DNA from: Egicoccus sp. AB-alg2
GTDB taxonomy: Bacteria > Actinomycetota > Nitriliruptoria > Nitriliruptorales > Nitriliruptoraceae
Length of the DNA stretch: 38,918 bases
Assembly (NCBI RefSeq): GCF_041821065.1
Contig: NZ_JBGUAX010000017.1
Coordinates: forward strand, 1 to 38,918
Direction: 5' to 3'
Shown here: positions 1 through 38,918 of the stretch, piece after piece
How positions within the stretch are numbered: the stretch's first letter is position 1
How the letters are laid out: the number at the start of each line of letters is the position of its first letter
Notes under the pieces: model-generated
Database searches by the model: none
What the model saw: only the letters and a program-made list of their open reading frames with translations
Told to the model about the DNA's origin: nothing
Made by a program: the position numbers and the translations under genes

Positions 1-121
1 CGTGATCGCTAGTTTGTAAGCTCACCTTGTGTGGCTACATCATTGGTGAGGAGCAACTCTCAATTTGCCAGTCTTCGAAAGTCCATGGCTTTATGCCCAA
101 GCTCGCCACAGACGTGTCTCG

Positions 122-658
122 TCAACGGGTGACCATGAACACCGGTTGCCTGCCGGGCGAGATTGGACAGGCCGACTGGTGGGACACGGCATCTTGGTCG
201 ATGTCGGCCGCAGGAGCTTGCGTGAGGCTTCGGGCTGTTGCTGACCGCCTACGTGCGTCATCACCGCCGCATCGTCGCGGTTGTGGCTGATGCGTGGGCC
301 CCCGAGCAGGGGTACTCAAGCCGTTGTCTAACCCGCTGCCGGACGTCTCGCGCCAGATCGAGACCAGGGTCAGCAAGGACTGCTTCGGGCGGATGGCAGC
401 CGTCGACTACCGGTCCCGCCCGGTCTGGCCGGCCGCCCACGTGCAGTTGAAGGTTGGCCTCGAGCGGGTGGCCGTATGGCTCGAGAGGGACCGCATTGCC
501 GAACACGACCGGTCTTGGATCCGCCGGCGTGGTCATGGCACCGACCCGCCTGCGACTGCTGCGCGAGCACCGCGAAGCCCGCCAGAGCCTTCGCGCCGTG
601 ACCCCGCGTTGCCAACACCGAACCTGGCGGTGTGGGGTGCGGTCGCAGGAGCGTTCTA
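122..658 (+). pseudogene. Degenerate IS21-family transposase (IstA) remnant
   Basis: Frameshifted remains of an IstA-type DDE transposase. Near 150-185 a frame reads PGEIGQADWWDT, which resembles the start of the IstA catalytic core with its first Asp. The alignment then continues in another frame (VDVGRRSLREAS) and again in the frame near 238 (LTAYVRHH). From 294 to about 530 an open frame reads SKDCFGRMAAVDY followed by a stretch ending in AEHDRSW, which resembles the beta-rich C-terminal domain of IstA. That open frame itself ends with the TAA at 657-659, but after about 530 the similarity continues in a different frame (PTRLRLLREHREA). The element therefore carries several frameshifts and lacks most of its catalytic core. 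The assignment is by recalled family pattern, not by a search. The frame's stop overlaps the start of the IstB-like fragment, the usual istA-istB arrangement. Confidence 0.6.
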
Positions 659-754
659 ATGCCGGCCAGGAAGAACAAGCCCGCCGGGGTCTCCGCGGCC
701 GCGGCCGAGCTGGCGTTCTACGCCCGTGCGCTCAAGGCCCCACGAAATCCCTGA
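659..754 (+). pseudogene. Truncated IS21 helper ATPase (IstB) N-terminal fragment
   Basis: The ATG at 659 overlaps the preceding stop (TAATG), as in intact IS21 elements. It encodes 31 residues (MPARKNKPAGVS... ELAFYARALKAP) and then hits TGA at 752-754. The ELAFYARALKAP segment matches the start of IstB-type AAA+ helper ATPases, which are normally about 250 residues, so only the extreme N-terminus remains. No Walker motifs are present. Sequence after 755 shows no continuation in any frame that I could recognise. Too short to be functional. Confidence 0.55.
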
Positions 755-993
755 CCCCGCAGCGCCAATGGGGCGCTTAGAAAGTTGGTGGTGCGGTAGC
801 TGGGTGAGCGGCCGCTAAGCGTTCTGGACGAGCCAACGTTGCTGTGCCGCGCCCCAAGTTAGACTCGCTGACATCGACGTCGTCGGCGACCCCAATGTCC
901 ATTGCCTGCCATCACTCACGCGAATAAAAACGGCATGACTCGCCGAGCACCGCCCTTGTGCCCTAGAATTGCTCGGCGCAGAGTCTATTTCAC
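755..993. other. Intergenic, no recognised gene
   Basis: This spacer lies between the IS21 remnant and the 3' end of the acyltransferase gene. Its base composition is lower in GC than most of the window. I see no convincing ORF, tRNA or terminator with a T-run. It may hold further unrecognisable transposon debris. Confidence 0.4.
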
Positions 994-1599
994 TCAGAAG
1001 CGTTGGGCTATTACAGCGGGCACCCCGACAGCCACGGTGCCTGGCGGAACGTCGTCGAGCACGACTGCACCCGCCCCCACCGTAGCGTGTTCCCCAACCT
1101 CGACGCCCGGCAAGATCACCGCTCCAGCCCCGATAGTTACCCCTGCACCCAGGCTCACGTTTCCACTGACGTTAGCACCTGGGTGCACGGTGACATAGTC
1201 GCCTAGTGTAGCGTCATGGCCGATCGTAACGTTCATGTTTAGGTGAACGTGACGGCCGAAAATCACATTCGAGGCGACGCTGACGTTCGAGCGGACAATC
1301 GTTCCAGAGCCGGGAGTCGAGTCCCTGCCGAATCGTGCAGACGGAGCAATAAGCGGCGAGGCGTCACAGTCGTGCCTGTCTAAACGATTGCGGATTACCG
1401 GGTCGGCGATCGCGATGACATAGGCATCCGGGCGAGCAGATAGCAACTCGTCAGGTGTGCCGATAACATCATGAATTTCGATGTTATCGTCGAGAAATCC
1501 AAGGAAGCACCACGTCTGCTGCTGCGCATTGATTTCGTCAATGACATCTCGCGCCCCCCTTCCAAAACCCCCCGCGCCAATGACTACGATGCTTTTCAT
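994..1599 (-). CDS. PglD/NeuD-like sugar O/N-acyltransferase (left-handed beta-helix)
   Basis: The product is about 201 residues and has the two-part architecture of PglD/NeuD acyltransferases. An N-terminal Rossmann-like nucleotide-sugar-binding part opens with SIVVIGAGGFGR. A C-terminal hexapeptide-repeat beta-helix follows (for example NVIFGRHVHLNMNVTIGHD and VSLGAGVTIGAGAVILPGV), and the end reads AVGVPAVIAQRF. The family acetylates the 4-amino group of UDP-4-amino sugars (bacillosamine route) or O-acetylates sialic acids, using acetyl-CoA in the cytoplasm. I chose the ATG at 1599. A TTG at 1611 overlaps the upstream stop but would leave only one base after GGAGG, whereas the ATG sits 13 bases from it. 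The gene is last in a run of three with an aminotransferase and a sugar transferase, which favours a PglD role. The exact substrate is unknown. Confidence 0.85.
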   Translation of the reverse strand: MKSIVVIGAGGFGRGARDVIDEINAQQQTWCFLGFLDDNIEIHDVIGTPDELLSARPDAYVIAIADPVIRNRLDRHDCDASPLIAPSARFGRDSTPGSGTIVRSNVSVASNVIFGRHVHLNMNVTIGHDATLGDYVTVHPGANVSGNVSLGAGVTIGAGAVILPGVEVGEHATVGAGAVVLDDVPPGTVAVGVPAVIAQRF

Positions 1600-1607
1600 A
1601 TTGCCGC

Positions 1608-2348
1608 TCAAACCTCCCAGGGTTCGGCGAGTTTCTGGTCGCTCCCCGTGAATGGTTCAGTGATAAGACCATCACCCGAGTGAACGCCCTTTCCTCGCAA
1701 CATCGTTGCGAAGGTCCGGGCAATAATGCGAAGGTCAAGTACCAGCGACTGGTTGTCGACGTACCAAACATCAAGCTCGAAGCGCTCTTCCCACCTTAAC
1801 GCGTTGCGCCCGTTGACTTGCGCCCATCCGGTGAGGCCGGGCCGAACCTCATGTCTCCGAGCCTGCCGTTTAGTGTATAGCGGTAGGTACTCCTGCCTGA
1901 GCGGGCGGGGCCCGACGATGCTCATCTCGCCGCGGAGAACGTTGATTAGCTCGGGAAGTTCGTCAAGCGATGAAGCTCGGAGGCGTCGACCAAACGATGT
2001 TAGGCGCTCATTGTTGGGTAGCAGTTCTCCCAACTCGTTACGCTCATCGGTCATAGATCGGAACTTCACGAGCTCAAAACATTCTCCACCTAGGCCGGGG
2101 CGCTGCTGTCGATAGATGACCGGAGTCCCCAATTTCAAACGTATAAGGACGGCGATGGCCGCCATGATCGGGGAGAGAAGAGTGATGCCGACGGCTGCTA
2201 TCGAGAAATCCAAGAGGCGCTTAACGACCAGACTATGAGAGAGTCGCCGGCGCTCCTGTGTTTCGGTCGCGACGCTGCTCAAACCCCTGCAACGATTAAA
2301 ACTCATTCTGATTCCCACTATTGCCCCCGTTGCGGTGCCACCTCGCAT
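1608..2348 (-). CDS. Initiating sugar-phosphate transferase (PglC/WcaJ-type)
   Basis: The product is up to 246 residues and belongs to the bacterial sugar transferase family (polyprenol-phosphate phosphoglycosyl transferase). It starts glycan synthesis by moving a sugar-1-phosphate from a UDP-sugar to undecaprenyl phosphate at the inner membrane face. Visible hallmarks are KRLLDF, then one hydrophobic helix (AAVGITLLSPIMAAIAVLI), the GTPVIYRQQRPG and FELVKFRSM motifs, SLDELPELINVLRGEMSIVGPRP with the conserved Asp-Glu, and RPGLTGWAQVNGRN. About 45 residues precede the usual start of the family, so the true start may be the ATG at 2306 or another downstream codon. The size fits the short PglC class. 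Its codons are less GC-rich than those of genes after 3.7 kb, consistent with acquisition. Confidence 0.9.
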   Translation of the reverse strand: MRGGTATGAIVGIRMSFNRCRGLSSVATETQERRRLSHSLVVKRLLDFSIAAVGITLLSPIMAAIAVLIRLKLGTPVIYRQQRPGLGGECFELVKFRSMTDERNELGELLPNNERLTSFGRRLRASSLDELPELINVLRGEMSIVGPRPLRQEYLPLYTKRQARRHEVRPGLTGWAQVNGRNALRWEERFELDVWYVDNQSLVLDLRIIARTFATMLRGKGVHSGDGLITEPFTGSDQKLAEPWEV

Positions 2349-2539
2349 AGTGATGCAGGCTATAAGCTACCGAAAGCTTAAGCCGAGTGGTTTGCCTGCA
2401 TGCCCGCACCATTCAATGCCTCCTGAGAGGCCTGGTAGCGCTGTGCCCGCACCCCGCACGAAGCGCTCCACCGTGCCCCGCATCGGTAGGTTCCCGCGTG
2501 GATACCGCACACTTGACCACGGCAGACGCCCTGGAATAG
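2349..2539. other. Spacer between aminotransferase and sugar transferase genes
   Basis: This stretch of 191 bases contains no recognisable gene. A 62-codon minus frame crosses it (2367-2555) and overlaps the 3' end of the aminotransferase gene, but it resembles nothing I know. The unusual gap in an otherwise close gene set could be a scar or hold a promoter for the sugar transferase gene. Confidence 0.35.
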
Positions 2540-3667
2540 CTAAAGTAGCGCCCATCGGACTACCTCGATCACCTCGGCGAGTTGTAGGTCAGTCATCGAA
2601 GAACCTGAGGGCAGACACAACCCCGTGTCGGACAGTCGCTCGGCGAAGCTACCGCCGATGCTCGCTGCTCCTTTGTAGGCAGGTTGGAGGTGCATCGGCT
2701 TCCACAGCGGCCGCGCCTCGATACCCGACACCACAAGGGCCTCGATCACCGCGTCGCGGTGGCGGGCGCCGCGCGGTTGGACTGTCAGGCAAGTCAACCA
2801 ATTGTTCGGTTCACCGTTCGGGTCACACGGCGCAAAGGCCACACCGGGAAGCGACCCCAGATACTGACGGTACGTCTGATTGATCTCTCGTCGCCGCGCC
2901 AGCTTGGCGTCCAACCCTGCCAGCTGCGCCCGACCGAGCGCGGCCAGCAGGTTCGACAGGCGATAGTTGAAGCCGACGTCGCGATGCTCGTAGTGAGTCA
3001 CCGGCTCGCGCGCTTGGGTAGCGAGGTGGCGAACCCGACGGGCGACCTCCTCGTCGTCGGTGACGAGCATCCCGCCACCGCTGGTGGTGATGATTTTGTT
3101 GCCGTTGAACGAGAAGACCGCCGCCCGACCAAACGCACCGGCCGGCCGCCCCGCGTGACTCGCACCCAGGGCCTCAGCGGCATCCGCGAGCACGGGAACG
3201 CCAAAGTCCGCAGCGAGCGGCACCAGGCGCGTGTAATCGACACATCGCCCATACAGGTCGACCGGCACGATGGCTTTCACCTGGGGCACGCCATTGCGAC
3301 GGCGCCGCGCCAGTTCATCCTCGACGAGCTTTAGGTCGATGTTCCAGGTGCTGGGATCGGCGTCGACGAACACGGGCGTCGCACCGGTGTAGACGACGGC
3401 GTTCGCCGTGGCCGCGAACGTGAGGGTCGGAACGAGAACCTCGTCACCTGTGCCGACGCCGAGGGCCAGCAGCCCCAGGTGGAGTGCAGCCGTCCCACTG
3501 GAGAGCGCGACCGCGTGGCGGCGTTCTACCCGCTCGGCCAACTCGGCCTCGAACGCATCCAGGTCCGGCCCCACAGGGGCGATCCATCCGGAATCGAATG
3601 CTGCCAGCAAGCGCTCGCGCTCGGCTTCGCCCACATCCGGAGGTGACAGGTAGGTCCGGAACGTCAC
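2540..3667 (-). CDS. DegT/DnrJ/EryC1/StrS-type sugar aminotransferase (PglE-like)
   Basis: The product is 375 residues, typical for PLP-dependent nucleotide-sugar aminotransferases. These convert a 4-keto-6-deoxy sugar nucleotide to the 4-amino sugar, usually with glutamate as donor. Visible motifs are SSGTAALHLGLLALG (residues 56-70, PLP phosphate binding), PVFVDADPSTWNID (about 98-111), VPVDLYGRC, ADAAEALGA (161-169, with the Asp contacting the PLP ring) and SFNGNKIITTSGGGM, whose Lys191 is the expected Schiff-base lysine. The start is GTG at 3667. With the following sugar transferase and acyltransferase it forms a PglE-PglC-PglD-like set for a bacillosamine-type diamino sugar. The matching 4,6-dehydratase (PglF) is not in the window. 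Which sugar is made cannot be read from sequence alone. Confidence 0.9.
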   Translation of the reverse strand: MTFRTYLSPPDVGEAERERLLAAFDSGWIAPVGPDLDAFEAELAERVERRHAVALSSGTAALHLGLLALGVGTGDEVLVPTLTFAATANAVVYTGATPVFVDADPSTWNIDLKLVEDELARRRRNGVPQVKAIVPVDLYGRCVDYTRLVPLAADFGVPVLADAAEALGASHAGRPAGAFGRAAVFSFNGNKIITTSGGGMLVTDDEEVARRVRHLATQAREPVTHYEHRDVGFNYRLSNLLAALGRAQLAGLDAKLARRREINQTYRQYLGSLPGVAFAPCDPNGEPNNWLTCLTVQPRGARHRDAVIEALVVSGIEARPLWKPMHLQPAYKGAASIGGSFAERLSDTGLCLPSGSSMTDLQLAEVIEVVRWALL

Positions 3668-3751
3668 AGCATGCTTACTTCCCCGAGTGGGACATTGGTC
3701 CGTATTGCGGCGGCAGCCTAGTAGAGTGATCGATTCGCCGAAGAGCGCGGC

Positions 3752-4315
3752 TCAGCAGTCGTGGTACACGGCAGCACTCACTATGGTTGCTGCTGCCTCG
3801 AAGGCGGCGATTCGAAGCCGGGACGTGATTGAACGTGGGGTCGCAACGGCTACGACTCGGACGTCTGCGTCGATGCAGCGGTGCATCAGTAGCCGGGTCC
3901 TGGTCACGTGGAAGTCGCTGGTGACGACTGTGATCTGGCTCCACCCACGATCGCGGGCCAGGGCGGCGACGCCGCGCGCCTCGTCCCAGGTGGACTCGGG
4001 GACGGGCCGCAGGCACCAGACCCGTGGCTCGTCGCAGTCTCCGCCGAGGCGCCCGTAGTCGTACTCGCTGCCAGCCGACAGCACCAGGTCCCGCTCGCCC
4101 GGCACGCCCGACAGAGCCAGACCAGCCGCCAGTCGCTCCGGATCACCGCCGAGAACCGCGACGGGGCCGTCCTCGAACGGCACGCCGGTCGGCGGCCACA
4201 GGTACAGCCAGGCCCACGCGCCGACGAAGCAGGTGGCCGCCACGGCGCCGGCGACCCACCCGCGACGCCGCGCGATGCCACGGCCCCGTCCGCGGCCAAC
4301 GGCGGCGTCATTCAT
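3752..4315 (-). CDS. YdcF/DUF218-family membrane-anchored protein (ElyC/SanA-like)
   Basis: The product is about 187 residues. An Arg-rich start is followed by one transmembrane segment (about residues 19-37, WVAGAVAATCFVGAWAWLYL). A DUF218-like domain follows, with AVLGGDPERLAAGLAL, a conserved acidic/Ser region (LVLSAGSEYDYG) and the TSDFHVTRTRLLMHRC motif. Relatives such as ElyC and SanA affect envelope and lipid-carrier homeostasis, but their chemistry is poorly known. The ATG at 4315 overlaps the 3' end of the DUF4012 gene by eight bases, so translation is probably coupled. A TTG at 4324 is the other option. Its position just upstream of the glycan genes suggests a role in surface polymer assembly, which is inference. 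Confidence 0.8.
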   Translation of the reverse strand: MNDAAVGRGRGRGIARRRGWVAGAVAATCFVGAWAWLYLWPPTGVPFEDGPVAVLGGDPERLAAGLALSGVPGERDLVLSAGSEYDYGRLGGDCDEPRVWCLRPVPESTWDEARGVAALARDRGWSQITVVTSDFHVTRTRLLMHRCIDADVRVVAVATPRSITSRLRIAAFEAAATIVSAAVYHDC

Positions 4316-6425
4316 CCAGATCAATGCCGCCCAGACGGATCACCAGGCTGGTGTCCGACGTCGTCCCGCCGTTCACGACGACCTGCCCCTCCCCATCCAG
4401 ACGTGCCTCGGCTGGTGCCGTCCCGGCCCGCGCCAGCACGGCTTCCGCCTGTCCGCGGCCGTCGAGTGCGACGTCGGCGACCTGCCACCCTTCGGGAGCG
4501 ACCACCTGGAGGTCGAGCTGGGTCGGGATGGCCTTGGACTGCTGCCACCAGTCGAGCTCGTAGACGAGATGACCGCGGTCCATGCTCGCCGGGGCGCGAC
4601 CCGTATAGCTGAACTCGAACGCAGCCCGGTCCTGGGGCGGCGTCGCGAGGAAGCGGTCGAAGACCTGCACGTCGCGGATCTGGCCCGTCCGGACCGACGG
4701 CGCAGCACCGTCGTCGGTCACCAGGTTGCTGCCGCGCGGGGCCCAGACGCTGAACCAGGTGCGGTTCTCGCCCGGCGGGCCCTCGAAGCAGCCGCTGTCG
4801 GTGCCCTGCGGCGTGCAGCTGCCGATGACGTAGAGGTCCATGCCATCCGACGGCAGTGGGTTGACCACCTCGACGCGCACGTCCACGTCACGGCGGACCG
4901 TCACGACGCCCTCGTCGTTCACCCGCGGATCGCTGAGCGTGATGTTCGCCGTGACGTGATGCTCCAGGTGGACGTCCTGCTTGCCGCCGACCGCGTTGTT
5001 GGCCGTGACCGACAGGAAGTCGGCGCCCTCGTCCGGGCCGAACGCGCCCGCGGCGCCCAGCTGCGTGAAGGCGGTCTGCTCCGCCTCGTCCCGGCTGAAC
5101 AGCTGCAGGTGCCGCTCGCTCGCCGCGTCGGCCAGTGCACGGGCGACCGCCACACCGTCCCAGCCGCCGTCGATCACCTGCGCGAAGGCCAGATCACCCA
5201 GCTGGCGCAGCACCAGCTTGCGTTCCGCGCTGCGGCCATCGCCGAGCACCTCGTAGACGTCCGCGGTCACGAATTGGGAGAACTGCTCCGGCGACAGGCT
5301 CGCCGGCACCTCGATGTCGCCCGCTACCTGGCCGGCCACGTCCGGCGGCAGCTCGAGGTCCGTCCCCATGGCGGTCAGCAGGTACTCCATGGCGATCGGG
5401 TCGATCAGGATCATCCCGTCGAGCGACTCGCCGGTCCGCACCTCGTACAGGTTGAGCGCGACGTCCGCCGTGGTCGGGAAGTCGGGATCCACGTTCACGT
5501 TGGAGAAGTGGCCGGCCGCCGCGACATGCCCGTAGCGCTCGGCGAACTCCGGATCCACGGTGGCCGCCTGGGTCACCTCGCCGTGCAGCTGGCCGATCAT
5601 GCCGGTGGCCGGGCTGTCGCCGTCGTCCAGCGCGTCGTAGACGTCGGAGCCCAGCAGCTCGAACCGGCCGTCCTCGACCTGCAGCACCGCGTAGTAACCG
5701 ATGAGCCCGCCGGTGCCGCGCAGCTCCGCCGGCGTCTGCACACCGAGGAAGTAGCGACGAGGTTCCTCGGCACCGACGAAGCCGGGCAGCGCGCTCAGCA
5801 GCTGCTGGCCATTGCCGATCAGGTCCAGGACCTGGTCGGCGGCGGTCAGGCTCTGCTCACGACCGTCGACCAGCTCCTGCGGCATCCAGCCGTGCCCGGC
5901 CTCCGCCAGCCGGGTGCGCGCCTCGGACAGGCGCTCCAGCGACAGGTCGTTGAGGATGTCGCGCGCCTCCAGCAACGGGGCGAGGTCGAGCCGGCCGTCC
6001 TCGACCCGGACGTCCAGGCCCGATCCGATCAGGCGCTCGCCGCGCTCCACGGCGGTGTCGGCGAGCTCGGTGGTGGCCGAGGCGACGCCGACGACCGCCC
6101 GGGTCGTGTGCACGCTGTGGCGCACGACCGGCAGGTTCGCCGCCATGCCCCACAACGGTCCGGAGGTCCGCGACCGCGCCGTGGCGAGTTCGCGCTCCGC
6201 ACGCCGGACGGCGTCGGAGGCGCGGGTCATGTCACCGGTGCCGGCGGCGGCCTGCACCTCGCTGAGGCTGGCCTGCGCCGCCGTCAACGACCGGCGCACG
6301 ACCAGGGCGTCACTGACGAACAGTGCGGCCAGGATGCCGCCGAGCAGCACGAGGCCACCCAGCAGCGGCAGCCACAGCCACGCGCGTCGCGGGCCGCGAC
6401 GGCGGCGGCCCTTGCGCTTGCGCAC
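4308..6425 (-). CDS. DUF4012-domain envelope protein
   Basis: The product is 705 residues. A basic N-terminus (RKRKGRRRRGPRR) precedes one transmembrane helix at about residues 15-38 (LWLPLLGGLVLLGGILAAL). A coiled-coil-rich region follows (TAAQASLSEVQAA, ASDAVRRAERELATAR), and then the large extracytoplasmic DUF4012 domain. The domain's hallmark is FLGVQTPAELRGTGGLIG near residue 227. DUF4012 proteins occur beside polysaccharide synthesis genes in actinobacteria and are thought to act in surface glycan assembly, but no activity is established. The GTG at 6425 is the only plausible start after an in-frame TAG at 6507-6509, and it lacks a strong ribosome site. The gene heads a minus-strand series running into YdcF and the sugar genes, probably one transcript. 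Confidence 0.85.
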   Translation of the reverse strand: MRKRKGRRRRGPRRAWLWLPLLGGLVLLGGILAALFVSDALVVRRSLTAAQASLSEVQAAAGTGDMTRASDAVRRAERELATARSRTSGPLWGMAANLPVVRHSVHTTRAVVGVASATTELADTAVERGERLIGSGLDVRVEDGRLDLAPLLEARDILNDLSLERLSEARTRLAEAGHGWMPQELVDGREQSLTAADQVLDLIGNGQQLLSALPGFVGAEEPRRYFLGVQTPAELRGTGGLIGYYAVLQVEDGRFELLGSDVYDALDDGDSPATGMIGQLHGEVTQAATVDPEFAERYGHVAAAGHFSNVNVDPDFPTTADVALNLYEVRTGESLDGMILIDPIAMEYLLTAMGTDLELPPDVAGQVAGDIEVPASLSPEQFSQFVTADVYEVLGDGRSAERKLVLRQLGDLAFAQVIDGGWDGVAVARALADAASERHLQLFSRDEAEQTAFTQLGAAGAFGPDEGADFLSVTANNAVGGKQDVHLEHHVTANITLSDPRVNDEGVVTVRRDVDVRVEVVNPLPSDGMDLYVIGSCTPQGTDSGCFEGPPGENRTWFSVWAPRGSNLVTDDGAAPSVRTGQIRDVQVFDRFLATPPQDRAAFEFSYTGRAPASMDRGHLVYELDWWQQSKAIPTQLDLQVVAPEGWQVADVALDGRGQAEAVLARAGTAPAEARLDGEGQVVVNGGTTSDTSLVIRLGGIDLDE

Positions 6426-6530
6426 GCGGACGCGCTCGCGCTGCGGCGCCGCCTGCTCCTCTTCCGCGCTCAGAACCTGCCCCCGACGACCTCGGCGGGC
6501 CGGAGCCTACAAGCCCGGCCCGCACACGCA

Positions 6531-6556
6531 GATCGGCCCGCCGGAGCGGGCCGATC
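6531..6556 (-). terminator. Perfect hairpin downstream of LPXTG gene
   Basis: GATCGGCCCGC at 6531-6541 pairs perfectly with GCGGGCCGATC at 6546-6556 around a four-base loop. It lies 18 bases after the stop of the LPXTG-protein gene (6574). No clear T-run follows on the minus strand, so it may be an intrinsic terminator of the GC-rich, T-poor actinobacterial kind or only an mRNA 3' stabiliser. Confidence 0.6.
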
Positions 6557-6573
6557 CCGGAACTGCTGCTGTG

Positions 6574-7122
6574 TCAGGCGCTGACCTTGGCGTCCTCACG
6601 ACGCCGCAGGGCCAGCAGCCCCATGGCCAGCAGCGCCAGACCCACCGCGGTCAGCACGGTCACCTGCGAGCCGGTGAAGGGCAGGGTGCCCGTCCCGGTC
6701 CCGGTGCCCGGCGTCACGCCGACACCGGCGCCGTCGTCGTCACGAGCGTCGTCCTCGTCCTCGACGACCTCGACTTCGTCGCCGGCGGTACCGGACTCCG
6801 CGCCCACGACCGTGACGGTGATGGTCTCACCGGCGGCGTCCTGCGGCACGGCGAAGGAGAACGCGGCCTCACCCTGCGCGTCGGCGTTGAAGGTGTCCGT
6901 GTAGAACACCGTGGTGTGCTGCGCCGTCGCGACGAGCTCCTCGCCGCCCTGGGCGCCGACGACCGAACAGGTCACGGTGTCACCCGGCGTCGTCCAGGTG
7001 CCACAGCTGACGCCGAAGTCCTCACCCGGCGGGTACTGGGCGAAGGCAGTGCCGATGGACATCGCCATGACGGCGAGCGTCGAGATGGCGAGCACGACGA
7101 GCGAACGAATCCGCTTCTTCAC
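6574..7122 (-). CDS. Small LPXTG-anchored surface protein
   Basis: The product is 182 residues. A signal peptide covers residues 1-29 (VKKRIRSLVV start, cleavage after AFA). A compact extracellular domain follows with two cysteines (GVSCGTW, VTCSVV) that could form a disulfide. Next come an acidic linker (EVEVVEDEDDARDDD) and a Gly-Thr linker. The sorting signal is LPFTG (147-151), a hydrophobic helix and the RRRED tail, which directs covalent anchoring by a sortase. The GTG at 7122 was chosen because AGAGGA lies seven to eight bases upstream; a longer frame to 7161 would add 13 residues ahead of the signal peptide. No catalytic motif is visible. It is divergent from the SWT-repeat gene at 7507. 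Function unknown. Confidence 0.85.
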   Translation of the reverse strand: MKKRIRSLVVLAISTLAVMAMSIGTAFAQYPPGEDFGVSCGTWTTPGDTVTCSVVGAQGGEELVATAQHTTVFYTDTFNADAQGEAAFSFAVPQDAAGETITVTVVGAESGTAGDEVEVVEDEDDARDDDGAGVGVTPGTGTGTGTLPFTGSQVTVLTAVGLALLAMGLLALRRREDAKVSA

Positions 7123-7506
7123 AGGCTTTTCCTCTCCGTCCCCCGTTGAGCGGACCCCCACGAGGAAGTACGTCTTGCGTCGTATGCCTAGGTCAACTGA
7201 TCAAGTGCGGTGTCGACAGGCGGCGCCAACTCTAAACAACTCATCAACGAATTGTCACCCCTTGGCGGGCAGACGGCCGGCCACCATCCCCGCTCTGACT
7301 AGTCAGCGTGCGTTTCCCGCACGGAAGGATGGCGGTGCCCCGACCTGGGCGAGTACGAACGCGGGCAGCCTCCGCGAACGCGTTCCTCGGAAGGAGCGGC
7401 CGAAGGGTCGGGCAATCTTCACAACTACTCTCAGTGACATTCATGTACGCTGCGTGAGTTCCTAAGGAGCGTCCTCGCGGTTCGGGGGCTTGGAGAGGAG
7501 AACGCG
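7123..7506. promoter_or_regulatory. Divergent intergenic region (384 bp), probable promoters
   Basis: This region separates two divergent genes for exported proteins, so it should hold at least two promoters. It is less GC-rich than its surroundings near 7190-7250 and 7410-7470. A loose -35-like TTCACA near 7410 with AT-rich sequence behind it precedes the plus-strand gene, but spacing to any -10 is uncertain. GGAGAGGAG ends a few bases before the ATG at 7507 and is a strong ribosome site. I see no gene in it and no riboswitch I can name. Confidence 0.4.
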
Positions 7507-7935
7507 ATGGAACGCAAGACGGGTCGCCGGGTGTCGCGATGGCGCGCCCTCGTGGTCCTGGCCGCGCTCACCGGCAGCATGCTGGCCGGTGTCGGGGCGG
7601 CTGCTGCGGACGACGCAACGGCCACGTCTCGCGGCATCAGCTGGACGAGCACCGTCGACATCGTCGACTTCGTCGTGACGCCGACCCAGGGCTTCAGCTG
7701 GACCCGTGGCATCAGCTGGACCGCCTCGCCGGGCTTCAGCTGGACCCGTGGCATCAGCTGGACCGCGACGCAGGGAATCAGCTGGACCAAGGGCTTCAGC
7801 TGGACGGCCTCGCCGGGCTTCAGCTGGACCCGTGGCATCAGCTGGACCGCGACGCAGGGCATCAGCTGGACCAAGGGCTTCAGCTGGACCGCCACGCAGG
7901 GCATCAGCTGGACCAAGGGCTTCAGCTGGACCTGA
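7507..7935 (+). CDS. Secreted SWT-repeat protein, function unknown
   Basis: The product is 142 residues. A signal peptide spans residues 1-34 (basic start, hydrophobic RALVVLAALTGSMLAGVGAAA). The rest is a repeat: 13 copies of G-(I/F)-S-W-T. After a first copy at 43-47 and a non-repetitive linker (STVDIVDFVVTPTQ), the copies are arranged as five and a half units of 14 residues, G(F/I)SWT(R/K)-G(I/F)SWTA(S/T)(P/Q), running to the last residue. No other domain or cysteine is present. It has a near-ideal ribosome site and an immediate terminator, so it is probably monocistronic. SWT/SWN-type repeats occur as tails on some large secreted proteins, including S8 peptidases, but a free-standing repeat protein is not one I recognise. 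The regular Trp spacing suggests a beta-structured, self-associating or surface-binding fibre; this is inference. Confidence 0.85.
   Translation: MERKTGRRVSRWRALVVLAALTGSMLAGVGAAAADDATATSRGISWTSTVDIVDFVVTPTQGFSWTRGISWTASPGFSWTRGISWTATQGISWTKGFSWTASPGFSWTRGISWTATQGISWTKGFSWTATQGISWTKGFSWT
7690..7932 (+). repeat. 42-bp tandem repeats encoding SWT units
   Basis: About 5.8 tandem units of 42 bases, each made of two half units of 18 and 24 bases, all in frame. Every half unit contains the CAGCTGGAC core coding for S-W-T/D-type contexts. Neighbouring pairs are almost identical over 84 bases, which points to recent expansion by slippage or recombination. Copy number may vary between strains. Confidence 0.9.
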
Positions 7936-7964
7936 TCGGGGGCGCATTTCCGCCCATGATCTTC

Positions 7965-8009
7965 GCCGGCCGGCCACACTCCACGGGGTGGGCCGGCCGG
8001 CCCGTTTTC
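7965..8009 (+). terminator. Rho-independent terminator after SWT gene
   Basis: GCCGGCCGGCC at 7965-7975 pairs with GGCCGGCCGGC at 7991-8001, an 11-bp stem closed by a short loop. It is followed by CCGTTTTCT. The position is 30 bases after the stop, which fits termination of the SWT-repeat transcript before the histidine kinase gene. Confidence 0.85.
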
Positions 8010-8080
8010 TGAGACCGGCCTGACGGCGAGCGCGAGGACAAGCGATCAGCGCCAAGGTCGAACGCTACGTCGCGTTCTGG

Positions 8081-9841
8081 GTGTTGCTGGGGGTGGCGGC
8101 CCTCGGCGGCGTCATCCTGCTCACCGAGGTCCAGGCCCCCGACCTCGGCCCGCTGCTGCTGCTGGTGGCGGCCGTCGCCGTCGCCGAGCGCGTGGAGCTG
8201 CGCTTCACCTTCGAGCACTCCGACATCGCCATCACGCTCGTCGAGGTGGCCATCACCGCCGGGCTGCTGCTGGTGGCGCCGACCGAGGCGGTCGTGGCCA
8301 CGGGCCTGGGCATGATGATCGGCCAGGCCTCGCGCGTGCCGGACCTGGTCAAGGTCAGCTTCAACACCGGCCAGGCCATGGTCGGCACCGCCGTCGCAGC
8401 CCTGATCCTCCACTTCGGCCCGTCGATCGGGCCGCTGGTCAACGGCCGCGCCGTCGTGCTGGTGCTGCTCGGCATGGCCCTCTACGTCGCCGTGAACTCC
8501 CTGGCCGTGCTCGGCCTGCTCACGCTCGCCGAGCCCAGCGCCCGCGAGGGACTCGTGGGGCAGCTGCCGCTGGGCGCGATCTCGGCGCTCGGCAACGCCG
8601 CCATCGGGGTCGTGCTGGCCGCCCTCCTGGTCGTCCAGCCCGCGCTCGCGCCGTTCATCCTCGTCCCCGCCGCGGCCGTCTACCTCGCCGCCCGCGGGGC
8701 CCGGCGCACAGCCGACCTGCTCGGCCGCGTCCGCATCGACCGTGACCGGCTGACGCGCGTCGTGGACGGCACCATCGACGGCATCCTGCTGCTCGACCGC
8801 GACGGGGTCGTGCAGGTCTGGAACGCCGCCATGGAGGAGCTGACCGGCCTGTCCGCGGACCGGGTCGTGTCGCGGCCGGTCGCACGCGTGATGACCGAGT
8901 CGGTGCGCGAGGGCGACGGCGAGGTGGTGGGACGCTGGCTGATCGACGAGGCGCACGAGGGCGCCCAGCACCGCGAGTTCGACGCCCGCATCCGCCACGT
9001 CGACGGCACCGCCCGCGAGGTGCGCGAGAACCACTCGCTGATCTTCGACGATCGCGGCCGCTGCACCGGGGACGTGGTCGTGATCCGCGACGTGTCGCGG
9101 CAGCGCGAACTCGAGCGGTTGCGCGGCGACTTCGTGGCCCGCGTCTCGCACGAACTGCGGACGCCATTGACGCCGATCCGCGGCTTCGCGTCCGTGCTGT
9201 TGCGCAAGGGCGACCAACTCGACCCGGCCAGCCGACAGGAAGCGCTGGAGCGGATCGTGGAGCGCTCCGACCACCTCGCGGCAGTCGTCGAGGACCTGCT
9301 GCTGGTCACGCGACTGGACCAGCGCGAGGTCGACGAGCTGGTCCACCCGGTGCCGACCGACCTGGGGCCGCTGCTGGAACGCGTGGTCGACCACTTCCGC
9401 CAGCGCGAGCCGGGACGCACCATCGCCTTTTCCGCCTCACCCGGTACCGGCGAGGCACTGGCCGACCCGGCCCGCACCCGCCAGATCGTGACCTCGCTGC
9501 TGGACAACGCCTGCCGCTATTCACCCGAGGACACCCCGGTCGAGGTCACGCTGGACCAGGTCGGCGACGACATACGCGTCCGCGTGATCGACAGCGGGCC
9601 CGGCATTCCGCGCGAGAACCGTCAGGCCATCTTCGAGCAGTTCCACCGCCTGGAGGACCCCCTGACCATGCGCACCGGCGGGGTCGGTCTGGGGTTGTTC
9701 ATCGGTCGTCGCCTGGCCGCCGCCATGCACGGCGGTCTGGACCTGGACGAGCCCGCAGCCGCCGGAGGCAGCACCTTCGTCCTGCGTCTACCGGCCGCAG
9801 TACCCGTCGCCGGCATCGAGTCCCGCGATCTGACCGGGTGA
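8081..9841 (+). CDS. Membrane sensor histidine kinase with PAS domain
   Basis: The product is at least 586 residues. The first 200 or so form a block of about seven to eight hydrophobic helices. A PAS domain follows (about 225-340, RVVDGTIDGILLLDRDG), then a HisKA domain with FVARVSHELRTPLTPIRGF (phospho-acceptor His357), then a HATPase domain with the N box SLLDNACRYSP, G1 DSGPGIP and G2 GGVGLGLFIGRRLA. It should autophosphorylate and pass phosphate to a response regulator, none of which is adjacent. The annotated GTG at 8081 has no ribosome site and cuts into the first helix. The frame is open from 8024, and GAGGA at 8034-8038 precedes an ATC at 8045 that would give ISAKVERYVAFW before the helix. 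The real start may be that unusual codon. Confidence 0.9.
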   Translation: MLLGVAALGGVILLTEVQAPDLGPLLLLVAAVAVAERVELRFTFEHSDIAITLVEVAITAGLLLVAPTEAVVATGLGMMIGQASRVPDLVKVSFNTGQAMVGTAVAALILHFGPSIGPLVNGRAVVLVLLGMALYVAVNSLAVLGLLTLAEPSAREGLVGQLPLGAISALGNAAIGVVLAALLVVQPALAPFILVPAAAVYLAARGARRTADLLGRVRIDRDRLTRVVDGTIDGILLLDRDGVVQVWNAAMEELTGLSADRVVSRPVARVMTESVREGDGEVVGRWLIDEAHEGAQHREFDARIRHVDGTAREVRENHSLIFDDRGRCTGDVVVIRDVSRQRELERLRGDFVARVSHELRTPLTPIRGFASVLLRKGDQLDPASRQEALERIVERSDHLAAVVEDLLLVTRLDQREVDELVHPVPTDLGPLLERVVDHFRQREPGRTIAFSASPGTGEALADPARTRQIVTSLLDNACRYSPEDTPVEVTLDQVGDDIRVRVIDSGPGIPRENRQAIFEQFHRLEDPLTMRTGGVGLGLFIGRRLAAAMHGGLDLDEPAAAGGSTFVLRLPAAVPVAGIESRDLTG

Positions 9842-9947
9842 AATAGCGCGTCGTGCTACCGTCATGGCACGGTCTTTGCGTTGGGGCAAGTTGGCATGGA
9901 CCGCCGGGGACATTAGGCACCCACCGCCCACGCCAAAGGACGCGCAC

Positions 9948-10361
9948 ATGGCACGCAAGATGAGTGACGATCACAAGGCGGCACTCGCCAAAGGCCGCGC
10001 ACAGGGACGCGCCGTTCGCGACTACCTCGCCGCCCTCGAGCAGGACCGCAAGCCCGGCCGTCGTATGGATGCGGACACCGTCAAGTCCCGCATCGAAGAA
10101 GTGCAACAGAAGATCGACGCCGAGCCCGACCCGGCCAAGCGCGTGGAGATGATCCAACGCCGCCTCGACCTCGAGGAACGCCTGGTCAACATGGCGGAGG
10201 ACGTCGACCTCGAAGCACTCGAGCAGGGCTTCGTCGACGCCGCCGCGGAGTACTCGGAGCGCAAGGGCATCACCTACACCGCCTGGCGCGAAGCCGGCGT
10301 CCCGGCGGCCGTGCTCAAGCAGGCCGGCATCCGGCGCACGCGCCGCACCAACGCGGCCTGA
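9948..10361 (+). CDS. Conserved small helical protein of unknown function
   Basis: The product is 137 residues, basic and almost wholly helical. It starts ARKMSDDHKAALAKGRAQGRAVRDYL, has a long charged central helix (SRIEEVQQKIDAEPDPAKRVEMIQRRLDLEERL) and ends with a small domain, GITYTAWREAGVPAAVLKQAGI, before a basic tail. The ending looks like a compact DNA- or protein-binding fold of the kind seen in conserved actinobacterial hypotheticals. No enzyme motif is visible. The ATG at 9948 has AAAGGA seven bases upstream; an in-frame ATG at 9864 would add 28 unlikely residues. A strong terminator follows. A nucleoid or ribosome-associated role is possible but unsupported. Confidence 0.8.
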   Translation: MARKMSDDHKAALAKGRAQGRAVRDYLAALEQDRKPGRRMDADTVKSRIEEVQQKIDAEPDPAKRVEMIQRRLDLEERLVNMAEDVDLEALEQGFVDAAAEYSERKGITYTAWREAGVPAAVLKQAGIRRTRRTNAA

Positions 10362-10378
10362 CCCACCGAAACGTCCGC

Positions 10379-10414
10379 GCGGGGCCCGCCATTCGGCGGG
10401 CCCCGCCTTTTTTG
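10379..10414 (+). terminator. Strong rho-independent terminator
   Basis: A perfect 12-bp stem (GCGGGGCCCGCC, 10379-10390, with GGCGGGCCCCGC, 10395-10406) around the loop ATTC is followed by C and six T. It ends the transcript of the 137-residue protein gene and lies between convergent genes. Confidence 0.95.
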
Positions 10415-10427
10415 CGTCCCGCGGGCG

Positions 10428-11531
10428 TCAGCCACGTCCGGGTGCGTCGTCGCGACCGGAACCGCCACCGCGGGCAGCCTGGTCGCCTGCGTCGTCGTCC
10501 GTGTCCCCGCGCTGCTGGCCGGGCGCGTGGTCGCGGCCGCGCCCGTTGCGCCCCGACGCGCCGGCAGGGTCGTCGCGTCCGCCGGCCTGCCCGGCGTTCC
10601 CGCGCTGTGGCCGATCGCCCGCGGCCGACGAGCCGGCGTTCCCAGCCGCACCGGACCGCCCGTCCGCCGCCACCCGGTCACGGGGCGGCTCGCTCGCCCG
10701 ACTGCGGGGCGGTTCGGTCGCCCCGCCGCGCTCGCCCGCCACCGCCGGCGGCGGAGCGGCGATCGGCGACGTCTCCGCGGTGCTCACGAACAACCCGTCC
10801 TGCCAGCGCAGCAGCGGCGTCGTGACCTTCGCGTCGCCGCCACAGGTGAGCGTGAACGCCTCCATGGCCCGGGTGTTCTTCACGCGCATCCGTTCCGGCT
10901 TCGGGGACGCGAGCGGGCAGGTCGACGGGATGCGCAGGTCACCGTCGGACGCGACGGTGGCCAACAGCACCGCCGGGCCACGGTCGTCGAGGAACGGCGC
11001 GACCGCGTCCTCGCGCCCGTTGCCCGTCACGTCGCGGGCGAGTGGTGCACCCAGCCGCTGCGGCGCGCCGCCCGTCACCGAACCGACCGCCACGTAGGCG
11101 TGGCCGTCCCAGGCCGCCAGGGTGAGCTCCAGCACGCCGGCGGGTGTGATGGCGGACACCAGCAGCTCCGGCGTCCCGTCACCGATCAGGTCCACGGTGA
11201 GGTGGTCGAAGGCCACGGCACCGTCGACGTGCTCGTAGAGGAACGCCGCCCGCTCCGCATCACGCGACGTCCCACCGGCGTCGCCGTCGCCCGGCGCGCC
11301 GTCCTCCGAGGCGCCGTCGGCAGCGTCCGCCGGCGACGTCCCGGCCGCGCCCGGGTCGGCGTGGGCGGCCGGTTCGCCCTCACCGGCCGCCGACCGGTCG
11401 TCGTCGCCCAGCGTCTGCGCCTCGGGCACGGGGGTGGCGGTGAGCTCGGACGGCTGGCCGACCTCGGCGCACGCCGAAAGGGCCGTGGCCAGCATCGCCA
11501 CGGCCGCCACCCGGCCACGCCCGCCGCTCAC
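10428..11531 (-). CDS. Lipoprotein with FG-GAP-like repeats and disordered tail
   Basis: The product is 367 residues. The signal sequence ends in a lipobox, LSAC (18-21), so Cys21 should be lipidated and the protein held on the outer face of the membrane. An Ala/Asp/Gly-rich linker is followed by a domain with two calcium-loop-like strands, DLIGDGTPELLVSA and DVTGNGREDAVAPF, resembling FG-GAP/VCBS beta-propeller blades. Two cysteines in the domain (STCPLA, LTCGG) may pair. The last 115 or so residues are low-complexity Arg/Gly/Asp/Pro and probably disordered. GTG at 11531 was chosen because it places the signal peptide at the N-terminus; the open frame runs on to 11795 over the neighbouring gene. 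It is probably a sensor or binding lipoprotein; the ligand is unknown. Confidence 0.75.
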   Translation of the reverse strand: MSGGRGRVAAVAMLATALSACAEVGQPSELTATPVPEAQTLGDDDRSAAGEGEPAAHADPGAAGTSPADAADGASEDGAPGDGDAGGTSRDAERAAFLYEHVDGAVAFDHLTVDLIGDGTPELLVSAITPAGVLELTLAAWDGHAYVAVGSVTGGAPQRLGAPLARDVTGNGREDAVAPFLDDRGPAVLLATVASDGDLRIPSTCPLASPKPERMRVKNTRAMEAFTLTCGGDAKVTTPLLRWQDGLFVSTAETSPIAAPPPAVAGERGGATEPPRSRASEPPRDRVAADGRSGAAGNAGSSAAGDRPQRGNAGQAGGRDDPAGASGRNGRGRDHAPGQQRGDTDDDAGDQAARGGGSGRDDAPGRG

Positions 11532-11692
11532 GCCGCCCTCACCGGCACGCCTCTCGTCCGAACCGTGCAGGAAACCCGGGAAGGACACGTGTCCCGTGGC
11601 GTAGGCCCGTTCGGAGGTCGGTGGACGTCGGAATGGCCGCATTTCGGTCCATCCCGCGCCCCCACGGCCGGCAGGCCGCCGGCGCGGTCGCG

Positions 11693-12577
11693 TCAGCTCA
11701 GCAGCTGGACCCGGTCGTCGGGCTCCCAGGCGACGCGCTGCTCGCCGGCCAGAACCTGCAGCGCCGCACGGGTGGAGGCCTCCGCCGCCGGCCACAGTCG
11801 CGGATCCACCTCGGCGTAGATGCGCTCCACCAGCTGGCGAGGCGTCATCGGGCCCTCGCCCAGCGCGGCGAGGATCTGCCCGCGGCGGAACGCGCGGTGC
11901 TCGCGGTAGTAGGTGAGCACCGCGTCCGGGTCCTCCGTCAGCTCGGGCCCGTGGCCCGGCAGCAACGCGTCAGGGCCGACGGCGGCGAGCTTGCGCAGCG
12001 AGTCGAGGTAGGCCGCCAGGTCCCCGTCGGGGTGGGCGACCACCGAGGTGCCGCGCCCGAGCACGTGGTCGCCGGTGAGCACGGCGCCCGTCGGGGCCCG
12101 CAGCGCGACGTGGTCGGCGGTGTGCCCGGGCGTGGCGAGCACCTCGAGGTGCAGGCCGCCGACGTCGACGTGGTCCCCGTCGGCCACGAGCCGACCCGCC
12201 GGTCCGGCGACCTCGGGATGCGCGGCGACGACCGTGGCGCCGAACCGGCCCGCCCACGCCGCGGCCGCCTCGGCGTGGTCGACGTGATGGTGAGTCACCA
12301 CGATGATCGCGACCGCCGCGTCCAGCTCGGCCGCCACGTCCTGTACACGCCCGAAGTGCGCCGCGTCGTCCGGGCCGGGATCGACGACCACCGCGACGCC
12401 GCTACCGGGCCGCGACAGCAGGTAGGTGTTGGTGCCGTCGAGCGTCATCGGCGAGGGGTTGGGTGCCAGCACCCGGGTCGTCACCTCGTCGAGCCTGGCG
12501 ACCGGCGGCATCGCGCCGAACGCCGGCAGCGACCACGCGGCGCGGGGGTCGGGGGGCGGCAGCGGAGGTGAGGTCAT
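11693..12577 (-). CDS. MBL-fold metallo-hydrolase (LACTB2/glyoxalase II-like)
   Basis: The product is 294 residues. It carries the metallo-beta-lactamase-fold zinc motif THHHVDH (95-101), then LATPGHTADHVAL with the next metal His, LTGDHVLG with the bridging Asp, and LLPGHGPE with the last His. A C-terminal winged-helix-like part follows (MTPRQLVERIYAEVDPRL), as in the LACTB2/RNase or hydroxyacylglutathione-hydrolase-like subgroup. It begins with a proline-rich stretch and the family's NPSPMTLDGTNTYLL segment. Substrates in this group range from thioesters to RNA, so the reaction cannot be fixed. The ATG at 12577 is the only sensible start. In many actinobacteria this protein lies beside RidA and WhiB-linked genes; here those are 20 kb away. 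Confidence 0.88.
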   Translation of the reverse strand: MTSPPLPPPDPRAAWSLPAFGAMPPVARLDEVTTRVLAPNPSPMTLDGTNTYLLSRPGSGVAVVVDPGPDDAAHFGRVQDVAAELDAAVAIIVVTHHHVDHAEAAAAWAGRFGATVVAAHPEVAGPAGRLVADGDHVDVGGLHLEVLATPGHTADHVALRAPTGAVLTGDHVLGRGTSVVAHPDGDLAAYLDSLRKLAAVGPDALLPGHGPELTEDPDAVLTYYREHRAFRRGQILAALGEGPMTPRQLVERIYAEVDPRLWPAAEASTRAALQVLAGEQRVAWEPDDRVQLLS

Positions 12578-12603
12578 CGCCGCATCAGCGTAGGCGCACG
12601 CGA

Positions 12604-12637
12604 GCGGGCCCCGGACGGGGGGAGGTCCGGGGCCCGC
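12604..12637. repeat. Perfect 13-bp inverted repeat
   Basis: GCGGGCCCCGGAC (12604-12616) and GTCCGGGGCCCGC (12625-12637) form a very stable stem with an eight-base G-rich loop. It starts 27 bases upstream of the MBL-gene start codon on the minus strand. No T-run follows on either strand, so it is not a standard terminator; it may act as a 5' leader structure. Confidence 0.75.
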
Positions 12638-12667
12638 GTGCCGGCCACCTGCGGAGGCGAGGAGGCC

Positions 12668-12745
12668 GGCGGTGACGTGCTGGCGGAGGTCGCGCGCCCC
12701 GGGGAGTCATCGACCGCCTCCGGTCGCGCGCAGCACGTCACCGCC
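12668..12745. repeat. Perfect 15-bp inverted repeat, long stem-loop
   Basis: GGCGGTGACGTGCTG (12668-12682) is exactly complementary to CAGCACGTCACCGCC (12731-12745) with 48 bases between. The interior adds a second pairing, CGGAGG (12684-12689) with CCTCCG (12717-12722). It could be a structured RNA element or a palindromic protein-binding site; no T-run is present. Confidence 0.75.
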
Positions 12746-12904
12746 ATCGGGAGAGCAAGGGTGCGATGTCCCTGGTTCGCACGCGAGGGCGGAACGTATG
12801 TGTGCGGGCCGCAGGATTGTTTTCGGTCGCGCGATGCGTGAACGGCGGCGTACGGCAGGACGCACGAGCAGGCCCGGTCGATTCCGACACGCCGGACAAC
12901 GCGG

Positions 12905-12934
12905 GAGCGGCGGCCCGTCTCCGGACCGCCGCTC
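12905..12934. repeat. 9-bp inverted repeat
   Basis: GAGCGGCGG (12905-12913) pairs with CCGCCGCTC (12926-12934) around a 12-base loop. It is the third stem in this non-coding interval. On the minus strand it would lie downstream of the NUDIX gene, at 250 bases, so a terminator role is weakly supported. Confidence 0.5.
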
Positions 12935-13184
12935 ACCTCTCCCGCCCTGACGGCTCCCGCTCCGTCTCCCTCAGAAGGAGGTGACGGGAAGGTTACCGAC
13001 GGACGGTGTCCGACGGAAGGGGGCATGGGGTATTCGCCCCGTCTACCGCACGGTTTTCGCGCGAAGCGCGCACTTTCGCTACGGCCAATTCCCGACACTG
13101 GCCTGGCCATGCGGCCGCCTCGCCTGGTACCGCGTGACATCACCCAAGGCCGTCCGCTGCGCCTCACGCCATGCGGGTCGGGCG

Positions 13185-14039
13185 TCAGATCGGCTCGGGG
13201 TCGCCGCCGTCGGGATGGCGCACCAGCACCCGGCCGTCACGGCGCACCAGTTCCGGCTGGATCCGCCGCTGGTCGACCGCGTCGGTGGTCGCCGCCTTCC
13301 ACGCCTCCTCGACGGTGTTGAACGTGCCCAGCTGCTGCAGGTTGCGCCGGGTCGGGAAGATCACGACCGCCTCGCCGCGCTCGTGCGCGCCCAGGGCGTC
13401 ACCGGGAGTGGTCCAGCGCACCTCGGTGGTCTCAACGTCGTCCGGGGTGGCGGTCTGCCCGCCCGGCAGGCGGGCCAGGAAGAACCGCGTGTCGAAGCGG
13501 CGGTGCTGCCCCGCGGGCGTAACCCACCACGACCAGAAGCGCAACAGGCGCAGGTCGAGCACCAGCTCCTCGTCCTCCAGCCAGCGCCGCCAGTCCCAGG
13601 CCGCCGCCCGGTCGGCCAGGCGCTGGCGGGCGGTGACGAACGAGCGAGTGCGCAGGTCCTCGTCGGTGACCGGCGTGCCGTCCTCGCGGGTCGCCAGCAG
13701 GACCCCGACCTCCTCGAACGTCTCGCGCACGGCGGCGACCAGCAGCCCCTGGGCCGCCTCGGCGGACTCGGCGCCCAGACGCTGCTGCCAGCGCGCCGGG
13801 TTGTCCCCGACCCACCGCGCCGCGTCCAACCCGCGATCCATCGGGTCGACCTTGCCGCCCGGGAAGACCAGCGCCCCGCCGGCGAAGTCGGCCTGCAGGT
13901 GGCGCTCCAGCATCAGCACCTCGACCGGCCCCTCGCCGCGTCGCCGGTCGCGCACGACGAGCACGCTGGCCGCGTCGACCGCGGGGGCCGTGGTGTCCCC
14001 CGTGAGACGGCCGGCCCGCGTCCGTTCCTCCTGCGCCAC
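13185..14039 (-). CDS. NUDIX hydrolase (NUDT19-like)
   Basis: The product is 284 residues. The NUDIX box is split by an insertion, as in the NUDT19/coenzyme A-type branch: ALVFPGGKVDP at about 56-66, then some 40 residues, then AAVRETFEEVGVLLA (about 102-116), whose REtfEEvG holds the Mg-binding glutamates. The family cleaves nucleoside-diphosphate-linked compounds, including acyl-CoAs in this branch. The reading frame stays open far upstream, but GTG at 14039 has AGGAG six bases before it and gives a protein starting AQEERTRAGRL, so the upstream part is the shadow of the opposite-strand gene at 14275. It is divergent from the long ABC/MoxR operon. Substrate not determinable. Confidence 0.87.
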   Translation of the reverse strand: MAQEERTRAGRLTGDTTAPAVDAASVLVVRDRRRGEGPVEVLMLERHLQADFAGGALVFPGGKVDPMDRGLDAARWVGDNPARWQQRLGAESAEAAQGLLVAAVRETFEEVGVLLATREDGTPVTDEDLRTRSFVTARQRLADRAAAWDWRRWLEDEELVLDLRLLRFWSWWVTPAGQHRRFDTRFFLARLPGGQTATPDDVETTEVRWTTPGDALGAHERGEAVVIFPTRRNLQQLGTFNTVEEAWKAATTDAVDQRRIQPELVRRDGRVLVRHPDGGDPEPI

Positions 14040-14274
14040 GTGCGCTCCTGTTCCCCCGCGCGGTGGTTCCGCGAGCACGAGTTTCGCATGGCGCGCGACC
14101 CGCGAGCGAACGACATACCGGCCGGCTTCCCACCGTGCGGTGTGCGAGTATTCCGGCCGCGCCCGCAACCGACCTGGGCACGGCGACGTCGAAGCGGGGT
14201 GAGACGTCGGCATCGGGGGTCTCGCCCGAGCGTGTCGAGGCGCGCGGCGCGGGGGAAGTAGAGGGAGTCCGGAG

Positions 14275-16724
14275 TTGGCGAGCGGGGTCGTGGGACGGCG
14301 GGTCGTGGCAGCCGTGGTGGCACTGATGTCGGCGTGGCTGCTGCTGGCCGCCGCGCCCACGACCGCGCGCGCCGCCGACGGCGAGGGGCTGCAGCGCATC
14401 GACCTCGGCGCCACCGTCACGGCCAACTTCGGCCGCGGTGCCGGCGCCGGGTCCTGGACGCTGGTCGGGATCGAGTTCTCCCCCCGCGTCCCCATCGCCG
14501 GGCGCGTCGAGGTCGGCGGCATGGGCATGACCCGTGGCGGGGCGGTCCACGAGGTGGAGGTGTCGGCCGGCGCCACGAAGGTGTTCCACCTGCTGCTGCC
14601 GCCCTCGGAGGACCTGCAGGCCAGCTTCGTCGCGTCCGACGGCACGCGCGTCACCCTGCCGCGTCCCCAGCAGGTCGGCCGCGAGGACGTGCTCGTCGGC
14701 GCGATCGGCGCGGCGCCGGCCCTGCCCACGCCGCTGAACGTCGCCGGTCTGGACCGGCCGATCAACGGCGTCGCGGTCGACCCGGCCGTCGTCGACCTGG
14801 GCCCGCGGGCCCTGGACGCCCTGGACGCGCTGGTGGTCCCGGCCGCGGACCTCGCGGCGATGGACGACGCGCGGCGCCACACCCTGGCCGTGGCGGCCAC
14901 CAGCGGCCTGGACCTGGTCGTGCCGGTGCGGGCGGGCGACGACGCGCTACCGCTGCCGTGGAGCCCGATCGACGGGACGGACGCGGGTGCCGGCGGCGCG
15001 GCGGTGCTGCGGCCCAGCCCGGGGGCGTGGACCGTGGACGCCGCCGACCTCGACACCGGCGGCGGCGACGGGGTGCTGGTGGCGGCCACCAACGCCGGCC
15101 GTGGCCGGGTCGTCGCACTGGCCCAGGCGCCGGGCGAGCCCGGCCCCCTGACCGACGCGGGCGTGTGGGCCGAGCTGTTCCAGCCGCGCGCCGACCTCGG
15201 GATGCCGCTGGGCAGCATGGACGACGGCGACCTCGGCAACCGACTGTTCGGCGGCACCTCGACGTTGCCGGGCATCGCCGGGGCGCTGGTGTTCCTGGTC
15301 GTCTACCTGGTGCTGGTCGGGCCGGTGAACGCGCTGGTGGTGCGGCGCCTGGGCCGCCGGGAGCTGACCTGGGTCACGGTCCCGGCCGTCACGGTCGTGT
15401 TCACCGCCGTGGCCGCGCTCACGGCCGCCGGCGGCGGACCGTCCAGCACCCCGGTGACCCGCGCGGCCTGGTGGCTGGACGGCGTCGGGCAGGAGGTCAC
15501 GGCGCTGAGCCTGCAGGCCCCCTCGCGCGGCACCCACCAGGTCACCTTCCCCGGCGCACGCGACACGATGGTGGGCACGTTCTGGAACGACGTGACCTCG
15601 TTCAACCGCTTCGACGGCACCGACACCACCTTCAGCGCCCACCTCGAGGCCCTGCAGACCACCACCGCGGTCGCGTTCGGGCCGGCCTCGGCACCGCCGC
15701 CGCTGGACGTCACCGCCACCTACACCGACGGTGTGCTGGAGGTGAACCTCGCCAACCGCGCCGAGGTGGACCTCGAGGACGTCCGGATCCTGGCCGCGAC
15801 CGCGTCGAAGGAGCTGGGCACGTTGCCGGCCGGCGACGACGTCACGGTCACGGTCGACGACCTCGAGGCGACCCTGCCGCGCCCACCCGGCGACCAGGGG
15901 CTGCGCATGATGGGCGGAATGCGGGGCGGGCAGGGCAACGGCGAGCCCCCGGGCCCGACGGCCGCCGAACGCCTGCTGGCCTGGAACGTCCTCGACCGCA
16001 GCCCCGGGGTCGTGTGGGTCACCGCGGCCACCCGTCAGGACCTGGGCTTCACGCCGCCCCGCCTGTCCGGCTCGGTCGACGACCGCGGCAGCTTCGTGGC
16101 CGTCGGCGTGACGCCGGCCCACGACGGCGCCACCGTCCTGCCCCACGAGGTCCGGCGCGACCTGCTGCGCCGCGGCGTGTTCACGCCCTGGCGCCAGCAC
16201 CCCCTGACGGTCGACGGCGAGATGGAGGTCGTCCTGCGTTTCCGGCTGCCGGCCTCGGACACCGCGACGGCACTGGTGTCCACCCTCGACCAGGGCGGCG
16301 CCGTGCGGGCCATGGACATGGGGATGATGGACCCGTGGGGCGACGGCTGCTTCGAGGTGACGCGGGTCGACGCGGACGGCAACCAGTCCGAACCCGAGGA
16401 GCAGTGCGGCCCCGAGGTGGCCTGCCCACCGGGCTCGCGCGAGTGTGGCGGTGACGAGCAGCGCGTGGAGGCCTGCTTCGAGGACGGCTCGTGCCAGATC
16501 GCCGAACGCGTCGCCGTCGCGCAGGCGCCGGCGCCACCGCAGGAGGGCTTCGAGGTCTACGACCGCCAGCAGCGCGGCTGGGTGCCCGCCGCCGACGTCT
16601 TCGGCAAGGACGGGCGCGGCGATCCGGCCCGGGTGGTGTCCCCGTTCGGCGAGGTGCTCGTGCGCGCCCGCAACGTCGGGTTCCTGCCCTTCGGCCAGCG
16701 CGGCCTCGGCATGGAGGGACGGGC

Positions 16725-16728
<4 letters not shown>
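14275..16728 (+). CDS. Large exported membrane protein, first gene of ABC/MoxR operon
   Basis: The product is 817 residues. A signal peptide ends near residue 34 (LLLAAAPTTARA). A long extracytoplasmic region follows, then two membrane helices at about 333-356 (IAGALVFLVVYLVLVGPVN) and 363-388. A second extracytoplasmic domain follows with a Met/Gly-rich loop (RMMGGMRGGQGNG). A Cys-rich segment near 691-742 has six cysteines (including EEQCGPEVACPPGSRECGG) that probably form disulfides. The TTG start at 14275 has GAGGGAG just upstream. The stop overlaps the ATG of the ABC ATPase (ATGA). I do not recognise a named family, but proteins of this layout often sit ahead of ABC-2 genes and may act as their extracytoplasmic partner. 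Role inferred from context only. Confidence 0.8.
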
Positions 16729-17725
<997 letters not shown>

Positions 17726-17729
<4 letters not shown>

Positions 17730-18727
17730 GGGCGCCGGTGCTCAACCCGGTCCTGCGCCGCGAGCTGCTGGAGCGCTGGCGCGGCCGGCGGGCGGCGGTC
17801 GTGCTGACGGTCTACCTCGGCGTCCTCGGCGGTCTGCTGCTGCTGGCGCGCTGGCTGGCCACCAGCTTCCTCGAGCAGCAGGCGGCCAACGGCTGGACAC
17901 CGATCACGGCCAGCGGTCCGGTGCTGGGCCGCTTCCTGCTGGAGAACCTGCTGGCGGGCGTGCTGGGGCTGGTGCTGTTCATCGCGCCCGGCTACGCGGC
18001 GGCGCAGCTGGCCGGTGAACGCGAACGGCGGACCCTGGGGCTGCTGCGTATCACGCTGCTGCGGCCGTGGAACATCGTGCTGGGCAAGCTCGGGGCCGCC
18101 TCGGCGTGGTCGGTGCTGCTGGTGCTGGTGACCGCGCCGCTGGCCGCGACCGCGTTCGTGCTGGGCGGCGCGACCCTGGGCGACCTGCTGAAGGGGCTGC
18201 TGGTCGTCGTGGTCGTGGCCGTCTCGGTCGCGGCGATGGCGATCGGGATCTCCGCCCGGACCCGCCGCACGACCGGCGCGGTGGTGCTGACGTACGGGCT
18301 GGTGCTCGTGCTGGTCATCGGCACGCTCATCGCCGCGTTCGCGGAGTTCGCCGCCCGGGACTTCTCCATGCCCGACGCCCAGCGGCCGGTCGCGATGTAC
18401 GCCAACCCGTTCTACGCCCTGGCGGACGCGTCGGGGGCCTCCAGCCGCGGGGCGTTCATGGGCGGCGGGATGCCGTCGGTGCTCACCCCGTTCGCAGCCG
18501 CGCTGCCGAACGACCTCGCCTTCGGTGGCGTCGACGTCATGCCGGCTATGGACGTGGCGGTCGGGTTCGCCGCCGACGGTGCGCCGCTGGTCGCGGACGG
18601 GCCGGGGGTGTTCGAGCGCAACCCGGTGTGGCCGATCACGCTGGTCGTGTACGTGCTGTTCGGGTTCCTCGGGCTGCTGCTGGCGACCCGCTCCCTGGGG
18701 CCGCGTGACGGCGTGCGGGAGACCTGA
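17726..18727 (+). CDS. ABC-2 type permease
   Basis: The product is 333 residues with about six membrane helices: VVLTVYLGVLGGLLLLARW, LLENLLAGVLGLVLFIAPGY, the pair around SVLLVLVTAPLAATAFVLGG and GLLVVVVVAVSVAAMAIGI, VVLTYGLVLVLVIGTLIAAF, and a last one near the C-terminus (ITLVVYVLFGFLGLLLATR). Between helices two and three the segment GERERRTLGLLRITLLRPWNIVLGK is the typical ABC-2 coupling region (E-R-x-x-G-T/L-L) that contacts the ATPase. A loop of about 80 residues lies outside before the last helix. It overlaps the ATPase gene by four bases and is followed after two bases by the GQ-repeat gene. Confidence 0.92.
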
Positions 18728-18729
18728 CG

Positions 18730-20400
18730 ATGAGCGCCACCCCCGCGGTCCGTGACCAGGCGCTGGCGGTCCCCGCCACGCCGGGGCTGGACGCCCTGTT
18801 GCGCCGGGGTCGGCGGCGGGTGCGGCGGGTGCGGTTCACCGACCGGGTCGGACCGGTCGTGGCCGTGGCGGCGGGCGCGGCGCTGGCCTGGACGCTCGTG
18901 TCGAGGTTCGTGCTGCTACCGGCGGTGACGTGGTGGGTGCTGGCCGGCTGCGCGGCCGCGGCGGTGCTGGTGCTGGCCGGGGTCGGCCTGCGACGGATCC
19001 CCGACGAGGTGGCGGCCGCGGCCGTCGACGGGCTGCTGGCCGCCAAGGACCGCTACCGCACCGCGTGGGAGCTGCGCGAGCAGGGCCGGCTCGCCGGTGC
19101 GTTGGACGGGCTGGCGCGCCGGCAACTGGTCGAGGCGGACACGGCCGCGGCCGGCGTGCGGACCCTGCCGTCGGCGCACCGCCCCGAGGGCCGCTGGCTC
19201 GTCCTCGCGCTGGTGCTGAGCGTGGCGGCCGGGGCGCTGGCCTTCGCGCCCGACCCGCACGCGGCCGAGCGCGAGCAGCGGGCCCGTGAGGCCGCCGCCG
19301 TCGAACGGGTCACCGAGGACCTGGAGCGGGCCGCCGAGGAGCTGGCCGAACTGGGCGAGCCCGGCGCGGCCGCCGCGGAACGCCTGCAGGCGCTGGCCGA
19401 GCAGCTGGACGGCCGCAGCCTGGAGCAGGCCCTGGAGGAGCTGGCGGCCGCCCGCGGCGAGCTGGCCCGCGAGCTGGACCCCGACCGCAACGGCCGCCGG
19501 GCCGCACTGGACGGGCTGGCACGGGAGCTGGGCCGCGACCCGCTCGCGCCCGGCGACTCGGTGCGGGCGCAGCTCGACGCGCTCGCCGGGGCGCTGGCCG
19601 CCGGCGAGGTGGACGATCCGGCGGCGCTGGCCGAGCGGCTGCGCGAGCTCGCCGAGGCGATCGCGGGCGGCCAACCCGAGGTGGCCGACGCCCTGCGCGA
19701 GGGCGCCGAGGCGCTCGAGGGCGGCGACCAGGCGGCTGCCAGCGGCGCGATCTCGTCGGCCTCGGGTGCGGTCGGCAACGCGGTCGCGTCGGCGGCCGGG
19801 CAGGGCGCGCTGGAGGCGACCGACGGCGTGCTGGGCCAGGCCCAGGGCAACCTGCGCGACGCCGCCCGCGGCGAGGGCCAGGGGCAAGGCCAGGGCCAAG
19901 GCCAGGGCCAAGGCCAGGGACAGGGCCAAGGGCAGGGGCAGGGCCAGGGCCAAGGCCAAGGCCAAGGCCAAGGCCAAGGGCAGGGCCAAGGGCAGGGGCA
20001 GGGGCAAGGGCAGGGGCAGGGCCAGGGGCAGGCCGGGCAGGGCGGCGGCGGGCAGGGCATCCAGCCGGGCGACGGCAACACCGGCACCGGCCAGGCCGAC
20101 GGCGCCGGCTCCGGCCAGGGCGCCCACGGCGACGGCCCCGAGCTGGACACCGTGTTCGCGCCGCCGCGGGTCGGCGGCGAGGACGACGAGTGGTACCTCG
20201 GCGGCCAGGACTCGGGTGCCGGCCCGGACGCCCAGGTCGGCAAGGCGCTGGGTCCGGGGGACGTCAACGGCGCGCTGGTGCCCTACCTCGACGTCCTCGG
20301 GACCTACCGCGACCTCGCCACGCGCACGATCGACCGGCCCGGCTTCCCCGCGGGCCGGCGCGATCTGGTGCGCGACTACTTCGACCAGCTCGCGCAGTGA
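18730..20400 (+). CDS. Membrane coiled-coil protein with Gly-Gln dipeptide tract
   Basis: The product is 556 residues. Two membrane helices lie near 38-82 (VVAVAAGAALAWTLVSRFVLL and WWVLAGCAAAAVLVLAGVGL) and a third near 158-176. About 200 residues of Ala/Glu/Leu heptad-rich helix follow (ERAAEELAELGEPGAAAAERL and onward). An uninterrupted tract of 26 Gly-Gln dipeptides spans 383-434. The Gly-rich link leads to a conserved-looking C-terminus (VPYLDVLGTYRDLATRTIDR, then RRDLVRDYFDQLAQ). Similar Q/G tracts occur in DUF4175-like envelope proteins, and the C-terminal motif recurs in proteins next to MoxR/vWA genes, as far as I recall. It probably acts as a membrane scaffold for the module; no enzymatic motif. 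Confidence 0.8.
   Translation: MSATPAVRDQALAVPATPGLDALLRRGRRRVRRVRFTDRVGPVVAVAAGAALAWTLVSRFVLLPAVTWWVLAGCAAAAVLVLAGVGLRRIPDEVAAAAVDGLLAAKDRYRTAWELREQGRLAGALDGLARRQLVEADTAAAGVRTLPSAHRPEGRWLVLALVLSVAAGALAFAPDPHAAEREQRAREAAAVERVTEDLERAAEELAELGEPGAAAAERLQALAEQLDGRSLEQALEELAAARGELARELDPDRNGRRAALDGLARELGRDPLAPGDSVRAQLDALAGALAAGEVDDPAALAERLRELAEAIAGGQPEVADALREGAEALEGGDQAAASGAISSASGAVGNAVASAAGQGALEATDGVLGQAQGNLRDAARGEGQGQGQGQGQGQGQGQGQGQGQGQGQGQGQGQGQGQGQGQGQGQGQGQGQGQAGQGGGGQGIQPGDGNTGTGQADGAGSGQGAHGDGPELDTVFAPPRVGGEDDEWYLGGQDSGAGPDAQVGKALGPGDVNGALVPYLDVLGTYRDLATRTIDRPGFPAGRRDLVRDYFDQLAQ
19876..20031 (+). repeat. Hexanucleotide repeat coding for (Gly-Gln)26
   Basis: 156 bases made of GGN-CAR hexamers, with GGC/GGG and CAG/CAA mixed. 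Exact hexamer identity is broken by synonymous changes, so the dipeptide pattern is kept at the protein level while perfect slippage tracts are avoided. That mixture suggests selection for the protein repeat rather than neutral expansion. Confidence 0.95.
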
Positions 20401-20499
20401 GCACCGACTGGCACGCCGACCGCCGCGCCACCGGCTGCCCCTGACCGTGACCGCCCCGACCGCCGCACCGCACGACGCACCGACCGACGAGGAACCGCG

Positions 20500-21486
<987 letters not shown>

Positions 21487-21503
21487 GCCGGGAAGGACGA
21501 CTG

Positions 21504-22454
21504 TTGCTGCTCGCGCCGGAGCTCGTGGCCCAGCTGGGACGTCACCAGCTGGTGCCGCGCCGTCGCGTGCGCGGCCGGTTCGTCGGCGGACACCGCTCCA
21601 CGCGGCTGGGCGCGTCGGTGGAGTTCGCCGACGTCCGCGAGTACGTGCCCGGTGACGACCCGCGGCGCATCGACCTGTCGGCCTCGCGCCGGCACGGTCG
21701 TCTGCAGGTAACGCTCACGGAGGCCGAGGACGACGCCGCCGCGCAGGTGGTCGTCGACCGCTCCGCGTCCATGCACGGGCGCAAGCGGCAGCTGGCGGAC
21801 CGGTTGACGGCCGGACTGGCGGTGCTGGGCGCCCGCGACGGGGTGCGGCTGTGGCTGGTCGCGCACGATCCCGAGAACGACGCCGACCGGGTGGGAGGTG
21901 GCTGGGCCCGCGGCAGCGGCGCGCTCGCCCAGGCCGGGCTGCTGCTGGGCGACACGGCCCGAGACCCGGCCGCCAGCGGCGACGGCGGCGGGGGCGACGG
22001 CGGCCGGGGTGACGGGAGTGAGGGGAGCGAATTGGGCGACGAGCCCGCCGGCCGGCCGGACCTGACCACCGCCGTCGGCCGGGCGGTCCGCGCGGCGGCC
22101 CGCGGCCCACTGGTGCTGGTCAGCGACCTGCTGTTCGACGGCTGGGACGTCACGGTCCGGGCGCTCGGCCGCGGCACCCGCGACGTGCTCGTCCTGCAGG
22201 TCCTCGACGTCGAGGAACTGCAGCCGCACCTGGTCGACGACGTCCGACTGGTCGACGCGGAGACGGGCGCGGAGGTCGAGGTCGGCGGCGACGACCACAG
22301 CGCGGCGGCCTACGCGGCCGCGCTGGCCGCCCACCTCGACGCCGTCGAGCGCGTGTGCACCTCGATCGGCGCGGCCCACGTGCTGGTGCCGACCGACGTG
22401 GACCTCGCCCAGCTGCTGTTGGCCGACCTGCCGTCGCTCGGGCTGGTGCGATGA
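21504..22454 (+). CDS. DUF58-family protein of MoxR module
   Basis: The product is 316 residues. The DUF58 core is clear: EFADVREYVPGDDPRRIDLSASRR, then QVVVDRSASMHG, a vWA-like strand with the DRSAS metal-site pattern. A Gly/Asp-rich loop of about 27 residues near 157-183 interrupts the fold. The later PLVLVSDLLFDGW and DVLVLQVLDVEEL strands complete it. The start is set at TTG 21504, with GGAAGGA six bases upstream; the frame is open further back through the MoxR gene but that part is a shadow. DUF58 proteins accompany MoxR and are thought to be adaptor or substrate proteins at the membrane face. No N-terminal helices are visible, unlike longer family members. Confidence 0.88.
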   Translation: MLLAPELVAQLGRHQLVPRRRVRGRFVGGHRSTRLGASVEFADVREYVPGDDPRRIDLSASRRHGRLQVTLTEAEDDAAAQVVVDRSASMHGRKRQLADRLTAGLAVLGARDGVRLWLVAHDPENDADRVGGGWARGSGALAQAGLLLGDTARDPAASGDGGGGDGGRGDGSEGSELGDEPAGRPDLTTAVGRAVRAAARGPLVLVSDLLFDGWDVTVRALGRGTRDVLVLQVLDVEELQPHLVDDVRLVDAETGAEVEVGGDDHSAAAYAAALAAHLDAVERVCTSIGAAHVLVPTDVDLAQLLLADLPSLGLVR

Positions 22455-22511
22455 CCACGGACGCGCCGCGGGGGACGCGATGACGACGCACACACGGGGT
22501 GGGGTGACGCC

Positions 22512-24611
22512 GTGAGGTTGCTGGCGCCGCTCGGGCTGGTCGCGGCCGTCGCCGCGGTCCCGCTGGTGCTGTGGTACCTGCTGCGGCCGCGCCGGCGGCG
22601 GGTCGTCGTCGGCTCGACGTACCTGTGGCGGGCGGTGCAGCGTCCGGCCACCGCCGCGACCCCGTGGCAGCGCTTCCGCGGGGACGCGACGTTCTGGCTG
22701 GTGCTGCTGGCCCTGCTGGCGCTGGCGTTCGCGCTGGCGCGGCCGGCCGTGCCGGTCCCGGTGGCGCTGGGCGACCACACCATCCTGGTGATGGACGGCT
22801 CCGGGTCAATGCTGGCCGACGAGGGCGGCGTGACCCGCGCCGAACTGGCGCGTCGCACGGCCGAGGAGCTCACCTCGTCGTTGGGTCCCGGGCAGGAGGT
22901 GTCGATCATCGACGCCGGCCCGCGGGCCCGGATCGCGCTGTCGGGTTCCACCGACGCCCGCGAGGTGGCGCGCACGCTGGCACGCATCGCGCCGCGCCAC
23001 GCGCCCGCCGACCTGGCCGACGCGTTCACGCTGGCCACCTCGCTGCAGCGGCCCGGGCAGCGCACCGTCGTGCACCTGCTCACCGACGCGATGGTGCCCG
23101 GCGACGCCGCGGCCGCCGCCCCGGCGGGGCTGACCGTCACCGCGGTCGGCAGCGACCGGCCCAACGTGGCGATCACCCGGATCACCTCGGCACCGCTGGG
23201 CAGCGGCGAGCACCAGGTCCTGACGCAGGTCCGCTCGTTCTCCGGCACCGCCGCCAGCGGCCGGCTGGTGCTGTCGGTCGACGACGTGCCGGTGCTGGAA
23301 CAGTCCCTGCGGCTGGCACCGCGGGCGACCGAGGACGTGGTCGTGACCGTGCCCGGCGTCGCCGGCGACGACGGGGCGCGGCTGACCGCGCGGCTGTCGC
23401 TGCGTGAGGACGTGACCGGCGAGGTCCCCGACGCGCTGCCGTTCGACGACGTGGCGACGACCGTGCTCTCGGAGAGCCGTGACCTGCAGGTGCTGCTGGC
23501 CGGACCGGGCAACACGTTCCTGCAGGCCGCGCTCGCGTCGGTGCCCGGCCTGGTGGTGGAGACGGCCCCGCGGGTGCCGGAGGAGCTGACCGCGGTCGAC
23601 GTGCTGGTCGTCGACCGGGTCGCGGCCCCGGAGCAGCTGACCGTGCCGACCCTGCTGGTGGCGCCCACCTCGTGGCCCGAGGGCGTCATGGTGGACGGCA
23701 CCGCCGACCTGCCGGCGTTGACCCACCAGGCGACCGACCACCCGCTGCTGACCGACGTGGACCTGACCGGGCTGGCCGTCGCCGCCACCGAGGTGCTGGC
23801 CGCGCCGCAGCTGACGGCGCTCGCGTCCTCGCCGGACGCGGGCCTGCTGTTCGCCGGCCGTGTCGGTGACGCGCCCGCGGTCGCGATCCCGTTCGACCTG
23901 CTGGCCTCCGACCTGCCGCTGCGCCCCGCGTGGCCGTTGCTGGTCGCGAACACGACCCGCTGGCTGACCGGCGGGGCGGCCGGCAGCGGGGCCGTGCCGG
24001 CCGGGTCGATGGTGGCGTTGCCGTCCCCGGCCGGGACCACCAGCATCGTCGCGACCTCACCGAACGGCGAGGAGGTGCGGATCGATCCGGCCGCGCCGGC
24101 GCTGTTGGTCGACACCGTCGGCACCTGGCAGGTGACGTTCCGCGGCGCCGAGGGCGAGGCCGCCGAAGGGCTGGTGCTGCCGGTCACCTCGGCGCTGGAC
24201 GAGGGCGACCTGTCGAAGCCGCGACCCGAACCGGGCTCGCCGGCGGCGGGGGCCCGCCCGGAGATGGGCGAGGGCGTGCAGTCGCTGATCTGGCCGCTGG
24301 TGCTGGGCGCGCTGGTGCTGCTGCTGCTCGAGTGGCTGTGGAGCCACGGCGGCCGCCAGTGGTGGGCGCGCCAGCGCGAGGGCCGGCTGGCGAAGGTGCG
24401 CCGCGCGCTGGGCGGCGCCGCCGGGGGCGTTCGGCGTGCCGGACGGCCGCCTGCCAAGCCGCCGTCCGCGAACCCGCCGGCCGGGCCGGCGTGGGGGCCG
24501 CCGTCAGGGCCGCCGCCCGCTGGTCCGCCCTCCGCTGGTCCGCCGCCGGGCGCGCCACCGGGGGCCGGGTCGCCACCGGGGACGCCGCCGCGGACGAAGG
24601 TGCCGTCGTGA
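22512..24611 (+). CDS. BatA-like vWA membrane protein
   Basis: The product is 699 residues. It starts with the BatA-type N-terminal helix and motif (LAPLGLVAAVAAVPLVLWYLLRPRRR) and a second helix at 60-77. A von Willebrand A domain follows whose metal site DGSGSM (95-100) is intact. Beta-sandwich-like segments and a GATase-like part follow, with one more helix near 593-613 (LVLGALVLLLLEWLW). The final 50 or so residues are proline-rich (PPSGPPPAGPPSAGPPPG). The GTG at 22512 follows 57 bases after the DUF58 stop and overlaps nothing. It should work with MoxR at the membrane. The GTGA overlap with the next gene shows tight coupling. Confidence 0.88.
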   Translation: MRLLAPLGLVAAVAAVPLVLWYLLRPRRRRVVVGSTYLWRAVQRPATAATPWQRFRGDATFWLVLLALLALAFALARPAVPVPVALGDHTILVMDGSGSMLADEGGVTRAELARRTAEELTSSLGPGQEVSIIDAGPRARIALSGSTDAREVARTLARIAPRHAPADLADAFTLATSLQRPGQRTVVHLLTDAMVPGDAAAAAPAGLTVTAVGSDRPNVAITRITSAPLGSGEHQVLTQVRSFSGTAASGRLVLSVDDVPVLEQSLRLAPRATEDVVVTVPGVAGDDGARLTARLSLREDVTGEVPDALPFDDVATTVLSESRDLQVLLAGPGNTFLQAALASVPGLVVETAPRVPEELTAVDVLVVDRVAAPEQLTVPTLLVAPTSWPEGVMVDGTADLPALTHQATDHPLLTDVDLTGLAVAATEVLAAPQLTALASSPDAGLLFAGRVGDAPAVAIPFDLLASDLPLRPAWPLLVANTTRWLTGGAAGSGAVPAGSMVALPSPAGTTSIVATSPNGEEVRIDPAAPALLVDTVGTWQVTFRGAEGEAAEGLVLPVTSALDEGDLSKPRPEPGSPAAGARPEMGEGVQSLIWPLVLGALVLLLLEWLWSHGGRQWWARQREGRLAKVRRALGGAAGGVRRAGRPPAKPPSANPPAGPAWGPPSGPPPAGPPSAGPPPGAPPGAGSPPGTPPRTKVPS

Positions 24612-27600
24612 GCTGGTGGCCGCTGCACCTCGACACCCCCGCCTGGCTGGCCGCGCTGGCGGTGGTCCCGCTCGTGCTGTGGCTCGGCTGGCGGCACGCC
24701 GGCGACCGGGACCGCGCGCTGCGTCGCGCGACCGCGTTGCGGGCGCTGGCGGTGGGCCTGCTGGTGCTGGCGCTGGCCGGCCCGCGCTGGGACGCCGCCG
24801 GGCGGGCCGTCGACCTGGTCGTGGTCGTGGACGCCTCCGACTCCACCCTGGCGGCGCGCGCCGAGGCCCAGGCCTGGATCTCGGCGGCCACGGTCGGCCA
24901 GCAGCGCGGCGACCGCCTCGCCGTCGCGGCGGTCGGGCGCGACGCCCAGGTCGAGCACGGCCTGCGCGAACAGGCCACGGGCGGGGCCCTCACCGTGCGC
25001 GTCGACGGCTCGGAGACCGACCTGGCCCGCGGCCTGCGGCTCGCGCAGGGACTGGCCGGCTCCGAGCAGCGGCGGCGGGTCGTGCTCCTCACCGACGGCT
25101 TCGCCACCCGCGGCGACGCGGCGCAGGCGATCCGCGAGCTCGAGGACGCCGGCATCCCCGTCGACGTCGTGCCGCTGGGGAGCGACGGCGGCATCGCCGA
25201 CGTGCTGATCGAGGGCGTGCGCGTGCCGTCGCGGGTCCGCCAGGGCGACGCCTACGACGTCACGGTCGTGATGACCAACACCGGGACGGCCCCGGCGGGC
25301 GCCACGGTCGTGGTCAGCGCCGACGGCGAGGAGATCCACCGCGAGGCGGTCGAGCTGCCGCCCGGCCGCAGCGAGCTCCGCGTCCCGCGCACGGCCGAAC
25401 GCACCGACGAGACCGGCGGCGACGCGGGCGGCAGCGAGGCGGCCGGCGGTGGGGACGGCGGCGAGGCCGGCAACGGCGATGGGACGGCAAGGGGCGGCGC
25501 CATCCGCTACGAGGCGCGGCTGGAGTCGGCCGCCTCGATCGAGCCGCGCAACGACCTCGGCGTCGCCGCGGTGCAGGTCGAGGGCCCGGCCAGCGTGCTG
25601 GTCGTCGACGGCTCCGCCGGTGGTGAGGGCGGCGGCCACGACGCGGACGAGCTCGTGCGGCTGCTGGAGGCCGGCGGGCTGCCGGTGACGCGCCACCCGG
25701 TCGACGCCGGGTTCCCGCCGCTGGACCGGCTGCTGGGCCACGACGCCACGATCCTCGTCGACGTCCACGCCGACGAGATCGGCGAACCGGGCGCCGTGGC
25801 GCTGGACGCCTACGTCCGTGACGCCGGTCGTGGGCTGGTGGTCGTCGGCGGCGAGCAGTCCTACGGCGTCGGCGGCTACGACGGCACCCGGCTCGAGGAG
25901 CTGCTGCCGGTGTTCGCCCGCATCCAGGACCCGCAGCGGCGACCGTCCGTGGCGCAGGCCCTCGTCGTGGACGTGTCCGGGTCGATGGGCGCCTGCCACT
26001 GCCGTCCCGACGGGTTCGGTGGCGGCCCGGTCGCCGAGGAGGGCGGCCCGAACAAGACCGACATCTCCCGCGAGGCCGTCGCGCGCGCCATCGAGAACCT
26101 CGACGCGCAGGACACCGTCGGCGTGCTGGCCTTCCACACCGAGGCCGAGTGGGTCCTGCCGCTGCAGCAGCTGCCCGACCAGGCCATCGTCGACGACGCG
26201 CTCGGCAGCCTGTTCCCCAACGGCGACACCTCCATCGGGCAGGCCCTGGAGGAGGCGATCGCCGGGCTCAAGGACGCCGACGCCCGGCTGCGGCACATCG
26301 TGCTGTTCACGGACGGGTTCACCAGCGAGTCGGGGCTGGAGGACATCGCCGCCGAGGCCGCCGAGCAGGGCATCACGGTGTCCGTGGTCGGCACCGGCGA
26401 GGGCACCGACGACGTGCTGGAGCGCATGGCCGAGGTCGGCGGCGGACGGTTCTACCCGGGCCGCGACCTGTCCTCGATCCCGTCCGTGCTGGCCAGCGAG
26501 GTGCAGATGGTGTCGAGGCCGCTCATCGAGGAGGGCCGCTTCACCCCCATCGTGACCGCCGTCGACGAGGTCACCGCCCCGCTGACCGAGTCGCCGCCGC
26601 TGCTCGGGTACGTGGCCACGACCGCCAAGCCGACCGCCCGGACGCTGCTGCGCATCGGCGACGAGCGCGACCCGCTGCTGGCCACCTGGCAGGCGGGCCT
26701 CGGCACCGTCGCCGCCTGGACCTCGGACGCGACGACCCGCTGGTCCGCGCCCTGGAGCGGCTGGGACGGTGCCCGGGACCTGTGGGGCGCGCTGGTGCGC
26801 TCCACCCTGCCGGCCGACGAGGGCGGCGCGGTCGACGTCCGTGCCGACGTCACCAGCGACGGGCTCGAGCTCGGGCTCACCAGCGCCGAGGCACTCCCTG
26901 GCGACGTCACCGCGACCGCGATCGTGGTCGATCCCGACGGCAGCCGCCGCGAGGTACCGCTGACGCGCAGCGACCTGGACGCGTTCGAGGCGACCGTGCC
27001 GGCCGGCGGCAACGGCGTCCACGCGGTGACGATCCTGCTCGAACGCGGCGGCACCGAGGTGGCCCGGCGCACCGTCACGGCGGTGCGCTCCTACCCGGCC
27101 GAGTACGCCGCCAGCACCGGCAGCCGCGAAGCGGCCCAGGCCCTGGTCGGCGACCTCGGCCGGTTCGACCCGGACCCGGCGCTGGCGTTCACGCGCGAGG
27201 GCACGACGCCGGGCAGTACCCCACGCGACCTGACCGGGCCGCTGCTGCTGTTGGCGCTGCTGACGCTGCCCGTCGACGTCGGGCTGCGTCGCCTGCGGCT
27301 GGAGCGCGGTGACCTGCGGCAGCTGCTGCGCCGGCGGACACCGGCGGCGCGGCCGGCCGCCGCCAGCGGCGCGACGGCGCTGGCCGGCTCGCGGGCCGCC
27401 GCCCGCGCCGCGGAAGCCACGCCGCCGCCGGTGTGGGCCGCGCCGGGCGGTCCGCCGCGAACCTCGACGACCACGCCGGACGGTCTCCCGCCGACCTCGA
27501 CGGGCACGCCGGACGCTCCACGGCCGACCGCGACGGGCACGCCGGAAGGTGCGCCGCCGACCGCGCCGGCCACGCCGGACCGGCCCCAGGCGCGGCCGCC

Positions 27601-27742
27601 GGCACGGGACCCGGACGGCCCGCCACCCCCACCGGTCGCGCGCAAGGACGACGGCCCGGCCGGCGGCGCGGGCGGTGCCTCACGACTGCTGGAGGCGCGC
27701 CGTCGCGCACGCGGTGGCGACACCGACGGCGAGGCGACCTGA
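24608..27742 (+). CDS. Giant double-vWA membrane protein
   Basis: The product is 1044 residues. Two N-terminal helices (about 12-28 and 44-59) precede a first vWA domain with the metal site DASDS (75-79). A beta-sandwich-like section follows (VRVPSRVRQGDAYDVTVVMTN) that carries a disordered Gly/Glu insert. A class I glutamine-amidotransferase-like section comes next (VLVVDGSAGG, then LVVVGGEQSYGVGGY). The second vWA domain has an intact DVSGSMG site (455-461), immediately followed by a Cys-His-Cys insertion (463-465). One more helix lies near 871-885, and a Thr/Pro/Ala-rich tail with repeated P-x-x-T-x-T-G-T-P pieces follows. It overlaps the previous gene (GTGA). Such proteins belong to the MoxR-associated vWA group, but two vWA domains in one chain with a CHC insert is distinctive. 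Confidence 0.85.
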   Translation: MSWWPLHLDTPAWLAALAVVPLVLWLGWRHAGDRDRALRRATALRALAVGLLVLALAGPRWDAAGRAVDLVVVVDASDSTLAARAEAQAWISAATVGQQRGDRLAVAAVGRDAQVEHGLREQATGGALTVRVDGSETDLARGLRLAQGLAGSEQRRRVVLLTDGFATRGDAAQAIRELEDAGIPVDVVPLGSDGGIADVLIEGVRVPSRVRQGDAYDVTVVMTNTGTAPAGATVVVSADGEEIHREAVELPPGRSELRVPRTAERTDETGGDAGGSEAAGGGDGGEAGNGDGTARGGAIRYEARLESAASIEPRNDLGVAAVQVEGPASVLVVDGSAGGEGGGHDADELVRLLEAGGLPVTRHPVDAGFPPLDRLLGHDATILVDVHADEIGEPGAVALDAYVRDAGRGLVVVGGEQSYGVGGYDGTRLEELLPVFARIQDPQRRPSVAQALVVDVSGSMGACHCRPDGFGGGPVAEEGGPNKTDISREAVARAIENLDAQDTVGVLAFHTEAEWVLPLQQLPDQAIVDDALGSLFPNGDTSIGQALEEAIAGLKDADARLRHIVLFTDGFTSESGLEDIAAEAAEQGITVSVVGTGEGTDDVLERMAEVGGGRFYPGRDLSSIPSVLASEVQMVSRPLIEEGRFTPIVTAVDEVTAPLTESPPLLGYVATTAKPTARTLLRIGDERDPLLATWQAGLGTVAAWTSDATTRWSAPWSGWDGARDLWGALVRSTLPADEGGAVDVRADVTSDGLELGLTSAEALPGDVTATAIVVDPDGSRREVPLTRSDLDAFEATVPAGGNGVHAVTILLERGGTEVARRTVTAVRSYPAEYAASTGSREAAQALVGDLGRFDPDPALAFTREGTTPGSTPRDLTGPLLLLALLTLPVDVGLRRLRLERGDLRQLLRRRTPAARPAAASGATALAGSRAAARAAEATPPPVWAAPGGPPRTSTTTPDGLPPTSTGTPDAPRPTATGTPEGAPPTAPATPDRPQARPPARDPDGPPPPPVARKDDGPAGGAGGASRLLEARRRARGGDTDGEAT

Positions 27743-27752
27743 GTTCCGCGTC

Positions 27753-27800
27753 AACTGCGGAGCGACACCGGGAGTTTCTGGCCTCGCTGGCTCCGCAGTT
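27753..27800. repeat. 11-bp perfect inverted repeat after the operon
   Basis: AACTGCGGAGC (27753-27763) and GCTCCGCAGTT (27790-27800) are exact complements with 26 bases between. The pair starts 11 bases past the stop of the double-vWA gene. A short TTT follows, so it may be a weak terminator, or a binding site. Confidence 0.6.
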
Positions 27801-27866
27801 TCGTCGCGACGTCGGGTCCGGCGGGACGGGCCGTGGTGCAGGGCGGCGGGTTCGGCGCGGCGCGGG

Positions 27867-28634
27867 TCAGACCGCGGTGCGCGGCGCGCGAGGGGGGCGA
27901 GGAGCCCGCACGCTCCGGCGACGCTCCGCCGAGGGGCGCCCCGCCGCGTTGCGGTGCTCGCAGGCGATGCTGACGGCGAGGTCGGCCACACGCTCGAGGT
28001 AGCGGGCCAGCGACCGCAGCGCCTCGATCTGCGGGTCCGGTCCGGACGGGCCTCCCGCACCGCGGGTGTTCCCGCCGCGGCGTGCCGGCGCGGCTTCGGC
28101 GGCCTCGATCAGCCGGCTGCGGGTCCGGGCGGCGCTGCGCCGCAGGTCCACCAGCCGCGCCAGCGTCTCGCGACCCTGGCCGTCGGCGGGCGCGGCCAGC
28201 CGGTGCGCGCTGGCGGCGATGCTCGCCAGGTCCGTGAGCGCTGCCCGTACCTCGGCGTTCCAGGCGGTCACGTCGGCGTCGGCGGCGGCCTGGGCTGCCC
28301 GACGCAGCAGGTGGAGGCAGCGCACGGCCAACTCGCCCAGCCGCTCCTGCGCCAACGCCTGCACGCGCGTCGGCGCGCCGGGGGTCCCGGCGGCGACGAC
28401 GGCGCGCGTGACCGCCTGCACCTCGCGGTGGCGGGCGCGTGCCTCGGCCAGGTCGGCGCGGGTGCGCGGGCCGACGTCCTCACCCGCCAGCAGGCCGGCG
28501 GCCAGCGCGGTGATGGCCTCGGGGAGCATCGCGGCGGTGTCCTGGGCCGCGGTCGTCACCAGCGTGACGTCGGCCGCGACGGCGCCGTCAGCGCGTGCGG
28601 TGGCAGCGGCGCGTGATGGCGACGACGAACCCAC
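27867..28634 (-). CDS. PhoU-like helical protein of unknown function
   Basis: The product is 255 residues and almost entirely helical and Ala/Arg-rich. A helical bundle region runs from about 30 to 180. The end section ALRSLARYLERVADLAVSIACEHRNA (205-230) resembles the conserved helix of PhoU domains (ryLERiaDha.nI). A basic Arg/Pro tail follows. Third codon positions are nearly all G or C in this frame, supporting coding. The frame runs on to 29165, but the GTG at 28634 has AAAGG seven bases upstream and starts GSSSPSRAAATARADG; the rest is the shadow of selA. PhoU proteins tune phosphate uptake and signalling; no pst genes are near, so the name is only a resemblance. Divergent from selA. 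Confidence 0.65.
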   Translation of the reverse strand: MGSSSPSRAAATARADGAVAADVTLVTTAAQDTAAMLPEAITALAAGLLAGEDVGPRTRADLAEARARHREVQAVTRAVVAAGTPGAPTRVQALAQERLGELAVRCLHLLRRAAQAAADADVTAWNAEVRAALTDLASIAASAHRLAAPADGQGRETLARLVDLRRSAARTRSRLIEAAEAAPARRGGNTRGAGGPSGPDPQIEALRSLARYLERVADLAVSIACEHRNAAGRPSAERRRSVRAPRPPRAPRTAV

Positions 28635-28884
28635 GACGAACCTTTCGGGCGGGATGCCCGGCCGACGAACGCGAGGGGCCGGGACACGGCGCCGCTGCAT
28701 GGGCGCCAACGAAGCGATTCTGGACGGTATGCCGAATCGGGCTCCCATCATGCCCCCTCCGACGCGAGCCGGCGACGCCCGACCGGGCCGAAGGACGGGG
28801 CCCGCGCGAGGAAGGGCCGCAGCCGCCGCCGAACGGTGTGATTGGCTGTGCGCCACGACCAGTGGTGCGCGCGAGAGGTGCGAG

Positions 28885-30225
<1,341 letters not shown>

Positions 30226-30255
<30 letters not shown>

Positions 30256-30318
30256 CGCCGTGCTCGGGTCGCGGGAAGGATGACGCCGTGCTCGGGTCGC
30301 GGGAAGGATGACGCCGTG
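30226..30318 (+). repeat. 28-bp tandem repeat at selA/selB junction (3.3 copies)
   Basis: Three exact copies (30226-30253, 30254-30281, 30282-30309) plus nine bases of a fourth (30310-30318). The first copy is the last nine codons of selA. Each copy ends in GGGAAGGAT followed by GACGCCGTG, so every junction recreates a Shine-Dalgarno sequence seven bases before a GTG. The first two such GTG codons (30260, 30288) open the same seven-codon frame ending in TGA. The third (30316) opens a 31-codon frame that runs into the selB start. Confidence 0.97.
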
Positions 30319-30411
30319 TCAGATGGCGGGAGGCGCGCGGCGGAGCCATCCGGCGGGGTGCCGGTGACCGAACGCCCGATGTCGGGGACGCTCGTGGCAC
30401 ATGGGGAGTAG
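30316..30411 (+). CDS. Possible 31-residue leader peptide overlapping selB start
   Basis: A GTG at 30316 sits seven bases after GGAAGGA and opens 31 codons (starts VSDGGRRAAEPSGG) that end in TAG at 30409-30411, inside the first codons of selB but in another frame. Its ribosome site is far better than that of selB, so reading it could couple or limit SelB translation. It might equally be the ancestral start region of selB after a frame-breaking duplication, or a chance frame. No similarity recognised. Confidence 0.3.
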   Translation: MSDGGRRAAEPSGGVPVTERPMSGTLVAHGE

Positions 30412-32311
30412 TGCCATACACCGGACGATCGTGACGGCAGGGCACGTCGACCACGGCAAGTCGACGCTGGTCCGCGCGCTCACCGGCATGGAGCCCGACC
30501 GCCTCGAGGAGGAGCGCCGCCGCGGCCTGACGATCGAGCTGGGATACGCGTGGACCGACCTCGCCGATGCGGGCGGGGGGCGGGTCGCGTTCGTGGACGT
30601 GCCGGGCCACGAGCGGCTGGTCCGGACGATGCTGGCCGGAGCCGGGACGGCGCCGGCCGTGCTGTTCGTCGTCGCGGCTGACGACGGCTGGTCGGCGCAG
30701 TCGTCCGAGCACCGTGACGTGCTGGACCTGCTCGACGTCCCGGCCGTGGCCGTCGCCGTGACCAAGTGCGACACGGTGCCCGAGGCGCGGGTGCAGGAGG
30801 TCGTTGACGACCTCGCGGCCCGCCTCGCCGACACCGCCCTGGCTGGCGCGCCGGTCGTGTGCACGGACGCGCGGAGCGGACGCGGGCTGGGCGACCTGCG
30901 CCGGGTCCTGGCGGCCGGCGTGGCCGCGCTGCCGGCACCGGCGAGCGGCGGCCGGCCACGGCTGTGGGTCGACCGGTCGTTCGCACCGACCGGGGTCGGC
31001 ACCGTCGTCACCGGGACGCTGACCGGTGGCGCACTGACGACCGGCGACGAGCTCACCCTGCTGCCCGCCGACCGCCGGGTCCGCGCCCGCGGTCTGCAGG
31101 CGTTGGGGGCGCCGGTCGAGACCGCCGTCGCGGGTATGCGGGTCGCGCTGGACCTCGCGGGGGTGGCACACACCGAGGTGCAGCGCGGCGACGCCCTGGT
31201 CGCGGCCGGCCCGTGGCGTACGACGACGCTGGTCGACGTCTGGGTCCGGGCACTGCCCGGGCACCGGATCGACCGTGCCGGTGCCTGGACGCTCCACGCC
31301 GGCACGGCCGCCGTCGGCTGTCGCGTCCTGCCGCTGGACGGGGCCGTCGAGGGCCCGTCCTCCGGGGCGGTCCGGCTGCTGCTGCAGGCCGAACTGCCGC
31401 TGGTCGCCGGCGACCGCGTGGTCCTGCGAGAGGCCGGTCGCCGCGCGACCGTCGGCGGCGGGGTCGTCGCCGACCCGCTGCCCGGGCGCCGGCCCCGCGG
31501 CACGCGCGCGCGAACCGAGCTCGTCCAGGCACTGCAGACGGTCGTCGCCGCCGCCACGGCAGAGCGACGCCTGGTGGCCCTGCTGGAGGTGCCCGGCGCC
31601 GCCCACCGGCCGGTCGGTGACGCGCTGGCCGCCGTCGGGGCCCCGGCGGACGCGCCGCTGCCAGCCGGCGTCGTGCGGGTCGGCGACCGTCTGGTGGCCA
31701 AGGGGCGCGCCGAGGACTGGGCGCGCGGCCTGACCGCGTCGCTGGGGCCCGGCACGCACGAACGGGCGACCGTCGTCGCCACCGCCGTGCGCGCCGGAGC
31801 GCCCACCGAGGTCGCCGAAGCCCTGGTCGAGGCGCTCACCCGCGGGGGGCGTCTCGTGCGGGCCGGCGGCGGGCTGGCGCTGGCCGAACACGCCAGCGCC
31901 GCCTCGGCCGCGGTGTCCGGCCGTGCCGGCGCGCTGCTGGCCGACCTGGCCGCCGACCCGTTCGCTCCCGAGCACCTCGACGTCCTGGCCGCCCGCTACG
32001 GCGTCGACCACCGCCTGCTCACCGCGCTGGTCAACCGGGGCGAGATCGTGCGCACCGGCGACGTCGCCTTCGCGCGCACGGCGGTGCGGCGGGGGGTCGC
32101 GCGGCTCGCCACGCTGGAGGACGAGGTGGGGCCGTTCACGGCGGCGCAGGCCAAGACCGCCTGGGCGACGACCCGTCGTTACGCGATCCCGCTGCTCGAG
32201 CACCTCGACGCGGCCGGCATCACGGTCTTCGACGGTCGGTTGCGGCAGCTGACCGCGAAGGGCCGGGCGCTCGCCGCCGAGGACGTCGCCGGCACCACCG
32301 CGGATGACTGA
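30401..32311 (+). CDS. selB: Selenocysteine-specific elongation factor SelB
   Basis: The product is 636 residues. The GTPase domain has G1 GHVDHGKS (14-21), the switch region with RGLTIELGYAW, G3 DVPGH (66-70) and G4 TKCD (121-124). The beta-barrel domains 2 and 3 follow (LWVDRSFAPTGVGTVVTGTL and onward). The C-terminal third has winged-helix repeats that bind the SECIS hairpin of the mRNA, ending KTAWATTRRYAIPLLEHLDAAGITVFDGRLRQLT. It brings Sec-tRNA to the ribosome at in-frame UGA codons. The ATG at 30401 is the first possible start in frame, but it lacks a good ribosome site, whereas the upstream repeat has several. Translational coupling to selA or to a short leader is likely. Confidence 0.95.
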   Translation: MGSSAIHRTIVTAGHVDHGKSTLVRALTGMEPDRLEEERRRGLTIELGYAWTDLADAGGGRVAFVDVPGHERLVRTMLAGAGTAPAVLFVVAADDGWSAQSSEHRDVLDLLDVPAVAVAVTKCDTVPEARVQEVVDDLAARLADTALAGAPVVCTDARSGRGLGDLRRVLAAGVAALPAPASGGRPRLWVDRSFAPTGVGTVVTGTLTGGALTTGDELTLLPADRRVRARGLQALGAPVETAVAGMRVALDLAGVAHTEVQRGDALVAAGPWRTTTLVDVWVRALPGHRIDRAGAWTLHAGTAAVGCRVLPLDGAVEGPSSGAVRLLLQAELPLVAGDRVVLREAGRRATVGGGVVADPLPGRRPRGTRARTELVQALQTVVAAATAERRLVALLEVPGAAHRPVGDALAAVGAPADAPLPAGVVRVGDRLVAKGRAEDWARGLTASLGPGTHERATVVATAVRAGAPTEVAEALVEALTRGGRLVRAGGGLALAEHASAASAAVSGRAGALLADLAADPFAPEHLDVLAARYGVDHRLLTALVNRGEIVRTGDVAFARTAVRRGVARLATLEDEVGPFTAAQAKTAWATTRRYAIPLLEHLDAAGITVFDGRLRQLTAKGRALAAEDVAGTTADD

Positions 32312-32329
32312 CCGGCTGCGCGCTCGGCG

Positions 32330-32746
32330 TCAGTCGCCGGTGGGACCGTCCTGGCGTCGCGCGGCCTTCATCTCCGCCTCGTGGACGTGGTGGCGGCCCT
32401 CGACGAGCTCCTCGCGGACCCGCCGTTCCCCGGCGGTCGCGACGTCGAAGTAGGTGCGGTCGAAGTCCTCGACGATCTCGAACGTCCAGCGGTCCTCGAT
32501 CGCGTTGCGGCCCAGCCAGGTCTCGGTCAGCTCGTCCGCGAGCTCGTCGTGGCCCGCCTCGCGGAGCTTGTCGATGCCCTGGCCGAGCAGCAGGTCGGCC
32601 CGACCCATCTCCTGGTGGAACGTGTACAGCGCGCCGCGGGCACGCACGATCCACTCGAAGGCCTCACCGATCTTGCCGGTGGCCTCGACGGTCGTGTCGT
32701 CGACGCCGTCGGGACGGGCGTGGTCCGGATCGGGCTGGCGTGGCAT
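32330..32746 (-). CDS. Conserved hypothetical protein, helical
   Basis: The product is 138 residues, acidic and mainly helical. It contains FEWIVRARGALYTFHQEMGRADLLLGQGID, ELADELTETWLGRNAIEDRWTFEIVEDFDRTYFD and VREELVEGRHHVHEAEMKAARR. The RNAIEDRWTF and HxxHExEMK stretches look conserved enough to be functional, but I cannot name the family. It is a cytoplasmic protein with no signal or membrane helix. The ATG at 32746 has GAGG six bases upstream; a GTG at 32761 would add five residues. It lies downstream of ridA on the same strand with 48 bases between, so both may share a transcript, and it is convergent with selB. Confidence 0.75.
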   Translation of the reverse strand: MPRQPDPDHARPDGVDDTTVEATGKIGEAFEWIVRARGALYTFHQEMGRADLLLGQGIDKLREAGHDELADELTETWLGRNAIEDRWTFEIVEDFDRTYFDVATAGERRVREELVEGRHHVHEAEMKAARRQDGPTGD

Positions 32747-32794
32747 GGGCGACCTCGTCACGTCGGGGCGCGCGGACGTGCCCCGGTTTCGAGG

Positions 32795-33262
32795 TCAGCG
32801 CGCCGTCAGGATGGCCTCTACTTCTACGGGGCTGTCCAGCGGCAGCACGGGGACCCCTACCGCCGAACGGGCGTGCACACCCGCGTCGCCGAGGACGTCG
32901 GCCAGCAGCTCGGACGCGCCGTTGGCGACGAGGTGCTGCTCGGTGAAGTCGGGCGTCGAGGCCACGAACACCGTCAGCTTGACGACCCGGACGCGGTCGA
33001 GGTCGCCGATCGCCGCGGCGGCGACCGCCAGCACGTTCAGCGCCGCCGTCCGGGCGAGCGCGGCGCCCTCGTCGGTCGCCAGGTCCGCGCCCAGCTTCCC
33101 GGTGCGCGGCAGGACGCCGTCGACGACCGGCAGCTGACCGGCGGTGAACACCAGCCCGCCGGCGCCGTCGGGCAGCTGCGCCCACGGCTGGTAGGCGGCG
33201 GCCGGGGCCGGCGCGGACGGCAGCTCCAGGCCGAGCTCGGACAGGCGGTCGAGTGCCCCCAC
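32795..33262 (-). CDS. RidA-family protein (enamine/imine deaminase-like)
   Basis: The product is 155 residues, the length of the longer YjgF/YER057c/RidA branch. Key segments are PWAQLPDGAGGLVFTAGQLPVVDG, a glycine-rich turn, ALNVLAVAAAAIGDLDRVRVVKLTVFVAS and the ending RSAVGVPVLPLDSPVEVEAILTAR. The catalytic-type Arg of classic RidA would lie in the RSAVGV.LP segment, which is present, and the final Glu in VEVEA is also conserved. RidA hydrolyses reactive imines from PLP enzymes; this longer branch may have other ligands. The GTG at 33262 comes two bases after the stop of the small DUF4177-like gene, so the two are translationally coupled. Confidence 0.88.
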   Translation of the reverse strand: MGALDRLSELGLELPSAPAPAAAYQPWAQLPDGAGGLVFTAGQLPVVDGVLPRTGKLGADLATDEGAALARTAALNVLAVAAAAIGDLDRVRVVKLTVFVASTPDFTEQHLVANGASELLADVLGDAGVHARSAVGVPVLPLDSPVEVEAILTAR

Positions 33263-33264
33263 GA

Positions 33265-33402
33265 TCAGTCCTTCGGGCGCTTGAAGTAGGCCACGTTCTC
33301 GGCGACGGCGACCAGCTCCCAGCCCTCGTCGCCCCACTGGTTGAGGATCTGCTGCAGGGCATGGCTGATGAGCGGGGCGGTGGCGTACTCCCAGCGGGTC
33401 AC
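33265..33402 (-). CDS. 45-residue DUF4177-like protein
   Basis: A very small gene: VTRWEYATAPLISHALQQIL is followed by NQWGDEGWELVAVAENVAYF and KRPKD. The WEY start, GDEGWELV core and YFKRP ending match the short actinobacterial DUF4177-type proteins that stand directly before RidA. The GTG at 33402 has AGAGG six bases upstream, better than any longer frame; the 126-codon frame to 33645 adds unrelated residues. Its function is unknown; genes of this type keep the same partner across actinobacteria, which suggests a joint role with RidA. It starts 155 bases downstream of the whiB stop. Confidence 0.85.
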   Translation of the reverse strand: MTRWEYATAPLISHALQQILNQWGDEGWELVAVAENVAYFKRPKD

Positions 33403-33556
33403 GGGCGCCTCTCTTCTGGTGGCGTCGGATGGCGGTCCGGCGCTTCCTACCGCAGCCGACACCATGCCGGCAAGGCGGCGCCCGACCACACGACCCGAGG
33501 GGTGCCGGTCCCGCCCGTTTCCGACCGCGGCCGCTGGTCGGAGATCGCGGAGGTGG

Positions 33557-33859
33557 TCAGCCGGCCCGCACGGAGGCCAGCGCCGGTTCCTGTCGCGCGA
33601 GCAACGAGCGGCGGTCCATCTCGCCCAGGCCGCCCCACACGCCATACGCCTCGCCGCTCATCAGCGCGTGCTCGCGGCACCGCGCCAGGACGGGACAGGC
33701 GGCGCAGACGGCCTTGGCGGCGTCCTCGCGGTGCTGGCGGTCCTGCTTGCTCTCGAAGCCCGCTGGCCCGAAGAACAGCGCCGGATCCTCGGTCCGGCAC
33801 CGCGCCTGCTGCTCCCAGGCCTCGCTCACGAACCGGACCGTCGATGCCACGACGTGCAA
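33557..33859 (-). CDS. WhiB-family iron-sulfur transcription regulator
   Basis: The product is 100 residues with the four conserved cysteines at 21, 52, 55 and 61 (C-x30-CAAC-x5-C), which bind a [4Fe-4S] cluster. The GVWGGL turn (73-78) and a short basic C-terminus that contacts DNA or the sigma factor follow. WhiB-like proteins are confined to actinobacteria and their phages, which fixes the phylum. They act by binding region 4 of the primary sigma factor and sense redox or nitric oxide. The start is uncertain: TTG at 33859 lies four bases after GGAGGG; GTG at 33850 and TTG at 33904 are alternatives. Which Wbl subfamily it belongs to cannot be said. Confidence 0.9.
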   Translation of the reverse strand: MHVVASTVRFVSEAWEQQARCRTEDPALFFGPAGFESKQDRQHREDAAKAVCAACPVLARCREHALMSGEAYGVWGGLGEMDRRSLLARQEPALASVRAG

Positions 33860-34020
33860 CGCTCCCTCCGCTCTCCTCGGTCGGCGGAACACTAGGCCGG
33901 CCAATCCGGTCTGACTAGACCATGTTTGTACGAATCCTCCGAAACGCGCGCCCGCCGGATCCCCGGAGACCCCGACCCGCCGCCGACCGTCAGCGATCTC
34001 CCTCGGCGCCCCCGGGCGCG

Positions 34021-34216
34021 TGAGCGCGCAACGGTCGCGGCTGACCGCCCCCGGACGGCACCCAGGCGCGACCGTTGCCGACAGACGCGACAGAGCCGAG
34101 GCAACGCGACCGAACCGAGGCAGCCCGACCGAGCCGAGGTAGCCCGCCCGGTCGCGTGAACGCGCAACGGTCGCGGCTGACCGCCTCCGGGCGGCATCCA
34201 GGCGCGACGGTTGCCG
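34021..34216. repeat. Duplicated 60-bp palindromic element
   Basis: Two near-identical 60-base copies at 34021-34080 and 34157-34216, 136 bases apart, differing at only about seven sites. In the first, GCAACGGTCGCG (34028-34039) is the exact reverse complement of CGCGACCGTTGC (34067-34078), so each copy can fold into a hairpin with a 27-base loop. The second copy has one mismatch in its stem. This resembles a REP-type extragenic palindrome. Confidence 0.9.
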
Positions 34217-34289
34217 GGAGGTGCGACGGAGTCGAGGCAGCGCGACGGAGTCGAGGCAGCGCGACGGTTGCCGGGAGGTGCGACCGGGC
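34082..34289. repeat. 19-bp imperfect tandem units around the palindromes
   Basis: Between the two 60-bp copies lie three 19-base units of the form GACNGANCCGAGGNANCNC. After the second copy come two identical 19-base units built on GCGACGGAGTCGAGGCAGC and two copies of GCGACGGTTGCCGGGAGGT. The unit length is constant at 19, and the GCGAC start is shared with the palindrome arms, so all may derive from one element. Confidence 0.8.
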
Positions 34290-34294
34290 GGCGG

Positions 34295-35683
34295 TTACGT
34301 GGTGGGGTCGCTGGGGGCCGCGGTGTTGGCGGTGGCGGCGTGGTCGGCCTCGGGCGCGAACGGCTCGACGAGGACGACGGCGCCCTCGACGCCGTGGACG
34401 CGCACGGGGGTGCCGACCTTCGCGCGCTTGGTGTCGCCGGTCCAGCGCGCCCGCCAGAGGGCCCCGTCGATGTAGACGTGGCCCTCGGGGTTGAGCACGG
34501 AGCGGACGATGCCGGGCCGCCCGACGAGGTCCTCGACGGACACGCCCTCGGGGCCGGCCTGGGCGCGCAGCACGGTGGTCATCACGAAGACGAAGAACAC
34601 CAGCGCCGTCAGCGCGGTCGCGACCACCAGCCACACCGGCAGTGTCAGCGCGTCGGCGGCGTAGAAGTTGAGCGAACCGATCACGAACGCGGCCGTCGCG
34701 GCGACCGTCACCGGCCCGAAGCCGGCGATGGCCGTGTCCACCGCGTAGAGGATCAGTCCCAGCACCACCAGCGCGACGCCCCACCACACCACGGGCAGCA
34801 CGGTCAGCCCGAACGCGCCGATCCCGGCCGTGATCACACCCGCGAGGCCGGCGACACCGAACCCCGGCTGGAACAGCTCGAAGAGCAGCATCCCGAGCCC
34901 GATGGTGAGCAGCAGGTAGATGAACGGAGCGGTCGTGGCGGCGTGCAGCAGGCGGCGCACCAGCCCGAGGCTGTGGAAACGGACCTCGATCTCGTCGCCG
35001 CGGATCCGCAGCGTCTGCTCGCCGCCGTCCGCGCCGGCGGGCAGCGCGACCCCGTCCAGCTCCAGCAGCAGCGGCTCGAGCCCCTGTGCCTCGACGTCGA
35101 GGAGTCCCGCCTGGGCCAGCTCGCCAGGGTCGAGCCCCTCGGTCAGCAGGCGGTCGGCGACGTCGGCGGACCCACCCGCCGCCTCGATGACGTCGCGCAG
35201 GTCGTGCTCGAGCGGGGTGTCGTCGCGCTCGTCGAAGGTGACCGGCTCGATCGGGCCGACCAGCGCGTCGGCGGACGCGGCGCGCACGTCGGCGCCCAGC
35301 CACAGCAGCGCGGCCGCGCCCTGGGCGTCGGCGGCCTCGCCCAGCGGGCCGACCAGCACCGCGATCGGCACGGTGGACGCGCGCATCCGGTCCACCAGGG
35401 CGGCGGCGTTGACCGACACCCCGCCGCGCGAGTCGACCTGCAGCACGATCAGCTGCGAGCCGTCGGCCTCGGCGACGTCGATGACGTCCTCGATCTGCGC
35501 TGCCACCGGCGGGTCGACGAAGCCCGAAACGGGCAGGATCTCCACCCGTGTCGAGGCCGCGGAGGCCCCCTCGTCGGCGCCCTCCGTCTGTGCGGTGGCG
35601 AACGTCGCCGTGAGCCCAACGAGCAGCAGGGCGAGCACGGCCAGGACGAGGGTGCGGCGCACGGCCGCGAGCGAGACGGACAT
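34295..35683 (-). CDS. NfeD-family membrane protein with degenerate ClpP-like domain
   Basis: The product is 462 residues with the long NfeD (NfeD1b) plan. A signal sequence covers 1-31, then a ClpP/SppA-like domain (about 45-200), then four to five membrane helices (from LLLTIGLGMLLFELFQPGFGVAGL), and a C-terminal OB-fold NfeD domain (VEDLVGRPGIVRSVLNPEGHVYIDGALWRARW). In active members the protease domain has a nucleophile Ser in a P-x-G-A-x-A-x-S-A-G context. Here that stretch reads GPLGEAADAQGAA, with no serine, so it is probably non-proteolytic. The family partners with SPFH/stomatin proteins in membrane quality control; none is adjacent. The ATG at 35683 starts the signal peptide; the longer frame is a shadow. 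Confidence 0.88.
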   Translation of the reverse strand: MSVSLAAVRRTLVLAVLALLLVGLTATFATAQTEGADEGASAASTRVEILPVSGFVDPPVAAQIEDVIDVAEADGSQLIVLQVDSRGGVSVNAAALVDRMRASTVPIAVLVGPLGEAADAQGAAALLWLGADVRAASADALVGPIEPVTFDERDDTPLEHDLRDVIEAAGGSADVADRLLTEGLDPGELAQAGLLDVEAQGLEPLLLELDGVALPAGADGGEQTLRIRGDEIEVRFHSLGLVRRLLHAATTAPFIYLLLTIGLGMLLFELFQPGFGVAGLAGVITAGIGAFGLTVLPVVWWGVALVVLGLILYAVDTAIAGFGPVTVAATAAFVIGSLNFYAADALTLPVWLVVATALTALVFFVFVMTTVLRAQAGPEGVSVEDLVGRPGIVRSVLNPEGHVYIDGALWRARWTGDTKRAKVGTPVRVHGVEGAVVLVEPFAPEADHAATANTAAPSDPTT

Positions 35684-35755
35684 GGCGCGGAAGCGTACCG
35701 GCGCACGGACACGGCGACCGACGCCGGCGCGGCGCCACGGGCTTAGGATCACGCC

Positions 35756-36841
35756 ATGACCGCGACGGACACCACGGCCTACGAACCGCTGCTCGAGGGC
35801 GGCTTCGACGCGCTGTTCACCTCCAACGTCATGATCGTCACGGGCAAGGGTGGCGTGGGCAAGACCACCGTGGCCGCGGCACTGGCGCTGGCCGGCCGCG
35901 CCTCGGGCCGCCGCACGTTGCTGGTGGAGGTCGAAGGCCGCCAGGGCTTCTCGCGCACGTTCGGCACGGCACCCTGGGACTACACCGAGCGCGAGTTCCG
36001 CCCGGGCCTGTGGGGCGCCGCGATCGACCCGACCGAGGCCGTGTACGAATACCTCGAGTTGTTCTACGGCCTCAAGCGCGTCCAGTGGGTGATGGAGCGC
36101 TCGAACGCGCTGGACTTCGTGACCACCGCCGCGCCGGGGCTGCGCGACCTGCTGCTGGTCGGCAAGATCTACGAGATCGAGGCCCGCAAGCGCGAGGACG
36201 GCCGCCGCCAGTACGACCTGATCGTCGTCGACGCGCCGCCGACCGGCCGCATCGTGCCGTTCCTGCAGGCCCCGGAAGGGGTGACGGAGATCGTGCGCGT
36301 CGGGCCGATCAAGCGGCAGGCCGGCCAGATCCGCGAGATGCTGACCAACCCCAGGCGCACCACGGCGGTCATCACGACCCTGCTGGAGGAGATGCCGGTC
36401 CGCGAGGCGGGCGAGGGCATCAGCGCGCTGCGCAAGGCCGGCATCGCGGTCGGTCCCGTGATCGCCAACCAGGTCAGGACGCCGAGGTTGGACGCTGCGG
36501 CCCGCGCCGCGCTGGACGCGATGGGCGCGGCCGGCCTGCGCGATCGGGCCGTGGCGGCCGGTGCCACGATGTCGGGCCGCACCGCCGAGCTGGCGCTGGA
36601 CATCGCCCACACGCACGCCGACCGGGTCGACCTGCAGACCGAGCTGCGCGCCGAGCTGGGCGACAGCTGCCAGGTCCCGGTGCTCTCGCTGCCGCTGCTG
36701 ACGCGCGCGACGTTCGACGCCGCCGACCTCGAGGTCCTGGCCGACGTGCTCGCGCTGCAGGTCGGCGAGGACGGCCCGCACGCGGTCGAGTCGATGGGCG
36801 AGGCGCTGGACGCGTTCCTGCGCGGAGGGGCCGCGGCGTGA
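35756..36841 (+). CDS. ArsA/Get3-like ATPase, first of a pair
   Basis: The product is 361 residues of the SIMIBI-class ArsA/GET3 family. The deviant P-loop is GKGGVGKTT (30-38). The A-strand LLVEVEGRQGFSRTFG, the Walker B-type IVVDAPPTGRIVPFLQAP and the later IANQV strand complete the nucleotide site. Such actinobacterial pairs are annotated as anion-transporting ATPases but lack the metal-binding cysteine triad of ArsA; only one Cys is present (SCQVP). A client-targeting or membrane-protein role like Get3 is possible. It is divergent from the NfeD gene with a 72-base gap and overlaps the next ATPase gene (GTGA), so the two probably form a heterodimer. Confidence 0.9.
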   Translation: MTATDTTAYEPLLEGGFDALFTSNVMIVTGKGGVGKTTVAAALALAGRASGRRTLLVEVEGRQGFSRTFGTAPWDYTEREFRPGLWGAAIDPTEAVYEYLELFYGLKRVQWVMERSNALDFVTTAAPGLRDLLLVGKIYEIEARKREDGRRQYDLIVVDAPPTGRIVPFLQAPEGVTEIVRVGPIKRQAGQIREMLTNPRRTTAVITTLLEEMPVREAGEGISALRKAGIAVGPVIANQVRTPRLDAAARAALDAMGAAGLRDRAVAAGATMSGRTAELALDIAHTHADRVDLQTELRAELGDSCQVPVLSLPLLTRATFDAADLEVLADVLALQVGEDGPHAVESMGEALDAFLRGGAAA

Positions 36842-37977
36842 CGGACCTGGACGAGGCCCGCAGACACTCGCTGGCCGGCGCGCTGGCCAGCGCCCACATC
36901 CTGGTCACCACCGGCTCGGGCGGCGTGGGCAAGACGACCAGCGCGGCCGCGCTGGGGTTGGCCGCGGCACGCGCCGGACGCCGCACGCTGGTGCTGACGA
37001 TCGACCCGGCCCGTCGGCTGGCGCAGGCGATGGGGCTCGAAGAGCTCGGCGACGAGCCCTCGCGCGTCCACCTCGACGGCGCCGAGCCGGACGACGGCGA
37101 GCTGTGGGCGATGATGCTGGACATGCAGACCACGTTCGACCGGTTGATCGACCGTCACGCCACCAGCCAGGAGCACGCCCGCAACATCAAGCAGAACCGC
37201 ATCTACCGCACCCTGTCGTCGACCCTGTCGGGCACGCAGGAGTACATGGCGATGGAGCGGCTGCACGAGCTGCACGAGACCGCCGAGTGGGACCTGCTGG
37301 TGGTCGACACCCCGCCGACACGCTCGGCGCTGGACTTCCTCGACGCCCCCAAGCGGATGACCTCGTTCCTCGAGGGCCGCCTGCTCGGCCTGCTGATGCG
37401 TCCCGGCATGGCGGCCGGCAAGCGGGTCGGCCGGGTCGTCGGGTTCGGCGCCACCGCCTTCATGAAGGTCGCGGGCCGGGTCACGGGCATGGACCTGCTG
37501 GACGACCTCGCCAGCTTCTTCCGCAACTTCGAGGGCATGTACGAGGGCTTCAAGGAACGCGCCGAACAGGTGCGCGAGCTGCTCCAGCAGCCCAGCAGCG
37601 CGTTCGTCGTCGTCACCTCGCCCGAGCCGCCCCCGCTGCGCGAGGCCAAGTTCTTCCTCGAACGGCTCGAGCAGGAGGGCCTTCACGCCGCCGGCGTCGT
37701 CGTCAACCGCATCCGCCCCGAGGTACCCCGCGACCCGTCGGACGGCGCGCTGGGGCGCGCCCTGGCGGCGCAGGGCGACGACGACGAGGGACGTGCGGTG
37801 GCCGGGGCGCTGCACCTGCTCGGCGACGTCCGCAACCTCGCCGGCCGGCAACGTCGCGACGTGTCGGCGGCGTTGTACGGCGTCCGGGTCCCGGCCCTGG
37901 TAGAGGTACCGCTGCTCGGCCGCGACGTGCATGATCTGGAGGGGCTGGGCGCCATCGCCGACCGGCTGACCGCATGA
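36838..37977 (+). CDS. ArsA/Get3-like ATPase, second of a pair
   Basis: The product is 379 residues. It has the P-loop GSGGVGKTT (26-34), in which the signature Lys of the deviant Walker A (GKGGVGKT in the first copy) is replaced by Ser. It then has LVLTIDPARRLAQAMG (switch), LVVDTPPTRSALDFLDAPKRM and an amphipathic, Met/Phe-rich stretch (LLMRPGMAAGKR, GFGATAFMKVAG, DDLASFFRNFEGMYEGF) that could bind a hydrophobic client helix, then VVTSPEPPPLREAKFFLERL and VVVNRIRPE. Loss of the signature Lys suggests that this subunit depends on the partner for hydrolysis in trans. It starts by GTGA overlap with the first copy. Three 21-bp repeats begin at its stop. Confidence 0.9.
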   Translation: MTDLDEARRHSLAGALASAHILVTTGSGGVGKTTSAAALGLAAARAGRRTLVLTIDPARRLAQAMGLEELGDEPSRVHLDGAEPDDGELWAMMLDMQTTFDRLIDRHATSQEHARNIKQNRIYRTLSSTLSGTQEYMAMERLHELHETAEWDLLVVDTPPTRSALDFLDAPKRMTSFLEGRLLGLLMRPGMAAGKRVGRVVGFGATAFMKVAGRVTGMDLLDDLASFFRNFEGMYEGFKERAEQVRELLQQPSSAFVVVTSPEPPPLREAKFFLERLEQEGLHAAGVVVNRIRPEVPRDPSDGALGRALAAQGDDDEGRAVAGALHLLGDVRNLAGRQRRDVSAALYGVRVPALVEVPLLGRDVHDLEGLGAIADRLTA

Positions 37978-38037
37978 CGCCGGCGGCGAACCGTGTGACA
38001 CCGGCGGCGGCCCGCGTGACGCCGGCGACGGCCGTCC
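37975..38037 (+). repeat. Three 21-bp imperfect tandem units starting at the stop codon
   Basis: Units at 37975-37995, 37996-38016 and 38017-38037 all begin TGAC(G/A)CCGGCG(G/A)CG. Because the period is a multiple of three, each unit repeats the TGA in the same frame, giving three successive in-frame stops for the ATPase gene. Divergence between units indicates an old duplication. Confidence 0.75.
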
Positions 38038-38083
38038 AGCGACGTACGCGACCTCACTGCCCGCACCCGAGTCGGAGGATCTC

Positions 38084-38896
38084 GTGAGCGACCTGCCCCC
38101 CGTACCCGACGACGGCCCCGTGCCCGACGACGAGCAGCGGGCCGACCCCACGCGCGGGACGGAAGGTGACGCCGGCGAGGCACGGACCGACGCCGGCGAC
38201 GCCCGGGCGGACGGCGGTGGGCCGGGCGGGCCAGGCGAGCCGGGCGGCGACCCCGAGGTGCACGGCCCGGGCGGCGGCCGCGAGGACATCCGCGACGACG
38301 CCGACAGCAGCGAACGGGAGGTGCCGCTGAGCGCGGCGCTGGCCGCGGTCGTCCCCGGCATGCGGCCCCCACGCCCGCCACGTCGCACGGGCGTGTTCGT
38401 CGACCCCGACGACCTGCGTGACCACGTCGGCGGCCTGCTGCGCGCGATCCTGGGCGGCTACGAGGTGGACGCGTTCGGCAACTTCACCTTCCTGCACGAG
38501 GGCGCCCGCGTGTTCGTGACGGTCGGGATGTCGCCGATCGGCCCGCAGGTGGGCGTGTTCAGCGTCACCAACCTCGACGTCGACCTGACGCCGCCGCTGG
38601 CCAGCTTCCTGCTGACCACCAACCACACGCTGGGCTTCGGCTCGTTCAGCTACGACCGGGAGAACAGCTCCGTCTGGCTGCGGCACACGCTGCTCGGCAC
38701 CACGCTGGACGGCCCGGAACTGCAGTCGGCCGTGGCCGCGGTGGCGACCACCGCGGCGCAGGTCGACGACGCCATCAAGTCCCGTTTCGGGGGACGCACG
38801 TTCGCCGAGGCCCCCGACGAGGTGCAGCGCCGCGTCGAGCCACCGGAGCCGCGCGCCGACGCGGCCGCCCCGCCAAACGCCTCCGGCTACCTCTGA
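38084..38896 (+). CDS. YbjN/CesT-like domain protein with disordered N-terminus
   Basis: The product is 270 residues. The first 100 are Asp/Gly/Pro-rich and probably unstructured. From about 104 to 230 comes a compact alpha/beta domain of the YbjN / type III chaperone-like class: VDPDDLRDHVGGLLRAILG, an F-x-F strand (AFGNFTFLHEGARVFVTVGM), PQVGVFSVTNLDVDLTPPLASFLLTTNHTLGFGSFSYD, a strand with SSVWLRHTLLG and a long final helix. The domain binds peptides or partner proteins in characterised relatives. A GTG start is preceded by GGAGGATCTC. It follows the ATPase pair with 106 bases between, suggesting a partner or client adaptor for them. It ends with a proline/alanine tail. Confidence 0.85.
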   Translation: MSDLPPVPDDGPVPDDEQRADPTRGTEGDAGEARTDAGDARADGGGPGGPGEPGGDPEVHGPGGGREDIRDDADSSEREVPLSAALAAVVPGMRPPRPPRRTGVFVDPDDLRDHVGGLLRAILGGYEVDAFGNFTFLHEGARVFVTVGMSPIGPQVGVFSVTNLDVDLTPPLASFLLTTNHTLGFGSFSYDRENSSVWLRHTLLGTTLDGPELQSAVAAVATTAAQVDDAIKSRFGGRTFAEAPDEVQRRVEPPEPRADAAAPPNASGYL

Positions 38897-38918
38897 GCGC
38901 GCCGCCACAGCCGCGCCG

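Follow-up and report, generated by a model that had tools for sequence, protein, structure and literature searches.

Agr- and Com-type peptide-sensing two-component systems combine the gene of an exported peptide with an adjoining gene for a polytopic histidine kinase. A different membrane input is used by the 5TMR sensor kinases (5TMR-LYT, e.g. YpdA), which have an S-component fold with an extra first helix and an outside N-terminus (PMC11109136). Among Gram-positives, sensor kinases with the S-component fold are almost all found in Bacillota, and a term search of the same paper returned no mention of a peptidase or of genomic context (PMC11109136). The locus described here lies in a stretch of 38,918 nucleotides from the actinobacterium Egicoccus sp. 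AB-alg2 (hereafter the window) and consists of an exported tryptophan-repeat protein followed by a sensor kinase (Table 1).

The repeat gene, its orthologues and its surroundings

An earlier note made from the sequence of the window had described a free-standing, secreted protein of 142 residues with 13 G-(I/F)-S-W-T units in a strict alternation of six and eight residues. The open reading frame bears out the length, the signal-peptide-like start that would direct secretion, and the 13 units, which begin at residues 43, 62, 68, 76, 82, 90, 96, 104, 110, 118, 124, 132 and 138. The alternation holds from the second unit on, with spacings of 6 and 8 alternating 11 times; unit 1 stands apart, 19 residues before unit 2 and separated from it by a non-repetitive step. 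Tandem Repeats Finder placed the array at 7679-7932, with a period of 42 nt and a score of 331. The signal-peptide-like start is kept in the orthologues, as read from their sequences, and its cleavage site is putative.

The protein was also said to be Cys-free, to carry no other domain and to belong to no described family, and all three points stood. It contains no cysteine, nothing in Pfam or NCBIfam reached the cut-off, so that a known repeat family was ruled out at that level, and its single-sequence structure model, which is beta-rich (pLDDT 63), had no significant match among PDB folds (best E 0.18). Among the sub-threshold matches, the BNR/Asp-box repeat scored 10.4 bits against a Pfam gathering score of 27, and an NCBIfam serine-rich match (17.4 of 650 bits) was rejected as compositional. 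Pfam detected no Peptidase_S8 domain in the 142 residues.

Three of the four genomes of the genus carry the repeat gene, the other two orthologues having 71% and 55% identity; the fourth genome (77% complete) is without the repeat gene and the kinase at the thresholds used. One orthologue is built of GISWT units and the other of GISWV units, the motif counts being 11 and 13. Because the gene, the signal peptide and the motif recur in two genomes while linkers and copy number vary among the three orthologues, the repeat gene is not a product of chance. Beyond the first gap, every one of the 31 spacings counted over the three orthologues is an even number of residues (6, 8 or 10). A protein-pattern search of the genome contigs for close relatives of the repeat protein found none.

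The kinase gene lies directly 3' of the repeat gene, about 110-145 bases on, in all three genomes carrying it, and the upstream neighbours differ among them. In the window, the divergent neighbour (6574-7161, minus strand) encodes a secreted protein that bears an LPFTG sorting signal, its Gram_pos_anchor match being just above the cut-off, and adjoins a DUF4012 protein gene (4308-6425). In the other two genomes the repeat gene has neither of them as a neighbour. On the 3' side of the kinase, a small ORF (9864-10361, plus strand) without a Pfam match has 79-87% identity in the other two genomes and is a conserved third gene of the locus.

Upstream, about 50 bases of leader and the TACGCTGCGT box, which may function as a promoter, are kept in the three orthologues. 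The ribosome site, GGAGAGGAG, which had been noted as strong, is a good one. The leader matched no Rfam family; a structured RNA was rejected as a candidate, with no Rfam match at the gathering score and one chance-level miRNA match. The claim of an own terminator held in part: a hairpin at about 7965-8001 is followed by CGTTTTCT, the stretch 7936-8016 folds at -46.7 kcal/mol (z -3.9) and the hairpin is present in both orthologues, but the strict terminator scan listed none after the repeat gene. Judging from this terminator-like hairpin between them, the repeat gene and the kinase may be transcribed separately.

Other repeats were noted elsewhere in the window. A 28-base unit is repeated 3.3 times with no mismatch at 30226-30318, ending just 5' of a SelB-like elongation factor gene (30401-32311); ARAGORN found no tRNA in the window. 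A 136-base tandem repeat with internal 19-base units occupies 34011-34284, and a GQ-repeat protein (18730-20400, plus strand), whose gene has GGCCAG units over about 174 bases (19870-20043), is encoded beside ABC transporter and MoxR-like ATPase genes.

Table 1. Features of the locus in the window, and genes preceding the kinase orthologue in other genera of the family
Feature	Genome	Position	Strand	Basis or remark
Candidate promoter -10/start region, TACGCTGCGT	window	7446..7455	+	10/10 bases identical in three orthologues (5' alignment)
Conserved 5' leader, GGAGCGTCCTCGCG ... CGGGGGC	window	7456..7506	+	alignment of three 5' regions
Ribosome site GGAGAGGAG	window	7492-7500	+	precedes repeat gene
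Exported Trp-repeat protein	window	7507..7935	+	ATG start, 142 aa ORF
Signal-peptide-like N-terminus, residues 1-34	window	7507..7608	+	RRVSRWR, hydrophobic stretch, GAAAA before DD
First, isolated motif RGISWT	window	7630..7647	+	motif spacing analysis
Array of 12 G-(I/F)-S-W-T units, 6/8 alternation	window	7687..7932	+	Tandem Repeats Finder and spacing analysis
GC-rich hairpin and T-run between repeat gene and kinase, terminator-like	window	7965..8011	+	folding energy
Partner sensor histidine kinase, ~586-598 aa	window	8045..9841	+	candidate starts ATC 8045 or GTG 8081
Membrane sensor domain, predicted ECF S-component-like fold	window	8045..8743	+	structure model, Foldseek, VIA-align
PAS domain of kinase	window	8750..9094	+	Pfam
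HisKA and HATPase_c domains of kinase	window	9122..9796	+	Pfam
Small ORF ending ...TTQGLSWLGLSWL	G010			5' of kinase orthologue
Small ORF ending ...TPQGISWF	G023			5' of kinase orthologue
Small ORF ending ...IQAWSWFR	G012			5' of kinase orthologue
42-aa protein ending AGWVWIR	G022, G027			5' of kinase orthologue
GISWLGAIWTS repeat ORF	G015			5' of kinase orthologue

The partner kinase and the predicted fold of its sensor domain

The sensor domain was modelled from five sequences (the window and MAGs), giving a pLDDT of 84.8 and a pTM of 0.81. The model has an extra N-terminal helix (residues 3-27) and a beta-hairpin between helices. Foldseek matched it to RibU with a probability of 1.00, ThiT, FolT and BioY being also among the best PDB matches, at E-values that are weak (0.014). 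With VIA-align, the top 22 rows were all membrane components of ECF-type transporters, at Z 9.6-13.7 on a scale where helical models can reach a chance Z of about 13, and the next value was 6.9. The predicted S-component fold is likely, being supported by the coverage, by the uninterrupted series of matches to a single fold and by the fall in Z that follows.

The Pfam family of 5TMR-LYT (PF07694) gave no match to the sensor domain up to E 1 for the domain alone and E 0.1 for the whole kinase. The N-x-R motif between helices 1 and 2 is absent, the segment AVAERVELRFTFEHSDIAITLVEV containing no Asn, and the Ala pair of AXXXA in helix 1 is not conserved in the profile of the domain (A2 profile). 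The domain is fused to PAS-HisKA-HATPase and not to an EcfA/EcfT module. MASE9 (PF20972) matched sensor residues 55-165 with 16.8 bits (E 0.0066), below its gathering score of 24.3. Given the missing 5TMR match and the sub-threshold MASE9 match, the sensor appears to be another family sharing the S-component fold.

Pairing with Trp-motif genes across the phylum

The kinase orthologue is also kept in other genera of the family, where its 5' gene is a shorter exported ORF of 42-88 aa, in some cases ending in a single Trp motif (QGISWF, GLSWL, GWVWIR; Table 1). In three more distant members of the same family (G004, G008, G020) the gene 5' of the kinase encodes a subtilase whose C-terminus carries Trp repeats such as (SGWRW)n, (GKSWA)n or (GRSWI)n. 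A related-locus search with the sensor domain returned four loci, all in Nitriliruptoraceae MAGs and all duplicates of loci already counted. One genome has both forms (L113, G003): a free-standing GISWV protein paired with its kinase and, next to another sensor, a Trp-tailed subtilase.

We ran the A2 profile of the membrane sensor domain over 396 actinobacterial genomes, of which 66 contained the domain, and read 80 of the resulting loci for their 5' gene. By a strict count, an S8 subtilase with a Trp-dense tail stood directly 5' on the same strand at 39 of the 80 loci; further Trp-motif genes were contig-edge, free-standing and short forms. In the proteins tested, Pfam confirmed Peptidase_S8 in the subtilases and HK or GGDEF-EAL in the sensors, whose outputs across the phylum are histidine-kinase or GGDEF/EAL fusions. 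The tailed subtilases are about 400-730 aa long, and the nearest NCBIfam model, T7SS mycosin, stayed below its cut-off. Within the tails, 537 of about 640 spacings are exactly 5 residues; Gly is the commonest residue at -3 from Trp (48%) and S, R or T occupies -1 in about half of the units, so that the G-I-S-W-T of the repeat protein fits the same motif. Like the tails, the repeat protein has G-x-(S/R/T)-W-x units and is encoded directly 5' of an S-component-like sensor gene. For the tails, a pentapeptide-repeat fold was discarded because Pfam found no such model in the subtilases that carry them. In the libraries searched, no curated family matched the Trp-tail family or the sensor domain above threshold.

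The association fades with weaker sensor matches: counting edge and free-standing forms, a Trp-motif gene was present at 15, 16, 12 and 8 of 20 loci in successive quartiles of sensor score. Between 20 and 30 of the 80 sensor loci, chiefly those with the weakest matches, showed no Trp gene. Of the 41 loci that lacked the subtilase form, 10 had a short exported ORF with Trp near its C-terminus, e.g. the 29-residue MKRIYFRIAAVLATLAALFVSSGAGVHWR; two control placements gave 1 and 2. A reverse test with six TGG codons spaced 15 bases apart gave matches in 134 of the 396 genomes, many of which probably fall in other frames, the control columns showing the noise. Among the listed positions, arrays lay beside the sensor in G003, G010, G047, G120, G225, G308, G389, G127, G088, G102, G361, G094, G146 and G282; G385 has a GNTW array and no sensor above threshold. 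Unusual arrangements were seen at L129 and L141 (family f3), where at least two Trp-tailed proteins (GWSWH, GWGWD units) alternate with sensors in a row, and at L073 and L081, where the Trp-tailed protein, subtilase-like in L073, is 3' of the sensor instead of 5' and has SRSSWS-type units. Searches of open-licence papers found no description of the pairing of a Trp-motif gene with this sensor, and those on MASE9, Trp repeats and subtilases, GGDEF with S8 and Nitriliruptor kinases returned nothing about it.

Divergence of the subtilases correlates with that of the sensors (r 0.55, p 0.0002); the pair is therefore inherited as a unit. For the tail residues the correlation with the sensor was r 0.12 (p 0.02), falling to a partial r of -0.06 once the subtilase distance was removed. 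The residues around Trp thus show no co-variation with the sensor beyond shared inheritance, and nothing points to pair-specific recognition. We built a quick tree of 90 sensor domains, with SH-aLRT support and no bootstrap. Among subtilase-tailed loci, the free-standing forms of the family grouped together (SH-aLRT 94), in a cluster that also takes in one locus without a recognised Trp gene. A second free-standing form, with EVRWN units (L063), belonged to a fully supported group that contains subtilase-tailed loci. The well-supported branches force the free-standing label to change at least 6 times. The protease thus comes and goes and is dispensable, and the Trp motif stays; both the pairing and the repeated absence or loss of the protease part are established.

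Proposed function and comparison with known systems

We propose, with a probability of about 0.6, that the repeat protein is exported and serves the adjacent kinase as ligand or input subunit, being the tail-only form of its partner. After export and removal of the signal peptide, the G-x-S-W-T string would act outside the cell, its units engaging the outward side of the S-component-like membrane domain, possibly by docking of Trp into the sensor cavity, and thereby setting kinase activity. For most of the phylum, a pentapeptide-Trp tail on a subtilase would deliver this input, and the presence, state or self-cleavage of the protease could be what the sensor reports; in the lineage of the window the protease is absent, leaving the tail alone, multiplied to 13 units. 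As both 5-residue and 6/8-residue spacings occur, which argues against a single rigid repeat fold, the units would be recognised one by one. A tentative and less probable extension is that this signalling is phylum-wide in actinobacteria, the Trp of exported repeats, on subtilase tails or free-standing, docking into a receptor of S-component fold and controlling histidine-kinase or cyclic-di-GMP output; ligand class and receptor family would then both be new.

The earlier note favoured an abundant secreted fibre, adhesin or carbohydrate-binding lattice; such a structural product would act independently of the kinase. In its favour, the even spacing of the 31 later units would line up all Trp residues along the same face of an extended strand, and the model is beta-rich; this one-face idea was dropped for the subtilase tails, whose period of 5 breaks the rule. 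The structure prediction suggested for finding a beta-solenoid or stacked-Trp fibril gave a low-confidence model (63) without significant match to a solved fibre (best E 0.18). The gene is fixed beside a sensor kinase in the genus, in strict genetic coupling, Trp-tailed subtilases precede the same sensor, and a fibre would be hard to build from the relatives of 42-88 aa at the same position, which have as few as one Trp motif. We therefore regard a fibre as very improbable; the gene probably encodes the dedicated outside signal or input subunit of the sensor.

The other readings keep a link to the kinase. An exported chain cut into GISWT-type peptides, which would diffuse to other cells and be read there by the adjoining kinase, would account for the tandem near-identical units, their variable copy number and the adjoining polytopic kinase, and forms with a single C-terminal motif resemble one-copy precursors. 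Such a multi-copy pheromone is nevertheless unlikely, since within the genus the linkers (TR, TK, TATQ, TASP) lack a uniform cleavage site, the gene has no dedicated exporter or processing protease beside it in the lineage of the window, and across most of the phylum the units are part of a subtilase of about 400-730 aa. Somewhat less likely still is that the Trp tail holds the subtilase, or itself alone, on the wall or membrane surface while the sensor monitors the state of the envelope, the pairing being regulatory without contact. C-terminal Trp-rich repeats on an exported protease do fit a retention device, and the conserved leader and hairpin suggest regulated transcription, but anchoring alone leaves unexplained why cargo-less free-standing tails persist beside the sensor in several separate lineages, and the minimal forms of 29-43 aa comprise little beyond a signal peptide and a motif. 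Adjacency could also reflect co-regulation alone.

With the proposed ligand or input role, an orphan repeat protein becomes one end of a widespread, undescribed gene pair, in which natural protease-less forms reveal the Trp motif as the part kept. If the motif is the ligand, it would be a proposed protein ligand for receptors of S-component fold and would connect actinobacterial kinase and cyclic-di-GMP signalling with an exported protease. The minimal natural partners (29-43 aa) suit direct binding tests.

Systems in which a membrane sensor reads an exported partner are known; as far as we found, the ligand class and the subtilase link have not been described. The sensor domain resembles 5TMR-LYT in its predicted S-component fold with an extra N-terminal helix and in its fusion to HK or GGDEF/EAL outputs, but differs in having no match to the Pfam 5TMR-LYT model and no N-x-R in the helix 1-2 region. 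Its predicted fold is that of the ECF S-components RibU, ThiT, FolT, BioY and NikM (Z 9.6-13.7 over 150-188 residues), from which it departs in its identity of 8-20% and its fusion to a kinase, and its similarity to MASE9 is weak and below the gathering score. At the same gene position, the Trp-pentapeptide tail is a feature of subtilases, whereas the repeat protein has no protease domain. As in Agr- and Com-type systems, the gene of an exported peptide adjoins that of a polytopic sensor kinase; here the kinase family and the membrane domain are different, no dedicated maturation gene is present, and the exported product is a tandem Trp motif.
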